Below are positions 1 to 64,000 of a stretch of 64,000 nucleotides of DNA, one piece after another. The stretch's first letter is position 1, and the number at the start of each line of letters is the position of its first letter. The position numbers and the translations under genes are program-made. The stretch comes from an uncultured Bacteroidota bacterium (lineage in GTDB: Bacteria; Bacteroidota; Bacteroidia; Bacteroidales; VadinHA17), in contig CAIMVD010000031.1 in NCBI GenBank assembly GCA_903844815.1, forward strand, positions 1 through 64,000. Reading direction: 5' to 3'. The notes beneath the pieces were generated by a model that was not told the origin of the DNA, searched no databases, and saw nothing but the letters and a program-made list of their open reading frames with translations.

Positions 1-726
1 GTATCTCTTACTCAGCCTACATGCGTTAGTGCCAATGGATCTGTTGCAATAACTTCTTCAATAACAGGGCTTACTTTCAGTACCGATGCTACTAACTATG
101 CTGCTTATACCGCTCCTTTCACGGTGGCAGCAGGTGCAAACTATTCTATCACTGCTAAAAATACCGATGGATGTGTTTCTGATGCAGCAACAGGAACAAT
201 GGGTAATCAGCCCCTGACGCCTGCAATACCTGAAGTGACGGTCATACAGCCAACGGGTATAATAGCTACAGGTAGTATAACTGTTACGTCACCAACTGGT
301 GCCGGTATCACATATAGCATTGATGGAGTTACATATACTAATACCACAGGAGTATTTAACTCTCTTGTAGCTGACTTATATTATGTAACTGCAAAAAATT
401 CAGACGGTTGCATCTCTGAAAGTATGAGTGTCAGCATAAATTCAATTCCAACTACGATTGTTGATGTAAAACTTAATTCCCGGTTTGAGATTTATCCTGT
501 TCCTGGTGACGGGCATCTTACTATCACAATCTATACTCAGACTGAGAAGACGTTCGACGTTTACATATTCAATAATTCAGGATCAAAGATTTATGAGTTG
601 ACGAAAGTAGAGGTAAAAGGGACAATTGATCTTAAAGTTAATATAAGTTCCGCTCCAGCGGGGGTATATTATGTAGTTTTCGCAGATGGAAAGGATCAGG
701 TAAGTAAGAAAATAATTATCAGATAA
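1..726 (+). CDS. T9SS-sorted surface protein with tandem Ig/SprB-like repeats (5' end missing)
   Basis: The frame is open from the first base, so the N-terminus lies outside the window. What remains has two tandem beta-rich repeats, each ending in a near-identical segment (ITAKNTDGCVSDA and VTAKNSDGCISES), the style of SprB-like or PKD-like adhesin repeats. The last ~80 residues form a T9SS type A sorting domain: it opens with FEIYPVPGDGHLTI, has a GxYYVVF strand, and ends in a basic KKIIIR tail. In this family the C-terminal domain directs export across the outer membrane and is then removed. The inferred role is a cell-surface adhesin or gliding-type protein; its substrate is unknown. A strong hairpin terminator follows. 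Confidence 0.8.
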   Translation, partial: VSLTQPTCVSANGSVAITSSITGLTFSTDATNYAAYTAPFTVAAGANYSITAKNTDGCVSDAATGTMGNQPLTPAIPEVTVIQPTGIIATGSITVTSPTGAGITYSIDGVTYTNTTGVFNSLVADLYYVTAKNSDGCISESMSVSINSIPTTIVDVKLNSRFEIYPVPGDGHLTITIYTQTEKTFDVYIFNNSGSKIYELTKVEVKGTIDLKVNISSAPAGVYYVVFADGKDQVSKKIIIR

Positions 727-833
727 AATACCTGATAATATTTGTATGAGGTTAGCAATAATATATAATAGTCTCATACTTTAAACTGCGTAAATCAAAA
801 TTGGAATCTGAATTAACTTAACCGTTATAAAAA

Positions 834-868
834 AAAGGGGCTGTCAGAAATGACGGCCCTTTTATTTA
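834..868 (+). terminator. Rho-independent terminator with GAAA tetraloop
   Basis: A 13-bp stem (834-846 paired with 851-863, two G-T wobbles) closes on a GAAA tetraloop at 847-850. The right arm ends in TTTT and continues into an AT-rich tail. It lies about 110 bases after the stop of the T9SS protein. Confidence 0.8.
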
Positions 869-898
869 TAATTTACTTATAATCTGAACTGTCAAGTG

Positions 899-1390
899 CT
901 AAACTTTAATAATTTTCAGCGATTTACTGAAATTCATATTAGAAACTTTAATTATATAAACGTAAGCGTCTAGGATTTCATCTGGCTTCCACTGTTTTCC
1001 TATCTCATGTTCTTTCCGGTATAGACTATTGATGATATCCACAATACCTTTTGCATCCACATCCTCTTCGATATCAAGGAACCCGCGCTTGCAGTGCTGA
1101 AAGCAGGCTAACCGTATCGCAGTGGGATAAGTATCACTTTCTAAAATCTTATAGTTAAAAAGCCTGTCAGATTGAATGGCCCCTGTGTAGTGTTCACCGA
1201 TATAATTGGTCAGTACTTCGCGTTTACGTGAACCGTTTTCATAAAAGCACTGGACCAGTTTCTTGCTATTGAGTAAATGTATCTCCTTTGTAACATGCCG
1301 GCAATAAAGGAACCATGCCAACCGCTGGCGATACTGCGCCGACCGAAGCCGGACACCCTCCATGATCAAAACGAAAGTTGCCCATTTCAT
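899..1390 (-). pseudogene. IS66-family transposase remnant
   Basis: The 163-residue frame matches the middle of IS66 transposases as I know them. It has a segment like GSRxREVL-x-NYIGE-x-YxGAIQSD followed by YKILESDTYPTAIRLACFQHCKRGFLD (split here around the IQSD aspartate) and a DAKGIVDIINSLYRKEHEIG block with the CxxHCKRxF signature. Intact IS66 transposases are roughly 500 residues; the zinc-finger/helical N-terminus and the DDE C-terminus are absent, and the sequence after GKQWKPDE no longer looks like the family. The usual GY after QSD has become RL. No terminal inverted repeats or accessory tnpA/tnpB genes were seen. It is a decayed insertion and probably not functional. Confidence 0.6.
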
Positions 1391-1483
1391 CTCATAACCT
1401 GAGAATTGTCAACAATTATTGGTATTCCAAAATATTCCCTTTCTTTGTACAACAAAAGGCCATGAAGACTGTTTAAATATCAG

Positions 1484-1903
1484 ATGAAAACTATTGGCGC
1501 CATATCATTAATTGTCCTGCTGCTTTTCACAGGGATCAGAGTCAGTGTAGCAACACATTATTGTTGCGGCCATGTTGCCGGCTCTAAGGTGTCACTCACA
1601 GGTGCACAGGCTACCTGCGGAATGGAAAACGAGGAAGCCCCCTATTCACATCAGGAAATTATTTCTACTCACTGCTGCGACAACTTTATTTCGTCTTATT
1701 CATTCAGCAACAACTATTTTCCTACTTTTTATAATTATGATAACTTCGACGCAAAGGCAATTATTAGTTTTATAGTTCCTTCCGATGTTATTATATCTTA
1801 TGCAGAACCCATCATTCCCGGTTTGAACCATGATGGGAGTCCCCCGGGTAACCAGTTTCCCGACGATATCCTGCTTTCCTCCATTTGCGTATTCCGTATC
1901 TGA
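1484..1903 (+). CDS. HYC_CC_PP family exported protein
   Basis: A 139-residue protein with an N-terminal signal sequence (residues 1-23), then the three landmarks that name the family: THYCCG (about 25-30), HCCDN (about 62-66) and SPPG (near 118). The family is widespread in Bacteroidota, usually beside copper or heavy-metal efflux genes, and its biochemical role is not established. Here it is the first gene of a plus-strand run leading to an HMA protein and Cus-type efflux subunits, which supports a periplasmic metal-related function. A perfect 6-bp inverted repeat (AATTGT-CA-ACAATT) sits about 70 bases upstream, but I cannot tie it to a regulator. Confidence 0.75.
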   Translation: MKTIGAISLIVLLLFTGIRVSVATHYCCGHVAGSKVSLTGAQATCGMENEEAPYSHQEIISTHCCDNFISSYSFSNNYFPTFYNYDNFDAKAIISFIVPSDVIISYAEPIIPGLNHDGSPPGNQFPDDILLSSICVFRI

Positions 1904-1960
1904 AATTATCAGCCTAGGCTTATTTAAGGTGGTCTCAAATAACCAGTTATGGTAGTTTGT

Positions 1961-2041
1961 GTCGTCCTGTGGCATTCTGTGTGAAAAAATCCAGGAACTT
2001 ACACAGAGATACACAGAGGTACACAGAGATACACAGAGGAA
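1961..2041. repeat. 10-bp CACAGAG minisatellite, inverted
   Basis: The right arm at 2001-2040 is four 10-bp units of the form ACACAGAGRW. The left arm at 1961-1983 holds two degenerate copies of the complement (CTGTG words). It lies between two same-strand genes and is the first of five loci in the window with this word. Confidence 0.8.
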
Positions 2042-2117
2042 ACATTTAGAGTAGCATCATCACCTTTACAACTTAAATTTTCTTTTCACTTATTATTAAT
2101 CACTAAATTAATTTGTT

Positions 2118-2477
2118 ATGAAAACAATTAAATTTTTAATGGCTGCCGTTCTATTGGTGGCAGTATGTTACGTCGCTTCTGCCCAAACAGGTACAAAAAC
2201 AGCAGGTCAGTCAAAAACTGAGACTTTAAAGGTATCGGGCAACTGTGGCATGTGTAAAGACAGGATCGAAAAGGCCGCAACTGAAGCAGGGGCAACAAGC
2301 GCTGCCTGGGATTCCAAAACCAAGATGCTCACCGTTTCATTCGACGCCTCAAAAACAAATGTTGATACTTTCAGCAAAAAAATGGCTTCTGTGGGTCACG
2401 ATACCGAGAAGTATAAAGCTGATGATAAGGTTTACGCCGGTCTTCCCGGATGCTGCAAGTATGAAAGAACTAAATAA
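2118..2477 (+). CDS. Periplasmic heavy-metal-associated (HMA) domain protein
   Basis: A 119-residue protein with a signal peptide (1-22, ending SAQ) and one HMA fold. The metal loop is GNCGMCKDRIE with C43 and C46 as the CxxC ligands. After the ferredoxin-like fold comes a short extension, GHDTEKYKADD then LPGCCKYER with adjacent C112/C113. The same extension occurs at the end of the CusB-like protein at 7980-9509, so the two proteins share an HMA module of one lineage. The inferred role is to bind Cu(I) or Ag(I) in the periplasm and pass it to the efflux pump encoded just downstream. The CC pair may be a second metal site; that is inference. Confidence 0.85.
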   Translation: MKTIKFLMAAVLLVAVCYVASAQTGTKTAGQSKTETLKVSGNCGMCKDRIEKAATEAGATSAAWDSKTKMLTVSFDASKTNVDTFSKKMASVGHDTEKYKADDKVYAGLPGCCKYERTK

Positions 2478-2521
2478 TTGGTTCATATAATACGAGATTA
2501 ATTATTAAGTCGAAATCCATT

Positions 2522-2620
2522 AACCGCAGGGTTCGCAAAGGTTTAGAACTGAGATCGCAGAGGGCTTTATTTTATGTTTTCCCCTGCCTCCTTTTCTAAA
2601 ACTTTGCTGCCTTTGCGGTT
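2522..2620. repeat. Inverted repeat ending at the upstream ATG of the RND gene
   Basis: The left arm (2522-2541, AACCGCAGGGTTCGCAAAG) and right arm (2602-2620, CTTTGCTGCCTTTGCGGTT) are imperfect complements. Inner segments around 2543 and 2586-2600 add further pairing. The word CTTTGCGG/CCGCAAAG recurs in many environmental Bacteroidota spacers as I recall. The right arm stops exactly where an ATG at 2621 begins, which argues that this ATG is not the start of the following gene. Confidence 0.65.
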
Positions 2621-2659
2621 ATGAAGGATTTTTTAAAGTCTATCTTAATCTTCCTTATA

Positions 2660-5600
2660 ATGTTTAACCGTCTTGTAAAATATTTCCTTGAAAACAGGCT
2701 GATTACAATTATCCTGCTCATTGCCTTTATCGTAATGGGGATAGTTACAATGCCATTTAACGCGAAAACAGGTTTCCTGCCACGGAATCCGGTTCCTGTC
2801 GATGCCATTCCCGATATAGGCGAAAACCAGCAGATCGTCTCCACCGAATGGATGGGCCGATCGCCAAAGGATATCCAGGACCAGGTTACATATCCGCTTT
2901 CGGCGGCTCTTTTGGGCATACCGGGAGTTAAGACAATAAGAAGCTCCTCCATGTTTGGAATGTCATTCATATATCTGATTTTCAATGATAATGTTGAATT
3001 CTATTGGAGCCGATCGAGAATACTTGAGAAGCTAAACTCTCTCCCGGCAGGCACTCTTCCCGCAGGGGTGCAACCTGCCCTTGGACCCGATGCGACTGCT
3101 CTTGGACAGATCTTCTGGTATACCCTCGAAGGAAGAAATCCTGCTACCGGACTACCTGCAGGTGGATGGGATCCTCAGGAATTAAGGACATTACAGGATT
3201 TCTATGTCAAATATGGTCTTTCTGCTGCCGAAGGTGTTTCAGAAGTTGCTGCTGCCGGTGGATTCGTAAAGGAGTACCAGGTGGATATTGATCCTGACGC
3301 AATGAAGGCATATAACGTATCCGTAATGGATGTGATGAATGCGGTTAAAAACAGCAATCTTGATATCGGTGCTGAAACCGTGGAATTGAATAAGGTTGAA
3401 TATATTATCCGTGGATTGGGATATGTAAAAAGTTTGAATGATCTGGAGATCTCGGTTATTGCAGTAAGAAATAATGTGCCTGTAAGAGTTAAAGATGTCG
3501 CCAGGGTAACTTTCGGCCCGGCAACACGCCGCGGAGGCCTCGACAAATCCGGTTCCGAGGCCGTAGGCGCTGTGGTTGTGGCCCGTTACGGATCAAATCC
3601 AATGGAAGTAATAAATAATGTAAAGGAAAAAATCAGGGAAATTGAACCGGGTTTGCCTCAGAAGACATTGCCCGACGGTACTGTTTCGAAGGTGACCATC
3701 GTCCCGTTTTACGACAGAACAGGACTGATCCTCGAAACTACTGGAACACTTGAATCGGCTCTTACCCATGAGATACTGATTTGCATTATTGTCATTATTA
3801 TTCTTGTGATGAACCTCAGGGCTTCATTGATTGTAGCCGGATTACTTCCAATAGGTGTCCTGATGACGTTTATCCTGATGCGGTTTTTCGGCATAGATGC
3901 CAATATAGTGGCACTTTCGGGCATCGCCATTGCAATCGGTGTCATGGTCGATATCGGAATTGTCGATGTAGAAAATATTCTGAGGCATCTTGAGATGCCT
4001 GAAAACCATGGAGTCCGGGGGAAAAAGCTTATGCACGTTATTTACCTTGCAACTACGGAAGTCAGGTCAGCGGTGGTAACCTCAATAGGAACTACAATAA
4101 TTAGTTTCCTCCCTGTATTTGCAATGCAGGCACAGGAGGGAAAACTCTTTCACCCTCTGGCATTTACGAAAACATTTGCACTGATTTCAGCCTTTATTCT
4201 CGGTATTGTTGTTTTGCCAACCCTTGTACATATTCTTTTCGATATCTCCTTTGACAAAAAGAAGATAAAAAGAATATGGAATATTATTCTTATCGCAGCA
4301 GGACTTTTCTTTTCTGTACGGTTTCTGATGTGGCCGGCATTTGCACTGACTGCTGTCGGGATAAATAATCTGCTTGATTACCGGTGGAGTAAAAACCGGC
4401 AACAATTCCCTGATTATATTAACATTCTTATTACTGTACTCTTTGCAACCTGGTATCTTTCAATCGAATGGCTGCCACTTGGGGCTCATAACAGCGAATT
4501 CGTCAACTTTCTGTTTGTTTCAGGCATTGTCGGCGTGATTCTTCTTGCCCTTATGTCAATGGTACAGTATTATGAAAAGATACTTCGGTGGGCGTTGGAA
4601 AATAAATGGAAGTTCCTGCTGATTCCTGCTTTTACGGTTCTGTTCGGTATTCTTTCCTGGCAAGGTTTTGATGCTGTTTTCGGATTTGCTGCAACCGTAG
4701 CCGAAAAGGCAGGTTGGAAAAAATTCAGGGAATCATCATTATGGCAAAGTGCTGTTAAAACGTTTCCCGGCACCGGAAAGGAATTCATGCCATCACTTAA
4801 TGAGGGCTCATTTCTTCTCATGCCAACAAGCATGCCACATTCCGGAATTGAAAAAAACCTTGAGTACATCGAAACCCTCGACAAGCGACTATCGGCAATT
4901 CCTGAGGTGGAAGTTGCTGTAGGCAAATGGGGTCGTGTCAATTCAGCCCTCGATCCTGCTCCTGTGCAGATGTTCGAAAATACAATCAATTACCGTCCTC
5001 AGTATATCCTCGATGAAAACGGACACAGAAAGCAGTTCAGTGTTGACAGGAAAGGGAGGTATTTGCTTACAAATAATTCATTTTACGACCCCCGAAATGA
5101 ACCCTTCAGAGTTATTTCCGCCGACAGCCTTATTCCTGATAAAAGAGGGGAATACTTCAGGCAATGGCGGCCTGAGATAAAAAACCCTGACGATATCTGG
5201 AAAGAGATAGTGAAAGTTACTGAAATACCGGGACTTACCTCAGCACCAAAATTACAGCCTATCGAAACACGCCTCGTTATGCTGTCAACAGGTATGCGTG
5301 CACCAATGGGACTGAAAGTTTACGGTCCCGATCTCAATTCAATAGAACAGGCAGGACTGATGCTTGAAAAGACGCTGAAAGAGGTGCCATCAATTAAATC
5401 ATCTGCTGTTTTTTACGACCGTGCAGTTGGGGCTCCTTATCTTGAGATCAGGCTTAACCGGGAAGCAATGGCACGTTACGGAATGACTGTAAGCAGTGTT
5501 CAGGAGGTTCTGCAGGTTGCCGTCGGAGGAATGACACTCTCAACTTCTGTGGAGGGTCGTGAAAGGTTCCCGATGAGGGTTCGATATGCCCGGGAACTCC

Positions 5601-6511
5601 GCGATAATCCTGAAGACATGAAACGCATTCTCATACCTGCAATGAATGGTGCCCAGATACCACTTGGGGAAATTGCCGGTATAGATTATACAAAAGGCGC
5701 TCAGATGATCCGAAGTGAAAATACTTTCCTTGTAGGTTTTGTCATTTTCGACAAAGCTGAAGCGAAGGCAGAAGTCGATGTCGTAAACGAAGCAAGCACG
5801 ATTATAAAGGATAAAATCAGTTCCGGGGAAATAATACTACCTCACGGCGTAACCTACAAATTTGCCGGAAACTACGAAAACCAGATCAGGGCAACACGAA
5901 GACTGGCTATTGTGGTACCTCTAAGCCTTATATTGATCCTTCTTCTTCTCTACTTCCAGTTCCGGACAGTTACTGCATCACTAATTCATTTCTCGGGAGT
6001 CTTTGTTGCCTTTTCAGGAGGTTTTATAATGCTTTGGCTTTACGGCCAGGATTGGTTCATGAACTTTTCAGTATCAGGGCTTAACCTTCGGGATCTGTTT
6101 CAGATGGATACAATCAACCTGAGCGTTGCTGTGTGGGTGGGATTTATTGCCCTGTTCGGGATATCCACAAACGACGGGGTAATAATGGGAACCTATATAC
6201 ACCAGGTTTTTGAGGACATGAAGCCATCAACCATCGGGGAAGTTCGTGAAGCAGTGATCCTTGCCGGTAAAAAACGGGTACGTCCCGCAATGATGACAAC
6301 CGCTGTTGCAATTATCGCACTTCTTCCGGTTTTATCGTCCACCGGCAAAGGAGCTGATATCATGGTTCCAATGGCCATCCCCGCTTTTGGGGGAATGATA
6401 ATACAGGTCATGACTATTTTTGTTGTTCCCCTCTTCCAGGCAATGTGGAGGGAAGGGGAAATTGCGAAAAAGAACCATGAACCTTATCTCATCAATATTA
6501 ACCAGCAGTAA
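2660..6511 (+). CDS. cusA: CusA/CzcA-family RND heavy-metal efflux pump
   Basis: Inner-membrane proton-driven pump subunit for heavy-metal export, about 1283 residues (E. coli CusA is 1047). I start it at 2660 (MFNRLVKYFLENRL), the usual family beginning; an ATG 39 bases upstream adds an atypical peptide and touches an inverted repeat. The proton-relay helix reads GVMVDIGIVDVENI near residue 428. The segments FMPSLNEGSFLLMP (about 709), MFENTINYRP and MLSTGMRAPMGLKV (about 874) retain the methionine-rich Cu(I)/Ag(I) pattern of the CusA branch. Extra length comes from added transmembrane helices around 550-650 and a periplasmic insert around 790-870, both common in Bacteroidota homologues. It forms a tripartite system with the next two genes. 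Confidence 0.92.
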   Translation: MFNRLVKYFLENRLITIILLIAFIVMGIVTMPFNAKTGFLPRNPVPVDAIPDIGENQQIVSTEWMGRSPKDIQDQVTYPLSAALLGIPGVKTIRSSSMFGMSFIYLIFNDNVEFYWSRSRILEKLNSLPAGTLPAGVQPALGPDATALGQIFWYTLEGRNPATGLPAGGWDPQELRTLQDFYVKYGLSAAEGVSEVAAAGGFVKEYQVDIDPDAMKAYNVSVMDVMNAVKNSNLDIGAETVELNKVEYIIRGLGYVKSLNDLEISVIAVRNNVPVRVKDVARVTFGPATRRGGLDKSGSEAVGAVVVARYGSNPMEVINNVKEKIREIEPGLPQKTLPDGTVSKVTIVPFYDRTGLILETTGTLESALTHEILICIIVIIILVMNLRASLIVAGLLPIGVLMTFILMRFFGIDANIVALSGIAIAIGVMVDIGIVDVENILRHLEMPENHGVRGKKLMHVIYLATTEVRSAVVTSIGTTIISFLPVFAMQAQEGKLFHPLAFTKTFALISAFILGIVVLPTLVHILFDISFDKKKIKRIWNIILIAAGLFFSVRFLMWPAFALTAVGINNLLDYRWSKNRQQFPDYINILITVLFATWYLSIEWLPLGAHNSEFVNFLFVSGIVGVILLALMSMVQYYEKILRWALENKWKFLLIPAFTVLFGILSWQGFDAVFGFAATVAEKAGWKKFRESSLWQSAVKTFPGTGKEFMPSLNEGSFLLMPTSMPHSGIEKNLEYIETLDKRLSAIPEVEVAVGKWGRVNSALDPAPVQMFENTINYRPQYILDENGHRKQFSVDRKGRYLLTNNSFYDPRNEPFRVISADSLIPDKRGEYFRQWRPEIKNPDDIWKEIVKVTEIPGLTSAPKLQPIETRLVMLSTGMRAPMGLKVYGPDLNSIEQAGLMLEKTLKEVPSIKSSAVFYDRAVGAPYLEIRLNREAMARYGMTVSSVQEVLQVAVGGMTLSTSVEGRERFPMRVRYARELRDNPEDMKRILIPAMNGAQIPLGEIAGIDYTKGAQMIRSENTFLVGFVIFDKAEAKAEVDVVNEASTIIKDKISSGEIILPHGVTYKFAGNYENQIRATRRLAIVVPLSLILILLLLYFQFRTVTASLIHFSGVFVAFSGGFIMLWLYGQDWFMNFSVSGLNLRDLFQMDTINLSVAVWVGFIALFGISTNDGVIMGTYIHQVFEDMKPSTIGEVREAVILAGKKRVRPAMMTTAVAIIALLPVLSSTGKGADIMVPMAIPAFGGMIIQVMTIFVVPLFQAMWREGEIAKKNHEPYLININQQ

Positions 6512-6512
6512 G

Positions 6513-7961
6513 ATGAAACAAATGACAAATAAAATATTGCTTACTGTGATTCTTGCAATTTTCATTCTGCACCATAGTCAAAGCCAGCTCTACCCCGATT
6601 CGCTTATAAGGTATATGGAAATTGCCGCTGAAAATAATCCTTCCGTAAGGAGGGAATTCACCGGCTACAAGGCTGCCCTTCAAAAGATTCCTCAGGCAGG
6701 AAGCCTTACCGATCCGCAGTTGAGTATCGGAGTATTTCTGAAACCCATGGAAATAGTGAGCGGTAACCAGGTAGCCGATCTTAGTCTGATGCAGATGTTC
6801 CCATGGTTTGGTGTCCTGAAAAATGCGCGGAACGAGATGAGCCTGATGGCAAAGGCTAAATATGAACAGTATCGGGATGCAAAACTCCAGGTATATTTTG
6901 ATGTCCAGCGAACCTGGTACGAGTTGTTCAAAATCAAAAAAGAGATCGCAATTTCTGAAAAAAACATAGAGATCCTTAAAACAATTGAACGACTGGCTAT
7001 AATTAAGTTTAAATCGCCTGCGTCAGGACAAGCAGTACCATCATCCGGAAACGGTGCACCTTCGGGTAATTCCCTTCAGAATTCGCCGGGTAATTCCTCT
7101 TCAATGGATATGGCAGGGAATCAGGGAAACAGCATAACCATACCATCTGCCGGCAATTCGTCTTCAATGCAAAACAGCACAATGGGAATATCTGCATCAG
7201 GCTCAGGGCTTGCCGACATTTACAGGATCCAGATTGAAGAAGGCGAACTGGAAAACAGCATTTCTCTTCTCAGGAGCAGGGAGCAAACTACAAAAGCCTT
7301 GTTTAACAGCTATTTGAACCGTCCTCCCATGGCCCCGGTATTTACAGTTGAAATTTTGATTCCCGATTCATTGGGTTTTACTGTAGAAGCAGTTTATGAC
7401 TCAGTCAGAACCAGAAATCCAATGCTCATTATGCAAGACCTTGAGCGACAATCATTATCAGCAAGAAAGAAAATGGCGACGGCGATGGGTTATCCGATGG
7501 TCGGCCTTGGTATGAATTACTCGGTGATCAGCAAGAATGAAATGTCCTCTTCTGCCATGAATGGTAATGATATGATAATGCCAATGCTGACAATAACCCT
7601 CCCCGTGTACAGAAAAAAGTACAAGGCCCTGAAAGATGAAGCTGATCTGCTCTATGCCTCCTCTGCTCAAAACTCTGAGGCAACCGCGAATTCCCTTGGT
7701 AACGAATATTACCGGGCTGTTCAATCCTACGAAGATGCGAGTCGACGAAAAAAACTTTTTGAGAACCAATATTTACTTGCATCAAAACTGCTTGACCTTA
7801 TGCTGAAAAGCTTCTCAGGATCAACATCAGGCCTTACTGAAGTGCTTCGTGTACATCAGCAAGCACTTGACTATGAACTAAAACAAACTGAAGCTATTGT
7901 TGACCTGAATACTTCAGTAGCCTGGCTCAGACGTCTGATGGCATCTGCAACTGTCCAATAA
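6513..7961 (+). CDS. cusC: CusC/TolC-family outer membrane efflux protein with low-complexity insert
   Basis: Outer-membrane channel of the tripartite metal pump, 482 residues. The ATG at 6513 is two bases after the stop of the pump gene and gives a clean signal peptide (1-24, ending SQSQ). TolC-like helical segments flank residues about 168-233, a region made almost only of Ser, Gly, Asn, Pro and scattered Met (for example SSMDMAGNQGN). This insert sits where a periplasmic helix hairpin is expected to break, and its methionines could bind Cu(I) weakly; that is inference. The next gene starts 18 bases downstream, so the three are almost certainly one transcript. Confidence 0.88.
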   Translation: MKQMTNKILLTVILAIFILHHSQSQLYPDSLIRYMEIAAENNPSVRREFTGYKAALQKIPQAGSLTDPQLSIGVFLKPMEIVSGNQVADLSLMQMFPWFGVLKNARNEMSLMAKAKYEQYRDAKLQVYFDVQRTWYELFKIKKEIAISEKNIEILKTIERLAIIKFKSPASGQAVPSSGNGAPSGNSLQNSPGNSSSMDMAGNQGNSITIPSAGNSSSMQNSTMGISASGSGLADIYRIQIEEGELENSISLLRSREQTTKALFNSYLNRPPMAPVFTVEILIPDSLGFTVEAVYDSVRTRNPMLIMQDLERQSLSARKKMATAMGYPMVGLGMNYSVISKNEMSSSAMNGNDMIMPMLTITLPVYRKKYKALKDEADLLYASSAQNSEATANSLGNEYYRAVQSYEDASRRKKLFENQYLLASKLLDLMLKSFSGSTSGLTEVLRVHQQALDYELKQTEAIVDLNTSVAWLRRLMASATVQ

Positions 7962-7979
7962 TCTATTAAGAACTCGAAA

Positions 7980-9509
7980 ATGAAACTGAATAAATTATTC
8001 TCAAACCGATATATAAATTCCGGACTGATACTTATACTTGGCATACTGATCGGCCGAGTGGTTTTTTCTCCTTCTCAAAATAAAGATGAAACTCACATGT
8101 CGTCAGAGGCAGTCTCCCAACCGGCGGTATGGACCTGTTCGATGCATCCGAACATAAAAATTGAACAGCCGGGCAAGTGCCCTATTTGCGGAATGGACCT
8201 TATTCCTCTTACTCAGAGCAGCGGAGCAGTTTCTGATCCGGATGCTATCCAACTGACACCTGAAGCGGCAAGTCTTGCAGAAGTAGAGACTACTATTGTT
8301 ACAAAAGAAGTATCTGTAAAGGAAGTGCGGCTATATGGGAAAGTACAGGCTGATGAAAGGTTGCTGCAGAATCAGTCGGCTCACATTTCAGGGCGAATTG
8401 AACGACTTGCCGTCAATTTCACAGGAGAGTCTGTTGAAAAGGGACAGGTGCTTGCTGTTATCTATTCTCCGGAGCTTATTACCGCGCAGCAGGAATTGAT
8501 CGAATCGGCCAAAACAAAACTAGTCCTGCCTGAAATTTATGAAGCGGCAAAAGAGAAACTTAGCCGGTGGAAATTATCTGATAATCAGATCAGCCTGATT
8601 GAAAACACCGGAACCCCGGTTACAAACGTTGAGATTATTTCAAATACTTCCGGCATTGTAATGGCAAGGAGAGTTAACGATGGCGACTACATAACTGCGG
8701 GTACAATTCTTTATGAAGTAGCAGACCTCTCACGGGTTTGGGTGGTATTTGATGCATACGAAACCGACCTTCAGTTCCTGAAAAAAGGCAATAAGGTGTC
8801 ATTTACTATGCAGGCATTTCCGGGTGATGAATATTCAGGAAGGATAGCCTTTATCGATCCTGTCATTGATCCGGTTATGAGGGTTGCAAAAGTGCGGGTC
8901 GAAACCGGAAATGCCTCAGGAAGGTTCAAGCCTGAGATGTTCGCAACCGGCATTGTTGAATCGGCACCTGATCAGTACATGAATGATATTACAATACCAC
9001 TCTCGGCAGTTTTATGGACTGGCAAACGTTCAATAGTATATGTAAAACAGCCCGAAACCAGAGAACCGGTTTTTAAGCTCCGCGAGATAGGATTAGGTCC
9101 GATTGTTGGAACAAGTTACGTTGTAACTGACGGGTTATCGGTAGGTGAGGAAATTGTCACAAACGGCACCTTCAGTGTCGATGCTGCTGCTCAGCTGGAA
9201 GGGAAACCCAGCATGATGAATATCCCTCAACCGGATGACACGAACTTTGAACATACATCATTTCACGTATCCGGGAAATGTGAAATGTGCAAGGATAGGA
9301 TCGAGAAAACAGTTTTATCGCTGGATGGAGTAAAAGAGGCAAGGTGGAATATAGAAACGGGAGAACTGGCCCTTGCATTCGATAACAGCAAAGCTGACCT
9401 CATGGCAATACACAGGAGCATTGCCGCAAAAGGACATGATACCTCAATGATTAAAGCCGATGATGATATTTATAATGCCCTTCCTGAATGCTGCCTATAC
9501 AGAAAATAG
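7980..9509 (+). CDS. cusB: CusB-like RND adaptor with N-terminal metal-binding and C-terminal HMA domains
   Basis: Periplasmic membrane-fusion subunit linking pump and channel, 509 residues. Order: membrane anchor (13-30); a heavy-metal-binding segment with TCSMHP (C53, M55, H56) and CPICGMDL (C67, C70, M72); barrel-sandwich/lipoyl, hairpin and beta-barrel parts typical of adaptors (about 100-400); then a complete HMA domain from about 425 with GKCEMCKDRIE (C434, C437) and the extension GHDTSMIKADD...LPECCLYRK (C504, C505). E. coli CusB has no HMA domain; there the soluble CusF supplies metal. The fusion suggests metal handling is built into the adaptor here, with the separate HMA protein at 2118 as a free counterpart. 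Confidence 0.9.
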   Translation: MKLNKLFSNRYINSGLILILGILIGRVVFSPSQNKDETHMSSEAVSQPAVWTCSMHPNIKIEQPGKCPICGMDLIPLTQSSGAVSDPDAIQLTPEAASLAEVETTIVTKEVSVKEVRLYGKVQADERLLQNQSAHISGRIERLAVNFTGESVEKGQVLAVIYSPELITAQQELIESAKTKLVLPEIYEAAKEKLSRWKLSDNQISLIENTGTPVTNVEIISNTSGIVMARRVNDGDYITAGTILYEVADLSRVWVVFDAYETDLQFLKKGNKVSFTMQAFPGDEYSGRIAFIDPVIDPVMRVAKVRVETGNASGRFKPEMFATGIVESAPDQYMNDITIPLSAVLWTGKRSIVYVKQPETREPVFKLREIGLGPIVGTSYVVTDGLSVGEEIVTNGTFSVDAAAQLEGKPSMMNIPQPDDTNFEHTSFHVSGKCEMCKDRIEKTVLSLDGVKEARWNIETGELALAFDNSKADLMAIHRSIAAKGHDTSMIKADDDIYNALPECCLYRK

Positions 9510-9575
9510 TCCTGAGGATTCGCTGAACAAACAAGTATCATAAACGTTAAAAGGTAACTACGAAACACAATTGAC

Positions 9576-9583
9576 TATATTTG
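9576..9583 (+). promoter_or_regulatory. Candidate -7 element (TATATTTG) for larE
   Basis: A perfect match to the Bacteroidota TAnnTTTG box, about 53 bases before the larE start and downstream of the efflux operon. I do not see a good TTTG -33 box at the usual spacing, so the assignment is tentative. Confidence 0.45.
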
Positions 9584-9636
9584 CAGTACCGTCATAAATA
9601 CTGAAATTTCAGGAACCGGATAAATAAAATTAACGG

Positions 9637-10464
9637 ATGGAAGATAAGCTTACCAGATTAAAAGAAAATCTGACAAAATACAAAAGCGCCGTAATTGCCT
9701 TTTCAGGCGGAGTCGACAGCACTTTTCTTGCAAGGGTTGCCAAAGATGCTTACGGTGATAAACTCATGCTGATAACCGCTACTTCAAGCACCTATCCTTT
9801 TTATGAGCTTGATGAGGCGAAATCTCTTGCATCTCTTCTTGGGATAAGCCATAAAATAATAGTGTCGGAAGAAATAGATATCCCGGGTTACGCCGACAAT
9901 CCCCCCGACAGATGTTACTACTGCAAAAGTGAATTATTCGGGAAAATAGCATTTATCGCCGCTTCTGACGGATACGAAGTTATCTTCGATGGCAGTAATG
10001 CCGATGATCTGAAGGACTTCCGTCCCGGGATGAAGGCAAAAAGCGAAAAGGGTGTTATTTCGCCTCTGGCTGAAGCAGGCTTTACAAAAAATGACATCAG
10101 GAAATACTCCTCGGAATATAATCTGCCTACCGCAACTAAGCAATCATATGCCTGCCTGGCCTCACGTTTCCCCTACGGAGAGAAAATAACGAAGATCAAA
10201 CTCGACAGGCTGGCATCGGCAGAATTTGAGGTAAGAAATATGGGATTCAGCCAGTTCAGGATCAGGAGCCATGAAAATCTGGCAAGGTTCGAATTCGACC
10301 CTTCCGAGATGGATAAGGCATGGGCTATCAGGGACAAACTTTCGGAAATATGCAAAAAATCGGGATTCAACTATATCACAATAGATCTTGATGGTTACAG
10401 AACCGGTTCAATGAATGAGGTACTTTCAGAAACGGTTAAAAAAGGATATCAGTTACTCAAATAA
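9637..10464 (+). CDS. larE: LarE-type ATP-dependent sacrificial sulfur transferase
   Basis: LarE is an ATP-pyrophosphatase-family enzyme that inserts sulfur into the nickel-pincer nucleotide cofactor precursor. The PP-loop SGGVDST is at 23-29. DRCYYCKSELF (C93, C96) and ACLASRFPYG (C173) are both present. LarE of Lactobacillus sacrifices a single Cys at the position of C173, whereas three-cysteine homologues are reported to bind an iron-sulfur cluster; this protein has the three-cysteine pattern. At 275 residues it is full length. No larA, larB or larC is in the window, so its client is elsewhere or it serves another sulfur transfer. Confidence 0.88.
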   Translation: MEDKLTRLKENLTKYKSAVIAFSGGVDSTFLARVAKDAYGDKLMLITATSSTYPFYELDEAKSLASLLGISHKIIVSEEIDIPGYADNPPDRCYYCKSELFGKIAFIAASDGYEVIFDGSNADDLKDFRPGMKAKSEKGVISPLAEAGFTKNDIRKYSSEYNLPTATKQSYACLASRFPYGEKITKIKLDRLASAEFEVRNMGFSQFRIRSHENLARFEFDPSEMDKAWAIRDKLSEICKKSGFNYITIDLDGYRTGSMNEVLSETVKKGYQLLK

Positions 10465-10484
10465 AACAAATTAACAGGAACTAT

Positions 10485-10575
10485 CACAGAGAGACACAGA
10501 GATACGTTTTGTTGTAATTTGCCTCTGTGTAACTCTGTGTAACTCTGTGAAACCTCTGTGGAACTCTGTGTAACT
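10485..10575. repeat. 10-bp CACAGAG minisatellite, inverted, between convergent genes
   Basis: The left arm at 10485-10504 has two CACAGAG units; the right arm at 10521-10575 has about five CTCTGTG units of 10-11 bp. It fills the space between the converging larE and dinB and could act as a two-way terminator when transcribed. Arm order is opposite to the other four loci carrying this word. Confidence 0.85.
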
Positions 10576-10580
10576 TAAAA

Positions 10581-11648
10581 TCAGATATCATCAAAAAGAA
10601 GAAGCTGCCTGTCCTCAAAATCTTCATTCTCGAGATTTGAAACTGTAACTCCCAGCAGTCTTATCCTCGTACCTTCCAGTGAAAGCGACTTTCTTATTTC
10701 CGTAACCTCGCGGTGAAGGGTTTGAAAATCCCGGATATAATGAGGGAGTGTTCTGCTGCGCGTTACCTGCCGGAAATCGGAAAACTTAACTTTAACCGTG
10801 ATTGTTCTTCCCGTGCTCCCTGCACTTTCAAGTCGTTCCATGAGTTCCATTTCAACTTTGTAGAGCTCAGCAATGATCTCAAACGGCGTAGTCAGATCCT
10901 TCTCATAGGTAAGTTCGGTGCCAACCGATTTCCTTTCCTGTGAGGGCTCTACCGGACGATTATCCTTTCCCCTGACGATATCAAAAAAGAAGACACCCGC
11001 CTTCCCGAAATTCCTGACAAGCGACACCATATCCCATGTTCTGAGGTCCGAGCCCATATGAATGCCCAGCTTGTGCATCTTCTGAGCCGTTACCTTTCCA
11101 ATTCCATAGAATTTCTCAACCGGGAGGGCAAGGATGAATTTCTCAGCTTCCTCGGGAGCGATAACAAATAAACCATCCGGCTTATTTATATCGGAAGCTA
11201 TCTTTGCCAGAAATTTATTTACAGATATTCCCGCCGAAGCCGTAAGTCCAGTCCTGTCTTTTATTTCGCTTCTTATCTCTTTTGCAATAAGGGTTGCTGA
11301 GCCGATATTCTTCTTATCCTCTGTAACATCGAGGAATGCCTCATCAATAGACAATGGCTCAACAAGATCGGTATATTCCCTGTAGATATCAAACACAGAT
11401 GCAGAGATCTCGCGGTACCTGTCGAAACTATGCCTGACAAAGATAAGATCGGGACAAAGACGCTTTGCTATAACGGAAGGCATTGCCGATCTGACGCCGA
11501 ATTTCCTGGCCTCATAACTGGCAGCTGCAACAACGCTTCTTTCGCCGCTCCCGCCTACTGCAACAGGTTTTCCTCTCAGTTCAGGATGATCGAGCTGCTC
11601 CACCGACGCAAAAAACGCGTCCATATCTATATGAATGATCTTTCTCAC
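10581..11648 (-). CDS. dinB: DNA polymerase IV (Y family)
   Basis: Error-prone translesion polymerase. The N-terminus has the catalytic IHIDMDAFFASVEQ block (metal-binding aspartate and steric-gate region). PSVIAKRLCPDL and SIDEAFLDVTE (catalytic Asp-Glu) follow, then helix-hairpin-helix and little-finger domains. At 355 residues it is a normal DinB length. It ends with ENEDFEDRQLLLFDDI, a plausible sliding-clamp-binding tail (QLLLF). Divergent from the helicase gene, with a repeat-rich spacer between them. Confidence 0.95.
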   Translation of the reverse strand: MRKIIHIDMDAFFASVEQLDHPELRGKPVAVGGSGERSVVAAASYEARKFGVRSAMPSVIAKRLCPDLIFVRHSFDRYREISASVFDIYREYTDLVEPLSIDEAFLDVTEDKKNIGSATLIAKEIRSEIKDRTGLTASAGISVNKFLAKIASDINKPDGLFVIAPEEAEKFILALPVEKFYGIGKVTAQKMHKLGIHMGSDLRTWDMVSLVRNFGKAGVFFFDIVRGKDNRPVEPSQERKSVGTELTYEKDLTTPFEIIAELYKVEMELMERLESAGSTGRTITVKVKFSDFRQVTRSRTLPHYIRDFQTLHREVTEIRKSLSLEGTRIRLLGVTVSNLENEDFEDRQLLLFDDI

Positions 11649-11667
11649 AGGTGTTTAAAAAAAATTC

Positions 11668-11792
11668 GGAGTGTCTAAAGTCCGGAGTGTCTAAAGTTGA
11701 TCTGGCTCATGAAGTGTCCTCAGAAATAACTCTTGACACTCCAAACTTCAGACAATTTAGGCACTTTTAACACTTTAGTCACTTTCAGGGCA
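11668..11792. repeat. Degenerate inverted repeat (GGAGTGTCTAAAGT words)
   Basis: Two tandem copies of CGGAGTGTCTAAAGT (about 11669-11699) are followed after ~45 bases by complementary words (GACACTCCAAACTT, CACTTTTAACACTTTAG). It occupies the divergent dinB/helicase spacer, so any promoter there must lie within or beside it. Same organisation as the other spacer elements but with its own vocabulary. Confidence 0.6.
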
Positions 11793-11864
11793 AATCTACC
11801 AAGAAAATCCTTTGATTATTGGCTAACATTAGTGAACATTGCAGGATAATTCAACCGGAACGAT

Positions 11865-14798
11865 TTGGAAACAGGATCAGAAAAAAAAATCAGGCTCTTT
11901 GCGCTTGTACTGACTAATCACAGGCTGTGGGGAAGCATCCTTTTGCCATACATAATAGTAAGGGATAAAGATAAGGGATATTACAGGCTTTCAGAGTGTC
12001 TCTCCCCCTTTCCCAATACTGACACTTTAAGTACTCTCACAGAAGAAGAGAGGGAAATTATTAAAATAATCAACGAATATTCCGACAGGAATCTGTTCAA
12101 AATATTTTCGAAGGAAAAGAATGTGAAGGAATTTCTAGAGAAGGTAACTCCTGAAAAAATCGAGAAATTCATAAGGCCAAGCATTGAGAAAAGAATATAC
12201 AAAAGCCTTCTTATATCGAGAGACGAAAACATCCCTGTTTGTCACCAGCGTTCCCGTACATCGACCCTTCATGCCGAAGACCGGGTCTCGCTCAATGAAG
12301 AAACTGCTTATCCTGTATTCCGTTTTGTAAGAACTTCAGAGCAGACAACATATAATCTGAGTATCGAATCGGCGGGCAAGCTTATTAACATGAAGAAGAA
12401 TACCGTCGAAATAATCTGCAACTCACCATGTGTTATAAGAGACGACAAGCGTATTCTGTTCGTTTCCGATGTGGATGGTTCAAAGCTTAAGCCTTTTCTT
12501 ATCAAAGACCATATTCTCATTCCCAAACAGACTGAAATCAGATATTACAGTGGCTTTGTTGTGAACGCTGTTAATAACTTCAAGGTTCAGGCGACAGGAT
12601 TTGAAATTATCAGGTTCGAACCTCCCAAGAAGGCAGTACTGGATATGGAAATAGGATTCAGTGGCATACCTGTGCTAATCCTTAGTTACGACTATAATGG
12701 CAACAAAATATTTGCAACTGAACCATCATCCTCATTTACACTGTTTGAACACGAGGAAGATAATTTCAGATTTCTGAAATATCAGCGTGATTTTGATTGG
12801 GAAAAGAAGTGCCGGCAGGAATTGGGCGAGCTGGGTTTCTTTTCGGACGATGATGTGAACTTTTTCGCAATCGCCAACAACAACAAACCGAAAGATGATA
12901 TCTATTCCCTGATCGAATCCGTCAACCAAAACTATTATGAGATTACGGGATCGGGATTCAGCCTGAACGCAAAATTCGACCAGAGATATAATCTGAAACC
13001 TGTTACAGTTGAAATGAGCAGCCGGATCGAGAATGACTGGTTCGACCTTAAGGCCATTGTAAAAGTAGGTGACCTTGAAATTCCTTTCAGCAGTCTCAGG
13101 AAAAATATTCTGGGAGGTATCAGGGAATACGCACTCCCCGACGGGACCATAGTTATTCTGCCACAAACGTGGTTTGCACGGTACAAGAACATTTTCGAAT
13201 TCGGAAAGATCACCGATGATTCCCTGAGGATCCATAAGCAGCATTTTTCCCTCCTTGCAGGGATATTTGCTGAAGAGGGCGGCACCCCGTTCGAAAGGCT
13301 TGAAAAACTGCTGTCGAAGGATCAGATACCTGCTATAAATCCTCCTGAAGGTCTTAAATGCCAGATGAGGCAGTATCAGGCCGATGGTCTTAACTGGCTT
13401 AATTTTCTTCAGACTGCAGGCCTTGGCGGCTGCCTCGCCGATGACATGGGTCTTGGGAAAACCATCCAGACAATAGCCCTGCTACTGTACAATAAAGAAC
13501 AACAGTTACTTCAAAGTGCATCAGATGCCACTCTTTCCTTACCTGGATCTGGCGGCAATGCCAAAAGACTTACTTCACTTATAATAATGCCGGCATCGCT
13601 GGTTTATAACTGGGAGAGCGAAATAGAAAGGTTCGCCCCTACAATGAAAATATGCAGTTACAAAGGCAACCAGAGGAAAAAATCAACCTCATATTTTCAT
13701 AATTACGACATCATCCTTTCAAGCTATCATACTGTTCGTCAGGATATTGAACTTTTTAATTCATTCCAGTTCCATTATATCATCCTCGATGAGAGTCAGG
13801 TTATCAAAAACCCTGCTTCGATGCTGTACAGGACAGTTACAAGGCTCAAATCGGAATTCAAGCTTGTTCTTACCGGAACACCGGTAGAAAATTCTCTTAC
13901 AGATCTATGGACCCAGCTTAATTTCGTGAATCCCGGACTGCTTGGAGAACTTTCTTTCTTCAGGAGGGAATATGCCAAGCCTATTGAAACTCTGGGCGAC
14001 GATGAAAAGGAGGATAAACTACGGAAAATAATTCATCCTTTTATTCTCAGACGCACCAAGGATATGGTTGCGAGCGACCTTCCCCCGATTACGGAACAAA
14101 CTGTTTTCTGCGACATGACCGAAGAGCAGTTCAAACTATATGATGAGGAGAAATCTGCTGTAAGGAACAGCATCCTTAAGAATATTGAATCAAATGGTCT
14201 TGAGAAATCAGCAATCATGGTTCTGCAGGGACTGATGAAGCTAAGGCAGATATCAAACCACCCGGTATTGTCATTTGAAAATTACGCAGGCGGATCGGGC
14301 AAGTTCGAGACAGTTCTTCAGGATATGGAGAGCGTTATCTCGGAAGGACATAAGATCCTGGTTTTTTCCTCCTTTGTGAAACACCTGGAACTTTATGCAG
14401 ATGAACTTAAGAAGAAAAGAATCAGGTTTTCTATTCTCACAGGGTCAACCATCGACAGGGAGAAAATTGTGAACGAATTCCAGGATGATCCTGAAAACAA
14501 GATTTTCCTCATTTCTCTAAAAGCCGGCGGCGTAGGTCTCAACTTAACCGCTGCCGACTATGTCTTCATCCTCGACCCCTGGTGGAATCCTGCGTCGGAG
14601 ATGCAGGCTATGAACCGTGCCCACAGGATAGGTCAGGATAAGAGCGTGTTCGTTTACCGTTATATTACAGGAGAAACAATCGAGGAAAAGATCATAAGGC
14701 TTCAGGAGAAAAAATCGAAACTTGCGGATACATTCATAACCAGCAACAACCCGCTTAAAGATCTTGATATACAGCACATTCTCAACATTATCGGCTAA
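11865..14798 (+). CDS. SNF2-family DEAD/DEAH helicase-like ATPase
   Basis: A 977-residue Swi2/Snf2-type DNA translocase. The first ~500 residues are a poorly known N-terminal region without recognisable motifs. The motor has Walker A DDMGLGKT (about 525-535), motif II DESQ in place of the usual DEAQ/DEAH, motif III LTGTPVEN, and a C-terminal lobe with GGVGLNLTAADYV, DPWWNPA and the arginine-finger block QAMNRAHRIGQ. Bacterial members are thought to remodel protein-DNA or RNA polymerase complexes. The start is TTG: an in-frame TAA lies at 11847 and no ATG or GTG occurs between it and 11865. The next gene begins 11 bases after the stop, so they are likely co-transcribed. Confidence 0.88.
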   Translation: METGSEKKIRLFALVLTNHRLWGSILLPYIIVRDKDKGYYRLSECLSPFPNTDTLSTLTEEEREIIKIINEYSDRNLFKIFSKEKNVKEFLEKVTPEKIEKFIRPSIEKRIYKSLLISRDENIPVCHQRSRTSTLHAEDRVSLNEETAYPVFRFVRTSEQTTYNLSIESAGKLINMKKNTVEIICNSPCVIRDDKRILFVSDVDGSKLKPFLIKDHILIPKQTEIRYYSGFVVNAVNNFKVQATGFEIIRFEPPKKAVLDMEIGFSGIPVLILSYDYNGNKIFATEPSSSFTLFEHEEDNFRFLKYQRDFDWEKKCRQELGELGFFSDDDVNFFAIANNNKPKDDIYSLIESVNQNYYEITGSGFSLNAKFDQRYNLKPVTVEMSSRIENDWFDLKAIVKVGDLEIPFSSLRKNILGGIREYALPDGTIVILPQTWFARYKNIFEFGKITDDSLRIHKQHFSLLAGIFAEEGGTPFERLEKLLSKDQIPAINPPEGLKCQMRQYQADGLNWLNFLQTAGLGGCLADDMGLGKTIQTIALLLYNKEQQLLQSASDATLSLPGSGGNAKRLTSLIIMPASLVYNWESEIERFAPTMKICSYKGNQRKKSTSYFHNYDIILSSYHTVRQDIELFNSFQFHYIILDESQVIKNPASMLYRTVTRLKSEFKLVLTGTPVENSLTDLWTQLNFVNPGLLGELSFFRREYAKPIETLGDDEKEDKLRKIIHPFILRRTKDMVASDLPPITEQTVFCDMTEEQFKLYDEEKSAVRNSILKNIESNGLEKSAIMVLQGLMKLRQISNHPVLSFENYAGGSGKFETVLQDMESVISEGHKILVFSSFVKHLELYADELKKKRIRFSILTGSTIDREKIVNEFQDDPENKIFLISLKAGGVGLNLTAADYVFILDPWWNPASEMQAMNRAHRIGQDKSVFVYRYITGETIEEKIIRLQEKKSKLADTFITSNNPLKDLDIQHILNIIG

Positions 14799-14809
14799 TA
14801 AATGAAATC

Positions 14810-15478
14810 ATGAAAGTACTTGGAATCAACTGCAGCCCGCGTAAAGGAGGAAACACTGAAATTCTTATTAAAGAGGTCTTTAAGGCGCTTGAAAAGGAAG
14901 GCATTAAAACCGAATTTTTTCAGCTCGGGGGCAAGAAAGTAGCAGGTTGTATTGCATGCATGAAATGCCGGAAAAAGCAGGATGGCTTCTGTCATCAGAA
15001 GAATGATGTCATTAATGAATGTATAGAGTTGATGATGAATGCCGATGCAATTATTATTGGATCTCCCGTTTATCAGGCAGATCTTTCAGCCGATGCAAAA
15101 GCTCTCCTTGAGGTTGCAAGCTATGCATTAAGGGCATCGGGAAGTCCTCTGAAACACAAGGTGGGGGCGGCAGTGATTGCCGTCAGGAGAGCAGGAGCTA
15201 TTCATGCTTTCGACAGCATAAACCATTTCTTTCTGGTGAATGAAATGATTGTCCCGGGTTCCTCCTATTGGAATATCGGGATCGGCAGGGAGAAAGGCGA
15301 GGTGCTTAAAGATGAGGAGGGGATGAAGACCATGAAAGTTCTGGGGGAAAATATGGCCTGGCTTATGGAAAAGATAAACGACAAAAGTAAAAAGACAAAA
15401 GCCGGGAGCAATAAGAAGAAAAAGAAGAAGGCTGGGGAAAAAGATGAAGAGATTAAGAATTCAATTGATGAAAAATAA
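14810..15478 (+). CDS. Iron-sulfur flavoprotein (NADPH-dependent FMN reductase fold) with lysine-rich tail
   Basis: Flavodoxin-like FMN protein of 222 residues. GINCSPRKGGNTEIL near the start is the phosphate-binding loop. C47, C50, C53 and C61 form the compact CX2CX2CX7C pattern that binds a [4Fe-4S] cluster in iron-sulfur flavoproteins (Isf). GSPVYQADLSADAK is the second flavin loop. The last ~35 residues are almost entirely Lys, Glu, Asp and Ser, a charged tail not needed for the fold. Known Isf proteins move electrons or detoxify oxygen in anaerobes. It follows the SNF2 gene closely and ends at a perfect terminator. Confidence 0.82.
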   Translation: MKVLGINCSPRKGGNTEILIKEVFKALEKEGIKTEFFQLGGKKVAGCIACMKCRKKQDGFCHQKNDVINECIELMMNADAIIIGSPVYQADLSADAKALLEVASYALRASGSPLKHKVGAAVIAVRRAGAIHAFDSINHFFLVNEMIVPGSSYWNIGIGREKGEVLKDEEGMKTMKVLGENMAWLMEKINDKSKKTKAGSNKKKKKKAGEKDEEIKNSIDEK

Positions 15479-15480
15479 AA

Positions 15481-15514
15481 AGAAAGCCGGCCCAATGAAG
15501 CCGGCTTTCTTTAT
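15481..15514. terminator. Bidirectional rho-independent terminator
   Basis: A perfect 11-bp stem (AGAAAGCCGGC at 15481-15491 with its complement at 15500-15510) and an 8-base loop. A T-rich tract follows on the plus strand, and A-rich sequence precedes it that reads as T-rich on the minus strand. It separates the converging flavoprotein and hydrogenase genes. Confidence 0.88.
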
Positions 15515-15541
15515 TATTGTACCCAGGAGCATTAAACTTGT

Positions 15542-17323
15542 CTAGTAGTCATCACGCTCCACATAATGTGTATGAAGAAGCTCGTGCGACTTATGGCTGT
15601 TAGGACTTTCGAGAAACTCCTCATAGATCGCCTTCACCTCAGGATTATCATGTGATTTACGAAGGACCATATGTGCATCTTCGGAGTAAATAGCCTTCAT
15701 CCTGTTCTTCCTTATCTCTACGTTTGTAGGAATAGGTTGTCCGCCTCCGCCGATACAACCTCCGGGACACGCCATTATTTCTACGAAGTGGTAAGGAGCT
15801 CTTCCTTCACGGGTCATCTTCATTATCTTATTGGCGTTAACAAGGCCGTGGGCAATAGCAACCTTAAGTTCAGCGCCCTCAAGGAATTTCCATGCCTCGA
15901 CGCACCCTTCAATCTTAATAGTAGCCTCCTTTACACCCTCCATGCCCCTCACCGGAATTATGTTCAGATTTCCGAAAGGCACTTCGCGGCCGGTTACAAT
16001 TTCGTAAGCAGTACGCAGAGCGGCCTCCATAACACCTCCGGTGGCACCAAAAATAACGGCTGCACCGGTAGATTCGCCCATTATAGAGTCATAATTCGAT
16101 TCCTCCAGGTTTTTGAAATCAAGTCCTGCCTGTTTAATCATTACTGCAAGTTCACGGGTTGTGAGGACATAATCCACATCCTTGTATCCGCTCGATCTCA
16201 TCTCGGGTCTGTCGGCCTCAAACTTCTTGGCTGTGCAAGGCATAATTGACACTGAGACTATCTTTGAAGGATCAATGTTCCTTTTCTTTGCATAATAGGT
16301 CTTGGCAAGAGCTCCGAACATCTGCTGAGGCGATTTGCAGGTTGACAGGTTTGGAAGGAATTCAGGAAATTTATGTTCAATGAATTTTATCCACCCCGGA
16401 GAACAGGAGGTAAACATCGGAAGAGAAACTTTTGTGTCTCCATCTACGAGTGCTTTTTTGAGCCTTGTAAGCAGTTCTGTGCCCTCTTCCATAATTGTCA
16501 GGTCAGCAGAAAAGTCGGTGTCGAGCACTGAATTGAATCCCAGTTGCTTCAGAGCTGTTACCATTTTACCGGTAACTCTTTCGCCCGGATCGTATCCGAG
16601 ATCTTCTCCCAGGGCAACCCTTACGGCAGGAGCCGTCTGAACAACAACATGCTTGTCAGGATCATAGATGGCATCCCATACCTGATCTATATAGGTTTTC
16701 TCTACAAGAGCTCCTGTAGGGCATCGGTTCACGCACTGGCCGCAATTGGTGCATACCACGTGGCTCATTGGTCTGTCGTGGAAGGAAGAGATCTTCTGAT
16801 GCGCGCCCTTGTTGGCTACCGAGATGGCTGAAACTTGCTGAAGCTCCGAACAGGTCCTGACGCAGCGCTGACACCTGATGCACTTGCTGTCATCCTTAGA
16901 GAATGATGGAGAAGACCTGTCAATATTTATGGCATGATCTTCAATAAGACTCAGGAAAATGTGATCGCCAAATGCAAATTCATTTGCAAGCGACTGAAGC
17001 TCACAATTCTGATTTTTATAGCACTTGGTACAATCCGACCTGTGCTCGGAAAGCAGCAATTCTACAATATGCTTTCGTGCATTTCTTACCTTAAGTGTAT
17101 TGGTATGGATATCCATTCCTTCCGCAGCGGGGGTTGCACAAGAGGCAATAAGGGTTCTGGCTCCGGTCTGCTCAACAACGCAAACACGGCAGTTGCCGGC
17201 CACGCAAAGATCATCGTGGTTGCATAAAGTGGGAATATTGATGTTCAGCGTCTTGGCTGCTGCAAGAACTGTGGTTCCCTCTTCCACTGTTACCTTCTTA
17301 TCATTTATTAAAAGATTTATCAT
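15542..17323 (-). CDS. hydA: NADH-linked [FeFe] hydrogenase catalytic subunit
   Basis: Catalytic subunit of a multimeric group A3-like [FeFe] hydrogenase, 593 residues. Order: N-terminal [2Fe-2S] domain (C34, C45, C48, C62); His-Cys3 [4Fe-4S] (H94, C98, C101, C107); a two-cluster ferredoxin domain (C148/151/154/158 and C191/194/197/201); then the H-cluster domain with L1 TSCSPGW (C307), L2 MPCTAKKFE (C363) and L3 EIMACPGGCIGGGG (C519, C523), and a small-subunit-like tail. L1 has Ser after the Cys where many monomeric enzymes have CC; I recall this variant from NAD(P)-linked enzymes. It is last in an operon with NuoF- and NuoE-like subunits. HydE/F/G maturases are not in the window. Confidence 0.95.
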   Translation of the reverse strand: MINLLINDKKVTVEEGTTVLAAAKTLNINIPTLCNHDDLCVAGNCRVCVVEQTGARTLIASCATPAAEGMDIHTNTLKVRNARKHIVELLLSEHRSDCTKCYKNQNCELQSLANEFAFGDHIFLSLIEDHAINIDRSSPSFSKDDSKCIRCQRCVRTCSELQQVSAISVANKGAHQKISSFHDRPMSHVVCTNCGQCVNRCPTGALVEKTYIDQVWDAIYDPDKHVVVQTAPAVRVALGEDLGYDPGERVTGKMVTALKQLGFNSVLDTDFSADLTIMEEGTELLTRLKKALVDGDTKVSLPMFTSCSPGWIKFIEHKFPEFLPNLSTCKSPQQMFGALAKTYYAKKRNIDPSKIVSVSIMPCTAKKFEADRPEMRSSGYKDVDYVLTTRELAVMIKQAGLDFKNLEESNYDSIMGESTGAAVIFGATGGVMEAALRTAYEIVTGREVPFGNLNIIPVRGMEGVKEATIKIEGCVEAWKFLEGAELKVAIAHGLVNANKIMKMTREGRAPYHFVEIMACPGGCIGGGGQPIPTNVEIRKNRMKAIYSEDAHMVLRKSHDNPEVKAIYEEFLESPNSHKSHELLHTHYVERDDY

Positions 17324-17347
17324 GATTAATTTTTTTTGAATGGTTGA

Positions 17348-18508
17348 TTAATAGATGATCTCTTCCCTGAAGTTGCCGACTATCGATTTAAAAGCATTTC
17401 CAACCGACTGGCCCAGTCCGCATTTTGCTGCAATCTTCATAGTATCGGCAAGTTTGGTAAGTTCGTTCAGGTAGGTTGACTTTGCTTCGCCTTTCTTAAC
17501 TTTTTCAACACCCTTAAGCAACTGCTGGCAGCCAACCCTGCATGGGGTACACTGACCACATGATTCCTCAGCAAAAAAGTCAAGGTAGTTGTGAAGTACA
17601 TTATACATCGATCTGGAGCTGTTGAATAGCTTCATCGACCCGCCCGTCGGAACGCCTTCAAATCCTATGATGGTCTCAGCAAATTTTTTCCTCGGGACAC
17701 AAAATCCTGAAGCGCCACCGACCTGGACAGCCTTGGTATCACCGTCGCCAAATTCATCAACAAACTGGAGTACCGTCATTCCAAGTTCAAGTTCGAAAAT
17801 ACCCGGAGTTGGGGTATCGCCTGAGACTGAAAACACCTTCGATCCGCGTGAGTCTTTTGTCCCGTAACTGATGAATTTTTGCGGGCCATGATTTATTATC
17901 ATCATAGCTGTTACCAATGTTTCCACATTATTAATGGAAGTAGGCTTACCGTATACTCCCGATACGGTCGGATATGGAGGCTTGTTACGGGGTTCACCCC
18001 TCCTGCCTTCAATCGATTCAAAAAGCGCACTCTCCTCGCCGCAAATATATGCGCCGCTTCCCATTTTATACTCTATTTCAAAATCAAAACCGATCTCTTT
18101 TATCAACTTGTGAAATGCTTCAAGCTCCGGCATCAGTTTTGGAAGAAGGTACCTGTATTCACCACGAAGGTATACAATTCCTTTTTTTGCTCCGATCGCC
18201 TTCCCTGCAATTACCATTCCTCCATGTACCTTATTCGATACCCTGTCGAGTATTTCGCGGTCTTTAAAAGTCCCTGGTTCTCCTTCATCGGCATTGCATA
18301 CTACATATTTATCGGGACTATTCTCTGCAGCAGTATATTTCCATTTTAGACCGGTGGGGAATCCTGCCCCTCCCCTGCCTTTAAGACCAGAGTCAAGCAT
18401 ATCCTGAATGATCCCGGCCTGGGTCATATTAAAGGCCTTTTTGAGGACCTCTGTATTGTCAATTTTTTCGAAAATCAGGTCAACCTTAGTTAATTCTTTG
18501 TTTTCCAT
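17348..18508 (-). CDS. hydB: NuoF-like diaphorase subunit of the hydrogenase (HydB/HndC-type)
   Basis: FMN- and NADH-binding subunit, 386 residues. GRGGAGFPTGLKW and the YLRGEYR/GAYICGEESAL blocks form the NADH/FMN site. ESCGQCTPCRVG plus a downstream KCGLG cysteine carry the N3-type [4Fe-4S] cluster. HydB/HndC proteins of electron-bifurcating hydrogenases usually add an N-terminal [2Fe-2S] thioredoxin-like domain and a C-terminal two-cluster ferredoxin domain. Both are missing here, so this is the bare NuoF core. It starts 14 bases after the NuoE-like gene and ends 24 bases before the catalytic subunit. Confidence 0.92.
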   Translation of the reverse strand: MENKELTKVDLIFEKIDNTEVLKKAFNMTQAGIIQDMLDSGLKGRGGAGFPTGLKWKYTAAENSPDKYVVCNADEGEPGTFKDREILDRVSNKVHGGMVIAGKAIGAKKGIVYLRGEYRYLLPKLMPELEAFHKLIKEIGFDFEIEYKMGSGAYICGEESALFESIEGRRGEPRNKPPYPTVSGVYGKPTSINNVETLVTAMMIINHGPQKFISYGTKDSRGSKVFSVSGDTPTPGIFELELGMTVLQFVDEFGDGDTKAVQVGGASGFCVPRKKFAETIIGFEGVPTGGSMKLFNSSRSMYNVLHNYLDFFAEESCGQCTPCRVGCQQLLKGVEKVKKGEAKSTYLNELTKLADTMKIAAKCGLGQSVGNAFKSIVGNFREEIIY

Positions 18509-18522
18509 AGCTTACAGGATAA

Positions 18523-18987
18523 TTATTTTTGCATGTAATCTTTAATGATCGCGCTTACCTTTTCCGGTGTCAGCTCTGTATATGGCATCTCGTTAATAAG
18601 AATTGCCGGAGCCTTATGACACCAACCGATGCAGTTGGTCTCAACAAGGCTGAATTGCCTGTCAGTGGTTGTTTCACCGACTCTGATCTTAAGTATATCT
18701 TCTAGTGTCTGAATGATATCACTTTTACCTTTCATTGAGCATGTAATTGTCTTACAAACTCTTATAACATACTTGCCTTTCACATTGGTTTCGAGAAAGG
18801 TGTAAAACGAAGCAGTTCCGTAAACCTCAGCAGCTGAGATATCCAGTTCCCTGGCAACTTCTACCATAGCTTCATCTGTGAGATAATTGTGCTTCTGCAC
18901 AATACCCTGGAGAATAGGCATAAGGCTTTCCCTCACACGACCGTGTTTATCGGACAATTCCCTGACTAAATTTCCTACCTGATACAT
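18523..18987 (-). CDS. hydC: NuoE-like [2Fe-2S] subunit of the hydrogenase (HydC/HndA-type)
   Basis: A 154-residue thioredoxin-fold ferredoxin. The cluster ligands are in VCKTITCSMKG and NCIGWCHKAP, giving the CX4C...CX3C arrangement of the 24-kDa subunit of complex I. N-terminal helices (DEAMVEVARELDISAAEVYG) match the family. It is the first gene of the three-gene hydrogenase operon, and its upstream region carries two operator-like palindromes. Confidence 0.93.
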   Translation of the reverse strand: MYQVGNLVRELSDKHGRVRESLMPILQGIVQKHNYLTDEAMVEVARELDISAAEVYGTASFYTFLETNVKGKYVIRVCKTITCSMKGKSDIIQTLEDILKIRVGETTTDRQFSLVETNCIGWCHKAPAILINEMPYTELTPEKVSAIIKDYMQK

Positions 18988-19059
18988 TTCTAATTGTTTT
19001 TAGATATTTAACTTTATTTTACTTATAATATTTACTCTTGCTGATGCTCAAATTTCTGC

Positions 19060-19075
19060 TGTTAATTTAATAACA
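19060..19075. promoter_or_regulatory. Rex/HcpR-like operator half-palindrome (proximal)
   Basis: TGTTAATTTAATAACA has the TGTTAW-N4-WTAACA layout of Rex sites (consensus TTGTTAA-N4-TTAACAA) with one mismatch in the core. It lies about 75 bases before the first hydrogenase gene. HcpR (Crp/Fnr family) sites in Bacteroidota look similar, so the regulator is not fixed by the motif. Confidence 0.5.
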
Positions 19076-19143
19076 ATACTTTTAAAAAAACAACTGAAAT
19101 GTCATTACTATCAATTTAGAATGAAAATAAAGTAAAACAATCA

Positions 19144-19161
19144 CTGTTATAACAATAACAG
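19144..19161. promoter_or_regulatory. Rex/HcpR-like operator palindrome (distal, perfect)
   Basis: CTGTTAT-AACA-ATAACAG is a perfect 7-bp inverted repeat with a 4-bp spacer, the exact 18-bp geometry of a Rex operator. Its centre is 85 bp (about eight helical turns) from the proximal site, so both would face the same side of the DNA. Confidence 0.5.
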
Positions 19162-19204
19162 AAAAAACATTACATCTATCGTAATGGCCTGTTTCACAAG
19201 GTAA

Positions 19205-19241
19205 TAAAAAATAAAAAAGAGACAGGTCTGAACCTGTCTCT
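19205..19241 (-). terminator. Rho-independent terminator of the LVIVD lipoprotein gene
   Basis: A perfect 10-bp stem (19218-19227 with 19232-19241, AGAGACAGGT and complement) and a 4-base loop. On the minus strand it is followed by a long T-rich tract. It lies 34 bases after the stop of the LVIVD protein gene and insulates the hydrogenase promoter region. Confidence 0.9.
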
Positions 19242-19274
19242 GCAAATTTATCAATTAGTTAAATTTTGTTATTT

Positions 19275-20564
19275 TTATTTTACAACCGGAATGGTGCTAA
19301 GAAGTTTAATGCTTTTGACATTTGAATAATCATACTGGAACAATCCGTCATCCCCGATCAGTACGAGAACATTTCCTAGCGGGATAACGTCAAATGCCTT
19401 TATACCACCATAGGTGTATATCAGATGATCTGCAATTTTAAGCGGATCGGATGCATCGAATACCTTAAGCCCGGATGTGCCGTCGCAGATGAAAAGAAGA
19501 TCCCCGCTCTTGCCAAGGCCATAAGGATTTACAAGAGGATAGGTTATAAGCTGAACGGGGGCATTAATATTTTTAATATTGACTACATCGAGCGTGTTCA
19601 GATTGCCGCCGCAGTTGGTTCCCGTTCTAAGAGTCACATAGGCAAGGGTATCGTCCACAATCACCGGATCACAACTCCTGGCATGCCTGAAAAACGACTG
19701 GGAGACAGGCGATGTGGGATTTGTAATATCATAGATTACCATCCCTGTGGTTGTGCCCAGGAACATGTTTTTTTCAGTCAGGAACATTGTTTCAACATTC
19801 CACCCTGCATAAATATCATTGATTTTTACCGGAGCTACTTTATTTGTGATATCAAATATTTTTAAAGTATTCTGGTCGACAGCATATAGTACCTTATCCT
19901 TAATCCCGAACCGGGCCATTGAACCACCTGCTCCGATTCCGCTTCCGCTAACACCCGAGGAAGCTCCTGACGAATTCACATCAGTCATGAAGGCAATGCC
20001 TCCTTTATAAAAATATACAGGATAGGGATTTGGATTATTATATATTTTCTCCTTAATAATTCTGAGTTCCCAGTCAATAACGACCCCTTTATTAATATCA
20101 ACATAGCCCGATGGATATTTGGTGTCGGGCACTGGGGGAACTGTATAGGGAAGTATATCCTTCACCCTGCCAACTTCATGAATATTGTTTATGTCCTCCA
20201 CATCGATTACCACAAGGTCAACATAACTGTCGGCATAAAGAATATAACCTGCCATGGAAATGTCGACAACACCGGGTACTTTCACAAAGGCCTTTTTCAC
20301 CGGGGATGCCGGAATTGTATTGTCAAAAACATGTATTCCCTTCAGCTCCTCTACTATAAATATATAACTATCCTTGAAGTAGATCTTTCCGGGGTTTTTA
20401 AGATCCACATTCTGGACTTCCGTCACAGCTTCTCTTAAATCGCCGTAAGGCAGGTAAACAGGAGCATAGCCGGTATATTCCTTAACAGTTAAATCCTCAC
20501 ACGAAAAAAATAAAGGAGAAGAGAGGAAAATAAGTACTATAATTGGAACGATTTTTGCTTTCAT
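19275..20564 (-). CDS. LVIVD-repeat lipoprotein
   Basis: Predicted secreted lipoprotein, about 429 residues. I start at the ATG at 20564 (MKAKIVPIIVLIFL), which puts a lipobox LFFSC just after the hydrophobic core; an ATG 36 bases upstream would add a polar leader before the signal. The body holds several LVIVD repeats, beta-propeller-forming units of the form VxVFDxTNPxxPV with VxVxGYILYADSYVDLVVIDV-like cores. A short Ser/Gly stretch (about 208-222) interrupts one repeat. Such proteins are common at the Bacteroidota surface with no assigned reaction. The gene is divergent from the one at 20638. Confidence 0.82.
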   Translation of the reverse strand: MKAKIVPIIVLIFLSSPLFFSCEDLTVKEYTGYAPVYLPYGDLREAVTEVQNVDLKNPGKIYFKDSYIFIVEELKGIHVFDNTIPASPVKKAFVKVPGVVDISMAGYILYADSYVDLVVIDVEDINNIHEVGRVKDILPYTVPPVPDTKYPSGYVDINKGVVIDWELRIIKEKIYNNPNPYPVYFYKGGIAFMTDVNSSGASSGVSGSGIGAGGSMARFGIKDKVLYAVDQNTLKIFDITNKVAPVKINDIYAGWNVETMFLTEKNMFLGTTTGMVIYDITNPTSPVSQSFFRHARSCDPVIVDDTLAYVTLRTGTNCGGNLNTLDVVNIKNINAPVQLITYPLVNPYGLGKSGDLLFICDGTSGLKVFDASDPLKIADHLIYTYGGIKAFDVIPLGNVLVLIGDDGLFQYDYSNVKSIKLLSTIPVVK

Positions 20565-20637
20565 AGTGACAGGTTTAGTTTCAGAAAATAAATGAAACAA
20601 AAATCATGCTAAACTATTAACTCCTGAAAAAATTACC

Positions 20638-21369
20638 ATGAAAAAATCACTTTTAGTCTTATTTCTGATATCGGGTCTCTTTTTCAGCCTCTCGGCACAG
20701 AAATCGAAGGATGTACTCTACCTTAAAAACGGCAGTAAAATCTTCGGAAAGCTTATGGAAGCTTCGGACACCCAGTACAAAATCAAAACAAACGACGGCA
20801 GCATCTTTATCTATCCCCTGGCCGAAGTTGACAGGTTCATAAATGAGGCAGTTGCATTTGAAGGGAGAAAGACAACCGGACCGGGATTTGCGCTTGAAGG
20901 AGGGTTTCTTGTCGGGGCACAGAATAGTGAATATGATGCTCCCTTCAGTTTTAACTTTCAGGGCAATCTCACTAAAAACACAAAAAACATCTTCGGAATT
21001 GGCTCAGGTGTTGAATACATTGGTCAGGCCTTCATTCCGGTTTTTGTTGAGTACAAAAGACTTGCATCCGACAAGAAAACTACACCATTTATTTTTGTCA
21101 GAACAGGAAAAATATTGCATCTCACAGGCGAAGAAGGCAATACAGATAATTTCTATCCTCAGTACGACTATAGCAAATCATACAAGGGAGGTTTTACGAT
21201 GACTCTGGGAACAGGTATATCGTGGATAAAGAACGATATGGAAACCTACCTGAGCTTTGCTTACAGGAATGCCTATTACAGCTACACCCAGCTCAATTAT
21301 AACAATCAGAGAGCCACTTACAGGAACACCCTGAACAGGCTTGAAATAAAATTCGGTTTCAGGTTCTGA
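20638..21369 (+). CDS. Exported barrel-like protein of unknown function
   Basis: A 243-residue protein with a signal peptide (1-20, ending LSAQ). Residues 22-65 form a small beta domain (VLYLKNGSKIFGKLMEA...IYPLAEV) of a kind often found before outer-membrane barrels in this phylum. The remainder alternates hydrophobic and polar residues and ends in a C-terminal Phe (KFGFRF), the signal typical of outer-membrane beta-barrels. I do not recognise a named family. It diverges from the LVIVD lipoprotein, 73 bases apart, so they may share a control region. Confidence 0.65.
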   Translation: MKKSLLVLFLISGLFFSLSAQKSKDVLYLKNGSKIFGKLMEASDTQYKIKTNDGSIFIYPLAEVDRFINEAVAFEGRKTTGPGFALEGGFLVGAQNSEYDAPFSFNFQGNLTKNTKNIFGIGSGVEYIGQAFIPVFVEYKRLASDKKTTPFIFVRTGKILHLTGEEGNTDNFYPQYDYSKSYKGGFTMTLGTGISWIKNDMETYLSFAYRNAYYSYTQLNYNNQRATYRNTLNRLEIKFGFRF

Positions 21370-21417
21370 AAAAAAAATAAATACCTCGTATGTAATACTT
21401 AAATCAAGCTAAAAAGT

Positions 21418-21449
21418 ATTGACACAGATTGAATAATTTCGTACCTTGG
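21418..21449 (+). promoter_or_regulatory. Candidate promoter (ATTG-N20-TACCTTGG)
   Basis: The -33-like ATTG (21418-21421) and -7-like TACCTTGG (21442-21449; consensus TAnnTTTG, one mismatch) are 20 bases apart, the correct spacing for Bacteroidota sigma. It lies 50 bases before the zinc-ribbon gene. Confidence 0.45.
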
Positions 21450-21499
21450 ATGGAGAGTTGCAATTTAAGTTTCAATCCCATTAATAAAGGAGGTAAATT

Positions 21500-21919
21500 A
21501 TGGCAGTACAATATCTTTGCAAGGTATGCAGGGGAGTACTTAATGTAAAAACTTCAATCGTTGTTGCCGCAGCCAAAATTGGTAACCGTTCACAAAGAGG
21601 GCTGATATATCTCAACCCGGAAATAGGCAATTACACTACTACCACTCATCCGTCTTTTCAGATAAGGGAAGGAGAAGAATGTGTTTACACCTGCCCTATC
21701 TGTTCGGCACAATTAAACAGCATGAAGTATATTCATCTGGTAAGGATAATAATGATCGATGAAAACGGGAAGGAATACAATATTTATTTTTCCGGCATCG
21801 CAGGCGAGAAATGCACCTATAAAATAAGAGGGCATAAGATTGAAGAGGAAAAAGGGCCGGATGTAAAGATCTATAATAAGTATTTCGAAGTACCTGAGGA
21901 GGACAGGAAATATCTTTAG
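21500..21919 (+). CDS. Small zinc-ribbon protein of unknown function
   Basis: A 139-residue cytoplasmic protein with two CxxC knuckles (C7/C10 and C65/C68), the pattern of a structural zinc ribbon. Between and after them are beta-strand-rich segments (YIHLVRIIMIDENGKEYNIYFSG). It ends in a charged tail. No family recognised. Its start is preceded by AAAGGAGG seven bases before the ATG, a canonical Shine-Dalgarno sequence that is rare in this window. Its stop overlaps the stop region of the converging LytS kinase gene by four bases. It may be highly translated; role unknown. Confidence 0.65.
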   Translation: MAVQYLCKVCRGVLNVKTSIVVAAAKIGNRSQRGLIYLNPEIGNYTTTTHPSFQIREGEECVYTCPICSAQLNSMKYIHLVRIIMIDENGKEYNIYFSGIAGEKCTYKIRGHKIEEEKGPDVKIYNKYFEVPEEDRKYL

Positions 21920-22794
21920 AGACCAAACGAATGGCTCTCCGGAACAGGCACTAAAACCTCCACCCTTGTTCCGGCATAGATTCCCCCGTCTGAATTTATC
22001 TCTGATATATTGTATTTTATCGGCTTATCATTCATTTGGTTTAATATCCCGAATATTTCGTTTATCAGACTGAGCCTCTGAGCTGTCGTCCTGCCTATGC
22101 CCCCACTGACTGACCTTTTTATGCCATTGTCTTCGACGGTCAATTTAAGGTAACCGTTATCTCTTTCTATGTTTATCTTTAACATGCCCTGGCCGGCAAG
22201 AGGTAAAATTCCATAATTAACTGAGCTCTCGACAAAGGTCTGTACAATGAACTTTGGAATCTGTTCCTTCTGGGTTACACCCTCGCCGATATTAATTTCA
22301 TACATCAGTTTTTCGCAAAACCTAAGCTTTTCGAGCTCCAGATAGGTATTTACCAATTCCATCTCATCAGAAAGGCTCCTGTAAATATCTTCAGAATCAT
22401 TGAAAATTTTCCTCAGAAGCTGGGTGAATTTTATCATATAATCATAGGCTTTCTCTTTGTCGTCAAGATAAATGAGCGACGCTACAGTATTCAGAATGTT
22501 GAAAATAAAATGGGGATCCAACTGTGCCTTTAATCCCTGAAGCTGAATCGATTTAAGATTAAGATTCATAGCTTCCCTCTTTTCCCTGCGGTTGATCTCT
22601 TTTTCGACTATTATTCTGACGATAATTGTAAAAATGAGCAAAAGAAAATAGACTGATATGCAAATAAGCAATTCTGAAAAGTAACTTAAGGGAAATTTCA
22701 GAAAAAGGAGAAATACAATAATGACTGTTGAAGGGGCCGCGGCTAAAAATGCGGATGAAGAACAGATACTTTTTATCAGTGAAACTGATTTCAT
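21916..22794 (-). CDS. LytS-family sensor histidine kinase
   Basis: Membrane histidine kinase of the LytS/YehU class, 292 residues. Two transmembrane helices (about 17-36 and 41-62) have almost no periplasmic loop. The pfam06580 phospho-acceptor block is QLDPHFIFNILNTVASL (H95). A HATPase region follows (VEDNGIKRSVSGGIG). With so little extracytoplasmic sequence the signal is probably sensed in or near the membrane. It starts three bases after the LytTR regulator gene, forming a regulator-first operon. The gene end overlaps the zinc-ribbon gene on the other strand. Confidence 0.9.
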   Translation of the reverse strand: MKSVSLIKSICSSSAFLAAAPSTVIIVFLLFLKFPLSYFSELLICISVYFLLLIFTIIVRIIVEKEINRREKREAMNLNLKSIQLQGLKAQLDPHFIFNILNTVASLIYLDDKEKAYDYMIKFTQLLRKIFNDSEDIYRSLSDEMELVNTYLELEKLRFCEKLMYEINIGEGVTQKEQIPKFIVQTFVESSVNYGILPLAGQGMLKINIERDNGYLKLTVEDNGIKRSVSGGIGRTTAQRLSLINEIFGILNQMNDKPIKYNISEINSDGGIYAGTRVEVLVPVPESHSFGL

Positions 22795-22797
22795 TAG

Positions 22798-23541
22798 CTA
22801 TAGTATATCAAGATCTTTCAGAAGATGCCTGGGGATTTTCACCATTGCGCTTTCATTGTTTCTTACCAGCGTCACCTGGCATTCCTTGCGGTCGATCATT
22901 GTAACATACTCGAAATTGATTATATGCGATCGGCCAATCCTTATAAACCCCACACCAGGAAGAAGTTCCTCAACCTTGCCGAGGTTCATTGAACAAAGTA
23001 GCTGCTTGGTTCCTGTACATATCGTAGTATAATTTCCGTCGGCTTTGCAGTATAGTATTGATGCCGGATTAATAAAAATAGTACCGGTTCTTGTATTTAC
23101 TCGTATTCTGGGAATCTGTTCCTTATGAGCCAATGTCTCCGCTTTCTTCCCCACAACCTCCTCCTGCTCCTTTTTCCTTTCGGCAAATTTCACCACACAC
23201 TGCTTTAATTCCTTCCGGTTCACCGGTTTAAGGATATAGTCGAAAGCTTCTTTTTTAATGGCTTTTATTGCAAAATGGTCAAAGGCTGTTACAAAAACAA
23301 TACCGGGTTTGCTTTTTTTCTCAGGAAGCTGGCTGATAAATGAAAAACCATCCATTCCCGGCATTTTAATGTCAACAAAGATCAGATCAGGATCGTAAAG
23401 TATAAGTTCTTCAAGTGCTTCCAGCCCCGAAGCAGCGAGCCTGATATCCTCAAAATACAGGGTCTCCTCCAGCAACTTCTCCAGTAGATTTCGTGCACCT
23501 GCCTCATCATCGACGATTAAAGCACTCAATTTTTGTTCCAT
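22798..23541 (-). CDS. LytTR-family response regulator
   Basis: A 247-residue regulator. The receiver domain has acidic DDE at 11-13, phospho-acceptor D57 in DLIFVDIKMPGMDG, and a conserved Lys in DYILKPVNRKEL. The C-terminal LytTR DNA-binding domain (about 148-245) includes FINPASILYCKADGNYTTI and the FIRIGRSHIINF strand. It pairs with the LytS kinase immediately downstream. The targets are unknown; the divergent transketolase gene is a candidate only by position. Confidence 0.92.
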   Translation of the reverse strand: MEQKLSALIVDDEAGARNLLEKLLEETLYFEDIRLAASGLEALEELILYDPDLIFVDIKMPGMDGFSFISQLPEKKSKPGIVFVTAFDHFAIKAIKKEAFDYILKPVNRKELKQCVVKFAERKKEQEEVVGKKAETLAHKEQIPRIRVNTRTGTIFINPASILYCKADGNYTTICTGTKQLLCSMNLGKVEELLPGVGFIRIGRSHIINFEYVTMIDRKECQVTLVRNNESAMVKIPRHLLKDLDIL

Positions 23542-23576
23542 GTCCCCGGATGCTTTCTCAATTCAGGTTAAATGTA

Positions 23577-23584
23577 CAAAAATA
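23577..23584 (-). promoter_or_regulatory. Candidate -7 element for the LytTR/LytS operon
   Basis: On the minus strand this reads TATTTTTG, a perfect TAnnTTTG box, 36 bases before the regulator start. No clear -33 box at standard spacing. Confidence 0.4.
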
Positions 23585-23638
23585 ATTAAAAGAAGACCAC
23601 TAACCATAAACAATCTTTTTAGTCTCACCGATTAATTC

Positions 23639-23646
23639 TATTTTTG
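23639..23646 (+). promoter_or_regulatory. Candidate -7 element for transketolase
   Basis: TATTTTTG matches TAnnTTTG and lies 33 bases before the transketolase ATG. The expected -33 position is T-rich (CTTTTTAG) without an exact TTTG. Confidence 0.45.
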
Positions 23647-23679
23647 TTACCGTGAACCATAACCCTAAAGCTGAAATTA

Positions 23680-25722
23680 ATGAATACCGAAGTAAACAAA
23701 AGAGCTGCCGATAATATCAGGATTCTTGCTATGTCGATGGTTGAGAAATCAAAATCGGGCCATCCCGGAGGAGCCATGGGCGGGGCCGATTTCATTCATA
23801 TACTCTTTTCTGAATTCCTTAATTTTGATCCCTCCGACCCCTCATGGATTAACCGCGACAGATTCTTTCTTGATCCCGGCCATATGTCGCCAATGCTTTA
23901 TTCGGTACTAACGCTTACAGGCCATTTTACCACTGAAGAACTGAAAAGCTTCAGGCAGTGGGGAAGCCCTACTCCCGGCCATCCTGAACTCGACGTAATG
24001 AGGGGTGTGGAAAACACCTCAGGCCCACTGGGACAAGGACATACAATGGCAGTAGGCGCTGCAATTGCAGAACGTTTTCTTGCTTCAAGGTTCGGGGAGC
24101 TATTCTCTCATAAGACTTTTACATTTATCTCAGATGGGGGTGTACAGGAGGAGATCTCTCAAGGCGCAGGACGAATCGCAGGATTCCTTGGCCTGAATAA
24201 CCTTGTTATGTTCTATGACTCCAATGACATCCAGCTTTCAACTGAGACAAGGTCCGTAACCTGTGAGGATACTGCAATGAAATACCAGTCGTGGGGATGG
24301 AATGTTATTAAGATCAATGGAAATGACCAGCTGCAGATCCGTCAGGCTCTTTCATCTGCTGTTGCCGAGAAACAGAAACCCACTATTATAATCGGAAAAA
24401 CAATCATGGGAAAAGGGCTGCTCGACAGCCAGGGAAATTCCTTTGAAGGAAAAACCTCCACTCATGGCATGCCGGTAAGCGAAGCAGGGGGATCATTCGA
24501 AAAATCACTTGTCAACCTTGGTGGTGATATTTCAGACCCATTTCTGATATTTGAAGATGTAAAAAAGCATTATTCCAATGTGCTTTCCGAAAAAATCAGG
24601 AAAGCTGCAGAATGGAAAGGGTTGAAAGCCACCTGGGCTCAGGAAAATAAAGAAGCTGATCAGAAACTGAATGCTTTTTATTCAGGAGGAATCCCTCCTA
24701 TTGATTTCAAAGCGGTTAAGCAAAAAGAAGGTTCTGCAACAAGGACTGCCTCGGCAGCCCTCCTGGGAATTTTCGCGACGAGTATTGAAAATATGATTGT
24801 TGCCTCAGCCGATCTCGCGAACTCCGATAAGACTGACGGGTTCCTGAAAAACACCCATCCGTTTGTTAAAGGTGATTTTTCGGGAGCATTTCTTCACGCA
24901 GGTGTTTCAGAACTTACAATGGCATCAATTATGAACGGGATGGCGCTTCACGGTGGGGTTATACCCGCCTGCGGCACCTTCTTCGTATTTTCCGATTATA
25001 TGAAACCGGCACTGAGGCTTGCCTGTCTCATGGGTCTGCCTGTTAAATACATCTGGACTCACGATGCTTTCCGCGTTGGAGAAGACGGCCCTACCCATCA
25101 GCCTGTTGAACAGGAAGCCCAGCTGCGCCTTATGGAACACCTGAAAAACCACCATGGAGAAAACAGCATGGTTGTACTCCGGCCAGCCGATTCCACCGAA
25201 ACAACTGTTGCCTGGAAGATGGCTCTTGAAAATACCAAAACTCCTACTGCACTTATACTCTCAAGACAGAACATAAAAGACCTCAGCTCAGATTCGGGTG
25301 ACAGGTATTCCGATGCCCTTAAATCAGAATTCGGAGCATATGTTGCAGCCGATTGTCAGGGAATGCCCGACGTTATTCTGGTAGCAAGCGGTTCTGAAGT
25401 ATCATCCCTTGCAGAAGGTGCTGAACTTTTAAAAACAGACGGAATTAAAGTAAGAATTGTATCAGCTCCCTCGGAGGGTCTGTTCAGGAACCAGTCTGAA
25501 GACTACCGCAAATCAGTAATTCCCGATAATATACCCATTTTCGGACTTACAGCAGGACTTTCAGTAACACTTCAGGGACTTGTCGGCCCGAAAGGCATAA
25601 TCTGGGGCATGAATAGCTTCGGCTACTCAGCGCCCTACAAAATTCTCGATGAGAAGTTCGGTTTTACCGCTGAAAACGTTTATAAACAGGTTACAGAATA
25701 CCTTGCAGATTACAAAAAGTAA
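23680..25722 (+). CDS. tkt: Transketolase
   Basis: Thiamine-diphosphate enzyme of the non-oxidative pentose phosphate pathway, 680 residues, normal length. N-terminal KSGHPGGAMGGADF and GPLGQGHTMAVGAAIAE blocks are present. The TPP/Mg motif reads ISDGGVQEEISQGAGRI, with Ser for the usual Gly of GDG. The Pyr domain has HDAFRVGEDGPTHQPVEQ. The C-terminal domain ends ...YLADYKK. The gene is monocistronic: divergent promoter upstream, and a long inverted repeat separates it from the converging GH2 gene. Confidence 0.96.
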   Translation: MNTEVNKRAADNIRILAMSMVEKSKSGHPGGAMGGADFIHILFSEFLNFDPSDPSWINRDRFFLDPGHMSPMLYSVLTLTGHFTTEELKSFRQWGSPTPGHPELDVMRGVENTSGPLGQGHTMAVGAAIAERFLASRFGELFSHKTFTFISDGGVQEEISQGAGRIAGFLGLNNLVMFYDSNDIQLSTETRSVTCEDTAMKYQSWGWNVIKINGNDQLQIRQALSSAVAEKQKPTIIIGKTIMGKGLLDSQGNSFEGKTSTHGMPVSEAGGSFEKSLVNLGGDISDPFLIFEDVKKHYSNVLSEKIRKAAEWKGLKATWAQENKEADQKLNAFYSGGIPPIDFKAVKQKEGSATRTASAALLGIFATSIENMIVASADLANSDKTDGFLKNTHPFVKGDFSGAFLHAGVSELTMASIMNGMALHGGVIPACGTFFVFSDYMKPALRLACLMGLPVKYIWTHDAFRVGEDGPTHQPVEQEAQLRLMEHLKNHHGENSMVVLRPADSTETTVAWKMALENTKTPTALILSRQNIKDLSSDSGDRYSDALKSEFGAYVAADCQGMPDVILVASGSEVSSLAEGAELLKTDGIKVRIVSAPSEGLFRNQSEDYRKSVIPDNIPIFGLTAGLSVTLQGLVGPKGIIWGMNSFGYSAPYKILDEKFGFTAENVYKQVTEYLADYKK

Positions 25723-25757
25723 TCTGCTATTTTTAAGACTGAACCACCAACATCTTT

Positions 25758-25848
25758 GATCTCTGTGATCACTGTGATCTCTGTGGACCTCAGTGTAAGT
25801 TCTTTTAAATTGATACACAGAGGTCCACAGAGGTCCACAGAGAAACCT
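25758..25848. repeat. 10-bp CACAGAG minisatellite, inverted, between convergent genes
   Basis: The left arm (25760-25797) has CTCTGTG/ACTGTG words; the right arm (25814-25846) has three CACAGAG units spaced 10 bp. It fills the convergent transketolase/GH2 spacer. Confidence 0.85.
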
Positions 25849-25885
25849 AAAGTTCAAGATTTGCAACAGGAATCTTACATGATTT

Positions 25886-29671
<3,786 letters not shown>

Positions 29672-29783
29672 TTAGAAATAAAAATTGAAAAAAGTGAATT
29701 CTTCATGAATTAGATTTACCAGTTTACACTTTACCAATTAATGAATTAGCAGTGAAAGACAGGATGATATTACAAAAAATATC

Positions 29784-29791
29784 TAATTTTG
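29784..29791 (+). promoter_or_regulatory. Candidate -7 element for the M16 peptidase gene
   Basis: TAATTTTG matches TAnnTTTG and lies 86 bases before the M16 start, in the 230-base divergent spacer (29648-29876) that is otherwise AT-rich without other clear signals. Confidence 0.35.
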
Positions 29792-29876
29792 ATTTTATCA
29801 TTTTAACTATTGGCCTCCATCAATTGTTAATCAATATTAAACCTTTGAAAAACATTATTACCTAAAAACCTCAAAA

Positions 29877-32696
29877 ATGAAGAGAATGCATACAATTTTC
29901 AGAGTTTGTGCCATTCTGGTCGTCATTATGGCGGCATCGGCATGCAATAAGCCTCCTGTTGAAGAAAAACTCAAAATCGAATATGAAAAATACCAGCTTC
30001 CAAACGGCCTCCAGGTAATTCTTTCTGCCGATCATTCCGATCCCATGATTTCCTATGCAATAATGTATCATGTTGGTTCCAGCAGGGAAATACCGGGGAA
30101 AACCGGCTTTGCCCATCTCTTTGAACATCTTCTTTTTGGAGGATCAGAGAATGTGCCATCAGGAACTTTTGATAAAGTTATTGAAGGAGTAGGCGGAAAT
30201 AATAACGGAGGAACATCACGGGACATCACGACCTACTATGAATCCTTCCCCCGGAATGCTCTCGAAAAAATCCTGTGGCTCGAGTCGGACCGTATGGGAT
30301 TTTTCATTAATTCCGTTAACCAGCGTTCGATGGCTATTCAGCAGAATGTCGTACAGAATGAGAAACGACAATACGAAGATAATTCACCATATGGTTTTAC
30401 TGACTGGGTCATCAGCAAAAACCTGTATCCTGCAAGCCATCCATACAACTGGACGGTAATTGGTGAAATGGCGGATCTTAAAAATGCAACTCTCGACGAT
30501 GTAAAGTCATATTATGAACATTTCTATGGGCCAAATAATGCTACACTTGTCCTTGCCGGCGATTTCAATTCTGATTCAGTTAAGGTATTGATAACTAAAT
30601 ATTTCAGCGAGATCAAATCACATGGTGAGGTTCCTGCACGCTCTGCCATGCTTCCTGTTCTTGAAAAAACTGTAAAACTGTATCATGAAGACAACTTTGC
30701 AAATGTTCCCGAGCTGACAATGGTATGGCCTGTGGCACAGCAATTTCAGAAAGACGCCTATGCCCTTGATTTCCTTGCAAAAATACTTGCCGATGGGAAG
30801 AAGGCCCCTCTGTATAAAGTCCTTGTAAAAGAGAAAAACCTTACATCTAACGCCTCTGCTTACAATAATGCAGGTGAACTGACGGGTGAATTTACAATCA
30901 GCATAAGAGCCAATGAAGGGAAGACACTCAAGGAAATTGAAGATGCTGTAAATGAGGCTTTCGCGAGATTCGAAAAAGAAGGTATTACTGAGAAGGATAT
31001 TGAGAGAGTTAAAGCCTCAAGCGAGAAAAACTTCTATTCAGGAATCGAAAGCGTCCTTGGAAAATCATTCCAGCTGGCTGCCTATAATACTTTTCTGAAC
31101 GATCCGGGATATGTTGAAAAAGATATTGAAAATATTAAAGCCGTTACCCTTAATGATGTGGTGATGGTTTATAATAAATATATTAAGGATAAGCCTCATG
31201 TAGTGACCAGTTTTGTGCCAAAGGGGAAACCAGAACAAATTGCTGAAAATTCGGTTCCGGCAGGCGTAAAAGAGGAAAATATTAATGAAGCAAGCCAGGT
31301 GGAAATAGCGGCAACTGCTGACGACAAGATTGTAATGACACCCTCTTCTATTGACAGAACAGTTGAACCTGCTGCAGGGAAAGCGCCTCAGGTCAATGTT
31401 CCTCAGATATGGAAAGCTACTCTGGCAAATGGAATTGAAGTTTATGGAATTCAGAATAAAGAATTGCCGCTTGTTGAAATAAATTTCTCAATCGACGGGG
31501 GCGCTTACCAGGATAAAATAGCATTGCCGGGAGTTGCCGGAATGGTTGCAAGCGTTCTCCCACAGGGGACAAAAACCAAAACGCCTGAAGAGCTGGAAGA
31601 AGAGATTGAACTGCTTGGCTCAAACATTAATATGTCATCAGGAAGGCAGGAAATAACATTCAGCGCAAGTTCGCTTTCGAGAAACTTTGACATGACAATT
31701 GCCCTGATGAAAGAGATTCTGCTGGAGCCGCGCTGGGATTCTGCAGAGTTTGCAATCGCCCTGAGCAGTACAAAAAACAGTATTATTCAGGCCGAAGCAC
31801 AGCCAAGGAGCGTTGGAAGCCAGGTTTTCAGCAAATTACTATATGGCAGTGAACATATCTTTGGTTATAACATCAAAGGCACCCGTGAATCGATTGATAA
31901 GATAACAATAGATGACCTGAAATCATATTACGGCAATAATTTCTCTCCTTCCGTTACAAAGATCAATATCGCAGGAAATGTCAGCAAAGAACAGGCTCTG
32001 GCAGCCCTTAAGCCCCTTGAGACTGAATGGAAGAGCAAGGAGGTTACCCTCAACAGCTATCCGATTCCGCCTGCTCCTGAAAAATCGCAGATTTATTTCG
32101 TCGATATACCCGGTTCCAGGCAGTCGGTTATCTATATTGGTTATCTTGCAATTACCAGAGATAATCCGGATTATGTCAAGGCTGATTTTATTAACTACAG
32201 GCTTGGAGGTGCATTTACAAGTATTCTTAACCAGATTCTCCGCGAGGAAAAAGGTTTTACCTATGGTGCATCGAGTGCTTTCCAGGAGAGTAAGTATAAA
32301 GCACCATTTGTGGCCTCGACAAGCGTAAGGTCGGACGCAACTTTGGAATCAGTAGATATTTTCAGGAATGAAATGGAAAAATACCGCAACGGCGTCACAG
32401 AAAATGATCTTCAGTTTATCAAAAATTGTATGATCCTTTCGAATGCCCTTCGTTTCGAAACAAACGAATCACTCACAGGAATGCTCACCACCATGTCGAG
32501 GTATGGCCTCCCGGACGATTATATAAAGAAGGAAGAAGACATCATCAGGGGAATGACAGTAGAAGAACACAAGGCAATTACAGATAAGTATATTGTTCCC
32601 GACAAAATGTATTATGTGATTGTTGGTGATGCTTCAACCCAGCTGAAACCGCTTGAAAAGATAGGATTTGGAAAGCCGGTGCCTGTAAAACCCTAG
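29877..32696 (+). CDS. M16 family zinc metallopeptidase lipoprotein (two-domain)
   Basis: Pitrilysin-family protease of 939 residues. The signal ends at a lipobox ASAC (C23), so it is probably membrane-anchored in the periplasm or outer membrane. The N-terminal M16 half has the inverted zinc motif HLFEH (H80, E83, H84) and the third ligand E161 in VQNEKRQY. The C-terminal half (from about 500) is a structurally similar domain without HxxEH and carries the usual substrate-gripping role. A Pro/Ala-rich linker near 455-500 joins them. It likely degrades peptides released by other secreted proteases such as the M1 and M28 enzymes nearby. Confidence 0.93.
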   Translation: MKRMHTIFRVCAILVVIMAASACNKPPVEEKLKIEYEKYQLPNGLQVILSADHSDPMISYAIMYHVGSSREIPGKTGFAHLFEHLLFGGSENVPSGTFDKVIEGVGGNNNGGTSRDITTYYESFPRNALEKILWLESDRMGFFINSVNQRSMAIQQNVVQNEKRQYEDNSPYGFTDWVISKNLYPASHPYNWTVIGEMADLKNATLDDVKSYYEHFYGPNNATLVLAGDFNSDSVKVLITKYFSEIKSHGEVPARSAMLPVLEKTVKLYHEDNFANVPELTMVWPVAQQFQKDAYALDFLAKILADGKKAPLYKVLVKEKNLTSNASAYNNAGELTGEFTISIRANEGKTLKEIEDAVNEAFARFEKEGITEKDIERVKASSEKNFYSGIESVLGKSFQLAAYNTFLNDPGYVEKDIENIKAVTLNDVVMVYNKYIKDKPHVVTSFVPKGKPEQIAENSVPAGVKEENINEASQVEIAATADDKIVMTPSSIDRTVEPAAGKAPQVNVPQIWKATLANGIEVYGIQNKELPLVEINFSIDGGAYQDKIALPGVAGMVASVLPQGTKTKTPEELEEEIELLGSNINMSSGRQEITFSASSLSRNFDMTIALMKEILLEPRWDSAEFAIALSSTKNSIIQAEAQPRSVGSQVFSKLLYGSEHIFGYNIKGTRESIDKITIDDLKSYYGNNFSPSVTKINIAGNVSKEQALAALKPLETEWKSKEVTLNSYPIPPAPEKSQIYFVDIPGSRQSVIYIGYLAITRDNPDYVKADFINYRLGGAFTSILNQILREEKGFTYGASSAFQESKYKAPFVASTSVRSDATLESVDIFRNEMEKYRNGVTENDLQFIKNCMILSNALRFETNESLTGMLTTMSRYGLPDDYIKKEEDIIRGMTVEEHKAITDKYIVPDKMYYVIVGDASTQLKPLEKIGFGKPVPVKP

Positions 32697-32716
32697 AATA
32701 GAATAAGTTTAATTAA

Positions 32717-32797
32717 ATAAACCCTTTGAGTCTTTTTGTTTAAAAGCATTTTTATTAAACACTAAGGACTCAAAGGTTTTAACAAGGGCACGAAGGG
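32717..32797. repeat. Inverted repeat between convergent genes
   Basis: Arms AACCCTTTGAGTC (about 32719-32731) and GACTCAAAGGTTT (about 32766-32779) pair with one mismatch across an AT-rich loop. AAGGGCACGAAGGG follows. Located between the converging M16 and PQQ-propeller genes; likely also ends their transcripts. Confidence 0.65.
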
Positions 32798-32805
32798 ATG
32801 ATTGT

Positions 32806-34020
32806 TTATTTTGCTGCTATATCATAAACCATCAGCGAAGAACCGTGCCTGATATAAAGTTTTTTATCTTTAATTACAGGATGAGCCCAATGGGGATTGG
32901 AACCGTAAGGAACCTGAAATGAGCTTATTATGTGAAGCTTATCAGCTTGCGGTTCAATCAGGGATATCTTTCCTGTTTCGCTGTAGACATAAAGCAATCC
33001 ATCATCGGCTATAATATTTGCCGGAGCAAGGTCGCGTAGCGAGAAGATTTCTTTTCCTGTTTTCCAGTCCAGGCAAAAGAATTTCCTGTTACGGTCGCCT
33101 GTACCGTAGATGCGATCGTTCAAAACCACAACTCCTCCTATTTTGGGATCGCATGTTGGATTTTTCCAGACTTCAGTCACAGTCTTGCCGTCAGATGACA
33201 ATTTAAGCATTACGCTTCCAAGGCCGTAACCGCTTGTGCAGAAAAGATATCCATCTTTAAATACAGGGGTATTTGGATGAACGTCCGGATCCATCTTAAA
33301 ATCCGATTTCCATAAAAGAGCTCCTGTTGCTGCATCAAATCCGCAGATGGAGTATTGCATTATTGAAACCAGTATTTTAGCAGAGCCAAGCTTTATAAGC
33401 ATGGGTGAGCCATATGCAGAATTCTCGCCATTACCCTCGCTTTTCCATACCTGCTTACCTGTATTCATATCCAGCGCAACCATTGCGGCATCAGGACCTC
33501 CCGGCGTACAGTACAAAATACTCCCGTCAAAAAGCAGGTTTTCGGTCATCCCCCACTGGATATTACTGGCCCCATACTCTTTCATCAGATCGATTGACCA
33601 GATTAACTTCCCATTGGAACAATTCATGGAAAATAACTGACCATAAGAACTTAAAAAATAAAGTTTATCATTGACAATTAACGGAGTAGACCTGACACCG
33701 TTATGGCTTTCGTCCCATTCTTTTCCGTACTCCTTTTTCCAAAGAAGTTTGCCTGTAAGGTCAAAGGCATAGATACTGCCCTTGCCGTCAGTCATACCCG
33801 CTATAAAAATACCTTTGGATGTAACGGCAGCGGAGGTATGACCGTCGCCCAGGCCTTCATAATGCCAGAGCAGCTTAGGTCCGCCATCGGGCCATATTTT
33901 CAGTAACCCCGTTTCGGTATAGATGCCATCGCGGTTGGGGCCGCGCCACTGGGCAATATCCTGTGAAAATAAGCTTCCGGATATCAGGGAGGCAGCGATC
34001 AGGAACATAAATTTTCTCAT
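32806..34020 (-). CDS. Exported PQQ-like beta-propeller protein
   Basis: A 404-residue protein with a signal peptide (1-19). It opens with QWRGPNRDGIYTETGLL, the hallmark of the Bacteroidota/Planctomycetota PQQ-binding-like family, and then carries repeated blades (YAFDLTGKLLWKKEY, LDMNTGKQVWKSEG, FDAATGALLWKSD, LDWKTGKEIFSL). It is related to BamB propellers, but there is no sign that it binds PQQ or has enzymatic residues. A perfect Bacteroidota promoter lies upstream, giving a ~25-base leader. Confidence 0.85.
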   Translation of the reverse strand: MRKFMFLIAASLISGSLFSQDIAQWRGPNRDGIYTETGLLKIWPDGGPKLLWHYEGLGDGHTSAAVTSKGIFIAGMTDGKGSIYAFDLTGKLLWKKEYGKEWDESHNGVRSTPLIVNDKLYFLSSYGQLFSMNCSNGKLIWSIDLMKEYGASNIQWGMTENLLFDGSILYCTPGGPDAAMVALDMNTGKQVWKSEGNGENSAYGSPMLIKLGSAKILVSIMQYSICGFDAATGALLWKSDFKMDPDVHPNTPVFKDGYLFCTSGYGLGSVMLKLSSDGKTVTEVWKNPTCDPKIGGVVVLNDRIYGTGDRNRKFFCLDWKTGKEIFSLRDLAPANIIADDGLLYVYSETGKISLIEPQADKLHIISSFQVPYGSNPHWAHPVIKDKKLYIRHGSSLMVYDIAAK

Positions 34021-34051
34021 AACGAACCTTTCTGAAAATAATGAATAATCT

Positions 34052-34082
34052 CAAATATATATCAAAATGAATAATACGCAAA
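34052..34082 (-). promoter_or_regulatory. Perfect Bacteroidota promoter for the PQQ-propeller gene
   Basis: On the minus strand TTTG (34079-34082) is followed by exactly 19 bases and then TATATTTG (34052-34059). This equals the -33/-7 consensus at the preferred spacing. Transcription should begin near 34046. Confidence 0.75.
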
Positions 34083-34158
34083 CTCTATGATGCTGATCGA
34101 AGGATATTTAACATTTTTAAACAGGTGCCATTACTCTTGTTAAAGTATGGTCTTCTGG

Positions 34159-34330
34159 TCTCTGAGTCTCTCAGTCTCTCAGTCTCTCAGTCTCTCAGTC
34201 TCTCAGTCTCTCAGTCTCTCAGTCTCTCAGTCTCTCAGTCTCTCAGTCTCTGAGTCTCTGAGTCCCTGAGTCTCTCAGTCTCTCAGTCTCTCAGTCTCTG
34301 AGTCCCTGAGTCTCTCAGTCCCTGCGTCTC
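34159..34330. repeat. 8-bp tandem array (TCTCTCAG), about 21 copies
   Basis: About 172 bases of the unit TCTCTCAG with variants TCTCTGAG, TCCCTGAG and TCCCTGCG. CTCAG and CTGAG are each other's complement, so variant and standard units can pair. The array ends at the base before the stop codon of the M1 peptidase gene and would form its 3' UTR. With the promoter at 34052-34082 it accounts for most of the 310-base gap; 34083-34158 holds nothing else I can name. Confidence 0.95.
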
Positions 34331-35974
34331 TCATTTCCCTGTCATATTAAGCGTTGCAACATAGTAACCCGGATCAGCTTTAATAACGGCATTCTCTGTT
34401 TTCAGCTCAACGGTTGAGAACCTTCCTGTTGGCGTAAGATTTACAACCTCACCGGAAGCGGATATTTTAACCGGCATATTAAATCCCTTTACACAATTAT
34501 TCCATCTGAAGGTCAGGCTTTTTCCCTTAACATAATATTCAAGTACAGGTATTCTTACATCCCTAAGGTACTGGTCAAAGAAGGTTTTGAGGTTAATACC
34601 GGTCTTTTCACTGATATAATTTTCGATCTGCGATCCTTTTACAACCTGGTGATAAAAGTCCTTGTTCAGGCCCCGGAGTATTCCCCTCCATTTCTCATCG
34701 TCGTTCACGATCTGGCGAAGGGTATGAAGCATGTTTCCTCCCTTGTAGTACATATCGCCCGATCCAGCGCTGTTGACCTGATAGGTACCTGTGATGGGTC
34801 GGTCGTTAAGGATATTATGGCGTGTACCCAGAACATATTCGTAACCTGCTTCCCTGCCAAAATAATATTCCAGATAAAGGCTCTCCGAATAATTAATAAA
34901 GCTCTCATGCACCCACATATCGGCAACATCTTCATAGGTTATACTGTTGGCAAACCATTCATGACCCGATTCGTGAATAATTATAAAGTCGAATTTCAGT
35001 CCCCATCCGGTAGCGCTCAGGTCTGTTCCGCGATATCCGTTTTTAAAGCCGTTGCCGTAAGTGACCGAGCTCTGATGTTCCATTCCAAGGTATGGAGCTT
35101 CAACCAGTTTATAGCCATCCTCATAAAATGGATAGGGACCAAACCAGTGTTCAAATGCGGCCAGCATCAACGGGGCCTGCTTAAACTGAATTTTTGCCTT
35201 CTCCAGGTTTTCTTTAAGTACATAATAATCACAGTCAAGCACTCCCTTTTCACCATTGAATTTCTCAGAGAAACGGGCATAATCGCCGATATTGATGTTG
35301 ACACCATAATTATTTATAGGGTTCGCAACAAACCAATGATAAGTTCTGGTTCCGTTTTTAAGATCCTCAACCATCCGGAGTCTTCCGTTCGATACATCAA
35401 AAAGGTTCCCGGGTACATTAACGCTTATAAGCATGCTGTCGGGTTCATCATACATATGGTCCTTGCATGGCCACCAAAGGCTGGCGCCATCGCCCTGACA
35501 TGAAGAGCCGATGAATGGCAATCCATTCTTATCCTTTTTCCAGGTAATACCTCCTTCCCAGGGTGGTCTATTTGAGACCTTGGGTTTGCCTCCATACGCC
35601 AGTATAATTGAATAGGACTTTCCTGCTTCCTGTTTCTCCTTAACCGATATCCAGTATACATTTCCTTCCCTTTTAAAATCAAGATTCTTTCCATTCTGAA
35701 CGGCACCTAAAAGCTGCATTGGCTCCTGAAGGTCGATCTGCATTATTTCTCCCGGATTAAGAACTTTATATATAACCGAATTGCTTCCCTTTATTGTACT
35801 GTCGGATGGGTTTACAATTATATCAAGATGATAATACTTAAGATCCCACCATGCCCTTTCAGGTGTTACAGATCCGCGGAGAGTATCCTGGTGAGTAAAA
35901 ACAGGCTTCTGAGCCGGGAGACTGCCGGAAAAGATCAATAAGGCCAGCAGTAATAATGGAGAAAGTTTGTTCAT
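34331..35974 (-). CDS. M1 family metallopeptidase (secreted aminopeptidase-like)
   Basis: Zinc aminopeptidase of 547 residues. I use the ATG at 35974 (MNKLSPLLLLALLIFSG), which gives a proper signal peptide ending LPAQ; an ATG 27 bases upstream adds FFVVTVKE before it. The zinc site is HESGH (H334, E335, H338) with E357 in MWVHESF. The substrate-binding motif reads GMEH rather than the classic GAMEN, a form I know from cold-type Bacteroidota M1 enzymes. The catalytic domain is complete and the C-terminal helical domain is short. The stop codon abuts the 8-bp array. Confidence 0.92.
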   Translation of the reverse strand: MNKLSPLLLLALLIFSGSLPAQKPVFTHQDTLRGSVTPERAWWDLKYYHLDIIVNPSDSTIKGSNSVIYKVLNPGEIMQIDLQEPMQLLGAVQNGKNLDFKREGNVYWISVKEKQEAGKSYSIILAYGGKPKVSNRPPWEGGITWKKDKNGLPFIGSSCQGDGASLWWPCKDHMYDEPDSMLISVNVPGNLFDVSNGRLRMVEDLKNGTRTYHWFVANPINNYGVNINIGDYARFSEKFNGEKGVLDCDYYVLKENLEKAKIQFKQAPLMLAAFEHWFGPYPFYEDGYKLVEAPYLGMEHQSSVTYGNGFKNGYRGTDLSATGWGLKFDFIIIHESGHEWFANSITYEDVADMWVHESFINYSESLYLEYYFGREAGYEYVLGTRHNILNDRPITGTYQVNSAGSGDMYYKGGNMLHTLRQIVNDDEKWRGILRGLNKDFYHQVVKGSQIENYISEKTGINLKTFFDQYLRDVRIPVLEYYVKGKSLTFRWNNCVKGFNMPVKISASGEVVNLTPTGRFSTVELKTENAVIKADPGYYVATLNMTGK

Positions 35975-36005
35975 TTCTTTAACAGTTACGACGAAAAACA
36001 AAGGA

Positions 36006-36013
36006 CAAATGTA
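36006..36013 (-). promoter_or_regulatory. Candidate -7 element for the M1 peptidase
   Basis: The minus strand reads TACATTTG, a perfect TAnnTTTG, 32 bases before the chosen M1 start. It also supports the downstream ATG at 35974, because the upstream ATG would begin at about the transcription start. Confidence 0.45.
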
Positions 36014-36059
36014 AAAAGAAAAATACTACTTTTATCCGATGCCTTAAACTCATCCACTA

Positions 36060-37361
36060 ATGAAACCATCAAAAATACTACTGACAATTCTGTTTCTTAG
36101 CTACAGTACTGACTATTTCGCATATAGCCAACCGGCAATAGCATCCGTTCAGGGAATATCGATTCCTGCTGCAGGAAACAGCTGGATAGTAAACGATCAG
36201 GAAGGAAGCGAAAAGATTATTACTTCCAAAGGCATCAGCAACTGGTCAAAAAAGAACGATATTATAAGGACTTACTTCCTTATATCAAAGGCTGGTAAAC
36301 TTGAACTTGCAATAAGGGCAAAGGCAGTATCGGGAAAATCTGTGGTCAGCATTTCAGTAGATGGCGAAAGCAGGGAGCTGAACATAGAAGGAAATTCTTT
36401 TCAAAATCTTGAAGCAGGAAGTTTCACCTTAAACGCTCCGGGTTATCATTCAATAGATATAAGGGGAATATCAAGGGAAGGAGCTTCATTTGCCGAAATC
36501 ACTGATTTTATATTACACGGCCCGGTGACAGAAGACAAGGTTTATTTCGTGAAGGATGATTTCTATTTTGGTCGTCGCGGTCCATCCGTACATTTGAATT
36601 ATGAGCTTCCTCCCGAAGCATCGGACATTGTCGGGTTTTATAATGAACTGACAATACCCGAAGGCAACGATGTTCAGGGCTCCTATTTTATGGCAAACGG
36701 CTTTGGTGAAGGGTATTTCGGAATTCAGGTCAATTCGGCCACTGAGCGAAGGATACTTTTTTCGGTATGGAGCCCGTGGAAAACTGACAATCCCGGGGAA
36801 ATACCCGAAGATTATAAGATAAAACTATTGAAAAAGGGCCCGGATGTAACTGCCGGCGAATTTGGGAATGAAGGCTCAGGAGGCCAGAGCTACAGAAAAT
36901 ACTACTGGAAGGCGGGCACTACTTATAGGTTCCTCTTACAGGGAAAACCTTCCGAAAATGGTTCTACAGACTACACTGCCTGGTTTTTTGCACCCGAAAT
37001 TAACAGATGGGAGTTGATTGCATCGTTCAGGCGACCCAAAACCAGCACCTACCTGAAAAACCTCCATTCTTTTCTCGAGAACTTCATACCCGAAACAGGG
37101 AATATTGAACGTAAGGGTAATTGGGGAAACCAATGGGTATGTAATTCTTCAGGAAAATGGACTGAACTGACAAAAGCAAAGTTCACCGCCGATGCCACTG
37201 CAAGAAAAGAAGCAAGACTTGACTATTCGGGAGGAATTGAAAATGGCCGGTTTTATCTGAGAAACTGCGGCTTCTTCAACGACAATACAGTTATTAACAG
37301 CACTTTTTCAAGACCCGGCACCGGAACCCCTCCGGATATCGATTTTACTCTGCTTAAATAA
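36060..37361 (+). CDS. DUF3472 domain protein with DUF5077-like N-terminal domain
   Basis: Exported protein of 433 residues with a signal peptide (1-23). Residues about 28-160 form a beta-sandwich (IPAAGNSWIVNDQEGSEKII... LHGPVTEDKVYFV) like DUF5077, a carbohydrate-binding-type module. Residues about 165-430 match the DUF3472 pattern (VHLNYELP, YNELTIPEGNDVQGSYFMANGF, YFGIQVNS, FSVWSPWKTDNP, AWFFAPE). No catalytic activity is established. It is 32 bases before the CotH gene and probably co-transcribed with it, within a set of secreted glycan- and protein-acting genes. Confidence 0.85.
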   Translation: MKPSKILLTILFLSYSTDYFAYSQPAIASVQGISIPAAGNSWIVNDQEGSEKIITSKGISNWSKKNDIIRTYFLISKAGKLELAIRAKAVSGKSVVSISVDGESRELNIEGNSFQNLEAGSFTLNAPGYHSIDIRGISREGASFAEITDFILHGPVTEDKVYFVKDDFYFGRRGPSVHLNYELPPEASDIVGFYNELTIPEGNDVQGSYFMANGFGEGYFGIQVNSATERRILFSVWSPWKTDNPGEIPEDYKIKLLKKGPDVTAGEFGNEGSGGQSYRKYYWKAGTTYRFLLQGKPSENGSTDYTAWFFAPEINRWELIASFRRPKTSTYLKNLHSFLENFIPETGNIERKGNWGNQWVCNSSGKWTELTKAKFTADATARKEARLDYSGGIENGRFYLRNCGFFNDNTVINSTFSRPGTGTPPDIDFTLLK

Positions 37362-37393
37362 ATTAACCCATACAAAAATCATCAATATCTGAA

Positions 37394-39577
37394 ATGAAGA
37401 AATTGTTTCTCATAGCACTCATATCCGGATTAACTGCCTTCCTTTCCGGACAATCAATAAACCACTGGGAAACAGCTGTTTTCAACAACGACACATGGAA
37501 ATACTTTCCCGGAACATCGGAGCCTGATGCGGGATGGAGATCATTGTCATTCAATGATAGTTTCTGGGCGAGCGGCACCGGGGGATTCGGCTATGGAGAT
37601 AATGATGATAATACTGTAATTCCTGCTTCTCCATCAGTTTACATTCGGATAAAGTTTACTGTTGCAGATACAGCCGCAATAGCAGAGGCCCTTTTAAGCA
37701 TGGATTATGATGACGCCTTTGTTGCCTACCTGAATAATACTGAAATCGCCCGGGCGGGGTTGACTACGGTTCACCCTGCATATAATCAATCTGGTACCGA
37801 TCATGAGGCGACAATGTACCAGGGAGGACTACCAGAATCATTCTCAATCGGTAAAAGCATCCTGAAAACCTGCCTGCTCCCGGGAGAAAATGTTCTTGCG
37901 ATTCAGGTTCACAACTCCAGTGCTGCTTCATCCGATATGTCGTCAAATGCATTTCTTTCATTCGCAATTAATAATAAATCTTTTTTTTACAGGCCTGTAC
38001 CTTCATGGTTTTCAGTTCCGGGACTGTTTACTTCTTCCGGTCTGCCAATTGTTATGATTAACACCGATCTGGGGAAAACTATTCCAGATGGTACAAAAAT
38101 AATGGCTGATATGAAGATCATATGGCACGGTCAGGGGCAGAGAAACTACATCAGCGATTCGGGAAATGTATATACCGGGAAAATCGGGATCGAGATAAGA
38201 GGAGCGTTTTCGGCTTCGCTTCCTCAAAAACCATACAGCCTTGAAACCCGCGACATTACGGGTGCAAACCTGAATGTGCCGCTTCTTGGCATGCCTGCTG
38301 AAAATGACTGGTTATTACTCGCAAACTACAACGACAAGACCTTCCTGCGAAATGCGCTTGCCTTCGACATTTTCATGAAAATGGGAAATTATGCAACCCG
38401 TACAAGATACTGTGAGGTTGTGGTAAATAATGAATACCAGGGTATTTACCTTCTCGGGGAGAAGATTAAGCAGGACAAGGAAAGGGTAAACATCTCCTCA
38501 CTTAAGAAAAAGGATATATCGGGGGACGACCTGACCGGAGGATATATTTTCAAGAACGACTACTATTCTGATACAGACAGCTGGACAAGCCGGTTCCCTC
38601 CATGGAACAAACCCGGCACGACGGTTCATTTTGTTTATTATGATCCTGCTCCTGAAGATCTTACAATTGAACAAAAAGCTTATATTAAGGAGTTCATAAA
38701 CTCTGTGGAGACGGTTCTTCACAGCTCGTCGTTCAATTCACCTGTTTTCGGCTACAAAGCCTACATTGACATAAAATCATTTGCTGATTATTTCATTCTC
38801 AGCGAGGTGACGAGAAATGTAGATGCCTATAAAAAGAGTCGCTATTTCTACAAGGATAAGGACAGCAAAAACCTGCTTCTGCACTCCGGTCCTCCCTGGG
38901 ACTATGACTGGGCCTGGAAAAACCTTACCGAGAACTGCATTCATTTTAACAAGAGCGACGGTTCGGGATGGGCATACAGAATAAATGAGTGCGATGCGAG
39001 CCCTGTTCCGCCTTCATGGGAGGTCAGAATGCTGAAAGACGGTGAATTTGCCAGCCTGGTACACGACAGATATTTTGAATTAAGGAATACAATTTTAAGT
39101 CAGACCCGGATTGACAGGACTATAGATTCAGTTGCAAAACTGCTGGATGAAGCACAGGAGCGCCATTATCAGAAATGGAAAATACTTGGAATAAATGTCG
39201 GAACTCCTGAACCTGATTATCAGCCCTCAACCTATGCCGGCGAACTTTTAAAATTCAAATACTGGATCTCAACCCGCCTGAGCTGGCTCGATGCAAACAT
39301 TCCGGGCCTTGAAGTTTCGGTTAAGGAGACGGCAACACCTGTGATTCGCTGCAGGATCTTCCCCAATCCTGTTGAGGATATCGTATATATTGAATCTGAC
39401 AGGGAGATTGAGAGCTATTCCTTCATTAACATTTCAGGAAACATTGTCATGGAACAGTCAGGTCTGTGCAGTTTGTCAATACATGAAGACCTTTCGCGAT
39501 TAAAGGCAGGCCTCTATCTGGTGCGGATTTCGTTCAGTAACGGAGGGTCTGTGGTTACAAAGGTGATTAAGAAATAA
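37394..39577 (+). CDS. CotH-kinase-fold protein with T9SS sorting domain
   Basis: A 727-residue secreted protein. It has a signal peptide (1-19), an N-terminal galactose-binding-like beta domain (about 22-190), and a CotH kinase-like domain (about 215-560) with KTFLRNALAFDIFMKMG and a catalytic-loop-like WDYDWAWKNL. It ends in a T9SS type A sorting domain (about 652-727) starting IFPNPVEDIVYIE and ending VVTKVIKK. CotH of spore formers phosphorylates coat proteins; in Bacteroidota the surface-displayed homologues have unknown substrates. The sorting domain shows it is exported across the outer membrane. Confidence 0.88.
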   Translation: MKKLFLIALISGLTAFLSGQSINHWETAVFNNDTWKYFPGTSEPDAGWRSLSFNDSFWASGTGGFGYGDNDDNTVIPASPSVYIRIKFTVADTAAIAEALLSMDYDDAFVAYLNNTEIARAGLTTVHPAYNQSGTDHEATMYQGGLPESFSIGKSILKTCLLPGENVLAIQVHNSSAASSDMSSNAFLSFAINNKSFFYRPVPSWFSVPGLFTSSGLPIVMINTDLGKTIPDGTKIMADMKIIWHGQGQRNYISDSGNVYTGKIGIEIRGAFSASLPQKPYSLETRDITGANLNVPLLGMPAENDWLLLANYNDKTFLRNALAFDIFMKMGNYATRTRYCEVVVNNEYQGIYLLGEKIKQDKERVNISSLKKKDISGDDLTGGYIFKNDYYSDTDSWTSRFPPWNKPGTTVHFVYYDPAPEDLTIEQKAYIKEFINSVETVLHSSSFNSPVFGYKAYIDIKSFADYFILSEVTRNVDAYKKSRYFYKDKDSKNLLLHSGPPWDYDWAWKNLTENCIHFNKSDGSGWAYRINECDASPVPPSWEVRMLKDGEFASLVHDRYFELRNTILSQTRIDRTIDSVAKLLDEAQERHYQKWKILGINVGTPEPDYQPSTYAGELLKFKYWISTRLSWLDANIPGLEVSVKETATPVIRCRIFPNPVEDIVYIESDREIESYSFINISGNIVMEQSGLCSLSIHEDLSRLKAGLYLVRISFSNGGSVVTKVIKK

Positions 39578-39594
39578 GTACACATTTCTATTTT

Positions 39595-39640
39595 TAAACA
39601 CCAAGGGAATGAAGGTATTCAGTTAGGGCACGAAGGATGA
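39595..39640. repeat. Short spacer repeat (CACCAAGGGAATGAAGG words)
   Basis: Weak direct similarity of CCAAGGGAATGAAGG and AGGGCACGAAGGATGAAG, the same vocabulary as the right side of the 32717-32797 element. No clear complementary arm. The rest of 39641-39720 is AT-rich spacer before the GH2 start. Confidence 0.35.
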
Positions 39641-39720
39641 AGAAGAAATTATTCAACAGGCTCAATGAGGAAGTTCCTGATAGATTTTCATAAATTAGTA
39701 AAAAACTAAAAAACATCAAT

Positions 39721-42267
39721 ATGAGCCGTACCTTAGTTTTCCGATTCTTAACATTAACAGTAATTATTTGTTATTTCGGAGCGTTGGAGGCTCAGGACTC
39801 CCCAAGGCTGCGTGAGTCGTTCAATGAGGGGTGGAAATTTGTAAAATATTACAATGCTTCAACGGACCCTGTTGCCAGCAACAAGGAGCCCGCAAACCTT
39901 CAGTCACCTGCCACGAACGATAAAAACTGGCGTTCACTTAATCTTCCCCACGACTGGGCTATTGAGGGTCCCTTCAGTGATACTCTTGAAAACAATACCG
40001 GACTTCTGCCATGGAAAGGGATCGGATGGTACCGGAAACATTTCCAGGTAAGCAGCAATGACAGGGACAAAAGAATCTATATCGATTTCGACGGAGCCAT
40101 GGCCTATGCCAAAGTATGGCTAAACGGGAAGTTTGTTGGCGAATGGCCATACGGATACACATCCTTCAGGCTTGATCTGACACCTTTTGTTAATTATGGG
40201 AAGGAGAATGTAATCGCAGTGCGACTTGATACTAAGAGCTGGGATTCGCGTTGGTATCCCGGAGCCGGAATTTACAGGAATGTATGGCTTGTAAAAACGG
40301 CCCAGGTTCATATTTCACAGGATGGAGTGTTTTGTACTACACCTGAGATAAAGAAGGAACAGGCTGTACTCAGCGTCAGCACAGAAGTTGAAAGCCATCT
40401 GAGCGATCCTGTATCTGTAACTATCAGGACATCTGTATATAAACTTGATAAAAACCTTAACCCCGCCGGTTCTCCTGTAGCCGAATCAATAACAGCAACA
40501 GCAACCATTGAGGGGATGAAAGGTCATTCTTTCAGGCTCGACATTCCTGTCAAAGAACCGGTTTTATGGAATATTGAGAGTCCGGAATTATACAGGGCAG
40601 TTGTTAGTGTCATGCTTGGAGACAGAATTTCAGATGTCTATGAGACCAACTTTGGTTTCAGGACTTTAAATTTCACAGCCCGTGACGGCTTTCTGCTCAA
40701 CGGTAAGAAAGTGGATATCAAGGGTGTTTGTAACCATCATGACCTAGGCGCTCTTGGTGCCGCATTCAATATCCGCGCTGCTGAACGGCAGCTCGAAATT
40801 CTCAGGGAGATGGGCTGTAATGCCGTCAGAACAACCCATAATCCACCGGCTCCCGAACTGCTCGATCTATGTGACAGAATGGGTTTCCTGGTTCAGGTTG
40901 AAGCCTTCGACACATGGAAGACTCCAAAGAAAAAGGGTGATTATAATAAACTCTTCTATTCATGGCACGATGAAGACCTCAGGGCTATGGTTCGCCGCGA
41001 CAGGAACCATCCTTCAGTATTCATCTGGAGCACCGGCAACGAAGTAAACGATCAGGATAATCCTGCTCTTTCTGAAAGTCTCAGGACTATAATAAAATCA
41101 GAAGACAATACCAGACCTGTAACTGTTGGCTGCAACTGGGATGAGTCGGGAACAAATGGTTTCCAGAAAACCGTCGATGTTTTCGGGATTAACTACCGCC
41201 TTTACAGGTACGATGCATTCTTTCAGCTGAAAGACAATGCAAACCTTCCTTTTCATTCTTCGGAATCGGCATCAACGATAAGTTCAAGGGGCGAATATTT
41301 CTTTCCTGTCGTAGAGGGGGACCTTAATAATAATCTACCCGGGAAGGGAATTTTTCAGATTTCATCATACGACCTTGCCTACCCTGCCTGGGCTTCATCG
41401 CCCGATCAGCAATGGGAAATGCAGGACAGATACCCGGGTGTGTTCGGCGAATTTGTCTGGACAGGGTTCGATTATATCGGGGAACCGACACCTTATGGCG
41501 GAGACCTTACTGGTTTGAGGCCCGGAACTAAAAGATACGATGAGGCTAAGCAACTGCTCGACAAACAAAATGTCTCGGAAGTTCCCTCACGCAGCAGCTA
41601 CTTCGGGATACTCGACCTTGCAGGATTCAAAAAAGACCGGTTTTATCTGTACCAGTCTAAATGGAGACCCGAACTGCCAATGGCCCACATCCTCCCCCAC
41701 TGGAACTGGCCCGAAAGAAAAGGATTGGTTACACCCGTACATGTTTATACTTCGGGTGATGAAGCCGAGCTGTTCCTTAATGGCAAATCACTGGGAAAAA
41801 AGAAAAAGGGACCACTTCAATACCGCCTCAGATGGGACGATGTCGTCTATCAGCCCGGGGAATTAAAAGTAATTGCCTGGAAGAACGGAATAAAGTGGGC
41901 TGAAGAGGTGATGAGAACAACGGGAAAAGCTTCTGCCCTGTCGATCTCATCAGACCGGCCATCAGTAAAAGCTGACGGGACTGATCTGATTTATTTAACT
42001 ATAAGGATTGAAGATAAGGATAAACTTACAGTACCGGGGAGCAACAACCCGATCAGCTTCAGCATTGATGGTCCGGGAAAGATAATTGCTACCGATAACG
42101 GAGATGCCACGAGCCACGAATCATTCCAGTCTCCATCAAAAAAGGCATTTAATGGCATGTGTCTGGTGATAGTAGCGACAGAAAAAGGTGCTTCAGTTCC
42201 CTTCACTGTAAAGGCAGAATCAAAAGGACTAAAATCCGCTTCGGTAATAGTTAACATATCCAAATAA
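39721..42267 (+). CDS. GH2 beta-galactosidase-like enzyme (DUF4982 type)
   Basis: Secreted glycoside hydrolase family 2 enzyme of 848 residues, signal peptide 1-24. Sugar-binding domain (about 28-195), Ig-like domain (200-310) and TIM barrel (315-600), with acid/base E441 in IWSTGNEV and probable nucleophile E515 in FHSSESAS. A DUF4982-type domain follows (about 640-725, with VHVYTSGDEAELFLNGKSLG), then a GH2 C-terminal domain with SADGTDLIYLTI-like strands. Related enzymes act on beta-galactosides or beta-glucuronides; the substrate cannot be settled here. A different GH2 subgroup from the one at 25886. Confidence 0.92.
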   Translation: MSRTLVFRFLTLTVIICYFGALEAQDSPRLRESFNEGWKFVKYYNASTDPVASNKEPANLQSPATNDKNWRSLNLPHDWAIEGPFSDTLENNTGLLPWKGIGWYRKHFQVSSNDRDKRIYIDFDGAMAYAKVWLNGKFVGEWPYGYTSFRLDLTPFVNYGKENVIAVRLDTKSWDSRWYPGAGIYRNVWLVKTAQVHISQDGVFCTTPEIKKEQAVLSVSTEVESHLSDPVSVTIRTSVYKLDKNLNPAGSPVAESITATATIEGMKGHSFRLDIPVKEPVLWNIESPELYRAVVSVMLGDRISDVYETNFGFRTLNFTARDGFLLNGKKVDIKGVCNHHDLGALGAAFNIRAAERQLEILREMGCNAVRTTHNPPAPELLDLCDRMGFLVQVEAFDTWKTPKKKGDYNKLFYSWHDEDLRAMVRRDRNHPSVFIWSTGNEVNDQDNPALSESLRTIIKSEDNTRPVTVGCNWDESGTNGFQKTVDVFGINYRLYRYDAFFQLKDNANLPFHSSESASTISSRGEYFFPVVEGDLNNNLPGKGIFQISSYDLAYPAWASSPDQQWEMQDRYPGVFGEFVWTGFDYIGEPTPYGGDLTGLRPGTKRYDEAKQLLDKQNVSEVPSRSSYFGILDLAGFKKDRFYLYQSKWRPELPMAHILPHWNWPERKGLVTPVHVYTSGDEAELFLNGKSLGKKKKGPLQYRLRWDDVVYQPGELKVIAWKNGIKWAEEVMRTTGKASALSISSDRPSVKADGTDLIYLTIRIEDKDKLTVPGSNNPISFSIDGPGKIIATDNGDATSHESFQSPSKKAFNGMCLVIVATEKGASVPFTVKAESKGLKSASVIVNISK

Positions 42268-42275
42268 TGAAGTAC

Positions 42276-42384
42276 TGGCACGGATTGCAAATCCGCGCCA
42301 GCGTTGTTTGATCAGGTTGGCACGGATTGCAAATCCGCGCCAGCATTGTTTGATCCGGCTGGCGCCGATTTGCAATCGGGGCCA
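42276..42384. repeat. Three 25-bp palindromes at an exact 42-bp period
   Basis: Palindromes at 42276-42300, 42318-42342 and 42360-42384 begin exactly 42 bp apart. Each starts TGGC and ends GCCA with an inner arm pair around a G(C)A centre (copies 1 and 2: CGGATT-GCA-AATCCG; copy 3: CCGATT-TGC-AATCGG). Spacers between them are 17 bp and nearly identical (TTGTTTGATC core). They resemble REP elements. The array ends 23 bases before the -7 element of the NADH dehydrogenase gene. Confidence 0.9.
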
Positions 42385-42407
42385 TAAAACAGATTGTTTG
42401 TTTTTTG

Positions 42408-42415
42408 TACCTTTG
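42408..42415 (+). promoter_or_regulatory. Candidate -7 element, possibly giving a leaderless mRNA
   Basis: TACCTTTG matches TAnnTTTG and ends six bases before the ATG at 42421. If used, transcription would begin at or within a base or two of the start codon. No exact -33 TTTG is seen. Confidence 0.4.
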
Positions 42416-42420
42416 CCCTC

Positions 42421-43698
42421 ATGAGCACGAAAGAGTTAATAGCAAAAAAAAGAATCATAATTGCCGGCGGTGGATTTGCTGGTCTTCAGCTTGCAAAAAA
42501 GCTGAACAAAGCCGACTATGATGTATTGCTTATCGATAAGCAGAACCACCATCAGTTCCAACCCTTATTCTACCAGGTAGCAAGTTCCAGACTGGAACCT
42601 TCAACAATATCCTTTCCTTTCAGAAAGATCTTCCAGAAATATTCAAACCTGAATTTCATTTTGGGCGAAATAACAGGAATAAGTCCTGATGAAAATGCAG
42701 TTGAGACCACGCGGGGAAAACTCTTTTATGACCTTCTTATCATAGCAACGGGATGCGATACCAACTACTTCGGCAATGCAGATATGAAGAAGTATTGCCT
42801 CCCAATGAAAACTACGGGTGAAGCTATAGAGATCAGAAACAGGATATTACTGGGATTTGAAGACCTTTTCTCACTCAGTGATGCCGATAACAGCGCTAGG
42901 CTCAACCTTGTGATTGTGGGCGCGGGTGCAACCGGAGTTGAACTTGCAGGTGCTTTTGCCGAGATGAAGAAAAGCATACTGCCAAAGGATTATCCGGGCA
43001 TCGATTTCTCCGAATTCAGGATACTGCTGCTGGAAGGTTCAGCCAATACACTCAATAACATGAGCCTGATGGCAAGGAACGCATCCCGCGAATATCTCGA
43101 AGAGCTGGGAGTTACAATTATGACAGAGGTTTTTGTCACCGGTTACGACGGTACCACTCTGACCCTTAGCAATAACAGCACAATTCAAAGCAAGAATGTA
43201 ATATGGTCAGCAGGCGTTACAGGAAATATTGTTCAGGGCCTGGCCAAGGGTAGTATAACCAGATCGAACAGATATATTGTTGACAGGTTCAATAAAGTTG
43301 TCGGGCATAAAAATATTTTCGCCATTGGTGATATAGCCTACATGGAAACTCCCAAATATCCCAAAGGGCATCCGCAGGTAGCCAACGTTGCTATAAACCA
43401 GGCTAAAAACCTGGCGGCCAATCTGGGCAGACTGGAAAAAGGAACTACCCTCAAGGAATATGAGTATTTCGATATGGGATCAATGGCAACAATTGGAAAA
43501 CACAGGGCCGTTGTCGACCTGCCATTTGTAAAGTTCAAAGGCTATTTCGCATGGTTCGTCTGGATGTTCCTTCACCTGATGCTTATATTAAGCGTGAAGA
43601 ACAAACTGATGATATTCATCAACTGGGGCTGGTTTTACCTCACCCATGATTCTTCACTAAGACTTATTATTGATATCTCAAAGAAGAAGCAGGCTTAA
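42421..43698 (+). CDS. ndh: Type II NADH dehydrogenase (NDH-2)
   Basis: Membrane-attached FAD enzyme that passes electrons from NADH to quinone without proton pumping, 425 residues. The first dinucleotide fold is IIIAGGGFAGLQLAKKL near the start and the second is VIVGAGATGVELAG (about 163-176). IFAIGDIAYMETPKYPKGHPQVANVAINQAKNL (split here) is the FAD/quinone-side region. A hydrophobic C-terminal segment (about 376-400, FAWFVWMFLHLMLIL) anchors it. ATG at 42421 gives the normal family start; an upstream TTG at 42394 would place the -7 box inside the gene. Confidence 0.92.
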   Translation: MSTKELIAKKRIIIAGGGFAGLQLAKKLNKADYDVLLIDKQNHHQFQPLFYQVASSRLEPSTISFPFRKIFQKYSNLNFILGEITGISPDENAVETTRGKLFYDLLIIATGCDTNYFGNADMKKYCLPMKTTGEAIEIRNRILLGFEDLFSLSDADNSARLNLVIVGAGATGVELAGAFAEMKKSILPKDYPGIDFSEFRILLLEGSANTLNNMSLMARNASREYLEELGVTIMTEVFVTGYDGTTLTLSNNSTIQSKNVIWSAGVTGNIVQGLAKGSITRSNRYIVDRFNKVVGHKNIFAIGDIAYMETPKYPKGHPQVANVAINQAKNLAANLGRLEKGTTLKEYEYFDMGSMATIGKHRAVVDLPFVKFKGYFAWFVWMFLHLMLILSVKNKLMIFINWGWFYLTHDSSLRLIIDISKKKQA

Positions 43699-43718
43699 AC
43701 TTTATAAAATGTCAATAC

Positions 43719-43737
43719 AACTGCCAGTCAGGCAGTT
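43719..43737. terminator. Hairpin between convergent genes
   Basis: A perfect 7-bp stem (AACTGCC / GGCAGTT) with a 5-base loop, between the converging NADH dehydrogenase and cold-shock genes. There is no strong T-tract on either side, so termination is only likely. Confidence 0.4.
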
Positions 43738-43772
43738 TCCGGATTATTGACAAATATATGATATTGATTGAA

Positions 43773-44219
43773 CTACGCCTGTTTTACCTTCTGGGCTGTA
43801 GGACCTTTTGGGCCCTTTCCTATTTCGAACGACACAGAGTCATTCTCCCTGATCTTTCCTTCAACGTTATTTATATGAACAAAGACGCTCTGACCATTTG
43901 CCGAATCCTTAATAAAGCCGAATCCTTTTGAATCATTAAAAAAAGTAACAACACCTGTCCTCATAAAATCATTCTTCGCAGGGGCATCATTTTTTGTAGC
44001 TCCAAGTTCGATATCAGCTGTTTCGATTTCAATTCGTCTCGATGGATCAGGAGGAGTTGAAGATATCTTCCCAAACTCGTCAACATATGCAATCATATCG
44101 TCAAAGCTGCTTTTACCTGACTCTTTTTTAATCAGACGCTTCTTTTCCTTTTCTTTTCTTTTTTTATCTTTCTTGTTTTTTACCTCTTTTTTGTTAAATG
44201 TTTCCTGCGATCTTCCCAT
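43773..44219 (-). CDS. Cold-shock domain protein with basic N-terminal extension
   Basis: A 148-residue protein. Residues about 82-146 are a cold-shock domain (GVVTFFNDSKGFGFIKD = RNP1, SVFVHINNV = RNP2), which binds single-stranded RNA or DNA. The first ~40 residues are nearly all Lys, Arg and Glu (KKEVKNKKDKKRKEKEKKR), a segment likely to bind nucleic acid electrostatically. It is common in Bacteroidota CSD proteins and absent from E. coli CspA. A well-formed promoter lies upstream with a ~43-base leader. Confidence 0.9.
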   Translation of the reverse strand: MGRSQETFNKKEVKNKKDKKRKEKEKKRLIKKESGKSSFDDMIAYVDEFGKISSTPPDPSRRIEIETADIELGATKNDAPAKNDFMRTGVVTFFNDSKGFGFIKDSANGQSVFVHINNVEGKIRENDSVSFEIGKGPKGPTAQKVKQA

Positions 44220-44268
44220 GTACTGATTTTTAGTTTTTAATTAATTAAACCGGCGTGCCAATTTTCCT

Positions 44269-44300
44269 CAAAGGTACTCTTTTAAATCGGGTTAAACAAT
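44269..44300 (-). promoter_or_regulatory. Promoter of the cold-shock gene (ATTG-N20-TACCTTTG)
   Basis: On the minus strand ATTG (44297-44300), 20 bases, then TACCTTTG (44269-44276). The -7 box is perfect and the -33 box has one mismatch. Transcription should begin near 44262. Confidence 0.65.
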
Positions 44301-44356
44301 TATAAACACTGCAGGAAAATACAACTTAAACAAGAAAATACTGCTGCCCGGATATG

Positions 44357-44408
44357 CTCAGGGCGAAGGGCACAGGGCACAGGGCGCGGGGCAAGGAGCA
44401 AGAGGCCA
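44357..44408. repeat. Purine-rich GGGCACA minisatellite
   Basis: Degenerate 7-bp units (GGGCACA, GGGCACA, GGGCGCG, GGGCAAG, GAGCAAG, AGGC). The word is complementary to the GTGCCTT array at 53914-53983, so the two loci belong to one family in opposite orientation. Confidence 0.7.
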
Positions 44409-44433
44409 CTGTTTGTCTATGATAATGGAGACT

Positions 44434-45387
44434 TTAAAGAAATTTGTTAATTGCCATCAATACTACAGGCAGAGTAAGGATGCTTAGAATTGTCGAGACA
44501 AACACATTTCCTACAGCCAGATGATCATCCGCCCCAAGCTCCCTGGCCATTATTACAACACTCGCCATACAAGGCATCGAGGCTTCAAGAATTATTACGG
44601 ATGAGACAAGTTTATCGGCTTCAAGGCCGGAAAAAGAATAAAAGATCGCGAATATGGCGATTATAATAGCCGGGACAAATACAAGCCGGTTAACACTCAG
44701 AATGTAAATGCTCCTCTTACCGAGAAGACCTTTGATATCCGAAAAGGCAAGCATGGCGCCGATATATAACATTGAAAGCCACGTATTGGCCGATCCGAAC
44801 TCCGACAAGGGTTTAACTATAAGATCCGGCAGTTTTATTGAAAAAATAAAGAAGACTAATCCTGCAATAGTCGCAAAAGTATTGATATTAAATACCTTAT
44901 GAACACTTTTTCTCCACGATGAGCCGTCGCCATGGGTTATTACAACAACTCCCAGGGTCCACATAAGAATACTCGAAACAAACTGGAACATTGTGGCATA
45001 AAGGAGACCCTCAACCCCATAGAGTGCAGTTATAAGCGGAAATCCCAGGAAGATGGTATTTCCCAGCATTGAATGTGCCCTGAAAACTGCTGCCTCTCCA
45101 CCACCAATTTTTAAGATCTTCGCAACTATCCATCCTGCCAGAAGCATAAAAAGTATTGTAAAAAAGGCTAACGACAATACTAACATACTATTGGCCAGAA
45201 GACGCGGTGTGACTTCAAGTTTGAGAAAGTTGGTGAATAACATCATCGGAAGTGAGATGTTGAATATAAGTTTAGAGAGCATGTCCTTCGACTGCACCGT
45301 GAAAACTTTAGTTTTGCCTGCAATAACGCCGGTAAGCACTATTACCGCAAGCATAAAGATCTGAGATATAATTATCCTTGTCTCCAT
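44434..45387 (-). CDS. AEC family transporter
   Basis: Inner-membrane carrier of the auxin-efflux-carrier/bile-arsenite-riboflavin superfamily, 317 residues with about ten predicted helices (for example IFMLAVIVLTGVIAG near the N-terminus and VFVSTILSILTLPVVLMAI at the C-terminus). The family exports or imports organic acids such as malate, or other anions. The substrate is not readable from the sequence. The gene stands alone with its own -7 box. Confidence 0.85.
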   Translation of the reverse strand: METRIIISQIFMLAVIVLTGVIAGKTKVFTVQSKDMLSKLIFNISLPMMLFTNFLKLEVTPRLLANSMLVLSLAFFTILFMLLAGWIVAKILKIGGGEAAVFRAHSMLGNTIFLGFPLITALYGVEGLLYATMFQFVSSILMWTLGVVVITHGDGSSWRKSVHKVFNINTFATIAGLVFFIFSIKLPDLIVKPLSEFGSANTWLSMLYIGAMLAFSDIKGLLGKRSIYILSVNRLVFVPAIIIAIFAIFYSFSGLEADKLVSSVIILEASMPCMASVVIMARELGADDHLAVGNVFVSTILSILTLPVVLMAINKFL

Positions 45388-45416
45388 TTAAAATGTTAAT
45401 TGCAAATAACAAGGCC

Positions 45417-45424
45417 CAAATGTA
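45417..45424 (-). promoter_or_regulatory. Candidate -7 element for the AEC transporter
   Basis: The minus strand reads TACATTTG, a perfect TAnnTTTG, 30 bases before the gene start. No clear -33 box. Confidence 0.45.
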
Positions 45425-45480
45425 ATAATTTACATTTTATATGTGCCTGACATGTGCAACCAGGAAAACAGATTAAAAAA

Positions 45481-45580
45481 CCTCTGTGTCTCTCTGTGCC
45501 TTCTCAGTGTATCTCTGTGTAACAAAAAACGAAGAACTAACACAGAGGACCACAGAGGACCACAGAGGGCCACAGAGGTC
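45481..45580. repeat. 10-bp CACAGAG minisatellite, inverted
   Basis: The left arm (45481-45520) has four CTCTGTG-like units at 10-bp spacing; the right arm (45540-45579) has four CACAGAG units at exactly 10 bp. The loop is 19 bases. It lies downstream of the dioxygenase gene and upstream of the AEC promoter. Confidence 0.9.
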
Positions 45581-45596
45581 TTTTCAGGCAATATTC

Positions 45597-46481
45597 TTAT
45601 CCGATTCTTACTGATGTCATTGTAAGTGAACCCATCACCGCTTTATCATTAAAGAATGAAAGGGGTTCTTTTTCATCTTTTAGTGCAAGTGCATATAGAA
45701 GAGGCAGGAAATGATCGGGCGACGGGACCGCAAGTTGTACCTCTTTTCCCAGCTGACTGTAATCTGCAAGAGCCCTGTGGTTTCCGTCAATCATTAGTTT
45801 CTTAAAAGTCTCATTTGCCTTCAGCGCCCAGTCGAAACCATACTCCGGATCATCAATATGCGACCAGTCGATCCTACCAAGATTGTGTACCAGGTTACCG
45901 CTGCCTATTATCAATACTCCCTTGTCCCTGAACGCCTTAAGCTCCTTTGCCAGGTCATAGTGCGCCTGAGGATTTTTACGGTAATCGAGGCTCAATTCTA
46001 TTACGGGAATATCTGCCTTCGGGTAAAGATGCTTTATTATACTCCATGCTCCGTGATCGAGGCCCCAGGAATTATCCAGCCCTATCTGGTTATTTACAAA
46101 GGATCTGGCAACTTCCGAAGCAAGTCCCGGACTACCGGGAGCAGGATACTGAACATCGTACAGAGCTTTTGGAAATCCTCCGAAATCATGGATGGTCTGT
46201 GGCTTAAGCATGGCTGTTACAAATGTTCCTGCAGTTTCCCAGTGGGCTGAAATGCATATTATTGCCTTTGGCGCCGGAAGTGTGGTGCCCATCTTCCTCC
46301 ACGTTTCGGAAAAATAGTTGTCCTCAATGGCATTCATCGGGCTGCCATGGCCGATGAAAAGGACAGGCATGCGCTCTGTACTTTCACCGGTTAATAATGT
46401 ATTCTTAAGTTCTTTACTGTCCATGATCAGTGAATATATTGGTAGTAATCCTGCTAACCCGAGAAATGACCTTCTGTTCAT
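45597..46481 (-). CDS. ygiD: 4,5-DOPA-extradiol-dioxygenase-like protein (YgiD/LigB family)
   Basis: Class III extradiol ring-cleavage fold, 294 residues. MPVLFIGHGSPMNAIEDN carries the first metal His, ISAHWET the second, and LDHGAWSIIKHLYPKADIPVIELSLD (split here) the catalytic region. Family members open catechol-type rings with Zn or Fe. The N-terminus MNRRSFLGLAGLLPI resembles a twin-arginine signal, unlike cytoplasmic E. coli YgiD, so it may be exported. It starts 40 bases after the YceI gene and is probably co-transcribed with it. Confidence 0.85.
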   Translation of the reverse strand: MNRRSFLGLAGLLPIYSLIMDSKELKNTLLTGESTERMPVLFIGHGSPMNAIEDNYFSETWRKMGTTLPAPKAIICISAHWETAGTFVTAMLKPQTIHDFGGFPKALYDVQYPAPGSPGLASEVARSFVNNQIGLDNSWGLDHGAWSIIKHLYPKADIPVIELSLDYRKNPQAHYDLAKELKAFRDKGVLIIGSGNLVHNLGRIDWSHIDDPEYGFDWALKANETFKKLMIDGNHRALADYSQLGKEVQLAVPSPDHFLPLLYALALKDEKEPLSFFNDKAVMGSLTMTSVRIG

Positions 46482-46521
46482 TTTTGCAGCCTTTATTAAT
46501 CCCGGATCTGAATCAATTTAA

Positions 46522-47067
46522 TTATGCAGGCAGCTTGGCAAACTGAATGTCGCAGGCAATTTTAACCTCTTCCCCGACCAATACGCCTCCTGCTTCAAGA
46601 GCAGCATTCCAGTTAAGCCCAAAGTCCTTCCTGTTGATCTTTCCGTTTACCGAAAAACCTGCCTTTACATTGCCCCATGGATCCGACATTATTCCGCCGA
46701 ACTCAGCCGAAAGTGTTACAGGCTTTTTTACGTCCTTTATTGTAAGTTCACCCTGGAGTTCATAAATATCATCACCCAGATCTTTCAGACCCGTCCCTAC
46801 AAAATTTATTTCCGGATAAGTACCAGCGTCGAAGAAATCGGGGCTTTTAAGATGTGCATCCCTGTCGGCCATTTCGGTATCGACCGAAGAGGTATTCAGG
46901 TTGAAGTTTACCTTTGCAGTTGAAAAGTCGTCGCCGACTGTTGTAGCATCGCCCGAAAACTCTCTGAAGCTTCCTGTTACATTCGAAATCATAAGGTGTT
47001 TTACTTTGAAACCTGCCTTACTGTGTGTTGCGTCAATCGCCCATTTTGTTAATCCTGTTGTTGTCAT
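46522..47067 (-). CDS. YceI family protein
   Basis: A 181-residue lipocalin-like beta-barrel. Family landmarks are WAIDATHSKAGFKVKHLMISNVTGSF at the start (split here), VNFNLNTSSVDTEMADRDAHLKSPDFFDA in the middle and LTIKDVKKPVTL. YceI proteins bind polyisoprenoid-like lipids and are often induced by stress. There is no signal peptide here (MTTTGLTKWAID), so this copy should be cytoplasmic. It lies between an AraC regulator and the dioxygenase on the same strand. Confidence 0.92.
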   Translation of the reverse strand: MTTTGLTKWAIDATHSKAGFKVKHLMISNVTGSFREFSGDATTVGDDFSTAKVNFNLNTSSVDTEMADRDAHLKSPDFFDAGTYPEINFVGTGLKDLGDDIYELQGELTIKDVKKPVTLSAEFGGIMSDPWGNVKAGFSVNGKINRKDFGLNWNAALEAGGVLVGEEVKIACDIQFAKLPA

Positions 47068-47162
47068 TTTATTTTAGTTTAATTAGTGATTAATTTGATA
47101 CTGCAAAGATGCAGCCTAATCACAGGCAGGTGGTAACAGTAATTGGAAAAGGTGTGGTACTT

Positions 47163-47984
47163 TCAGGAAATAATGCCCTTAATCATCTCCCTGTACCGGC
47201 TTGGAGTTATATCCATCCTGGAACGAAATACGCGGGTGAAGTAGGACTTTTCATTATAGCCGAGTTCGAATCCTATCTCCGAAACACTCTTTTCGGTATA
47301 GAGAAGCATACGTTTGGCCTCTATAAGTTTACGTGTCTCGATGATCTCCGAAACGCTTTTCTGGAAATTGTTTCTGCAGATGATATTGAGGTTTCGTTCC
47401 GACATATTCATCTTATCAGAATAAAAAGAAACACCAACATCACGCCTGAAATTTGCTTCGAGAATCTTCAAAAAGTTATTAAAAGCTGTTATCTGAGGAA
47501 TCTTTGTATCATCGTCAGTTGGAAAATTCCGCTTTAACTGCGTATCAAACATGGAAATGAGACCGTTTACGAGGTGCCGGATTGTTGTATAATCGGGATT
47601 ATCATTCCTGTATTCGGCATTAATCACTTCACAAATGCTCAGAAAACAACTGAGGTTCCCTTTCTCTTCAAGCAATACATTTGTAAAAGAAAAAAAGTTT
47701 GAATAGAAACTCAATTTCGAATCGGGTATGAATTCAGTCTTGTAATTGACTACCCAGCCTCTCAGATCACCCGAAGGTTCAAGCCGGTGCATCTTTCCCA
47801 TTGAAACATAACACGCGAATGCCCCGGAAAGCTCTTCCGCCCTGAAATCGATATAATGCTTAAGCCTTCCGCTACTGATAATTATAAGTTCCTCAAAGTC
47901 ATGGAAATGATCTTCCTTCGGTCCTGCGGAAATTTTCTCTGCAACTTCTTCAGTTATCTCTATAATGCGAAACAGCTTTTTCAT
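47163..47984 (-). CDS. AraC family transcriptional regulator
   Basis: A 273-residue regulator. The N-terminal cupin-like sensor has a metal- or ligand-site HFHDFEELIIISSG motif (about 27-40). The C-terminal HTH pair (about 175-270) has MNMSERNLNIICRNNFQKSVSEII and the second-helix signature VSEIGFELGYNEKSYFTRVFRSRMDITPSRYRE (both split here by context). It lies upstream of yceI and ygiD on the same strand and is their likely controller. A TACCTTCG box at 47991-47998 ends seven bases before the ATG, which would make the mRNA nearly leaderless. Confidence 0.9.
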   Translation of the reverse strand: MKKLFRIIEITEEVAEKISAGPKEDHFHDFEELIIISSGRLKHYIDFRAEELSGAFACYVSMGKMHRLEPSGDLRGWVVNYKTEFIPDSKLSFYSNFFSFTNVLLEEKGNLSCFLSICEVINAEYRNDNPDYTTIRHLVNGLISMFDTQLKRNFPTDDDTKIPQITAFNNFLKILEANFRRDVGVSFYSDKMNMSERNLNIICRNNFQKSVSEIIETRKLIEAKRMLLYTEKSVSEIGFELGYNEKSYFTRVFRSRMDITPSRYREMIKGIIS

Positions 47985-48038
47985 AAACCACGAAGGTAGA
48001 AAAAACTGTCCGAAAAGTTAGTAAGTATATTTTGATTT

Positions 48039-48147
48039 CCTCTGTGTCTCTCTGTGGCCCTCTGTGGTCCTCCGTGGCCCTCTGTGTCAGTTCCTCATTT
48101 TTTGTTACACAGAGAGGCACAGAGAGGCACAGAGAGACACAGAGGAT
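48039..48147. repeat. 10-bp CACAGAG minisatellite, inverted
   Basis: The left arm (48039-48088) has five CTCTGTG-like units at 10 bp; the right arm (48106-48146) has four CACAGAG units at 10 bp; the loop is 17 bases. It is the longest of the five loci with this word and sits between the AraC gene start and the end of pxpC. Confidence 0.9.
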
Positions 48148-48174
48148 TATCGATGATTATTACCAGCCAGAAAA

Positions 48175-49113
48175 TCATGTATTAAACAAGCCTTTTAAAA
48201 ACGCTGACCTTTCCGTGATCAGTTCAGCAGCTTCTGTCTGGCTTACTTCACGGAACTTTATCCGGTCACCGGGTTTCATCTGCGCAACAAGGGTAAGGTC
48301 AACAGTAATTACGCAGGCTATCCTGTTATATCCTCCTGTTGTTGGCCTGTCGGCCATAAGAATAACAGGCTGACCGTCGCCTGGCACCTGTATGGTCCCG
48401 AATGCTATGCCTGCAGAAATAATATCTGCAGATCCTGAAATTGTTTTTAAAGGGGAACCCGAAAGCCGGTACCCCATCCTGTCGCTATTTTCCGTAACCT
48501 CATATTCAGAGACAAAAAAAGTATTTAGTGAATCAATGTGAAAACTGTCAACCTCAGGACCAGAAACTACCCGGATTTCCTTGTTAGCAATATATTGAGG
48601 TAACCACTCTGATGGAATCTGGCTTACGACAGGTTTTCTTACAGCCTCTCCTATTTGCAGCTTATCTCCGGTTTTTAAGGGTCTCCCTTCCAATCCTCCG
48701 GTCTTTGACCTCATATAGGTAGACCGGCTTCCCATAACACAGGGGATTGAAATTCCTCCGCCAAAGGCGATATATGACCTGCATCCGGTAATAAGGTCCC
48801 CGAAACTCAAAACATCTCCCCTTTTCACAGAAATTGTCTTATTATTCGGGACAGACCAGCCATTCTTGTATGGAGCCATATCTGCACCAGTTACGGCGAT
48901 TAATCCGCCGCAGGTAAATTCTATCTCAGGTCCGGTAATCGTAACTTCGAGGCAGGCATCATTTGGGCTGTTTCCGACCAGGGCATTCGCAAGTTGCAGT
49001 GAAAAAATATCCATTGCACCTGATACAGGCATCCCGTATTTTTGAAAACCGAATCGTCCTGAGTCCTGAACAGTGGTCAGAAATCCGGGGGATCTTATTA
49101 TTATTTCTGGCAT
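48175..49113 (-). CDS. pxpC: 5-oxoprolinase subunit PxpC (KipA-like)
   Basis: A 312-residue subunit of the prokaryotic ATP-dependent 5-oxoprolinase PxpABC, which reopens pyroglutamate to glutamate. The family start is clear: TTVQDSGRFGFQKYGMPVSGAMDIFSLQLANALVG (split here around GMPVSGAMD). Later come MGSRSTYMRSKTGGLEGRPL and DGQPVILMADRPTTGGYNRI. It is last in the operon, 27 bases after pxpB. B. subtilis KipA is the homologue. Confidence 0.92.
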   Translation of the reverse strand: MPEIIIRSPGFLTTVQDSGRFGFQKYGMPVSGAMDIFSLQLANALVGNSPNDACLEVTITGPEIEFTCGGLIAVTGADMAPYKNGWSVPNNKTISVKRGDVLSFGDLITGCRSYIAFGGGISIPCVMGSRSTYMRSKTGGLEGRPLKTGDKLQIGEAVRKPVVSQIPSEWLPQYIANKEIRVVSGPEVDSFHIDSLNTFFVSEYEVTENSDRMGYRLSGSPLKTISGSADIISAGIAFGTIQVPGDGQPVILMADRPTTGGYNRIACVITVDLTLVAQMKPGDRIKFREVSQTEAAELITERSAFLKGLFNT

Positions 49114-49140
49114 AAAAACTTCACTTAACTCTTATATAGC

Positions 49141-49836
49141 CTATAAAGGCATGACTTCATTTTTTTGCAGGATTTCTTTATATTCCTCTTCATCAATCGG
49201 ATAAAACTTTATATAATCACCCTGGTTCAGAAGGAATTCCGGACTTTTACGGGCATCGAAAAGTTTCACGGGTGTTTTTCCTATCAGCTGCCAGCCGCCC
49301 GGGCTATCAATAGGATATATCCCGGTTTGCTTATCCGCAATACCCACCGATCCTGCTTCAATTTTTAACCGTGGAGTCTGCCTCCTTGGAGTTACGATAC
49401 GATGGTCCATGCCTCCGAGGTAACAGAAACCCGGAGTAAATCCGAGCATGTAGACCAGATACAAAGGGGAACTATGTATTGTTATGACTTCTTCAGCCGA
49501 AAGATCATTTGTTTCTGCCACCTCCCGAAGGTCAGGACCTGAATTGCCGCCATAAAGCACGGGGATGCTGACAACCGATGGTTCAGGCAAATCTATATCG
49601 TCAAGGTTTTGGGAGCAGGAAATAACTGCTTCAACAAGTTCATTATATCTGGTTACGGCCGGATCAAAACATATCATCAGCTCATTGTACGAAGGAATAA
49701 AGTCCAGTACTCCCCTTATGTTTTCCTGCCCAAGCCTGAAAAGTAGCTTCCTTACGGTGACATTTGAAGTTTCAGAGATATCATTGCCTGTTTTGATGAT
49801 CAGGGCAGAATCGCCCATATGATAATAGTTCAACAT
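49141..49836 (-). CDS. pxpB: 5-oxoprolinase subunit PxpB (KipI-like)
   Basis: A 231-residue cyclophilin-like domain protein. It has MGDSALII at the N-terminus, IPVLYGGNSGPDLREVA and the signature YMLGFTPGFCYLGGMD, then GSVGIADKQTGIYPIDSPGGWQLIG. KipI homologues pair with PxpC/KipA. It begins 11 bases after pxpA and reads as the middle of the enzyme operon. KipI of B. subtilis also inhibits the sporulation kinase KinA, which has no counterpart here. Confidence 0.92.
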   Translation of the reverse strand: MLNYYHMGDSALIIKTGNDISETSNVTVRKLLFRLGQENIRGVLDFIPSYNELMICFDPAVTRYNELVEAVISCSQNLDDIDLPEPSVVSIPVLYGGNSGPDLREVAETNDLSAEEVITIHSSPLYLVYMLGFTPGFCYLGGMDHRIVTPRRQTPRLKIEAGSVGIADKQTGIYPIDSPGGWQLIGKTPVKLFDARKSPEFLLNQGDYIKFYPIDEEEYKEILQKNEVMPL

Positions 49837-49847
49837 CGTTCTCAGGT

Positions 49848-50603
49848 TTATCTGACTGGTTGGACATTTATTCCATTAGCTTTCAGCTCCGACATCAATT
49901 CCCGGGCAAAAACGGGAGCCAATTCGTTATCACCATGAATGCAGACGGTTTGGGCAGTTATGTGAATTATTTTCCCGGAAATTGTAATAACTTCTTTATC
50001 CTTTACCATTTTAAGTACTCTTCCAATTACCATTTTCGTATCGTGAAGCACAGAACCTGCTATCTTTCTTGAAACGAGTGTACCGTCATCGTTGTACGCC
50101 CGGTCGGCAAAAAACTCCCCGACAAATTTAAGACCTTCATCGTCGGCAGCTTTTTGCATTTGCGAACCGGAAGGTCCGAAGAGGAAAAGCGAATTGTCAA
50201 CAGACTTTACTGCCTGCACAATTACCATTGCGAGATTGTAATCAGCTGCAGCATCGTTATACAGCGCTCCGTGAGGTTTTACATGAGAAAGCTTTTCACC
50301 TGAAGCTTCTGCAATCGCTTTTACGGCTCCTATCTGATATATAAGCGACTCGGTCAGCTCCTTATCACTTATTTTCATTGAGGCCCTTCCAAAGTTCTCC
50401 CGGTCGGGATAAGAGGGATGAGCACCGATTTTTACACCAGATTTACGTGCCAGCATTATAGTTTTCTCAATTGTAAACGGATCGCCTGCATGGAATCCGC
50501 ATGCAATATTGGCTGAAGTGATAAAAGGCATTATAAGTTCATCATTCCCCGGATTCTCTGTTCCGGAGTATTCACCCAGGTCACAATTAATATCTGTTTC
50601 CAT
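49848..50603 (-). CDS. pxpA: 5-oxoprolinase subunit PxpA (LamB/YcsF-like)
   Basis: A 251-residue TIM-barrel-like subunit. It starts METDINCDLGEY at the ATG 50603, the standard family beginning. A TTG 15 bases upstream (50618) would make a four-base overlap with the transporter stop and is the alternative start. Further blocks are ANIACGFHAGDP, GAHPSYPDRENFGR, HVKPHGALYN and FADRAYNDDGTLVSR. It contributes the 5-oxoproline-opening site together with PxpBC. Confidence 0.92.
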   Translation of the reverse strand: METDINCDLGEYSGTENPGNDELIMPFITSANIACGFHAGDPFTIEKTIMLARKSGVKIGAHPSYPDRENFGRASMKISDKELTESLIYQIGAVKAIAEASGEKLSHVKPHGALYNDAAADYNLAMVIVQAVKSVDNSLFLFGPSGSQMQKAADDEGLKFVGEFFADRAYNDDGTLVSRKIAGSVLHDTKMVIGRVLKMVKDKEVITISGKIIHITAQTVCIHGDNELAPVFARELMSELKANGINVQPVR

Positions 50604-50614
50604 TCCCTGATTTT

Positions 50615-51838
50615 TCAAATTATTCCGAAAACATGAAGGAGGCTTCGCATTCCTAATCCGAGGGCAATCATTACTACAACAAACCCTGCTACATTTGACA
50701 GGATACCATTTACACTGGTGCCCAATAACTTTTTGTTATTCATCACGGTTAGAAGGTAGATTGCGATAACGGGAAGTAAAATGCCATTTGCTGCCTGGGC
50801 AAACACTATCGCTTCAATTGGCTTAAGACCCGAGACAGAAAACAAAACTCCTGTTAAAAGAATAACAATCCAGACTGCCCTGAAGCGAAAGGACTTAAGA
50901 TCCTTTTCCCATCCCATGATTCCGGCAGTTGCGTAGGCCGCGGCCAACGGCGCCGTAATGGCGGAGGAGATCCCTGCCGCAAAAAGTCCCAGACCGGTAC
51001 AGTATTTTGCCCATATACCAAGCAATGGTTCCAGCTGGATTCCAAAGTCAGAAGGACCTGTAATGGATCGACCCGTATGAAAAAATGCGGCAGATGAGGT
51101 TACTATTATCGCCATCGAAATAAGTCCTCCCAATAAAACGTTAACTGACAAATCAATCCGTGCCTCAGGCAAATCAGATTGCTCCTTCCATCGCTCCTGA
51201 ACAGCGGAGGCATGAAGGAAAAGGTTATATGGAACAACTGTTGTGCCTATCAGTCCAACGAGAGTAAGAAGAGAACCTTCAGGTATGGATGGAATGAAAG
51301 TACCCTTCAGCAATTCAGGAAAATCGGGCGAAATAATGATGGCCGTTGTAACGAAAGTAAGACTCATGAGAATGACAAGAGCAATAAGTACTTTCTCTAT
51401 AAGCTTGTAACTTCCAATATAAAGAAGCACGAACGAGACAATGCCAACGAGAAGGGCCCAAAACTTAACCGATCCGGCAGATGTCTCAAATACCGACTGC
51501 AAGCCAAGTGAAGCACCAATTATATTTCCGGTCTGAAATGCAGCATTCCCGGCAGCAATCGCGCTTATCACAAGTACTGAGGTAAAGATCCTGGATGCCT
51601 TTGAAGAGGAGTGATTCCTGAGTGCTTCACCCAGTCCCAGCCTTGTTATTATCCCAAGCCTTGCCGACATCTCCTGAAGCACTATTGTAGCGATTATTGA
51701 AAAAACCATGCCCCATAACAAGGCATAGCCGAAATTCGCACCTGCCAGAGAACATGTTGTTATAGTACCGGGCCCGATAAAAGCCGCTGTAACCAGCGCT
51801 CCGGGACCTAACTTAAAGAACCTGCGTTTTTTTAACAT
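50615..51838 (-). CDS. Nramp-fold transporter lacking the canonical metal-binding motifs
   Basis: A 407-residue membrane carrier with the Nramp (LeuT-type) fold and first gene of the 5-oxoprolinase operon, as with ycsG beside ycsF in B. subtilis. The usual TM1 motif DPGN reads GPGT (22-25) and the TM6 motif MPHN reads VPYN (202-205). The aspartate, asparagine and methionine that coordinate Mn/Fe in Nramp proteins are therefore all replaced, while the surrounding helices (IGTTVVPYNLFLHASAVQ) are well kept. A role in uptake of 5-oxoproline or a related amino acid is inferred from context. Calling it a manganese transporter would be unsafe. Confidence 0.88.
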   Translation of the reverse strand: MLKKRRFFKLGPGALVTAAFIGPGTITTCSLAGANFGYALLWGMVFSIIATIVLQEMSARLGIITRLGLGEALRNHSSSKASRIFTSVLVISAIAAGNAAFQTGNIIGASLGLQSVFETSAGSVKFWALLVGIVSFVLLYIGSYKLIEKVLIALVILMSLTFVTTAIIISPDFPELLKGTFIPSIPEGSLLTLVGLIGTTVVPYNLFLHASAVQERWKEQSDLPEARIDLSVNVLLGGLISMAIIVTSSAAFFHTGRSITGPSDFGIQLEPLLGIWAKYCTGLGLFAAGISSAITAPLAAAYATAGIMGWEKDLKSFRFRAVWIVILLTGVLFSVSGLKPIEAIVFAQAANGILLPVIAIYLLTVMNNKKLLGTSVNGILSNVAGFVVVMIALGLGMRSLLHVFGII

Positions 51839-51998
51839 ACTAAGTTGATCTGACTTGAATGAGAAATAATTTCATTTAAAAAATAACATTTGTATAAAAA
51901 AATAACCAGTATACCTGACACAGATAATTTCCGCAACAATTTACTGTAATTTTCTGTTTAGTACACATAATGAAAGATGAACAATAAAACAAAAAATA

Positions 51999-52943
51999 AT
52001 GAAAGCATTCTACCAGTTATCGTACAAAAAACCTGATTCCTCTGTTTTAGGCGAACTGCCTGATCCCTTAGCCGCTGAGGGCCATTTACTTATTACTGTT
52101 AAAGCAGTATCAATAAACCCAGTCGATTACAAGATAAAGAACGGAGACCTCCGGTTCCTGGTCCCTTCGAAATTTCCGAAAATTGTGGGAACTGATTTTG
52201 CAGGAATAGTCAGGGAAGTTGGTTCAGGAGTCAAGAATTTCAAGCCCGGCGACAGGGTCTACGGTGCTGTGAATCTTTTCTTTGGAAAACAGGGGGCCCT
52301 GGCGGAGCTTCTGTCGACGGATGAAAAAAGTACCCGGCATATCCCCGATGGCATGTCATTCGAAGAGGCTGCCTCACTGCCTGTTGCTGCACTAACTGCA
52401 CTAAATGGTTTGAGGAGATGCGGGATTAAAGAAGGCGACCGTGTATTTATAAACGGGGCAACAGGTGGAGTTGGCCACTTCGCACTTCAGATTGCAAAAT
52501 CGAAAGGAGCCATTATTACAGCCTCATGCAGCGATGCAAACGTCTCCCTGGCGAAGCAACTTGGAGCCCATTTCACAACTTTGTACAACAAACCATTGGC
52601 TGAACCGAAAGAAGGACCATTCGATTCAATACTGGATGCGTATGGAAAAATGTCCGGTACCGATATCAACCGGCTTCTTAAAAAGGGTGGAACCTATGCT
52701 TCTCCCCTCTTCATGCCTCCATCACAAATACCTGCTTTTTTTACCCGGCTAATTACAGGCAGAAGACTTACCTCATCAAATATGAGGAAACTGCCGGAAG
52801 ATTATGAAGAGATCGAGAGACTTTTCAGTGAAAAGAGACTAAAACCTTTAATCGAAAGCATCTACACTCTCGACAAAGCAGCTGAAGCCTTTGAGAAAAC
52901 TGAAAATGGGAAACCAAGAGGCAAAGTGATCGTAACCATCTGA
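51999..52943 (+). CDS. Zinc-independent MDR-family NAD(P)-dependent oxidoreductase
   Basis: Medium-chain dehydrogenase/reductase of the quinone-oxidoreductase group, 314 residues. The GroES-like N-terminus has VSINPVDYKIKNGD and GTDFAGIVREVGSGVKNFKPGDRVYG (split here). The Rossmann fold has INGATGGVGHFALQIAKSKGA. Zinc ligands of alcohol dehydrogenases are absent. The end matches the family form (KAAEAFEKTENGKPRGKVIVTI). It diverges from the transporter operon; no link to its function is obvious. Confidence 0.9.
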   Translation: MKAFYQLSYKKPDSSVLGELPDPLAAEGHLLITVKAVSINPVDYKIKNGDLRFLVPSKFPKIVGTDFAGIVREVGSGVKNFKPGDRVYGAVNLFFGKQGALAELLSTDEKSTRHIPDGMSFEEAASLPVAALTALNGLRRCGIKEGDRVFINGATGGVGHFALQIAKSKGAIITASCSDANVSLAKQLGAHFTTLYNKPLAEPKEGPFDSILDAYGKMSGTDINRLLKKGGTYASPLFMPPSQIPAFFTRLITGRRLTSSNMRKLPEDYEEIERLFSEKRLKPLIESIYTLDKAAEAFEKTENGKPRGKVIVTI

Positions 52944-53056
52944 TTCTATATTACTCCATGAAGGCCTTGGTGGAATTACAGCCGGGATGCGAGGCTAGAT
53001 ACTGAGTTACTATTTGCTTTACATCCCACTGGCCCCCTTCGAAGGAATTCCCCAAA

Positions 53057-53081
53057 TGGCGCGAATTTGTAATTCGTGCCA
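53057..53081. repeat. 25-bp palindrome, sister of the 42276-42384 array
   Basis: The same 25-bp frame (TGGC...GCCA) as the three palindromes at 42276-42384, but with inner arms CGAATT and AATTCG instead of CGGATT and AATCCG. The change in one arm is matched by its complement in the other. It stands alone in the spacer before the DUF3795 gene. Confidence 0.75.
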
Positions 53082-53122
53082 TTTTTAAAATAATGTAGTA
53101 ACTTGCATAAAAATCTAAGGCT

Positions 53123-53416
53123 ATGATACTATCAGCATGTGGATTGAAGTGCAATGAATGCGAATTCTATAATGTAACCTGCACGGGTTGTATTAATGTG
53201 AAAGGATCAACATTCTGGGCAAAAGAGATGATGCCATCAAAAGTATGTCCGCTCTATGATTGCTCGGTTAACAAAAAAGGGCTTAAGGATTGCGGGAGCT
53301 GCTCTGAACTTCCGTGCAAGATGTTCCGGGAGATGAAAGACCCTAATTCAACTGAAGAACAACACCAGCTTAGCCTTATTGCAAGAGTTGAAGCACTGAG
53401 GCCCGGCTCAAATTGA
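53123..53416 (+). CDS. DUF3795 domain cysteine-rich protein
   Basis: A 97-residue protein with ten cysteines (6, 10, 13, 20, 23, 42, 47, 57, 60, 65) in the DUF3795 arrangement: CGLKCNECEFY, TCTGC, CPLYDC, CGSCSELPC. The spacing suits zinc or iron-sulfur binding. The family is common in anaerobic Bacteroidota, Firmicutes and archaea and has no assigned role. It lies 13 bases before an SRPBCC gene and is probably co-transcribed with it. Confidence 0.88.
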   Translation: MILSACGLKCNECEFYNVTCTGCINVKGSTFWAKEMMPSKVCPLYDCSVNKKGLKDCGSCSELPCKMFREMKDPNSTEEQHQLSLIARVEALRPGSN

Positions 53417-53429
53417 AAGTATTGATTCC

Positions 53430-53897
53430 ATGCTCCACGAAATAAGAACAAAACAATTTATTAAAAGCGATTTAAATACAGTCTGGGACTTCATCAGTTC
53501 GCCTTCCAATCTGGCAGTTATAACTCCCGGTTTTATGGGATTTGAAATAATCGGCGAAAATGATGAAAATCAAAAGATGTATCCCGGCCAGATAATTCAA
53601 TATAGGGTGTCACCTGTTGCAGGTATAAAAATGCATTGGGTAACTGAGATCACCCATGTTTCCGATAAGGTGTTTTTTGTTGACGAACAAAGAATGGGAC
53701 CCTACGCCTTCTGGCACCATAAGCATTTCATAAAATCAGTTGAAGACGGAGTTGAAATGACTGATATTGTACATTATAAAGCTCCTTTCGGTTTTATCGG
53801 CGACATTGCCAATTTTCTTATAATCAAAGGAAAGCTTAAAACCATCTTCGACTACCGGTACAAAAAAATAGAAGAGATTTTCAACTCAGGAGCTTAA
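53430..53897 (+). CDS. SRPBCC (START/Bet v1-like) ligand-binding protein
   Basis: A 155-residue helix-grip protein. It starts with the family pattern KQFIKSDLNTVWDFISSPSNLAVITPG (split here) and continues with QYRVSPVAGIKMHWVTEITHV and FWHHKHFIKSVEDGVEMTDIVHYKAPFG (split). It is similar to the cyclase/dehydrase-like group that binds hydrophobic ligands. Placed in a pair with the DUF3795 protein and ending just before the 7-bp array. Confidence 0.85.
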   Translation: MLHEIRTKQFIKSDLNTVWDFISSPSNLAVITPGFMGFEIIGENDENQKMYPGQIIQYRVSPVAGIKMHWVTEITHVSDKVFFVDEQRMGPYAFWHHKHFIKSVEDGVEMTDIVHYKAPFGFIGDIANFLIIKGKLKTIFDYRYKKIEEIFNSGA

Positions 53898-53913
53898 AGG
53901 CTTCAGGCAGCAG

Positions 53914-53983
53914 GCGCCGTGCGCCGTGTGCCTTGTGCCTTGTGCCTTGTGTCTTGTGTCTTGTGCCTTGTGCCTTGTGCCTT
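53914..53983. repeat. 7-bp tandem array (GTGCCTT), ten copies
   Basis: Ten consecutive 7-bp units: two GCGCCGT, three GTGCCTT, two GTGTCTT, three GTGCCTT. The last base of the array is adjacent to the stop codon (53984-53986) of the HD gene on the other strand. It occupies the convergent spacer with the SRPBCC gene. Confidence 0.95.
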
Positions 53984-54562
53984 TTATCTTTCATCCCTGT
54001 ACATAACCCGTGCTTGTTTTAATACTTCCTCAAAAAGAGAATCAAGTTTTCCGTTTACCCCCCGAACACCCTCATTAACCTTTTCGCACCAGTTGAGGTA
54101 ATCTAGAACCCTGTTACGGGTCCATCCCAATGGAGGACAATTTATTAAATCACGGATATTCATTATCTTATCGGCAGATTTAAGCTTTTTAGCTCTGACC
54201 GATTTGTCTGCAGCATGTTCTACCTGAAGGCGCTTCCTCTCTTCCTTAACAAGTGTCTTGTCATCTGTAACCTCCATTGTCAATGACAGGATCTCATCAC
54301 CAAAGATACTCCTGATCTCCCCTATAAGCAAATCACGTTCTTCAACAGAATCAACCGTATCCTCAACCACATCGTGAAGTATTGCAGCAGCCAATAAAAC
54401 AGGATCAGTCTCACCTGCTTCATTAATAAGAAGGTTGGCCACCTGAATCGGATGATTGATATATGGAGTTTTTTCCTCCCCCTTCCTGAATTGGCTCCTG
54501 TGACGGGTAGCAGCGAAATCGAGCGACCTTAGTATTACTGAAATCGGATTTAAGGGGTTCAT
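53984..54562 (-). CDS. HD domain phosphohydrolase (RelA/SpoT-type HD)
   Basis: A small HD-superfamily protein, 192 residues from the ATG at 54562 (MNPLNPISVILRSLDFAATRH). The HD metal site is spread over RHRSQFRKGEEKTPYINHP and AAILHDVVEDT, as in the hydrolase half of RelA/SpoT and in stand-alone small alarmone hydrolases such as Mesh1. No synthetase or TGS domain is present. A perfect promoter at 54607-54638 puts the transcription start near 54601, so the longer frame opening at 54637 cannot be the start. A role in ppGpp hydrolysis is likely but unproven. Confidence 0.85.
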   Translation of the reverse strand: MNPLNPISVILRSLDFAATRHRSQFRKGEEKTPYINHPIQVANLLINEAGETDPVLLAAAILHDVVEDTVDSVEERDLLIGEIRSIFGDEILSLTMEVTDDKTLVKEERKRLQVEHAADKSVRAKKLKSADKIMNIRDLINCPPLGWTRNRVLDYLNWCEKVNEGVRGVNGKLDSLFEEVLKQARVMYRDER

Positions 54563-54606
54563 TTCCATAGAATAATTATCTAAATAAGCGTCAGAATTAA
54601 TTGAGT

Positions 54607-54638
54607 CAAATGTAAAAGGTAACAGACTATTTACCAAA
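54607..54638 (-). promoter_or_regulatory. Perfect Bacteroidota promoter for the HD gene
   Basis: On the minus strand TTTG (54635-54638), 20 bases, then TACATTTG (54607-54614). Both boxes are exact. Confidence 0.72.
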
Positions 54639-54724
54639 AGGTGAGGTCAGAAAGATTCATAGTTCCCTAATTGAAGGCTTGTCTGAATACTTTTAGTATT
54701 TTTACTTTCCCTGAAAAACCGATT

Positions 54725-56179
54725 ATGAACAAGCACATTCTAATTTTATTGTTGACAATTACTTCATCTGCTTTGCATGTTAATGGGCAGTCGAAGCTTT
54801 CTGAAGCCCTCAGAGCCCATGTAGCCACGCTTGCTTCAGATTCTTTATCGGGCAGGGGATTCGGATTTCCTGAAAAAGTACTGGCTGTTGAATATTTAAC
54901 CAATCAGTTCCGTCTGGCAGGCTTCACAACAAAAAAGGTGAATTACGTTGAGGATTTTTTGCATTTTGAAGGTCAGACTCTTGTTGCGGGACAAAATATT
55001 CTTGGGATAATAGAAGGTTCTGATCCTGTTCTGAAAAATGAATATATTGTCATTGGTGCCCATTTCGATCACCTTGGATGGAAACCTGTAAACGATGTGA
55101 AAACGATATACAATGGTGCCGACGACAACGCTTCGGGGGTTGCTTCCATAATAGAGATTGGTCGCATACTATCAGAGAGAAAAAGTGATATCAAAAGAAG
55201 TATTATCATTGCGGCTTTCGACGGAGAAGAGGCAGGATTATTAGGGTCGTCTGCATTTATTAACGGACCTGCCGGTGATACTTTAAATATAAAAGCTATG
55301 TTCAGTCTGGATATGGTTGGTATGTTCAGCAAAAATAAAGGTGTTGACCTAAATGGATTTAATTCGCTCAAAAACGGGGAAAAACTTGTAATTAAAATTG
55401 CCGGGAATCAGAATGTCCCGGTCAGGAAAACGAAGGAAAATATAGAGATGTGGACCGACACCTGGTCATTCGGGAAAAAGGGCATACCATCATTTTATGT
55501 TACAACCGGATTGATCTCGCCGTACCATAAACCCGAGGATGACAGCGACCTGCTCGATTATGAAGGAATGGAGAAAATTGTAAACCTGATATCGGAAATA
55601 GTATTTGAGATGGCAAATACTGACAAGGATGAACCAGATACAAGGTTTATCACACATTCAGTTAATCCAAAGGTAATGACCGGAGTGTCGCTCGGCGCCG
55701 GAACAAGTCTGTTCTCATACAAGGATCTGTTCTATAAAGCAAAACCCGTTCTGGCCTTTCAGACCGGCATTACTTCAAAGCTTAAGCTGTCGCGCAGCTT
55801 TTTCCTTCAGTCATCAATCTATTATGAAATGACCGGCAGCAATACTGAAAACGAAAGAATATATTTTCACTCTTTTTCACCTCAGCTCGACCTGGTCCTC
55901 TCAACTCCGGCAAAAGACATGAGCGAACAGGTGTTTTTTGGATTTGCAGGAGGATATTACAGTTATAATTTCGCTGCAACAGGAAAGGGAAAGACATCTG
56001 ATTTTACTGAAGTTTACTCACAGGGAGACTATGGAATTAATTTCGGTGCCGGGCTGAGATATATGAAAACGGAAATCAGGATCTGTCAGAAATATGGACT
56101 TAAAAATATTGATTTAACTGGTAATTATAGTGGAATATTGAACAGGGGTACTACGTTTTCATATACAAGATACTTTTAG
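54725..56179 (+). CDS. M28 peptidase fused to a C-terminal outer-membrane beta-barrel-like domain
   Basis: Secreted zinc aminopeptidase-like protein, 484 residues from the ATG at 54725, giving a signal peptide ending VNGQ; a TTG 54 bases upstream is a weaker start. The M28 zinc ligands are in IGAHFDHLGW, NGADDNASG, FDGEEAGLLG, MFSLDMVGM and SPYHKPEDD. After about residue 310 the sequence changes to alternating beta strands (GVSLGAGTSLFSYKDLF, FFLQSSIYYEMTG, FFGFAGGYYSYNF, YGINFGAGLRYM) and ends TRYF with a terminal Phe, the mark of outer-membrane barrels. The protease may thus be held at the outer membrane by its own barrel. Confidence 0.88.
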   Translation: MNKHILILLLTITSSALHVNGQSKLSEALRAHVATLASDSLSGRGFGFPEKVLAVEYLTNQFRLAGFTTKKVNYVEDFLHFEGQTLVAGQNILGIIEGSDPVLKNEYIVIGAHFDHLGWKPVNDVKTIYNGADDNASGVASIIEIGRILSERKSDIKRSIIIAAFDGEEAGLLGSSAFINGPAGDTLNIKAMFSLDMVGMFSKNKGVDLNGFNSLKNGEKLVIKIAGNQNVPVRKTKENIEMWTDTWSFGKKGIPSFYVTTGLISPYHKPEDDSDLLDYEGMEKIVNLISEIVFEMANTDKDEPDTRFITHSVNPKVMTGVSLGAGTSLFSYKDLFYKAKPVLAFQTGITSKLKLSRSFFLQSSIYYEMTGSNTENERIYFHSFSPQLDLVLSTPAKDMSEQVFFGFAGGYYSYNFAATGKGKTSDFTEVYSQGDYGINFGAGLRYMKTEIRICQKYGLKNIDLTGNYSGILNRGTTFSYTRYF

Positions 56180-56191
56180 AATTAATCCTTT

Positions 56192-56341
56192 GAGCCTGCT
56201 CCGAAAAGTCTTTTTTTGCCACCAAGGCGCAAAGGCACGAAGACACGCCAAGGTAATTCATTAATATTATGCTCTTTGTGAACCTTAGCGTCTTCGTGTC
56301 TTTGTGGCAATTGTATTTCTTATCTTTTTCGGAGCGGGCTC
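56192..56341. repeat. Nested ~150-bp hairpin element
   Basis: The outer arms (56192-56208, GAGCCTGCTCCGAAAAG, and 56324-56341, its complement with small changes) enclose inner arms (about 56216-56254 and 56282-56310, TTGCCACCAAGGCGC... and ...TCTTTGTGGCAA). The loop is about 28 bases. It has the size and terminal inverted repeats of a MITE, but no clear target duplication could be seen. Lies between same-strand genes. Confidence 0.85.
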
Positions 56342-56385
56342 ATCATTAAATTGTGTAAATTGTCAACTGAGAAAAAAATATCAAA

Positions 56386-57321
56386 ATGAAAAAAACGACT
56401 CTTATATTAGTTTGTGCCCTTATTGCAGCAAGCCTAAGTGCTCAGACACGAAAAAACCTTGCTGAGCTTTTGGGATACCCTGCCGATTCAAAACTCCTTA
56501 TAATACATGCCGATGATATGGGCCTCTCAAAATCGGTCAATAATGCCTGCATTAAAGCATTTGAAGACAAGGGAATCACATCGGGAAGCATTATGATGCC
56601 TTGTCCTGAGGCTAATTCAATATTAAACTATGTTAAGGAACATCCCGGTGTTGACGCGGGAATTCACATTACCCTGACAGCCGAGTGGGACACCTACAAA
56701 TGGGGCGGCATGATGCCTTCCTCAGAGATTTCAAGCCTTGTTGACGAAAATGGTAACTTTTTTGCAACCGTAGAAGAACTCGGAAAAAGTGGAAAAGGCC
56801 CTGAGGCTGAAAAGGAAATCAGGGCCCAGATCGACAGGGTCATCGCTGCCGGAATAGTACCAACACACCTCGATACCCATATGGGAAGCGTTCTGGCAAA
56901 TCCCGAATTGATTAAGGTGTATATAACTATTGCCACAGAATACAAGCTGCCCTTCCTCCTGCCACGGGAATATCTTGGCATGTTTCCCGACGATGTAGCA
57001 AAGTCTCTTGGATCAAATATCTTTCTTCTCGACAACCTGTTTATGCTTGAACCTCAGATGATACAGGACGAATGGATCGAAGCCTACAAAAAAGGAATTG
57101 CCTCAATGACACCGGGTCTGAACCAGATGATAGTTCACCTTGGGTATGACGATCAGGAAATGCAGGAGATCTGCAGAGGACACTTTGATTACGGTTCAAC
57201 ATGGAGGAATAATGACCTTAACCTTGTAACAAGCAAAGAGTTTAAGGAGCTTCTTAAATCAAATAATATTATCCTGATCGGCTGGGGCCAGATAAGGGAT
57301 GCTATGTCTGAATCTCAATAA
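56386..57321 (+). CDS. ChbG/HpnK-family (YdjC-like) carbohydrate deacetylase
   Basis: A 311-residue enzyme of the YdjC fold with a signal peptide (1-19). The metal site is in LLIIHADDMGLSKSVNNAC (paired Asp), DAGIHITLTAEWD (His) and THLDTHMGS (His), as in ChbG, which removes one acetyl group from chitin oligosaccharides. Being exported, it would act on oligosaccharides in the periplasm or outside. FEDKGITSGSIMMPCPEA is the second family signature. No other chitin genes are nearby. Confidence 0.88.
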   Translation: MKKTTLILVCALIAASLSAQTRKNLAELLGYPADSKLLIIHADDMGLSKSVNNACIKAFEDKGITSGSIMMPCPEANSILNYVKEHPGVDAGIHITLTAEWDTYKWGGMMPSSEISSLVDENGNFFATVEELGKSGKGPEAEKEIRAQIDRVIAAGIVPTHLDTHMGSVLANPELIKVYITIATEYKLPFLLPREYLGMFPDDVAKSLGSNIFLLDNLFMLEPQMIQDEWIEAYKKGIASMTPGLNQMIVHLGYDDQEMQEICRGHFDYGSTWRNNDLNLVTSKEFKELLKSNNIILIGWGQIRDAMSESQ

Positions 57322-57439
57322 TGAATTGCTACTTTGATTTATTCATCTTTTCGCGTATCTGGTTATCTGATGATTATTTATCTCGAATCAGAAGACAATC
57401 CCCAAAAAGTGTTAGAAATAAAAAGAGTCGGAAATAAAA

Positions 57440-57506
57440 AAGCACAAAGTTCAAAGTCCGGGTCTCATGAAAATTTAATCCTGAACCCGAACCTGAACCT
57501 AACCTA
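57440..57506. repeat. Degenerate CCCGAACCTGAACCT repeat
   Basis: Tandem words CCTGAACCCGAACCTGAACCTAACC on the right, with AAAGTTCAAAGTCCGGGTCT upstream giving weak complementarity (AGTTCAAAG/CCGGGT against ACCCG/GAAC). It lies in the convergent spacer between the ChbG-like gene and the LuxR regulator; the rest of 57322-57537 shows nothing else. Confidence 0.5.
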
Positions 57507-57537
57507 AAACAAAATCGATAAACTTAAATTGAATTAC

Positions 57538-58158
57538 CTATCGTCCCATTATTTTATTAATGGCCTCGGTGCGGCTTTGCACCTGAAGTTTTTCATAGAT
57601 ATGCCTTGTATGGGTACGAACTGTCTCTGTTCCTATATTTAACTCTAAAGCTATTTCTTTATAACGCAATCCTTTGGATAAGAACTTCAGGATCTCCTTT
57701 TCGCGTATGGTGAGCAAATCAGAACCTTCTATAGTATCTTTTTGCTGAAATGATGCAATTACTTTTCTTGCTATCTGACCGCTCATTGGTGATCCTCCAT
57801 TAAATACTTCCGTTATAGCTTCAAGAATTTTCACAGGGGCGGTTTTCTTTAGCAGATATCCTGAAGCGCCTGCTTTAAGCGATTCAAAAATAGATTCATC
57901 ATCTTCATACACGGTGCTCATTATGTACTGGGTGATGTTGCATTTACTCTTCAGAATCCTTACAACTTCAATTCCGTTTATCCCGGGTAGGTGAATATCG
58001 ATCAAAGCTACATCGGGACATTGGCCCGGCAATAATTCAAGTGCCTCTTCTCCTGTAGCAAATGTTCTGTTACAGATGAATCCGTCGCTGCCATCAATCA
58101 ACATCTGAAGCCCTTCTCTTATCTCTTTAATGTCTTCAACAATAACTACACTGATCAT
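57538..58158 (-). CDS. LuxR/NarL-family response regulator
   Basis: A 206-residue regulator. The receiver has VVIVEDIKEIR at the start, phospho-acceptor D54 in DVALIDIHLPGINGIEV, and YLLKKTAPVKIL with the conserved Lys. The C-terminal HTH (about 140-205) reads LTIREKEILKFLSKGLRYKEIALELNIGTETVRTHTRHIYEKL (split here), typical of NarL. It is encoded 68 bases downstream of the propeller kinase on the same strand and is its likely partner. Confidence 0.93.
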   Translation of the reverse strand: MISVVIVEDIKEIREGLQMLIDGSDGFICNRTFATGEEALELLPGQCPDVALIDIHLPGINGIEVVRILKSKCNITQYIMSTVYEDDESIFESLKAGASGYLLKKTAPVKILEAITEVFNGGSPMSGQIARKVIASFQQKDTIEGSDLLTIREKEILKFLSKGLRYKEIALELNIGTETVRTHTRHIYEKLQVQSRTEAINKIMGR

Positions 58159-58226
58159 AACATCTTACTCTACATTATTGATTAAAAATAGACTATTAAA
58201 TGCAATCTGCACCTAACAAAAAAATG

Positions 58227-61200
58227 TTACCCCTGAATACTTATTTTCATGATAGTTCCGCTTAAAGGCATTGAAGATATAGAAAATTTTCCTCCGACCT
58301 GCTCAATTCTATGTTGCATATTTTTCAATCCATTTGCAAAGAGACGGACACTTTTCTGATCAAAACCCTTGCCATCGTCCTCTATGCTAAGAAAAACTTC
58401 TCCATCAGTTTCATGAATAGTAACAGTTACCTTATTGCACCAGGCATATTTTGCAATATTATTAAAGCTTTCTTTAACTGTCAGAAAGATGTTACGCCTT
58501 TTTTCTTCTCCAAGACGAAGGGCGGAGAACTGTAACGGGTAATTAAACAAAAGCTGAACAGAGAGGTGCTCAAAATACCTGAGCCCATATTCGCGGATAT
58601 AGGATGATAAACTTTCAAGTGTATCATTATGTGGATTCAATACCCAAATAATATCCTGCAGGTTATCTACAAGGTATCTGGCGGTAAAAGCTATCTTCTC
58701 CAACGGCTCTCTTGCCTTTTCAGGTTCAGCCAGCTGTTTTTTTACAACTTCGCTCAGGATGGCAATAGCTGTAAGCCCGCTTCCAAGATCATCATGCATA
58801 TCGCGGCTTATACGATTCCTTTCTTTTTCGACAGCCCGGTCTTTTTCAAGTTCTGTCTTCTGCTTTGCCAGCCGCCGTTCGGTATATGTTTTTACTACAA
58901 AAATCACAACAGATGTAAATGAAAGAATCATTAATATCCTAAACCACAGAGTCTTCCACCAAGGTGCCCTAACCAGTAAAGGAAGTGAATAAATACTTTC
59001 GCCTTCAATTCCGTCAGCATTAAATGCTTTAACTTTTAGTGTATATCTGCCTGGCGGAAGATTTGCATAGCGTATCGCTGTTTTGCCGGGAACTGTTACC
59101 CAGGTCTTATCATAATCTTCTAGTTTATAGCTCAGAGTATTTGCCTGTGCATTTGCATAATGAATAACGGCAAACTCAAATCCAAGAGTATTATGCTGAT
59201 AATCAAGATCTAATTCTTTGATCTCCGATGGGTTTAACTGTTTATAACCTGAATGATTTATCTGAATATCGGTAAGTATGAGTTGCGGAGGGTATGAATT
59301 GCTTTTAAACTGGCCGGGGAAAAAAGAATTCATGCCATTTACTCCACCGAAAAATACCTCACCGTTTTTCGCTTTTAAAAAGGAATAGGTATTGAATTCG
59401 TTGCTCTGCAAACCATCAGATAATGAAAAGGTCTTCACCGTTTTCGAAATGGTATCAAGCCTGTTTACCCCCGCATTGGTACTTAGCCATAAATATCTTC
59501 CATCATCGGCAATGCCGTAAATAAACTGATTGCTCAATCCGTCTTTTGTTGTAAAGAACCGTTCAATTTGTTGAGTGTATTTGTTGAACCTGAGTAAACC
59601 GGAGGTACTGCCTATCCATAAAATTGTATCCGTTTGCTCACTGAAGCATTTTATGCTGGCTTCCAGAGGGACATGCTTTAATAATTTCAGGGAATCCTCG
59701 TTAAGCATATAAACTGAGAATCCCTTAAATGAGCGTGAAACATAAACGTGTTTCATTTTGTCTACAAAGGAAGTCAGAAAGATCTCCCCTTCATTTCTTA
59801 TTCCTCCGGCTCTTAATATTTGGTAACCAGTTTTTACCTTTCTGATAAAGAATAAGCCGTCATTTGTAGAACCAAGCATTAATCCGTTTTTAATACAGCA
59901 GATGTAATTAAACTCGTTTGAGGATGAACTGAAGCCGGATTTATTTATAGCTAATTTTGTAATTTTTTTTGTGGCCGGATCGATCAGATACAAGCCTTCA
60001 TAGCTTGCAACCCACACATTATTACAACTATCAACCAATAATTGTTCAATAAAAAGGGGGAGCCCCTTCCTTAGCTGCTGTTTTATCTTTTTGTTTTCAT
60101 CAAGTATTAGAATGCCGCTTGACTGGGTGCTGCACCAGAATTCATTATTAACATTAATAATTGATCTGATAAAATTGTCAGAACCAACTGAGTCCGTTTG
60201 CTCTGTTTTCAAATTATGATTGAACCTGAACTTATTTATACTTGTATAATCGACACCCTTCCCCCACAAGGAAACCCATAAATCTCCTTTTTCATCAGTA
60301 TAAATATATTGAACCTGATTTCCGGCAATGGAATAACTATTGTATTCAGAATTTTCATACTGATAATTTGCTTTTCCACTTGTAGTATCAACAGAAAACA
60401 AACCGCTCCTGATAGTTCCGGCCCACAAGGTCCCGCTCTTGTCAAGGTGCAGTGCAGAAATCTTCCCGATTTCATTGATGCCAATTTTATTGATATAAAG
60501 AAGCAGCTTTTCATTATGAAACCTGTAAATGCCATCATCAGCTCCTACCCAGAAATCATCAACCGATGTTGGAAGGAGGGAATTAATATGGATCGATGGA
60601 ATTTCAAACCTTTTTTGGTGCCATTCAAGTTTTTCGTTTTCAACTTCCCCATACCAAATTTCCGATGGGACGCCTGAACCGGCAAATATTTTTCTCAAAG
60701 GCTGATAAAGCTGTGAAGGAAAAGGTTTTAAGGCTACCTTTTTCTTCCACCCAACTCTGTCGACAATTTTAAAAGTTTTACTATCCGTCTTAAAAATGGC
60801 GATACGAGAATCCACTTCAAACCAGACATTGCCTTTGTCGTCAATATAGAAAGGAGTATAGAGCTTATTATCTGTAGCCGGCCCCTCTATCCTGAAATTC
60901 TGAAACTTGTCAAGTGAACGGTTGTAAAAATTAAGTCCCGCATCACTTCCAATCCAGAGGTTTGAGTTCCTATCTTCCAGAATATTTAAAAAGAAGGTCC
61001 CCTTTAATCCACTTGATTCATATATTGAAGAACGGAAGTTAACGCAGGTCACCCCATCAAAACGATTAAGCCCGTCGTATGAACTGATCCATACAAACCC
61101 TTTTGAATCGCGGTAGATACAATTATTTACGCCCTGCGATAATCCGTTATTTACTGAGAGATGGTTGAAATAAAGTTGTTCTGACGCAGCAGCATTTGAC

Positions 61201-61247
61201 ACATTTATTGAAAGAATTAAAAAAAAAGATGCCAACAGCTTCATCAT
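58227..61247 (-). CDS. Two-component sensor kinase with periplasmic beta-propeller and Y_Y_Y domain
   Basis: About 1006 residues from the ATG at 61247 (MMKLLASFFLILSINV, a proper signal peptide). A large periplasmic region of two-component-regulator propeller repeats (for example NGLSQGVNNCIYRDSKGFVWISSYDGLNRFDG near the start, split here; DKSGTLWAGTIRSGLF; GLSNQFIYGIADDGRYLWLST) leads to a Y_Y_Y domain (about 690-755) and one transmembrane helix. The cytoplasmic part is a HisKA_3 kinase with the phospho-acceptor His near 817 in SRDMHDDLGSGL and a HATPase. It lacks the AraC and receiver domains of full hybrid systems and uses the separate LuxR regulator. The ligand is unknown. Confidence 0.92.
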   Translation of the reverse strand: MMKLLASFFLILSINVSNAAASEQLYFNHLSVNNGLSQGVNNCIYRDSKGFVWISSYDGLNRFDGVTCVNFRSSIYESSGLKGTFFLNILEDRNSNLWIGSDAGLNFYNRSLDKFQNFRIEGPATDNKLYTPFYIDDKGNVWFEVDSRIAIFKTDSKTFKIVDRVGWKKKVALKPFPSQLYQPLRKIFAGSGVPSEIWYGEVENEKLEWHQKRFEIPSIHINSLLPTSVDDFWVGADDGIYRFHNEKLLLYINKIGINEIGKISALHLDKSGTLWAGTIRSGLFSVDTTSGKANYQYENSEYNSYSIAGNQVQYIYTDEKGDLWVSLWGKGVDYTSINKFRFNHNLKTEQTDSVGSDNFIRSIINVNNEFWCSTQSSGILILDENKKIKQQLRKGLPLFIEQLLVDSCNNVWVASYEGLYLIDPATKKITKLAINKSGFSSSSNEFNYICCIKNGLMLGSTNDGLFFIRKVKTGYQILRAGGIRNEGEIFLTSFVDKMKHVYVSRSFKGFSVYMLNEDSLKLLKHVPLEASIKCFSEQTDTILWIGSTSGLLRFNKYTQQIERFFTTKDGLSNQFIYGIADDGRYLWLSTNAGVNRLDTISKTVKTFSLSDGLQSNEFNTYSFLKAKNGEVFFGGVNGMNSFFPGQFKSNSYPPQLILTDIQINHSGYKQLNPSEIKELDLDYQHNTLGFEFAVIHYANAQANTLSYKLEDYDKTWVTVPGKTAIRYANLPPGRYTLKVKAFNADGIEGESIYSLPLLVRAPWWKTLWFRILMILSFTSVVIFVVKTYTERRLAKQKTELEKDRAVEKERNRISRDMHDDLGSGLTAIAILSEVVKKQLAEPEKAREPLEKIAFTARYLVDNLQDIIWVLNPHNDTLESLSSYIREYGLRYFEHLSVQLLFNYPLQFSALRLGEEKRRNIFLTVKESFNNIAKYAWCNKVTVTIHETDGEVFLSIEDDGKGFDQKSVRLFANGLKNMQHRIEQVGGKFSISSMPLSGTIMKISIQG

Positions 61248-61278
61248 CTGATATATGAAAATATTATATAAAACCCGG

Positions 61279-61419
61279 TTATTCAACTACAAGATCCACC
61301 GTCCCCTTTATCCTTGAATCACTTTTTTTATCGCTGATAGTCAATTCACAGTGAAGCGGATTTTTATATTCTTCACCATAAACATAACTTGTGCGTGTAA
61401 TTTCCTCATCTTTAAAGTT
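61279..61419 (-). pseudogene. Short coding remnant without a start codon
   Basis: A 46-codon open stretch between two stops, reading EEITRTSYVYGEEYKNPLHC and then ELTISDKKSDSRIKGTVDLVVE (split at the Cys). Its composition and beta-strand pattern look like the end of a real secreted or beta-rich protein, but there is no ATG, GTG or TTG in a sensible place, and the frame is closed upstream. It is immediately upstream of the propeller kinase gene. Probably a decayed gene end; it could also be chance. Confidence 0.3.
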
Positions 61420-61514
61420 TTAAGGTTAAGTACTATTCTGAATGAGTTTTTCAATGACAATTGAATATTGAAAAACTGATAATTATTGAAGACTATCCGG
61501 AATATCAGGTTGCA

Positions 61515-62423
61515 CTACCATCCCGGTCGGTTATATGCAGTTACAAATACCTTTCCGTCTATAACAATAGCAGCGTCACCGTTCTTAACGTTTTGCTTTA
61601 AAAGTGAATAACGGTTTGTTTTACCCGTTACCTGGGAGACCGAAACTATGGATAAACCATCGGTTCTCCAGGTACCACGGTCAGAATTCTGGTTTGCAGT
61701 ACCTCCATATGCTGACTGATCAACTGTATAGGCTGACCGGCTCGACTCAGAATTATAAATATATGAGCCATCGGCATTCAGGGTAATACATTCCGCACTG
61801 CTCGATCCGCCTCCCGAATACGCATTGTAATTATTCGACATTATACACCATTTCCCTGCCATTTGCTGATCTACCCCGTCGGGTCGCAAAGCCGATGTTT
61901 TTGTATAAGTTGATGAATTTGCGTTCTGCGAAAGTGTCAGCTGATTATTGGCAAGACTGTAGTTAAAGCTTGTGTTGCCCTCAGGGGTTGAAATATTAAT
62001 GTAACTCCCTGAAACAGAGTAGATATAGGATGCACCATTGTAAAGCAATGACCCGTCGGGATAAAAGACCAGTTTCCCCTGCTGCCCGTCCCAAATACCT
62101 GACAGACCTGAACTCCCCCCTGACATTGCGGGACTATTGGCTCCAAATCCTCCGTTATTGCCAGACTGGTTATTATTTGTATTTCCGCTACTATATGCTG
62201 ACTGCGGATTGTTGTAATTTGAGTAAGCATTTCCCGCCTGGCTGTAGTTCTGATTCCTGTATTTTATTTGCACTCCCTGGAATTCGCCCGTACCGTTATC
62301 AAGTAACAGCATGGTAAGAGGGAAGTTACCATTATTAAATACCCAGGTTCCGGCAACTGACTGAGAAGAGACAATATTTACTGCAAAAAAAAGTCCTGTT
62401 AAGGTCAAAATAAGACATCTCAT
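61515..62423 (-). CDS. Exported Ser/Asn/Gly-rich protein with lipocalin-like repeats
   Basis: A 302-residue protein with a signal peptide (1-20, ending VSSQ). Three segments start with a Gly-x-Trp (AGTWVFNNGN at 25, SGIWDGQQGKLVFYPDGSLLY near 107, AGKWCIMSNNYNAYSG near 188) and continue as beta strands of the sort found in small lipocalin-like or DUF-type META domains. Between the first and second is a ~50-residue Asn/Ser/Gly/Tyr-rich linker. Only one Cys pair (C193, C211) could form a disulfide. No family was recognised with confidence. It stands alone between a kinase operon and another kinase. Confidence 0.7.
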   Translation of the reverse strand: MRCLILTLTGLFFAVNIVSSQSVAGTWVFNNGNFPLTMLLLDNGTGEFQGVQIKYRNQNYSQAGNAYSNYNNPQSAYSSGNTNNNQSGNNGGFGANSPAMSGGSSGLSGIWDGQQGKLVFYPDGSLLYNGASYIYSVSGSYINISTPEGNTSFNYSLANNQLTLSQNANSSTYTKTSALRPDGVDQQMAGKWCIMSNNYNAYSGGGSSSAECITLNADGSYIYNSESSRSAYTVDQSAYGGTANQNSDRGTWRTDGLSIVSVSQVTGKTNRYSLLKQNVKNGDAAIVIDGKVFVTAYNRPGW

Positions 62424-62628
62424 AACTTTTAACTTTATTACAATGATTTTGCACTAGCAATTTTTACAAAAACAGAATGCTGAATATGTCCCCCACCCAA
62501 AATCAACGAGCGTTAAAGATTAATATTTATTATTGCAAAAACAACTTCTGATAAACTTTTTATTCAGAAATTCCACTGTTAATTTTTTAACAATGAGTTC
62601 TTTCTGTAAAATGACGTAATTATTTCTT

Positions 62629-62636
62629 TAACTTTG
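62629..62636 (+). promoter_or_regulatory. Candidate -7 element for the terminal histidine kinase
   Basis: TAACTTTG matches TAnnTTTG, 28 bases before the kinase ATG. A -33-like TCTG lies 22 bases upstream. The remaining 62424-62628 spacer is AT-rich without other clear signals. Confidence 0.45.
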
Positions 62637-62663
62637 ACTATTGTTTATTCTGTCATATTAGTC

Positions 62664-64000
62664 ATGAGAAAAATCCCGGTACAGCTAAAGGTTGGTCTAC
62701 TGATGACACTTGCCGTCGTCCTGATCTCAGCGACCGGTTATTTGTCGTACAGGAATCTTTCAAAAGTTGTTTCTTCTATCAGGGATGATGATGATCCTGA
62801 ATCGATGCTGCTGAGTATCCGTGAAATATCACTCGATCTCGAAAAGGCACAGAACAGCGTACGCATTTATACAGTTACCGGAGCCACTTCTGATTTGCAG
62901 CCTTACTACAAAATAATATCAAATATCGATCTTAAAATCAGCAATCTTCGTTCAGAAGCACTAAACGATTCAGTTCTGGTAAGCCAGATCGACCTTATAG
63001 GTAAACTTATCAAAGAGAATATTGTAATCTGGAATAGGTTGTTATATCTTAATAATAACAGCAAGGTTACTGACTATCTCGACGAACTCTCCACAACACT
63101 GAAGAATGATTCAATCAATGCTGCCTTAAAAGAAAAGAACATTCTCAAAAGGGTATTCGGACGCTCCGAAAAGAACCGGGTCAGCGGACAGGATCTAAGG
63201 AACGATATAAGGGAGATAAAAGAACAGGACTCATTAAACAAGCAGGTACTAAGGAAGCGTGAATATCAACTTGCTGTTACCGGTACTGAAATCAAGAAAC
63301 AATTCTATGATCTGATAGCCAGAATAGAAACCGAGATCTCACTGACAATCGAAGCAAAAGCTGCCTCGGCCGACAAGCTTGCCACCAGGACATATTTCTT
63401 GCTCACTTTGTTTTCGCTTATGGGAACACTGCTTGCAATAGTCGTAATGTTCGTAATCACCCGCTATGTCAGAAAAACAAACGAATACCAGCTGGCACTC
63501 CAGAATTCAAAGGATGAAACGGAGAAGCTTACCCGGATGAAGGAGCTTTTTATGGCTAATATCAGTCATGAATTAAGGACTCCTGTAACAGCTATCTCGG
63601 GCTTTGCCGAGCAGCTGATGCATGAACCGTCAGACGAAAAGACTGCGGAGAAGCTAAGGATAATCAAATCATCATCCGATCATCTTGCAGGCGTTATTAA
63701 CGATATACTCGATTTCTCGAAACTTCAGAATGGAAGCATGTCGCTTGAGCAGATCCATTACAGGGTGAGGGATATTCCCGGTGATGTGTGTGCACTATTT
63801 GAAAATCAGGCTGTTTCGAACAATACAGGTTTAACCTGGTCGGTAACACCCGATACACCTGTTGTCCTTTTGGGTGATCCATACAGGCTGAAACAAATTT
63901 TAATAAACCTGATAAGCAATTCAGTAAAGTTCACCAGAAACGGGAAGGTTCATTGTTCAATTAAAGGCAATACGAATCAAAATAGAGATGTTGATCTTTT
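62664..64000 (+). CDS. Membrane sensor histidine kinase (3' end beyond window)
   Basis: Starts MRKIPVQLKVGLLM at 62664 and runs open to the last base, so the end is missing. TM1 is at about 8-26. An extracytoplasmic all-helical sensor region follows (about 27-250), like CHASE3/four-helix-bundle sensors, then TM2 at about 251-276. The HisKA block MANISHELRTPVTAISGF has the phospho-acceptor at H302. The N-box DPYRLKQILINLISNSVKF lies at about 410-428. The D and G boxes and any attached receiver domain would be outside the window, so it may be a hybrid kinase. Confidence 0.9.
   Translation, partial: MRKIPVQLKVGLLMTLAVVLISATGYLSYRNLSKVVSSIRDDDDPESMLLSIREISLDLEKAQNSVRIYTVTGATSDLQPYYKIISNIDLKISNLRSEALNDSVLVSQIDLIGKLIKENIVIWNRLLYLNNNSKVTDYLDELSTTLKNDSINAALKEKNILKRVFGRSEKNRVSGQDLRNDIREIKEQDSLNKQVLRKREYQLAVTGTEIKKQFYDLIARIETEISLTIEAKAASADKLATRTYFLLTLFSLMGTLLAIVVMFVITRYVRKTNEYQLALQNSKDETEKLTRMKELFMANISHELRTPVTAISGFAEQLMHEPSDEKTAEKLRIIKSSSDHLAGVINDILDFSKLQNGSMSLEQIHYRVRDIPGDVCALFENQAVSNNTGLTWSVTPDTPVVLLGDPYRLKQILINLISNSVKFTRNGKVHCSIKGNTNQNRDVDL

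Follow-up and report, generated by a model that had tools for sequence, protein, structure and literature searches.

The window (the whole stretch of 64,000 nucleotides analysed here, from an uncultured bacterium of the phylum Bacteroidota) carries four palindromic repeats, three of them arranged as an array in the space between two genes and the fourth standing alone some 11 kb away (Table 1). The array is preceded by an 848-aa open reading frame (ORF) that ends at 42267; the ORF that follows is listed with a TTG start at 42394, and its likely start is the ATG at 42421. The solo copy is located past an ORF ending at 52943. The initial annotation had noted palindromes beginning at 42276, 42318, 42360 and 53057, and all are present; they are also the only exact matches to the family pattern within the window. 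The strand of each copy was set by its loop, ATTTGYAAT.

Table 1. Palindromic repeats of the window and the intergenic space that holds the array.
Feature	Coordinates	Strand	Description
REP copy 1	42276..42300	-	Type B, GGCGCGGATTTGCAATCCGTGCC at 42277-42299; 5' GCT tag at 42300-42302
REP copy 2	42318..42342	-	Type B, oriented as copy 1; 5' GCT tag at 42342-42344
REP copy 3	42360..42384	+	Type A, GGCGCCGATTTGCAATCGGGGCC at 42361-42383; 5' GCT tag at 42358-42360
Solo REP copy 4	53057..53081	+	Type C, GGCGCGAATTTGTAATTCGTGCC at 53058-53080; AAT in place of the GCT tag
Intergenic space holding the array	42268..42420		From the ORF end at 42267 to the next ORF

Copies 1 and 2 are direct repeats of each other over 42 nt (93% identity). 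Copy 3 matches them solely as an inverted repeat (27-nt arms, 89% complementary) and has different arms, CCGATT/AATCGG, so that the exact 42-bp spacing described earlier for the three copies stands, but the third unit is inverted and differs in its arms, which that description had not mentioned. Copies 2 and 3 form a head-to-head B/A pair with a gap of 19 bp. A CRISPR array was considered and rejected, since the "spacers" that go with copies 1 and 2 hardly differ and copy 3 runs the opposite way. The arm change from CGGATT/AATCCG to CGAATT/AATTCG in copy 4, previously read as compensated, is real. As single-stranded DNA, each copy folds into a hairpin with a 3-nt loop (computed energies for copies 1 to 4 of -12.6, -10.7, -10.9 and -11.7 kcal/mol); among 200 shuffles of each, 0, 0, 1 and 0 fold as well.

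These palindromes are not a product of chance: a search of the window's own genome, a draft in 411 contigs, with GGCNNNNATTTGNAATNNNNGCC (a pattern with fixed ends and a fixed loop region in which four stem pairs are free) returned 217 matches (101 + 116) with at most one mismatch, whereas the reversed pattern returned 4 (2 + 2), and within the window only the four copies match exactly. The prospect that few or no further copies would be found did not hold, and the numbers are those of a REP, an imperfect palindrome of 20-50 nt with about 100 or more copies per genome. Copy-level counts come from 37 stretches around 100 of the 217 match places, plus the window, which together hold 163 matches at up to two mismatches and 154 at up to one. 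Stem pairs were counted in all 154 copies, two of which were later dropped as non-members; ORF overlap and flank profiling used 152 copies (144 of them alignable with 25 bases on both sides), and the analysis of tags and orientation dropped five matches and kept 158.

Along the stem, pair 5-19 is C-G in 149 of the 154 copies. At pair 6-18, 80 copies have G-C and 67 have C-G (C.C in 3; T.G, G.A, A.G and A.C in 1 each), and at pair 7-17, 143 have G-C and 7 have A-T (G.T in 2; T.T and A.C in 1 each); the arms, which had been expected to prove mostly uncompensated if the hairpin reading were wrong, are thus mostly complementary at both positions. Pair 4-20 is G.T in 81 copies and G.G in 68, with G.A in 2, A.C in 1 and a Watson-Crick pair in 2. 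Three arm types can be distinguished: type A (CCGATT/AATCGG, mostly with G.G at pair 4-20), type B (CGGATT/AATCCG, mostly with G.T) and the rarer type C (CGAATT/AATTCG, with G.T); the fourth combination, CCAATT/AATTGG, was found in genomes of the same genus. The family consensus reads 5'-GCT-GGCGC[C/G]GATTTGYAATC[G/C]G[G/T]GCC, with the rarer C type besides. Since copies arose by duplication, the compensation figures tally copies rather than independent events; some contig-end arrays, moreover, look like one array assembled twice (those on contigs C197 and C286 have common spacers, and those on C17 and C328 are alike), so that the copies are not all independent.

The trinucleotide GCT stands immediately 5' of the palindrome in 131 of 157 copies and GAT in 19; beyond this tag the flanks of the 144 aligned copies lack conservation. 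The classical REP tag, GTAG or GTGG, is absent. Neighbouring copies follow a rule whereby two copies in the same orientation have the same arm class and two in opposite orientation belong to different classes. It is obeyed by 100 of the 101 neighbours scored (at most 83 bp apart): 39 share orientation and class, 61 are opposed and join A to B or C, and a single case breaks the rule. Eight copies with mixed arms were typed x, and their seven neighbour pairs were left out of the 101. Permuted arm types obey the rule in 50% of neighbours on average and 67% at most (1000 permutations). The opposite orientation characteristic of REPs in BIMEs is found in 62 of the 101. The rule holds less strictly in sister genomes: genome G018 has two opposed type-B copies 64 bp apart.

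Head-to-head pairs are tightly spaced: of the 28 with a gap of 60 bp or less, 23 have one of 18 or 19 bp, their usual spacing is 41-42 bp (23 of 31), and about 11 unlike spacers (likeness judged by eye) join them. Neighbour spacings below 200 bp span 31 to 135 bp; those between same-strand minus copies are 37 bp (11 times), 41 bp (8 times), 42 bp (5 times) and others, and those of plus-minus neighbours are 31-66 bp. The 42-bp period is therefore no general rule of the family, being local to the window's array and to head-to-head pairs, and with neighbour spacings varying from 31 to 135 bp a general helical phasing at 42 bp was rejected.

Among 60 genomes, including the window's own, the family is present in 14, all in the window's genus, and exact copies number 115 in the own genome and at most 10 in any other. 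The type-B pattern occurs in 2 of 395 genomes of the phylum, again including the own genome. Exact matches to type A were found in seven stretches from five Bacteroidota assemblies of a named collection from which the own genome is possibly excluded, Marinilabiliaceae bacterium JC017 among them; no RAYT gene adjoins type A in the seven stretches.

RAYT genes associated with this very repeat are found in two relatives. Ten of the 14 REP-bearing genomes were searched, and in two of them (the sister genomes G033 and G026) a RAYT gene is framed by the same REP, with direct copies upstream and inverted copies downstream, which is the arrangement, a RAYT gene between two inverted REPs, that belongs to the definition of REP/BIME systems. 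In G033 three REPs stand on either side of the gene, those upstream facing those downstream; two of the upstream copies have 2-3 mismatches and one of the downstream copies has 2, and the downstream copies are 42 bp apart. In G026 one upstream REP faces two downstream. GCT precedes 5 of the 6 flanking REPs in G033 and all 3 in G026, as counted by eye. A methyltransferase-like ORF adjoins each gene on one side and a saccharopine-dehydrogenase-like ORF on the other (named by eye). Their products, of 184 aa in G033 and 189 aa in G026, score above the cut-offs of both families searched: P0001 and P0002 reach 90.7 and 96.6 bits against NCBIfam NF047646 (cut-off 80), and 24.9 and 32.8 against PF01797 (cut-off 23).

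Alignment of the two cognate proteins with eight homologues shows H60, H62 and Y139 to be invariant in all ten sequences, and NH[IL]H in 8 of the 10, the cognate proteins having SHLH. A search of the PDB by sequence with the sister RAYT gave no match. Its AlphaFold model (pLDDT 87.3) has as best fold match in the PDB the E. coli RAYT with a REP hairpin, 4er8 (E 1.2e-8, TM 0.66 by query, 19% identity, rmsd 8.1). Altogether 27 PDB entries match this fold at E <= 0.001 and, judged by their titles, are Y1 transposases.

RAYT homologues elsewhere are flanked by other hairpins, for example CGGGCGGATTTGCAATCCGCCCG in genome G038 and AAGCGAAGTTTGCAACTTCGCTT in G013, as co-evolution of RAYT and REP would predict. 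Inverted similarity between the two flanks exceeds that of all 200 single-base shuffles at 7 of 10 RAYT loci, and does not at L066, L069 and L070. At loci L062, L063, L067 and L070 we also observed CGTGC or GTGCT within about 15 bases before the RAYT start codon.

The earlier proposal of a REP/RAYT system is supported: a RAYT framed by the same REPs exists in G033 and G026. A search with P0001 found no cognate gene in the window's own assembly, and the corresponding site lies past a contig end. Contig C338 ends within the dehydrogenase-like neighbour (the match reaches 15752 of 15757 and covers 265 of 346 residues) and the methyltransferase-like neighbour has no match in the own assembly, which together place the site of the sister RAYT outside it. 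Absence of the methyltransferase is in itself not rare, as a strong match (E < 1e-20) is present in only 28 of the 37 genomes, with a weak, paralogue-like one in 6 and none in 3. Arrays at contig ends abound in the own genome (for example at L078, L082, L089, L096 and L103): of the 41 clusters listed, 17 are no more than 150 bp from a contig end, a zone that makes up about 1% of the bases of those contigs. REP arrays probably break the assembly there, and a gene framed by REPs would easily be lost from it.

The absence of a RAYT from the window, as first reported, was borne out, for none of the seven Y1_Tnp matches in the own genome (E <= 1) is on the window's contig, C31. In the assembly Y1_Tnp is matched four times at E <= 0.001, and a single RAYT-like match falls under the cut-off. 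The Y1_Tnp or RAYT-like genes on contigs C318, C257, C300, C210 and C172 were considered as mobilisers of the family and are not supported as such, since the surrounding 1.7-3.3 kb hold no REP copy (the best has 4 mismatches). On C318 (L031:1000-2353) the Y1_Tnp gene is ringed by different palindromic repeats (around GCCCCGTAGGGGCGCC), with several tandem copies on both sides. On C257 (L032:1990-2140) three head-to-tail units of about 50 bp reach the contig end beside the Y1_Tnp gene. On C172 (L035:1030-1695) the 221-aa RAYT-like ORF holds in-frame near-palindromes such as GGGACACGACATGTCGTGTCCC, with more just upstream; REP insertions inside genes have been reported for RAYT subclass 2.4 (in the available text of PMC6006769).

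A rather unlikely alternative is that the copies are orphans, RAYT having been lost from the genome, and that they persist as relics or were spread by recombination or by an enzyme supplied in trans. Consistent with such a loss, the own genome has no gene like P0001, and the genus has many sites that lack it: at 13 of 18 same-genus methyltransferase loci both neighbours are adjacent without a RAYT, the two neighbours not both being visible in the stretch examined at the other 5. A different enzyme could also have acted, as about 2.6 kb separate one REP on C257 from a different Y1_Tnp gene. Against the loss, the site itself lies outside the assembly, the dehydrogenase-like neighbour running off the end of C338, and the near-identity of the copies suggests recent activity. 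Among the 13 other REP-bearing genomes of the genus, all drafts, the cognate RAYT is present in G026 and G033; G013 and G002 each match RAYT but with different hairpins close by, and the remaining 9 show no such match.

We consider it highly probable that the window holds a small BIME, composed of two inverted type-B REPs and one type-A REP, with a solo REP 11 kb off, and that these REPs spread by a Y1/HuH RAYT mechanism. The anatomy of the array is that of a BIME, and a domesticated transposase (RAYT) probably spreads the hairpin repeats. By analogy with the E. coli enzyme, the repeat, when single-stranded, would fold into a hairpin that a Y1/HuH single-strand endonuclease (RAYT, or TnpA_REP) would bind on one strand only, recognising the loop, the unpaired stem position and the 5' tag; the enzyme would then cut beside the hairpin and copy or move REPs or REP pairs into other extragenic sites, where arrays may subsequently grow by tandem duplication. 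We infer that such a RAYT, recognising the hairpin, moved the copies in the own genome. Several observations count against this reading: the genome with by far the most exact copies has no cognate RAYT in its assembly, RAYT-less sites and relatives without a RAYT match are frequent, and the GTAG/GTGG tag is absent. As to the last, RAYT subclass 2.6 also lacks GT[AG]G in its flanking structures (as given in the accessible part of PMC6006769), so that this tag would define classical REPs and not subclass 2.6.

The initial annotation had raised the question of whether copies avoid coding sequence, and they do: 23 of 152 overlap an ORF of at least 100 aa, while such mechanically called ORFs cover 88% of the bases examined. 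Clusters with genes on both sides lie between convergent genes in 9 cases, co-directional genes in 13 and divergent genes in 3. This mostly intergenic placement, together with the strong fold of the array as RNA (z -5.7, copy 1 pairing with copy 3 around copy 2), would also suit intrinsic terminators or mRNA-stabilising hairpins kept at gene ends by selection on the transcript. As the origin of the family we hold this to be very improbable: copy 1 is the only one of the four that is terminator-like in a scan, and it is so on the strand antisense to both flanking genes; the family has no conserved T-run after the hairpin; and the arrays, the rule linking type to orientation and the association with RAYT would be left unexplained. 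A secondary effect of the repeats on transcripts is possible. That the repeat is a palindromic operator, read as duplex by a dimeric protein, is scarcely credible, for although it is a near-palindrome of constant length in gaps between genes, its arms change together with pairing kept (a duplex site needs no compensation between arm types), a non-Watson-Crick stem position is retained, and the arrays obey a strand-linked rule of types.

The family belongs to a known kind, REP/BIME with RAYT. RAYT genes framed by inverted REPs, BIMEs whose REPs alternate in orientation, modified REPs that keep their palindromes, and segments between REPs that lack homology are described in the available portion of PMC2817692; for the E. 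coli RAYT, activity is affected by both the GTAG tag and the stem mismatch, and only one of the strands is used (PMC8266576, in part). Like E. coli REP/BIME sequences and RAYT group 2, the present repeats are imperfect hairpins found in high copy number between genes, with two kinds of REP that face opposite ways, a stem position left unpaired and a REP-framed RAYT gene, and the best match of the sister RAYT model is itself the E. coli enzyme; unlike classical REPs, they mostly have GCT and no 5' GTAG or GTGG. REPINs and tagged REPs are treated in PMC3116915 and PMC3733652 (both in part). With the REPINs of P. fluorescens, as portrayed in the sections of PMC3116915 at hand, the family shares inverted REP pairs at a preferred spacing, tandem clusters and proximity to RAYT, but its head-to-head spacing of 41-42 bp differs from their peaks at 71 and 110 bp, and its pairs join different arm classes.

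A further close likeness is to RAYT subclass 2.6 (group 5 of Bertels et al.), which, according to the portion of PMC6006769 available, is found mostly in Bacteroidetes, measures about 179 aa, has the motifs NH[LIV]H, WQ, YIH[QN]NP and SS, and is flanked by "atypical" structures. The two cognate proteins agree with that account in phylum, length, WQ, YIH[QN]NP (here YIHNNP) and SS, and their flanking hairpins likewise lack GT[AG]G and recur elsewhere in the genome; in a motif-level comparison they differ in having SHLH for NH[LIV]H. A literature search, which beyond the cited papers covered titles and the beginnings of abstracts, found no paper on this repeat; supplementary tables, which may list it, were outside its scope.

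To a subclass whose hairpins are little described in the available text of PMC6006769, the family adds anatomy (a 5' GCT, a non-Watson-Crick stem position, strand-locked arm classes and cognate enzymes in sister genomes), and it suggests a reason for the breaks at REP arrays in draft genomes of such species. The part worth following is the strand-locked arm classes with their fixed gap. We suggest, tentatively and with considerable doubt, that the mobile unit is a heterotypic pair, in which a G.U hairpin of type B or C and a G.G hairpin of type A lie on opposite strands, head-to-head, with a gap of 18-19 bp. Were this so, the Bacteroidota RAYT would measure the length of the spacer and act on two hairpins, one per kind, with GCT in place of GTAG as its guide, and a RAYT of the own genome, if it exists, would be expected to have A at one flank and B at the opposite flank. 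Cognate enzymes and hairpin anatomy together make hairpin recognition by subclass 2.6 directly testable.
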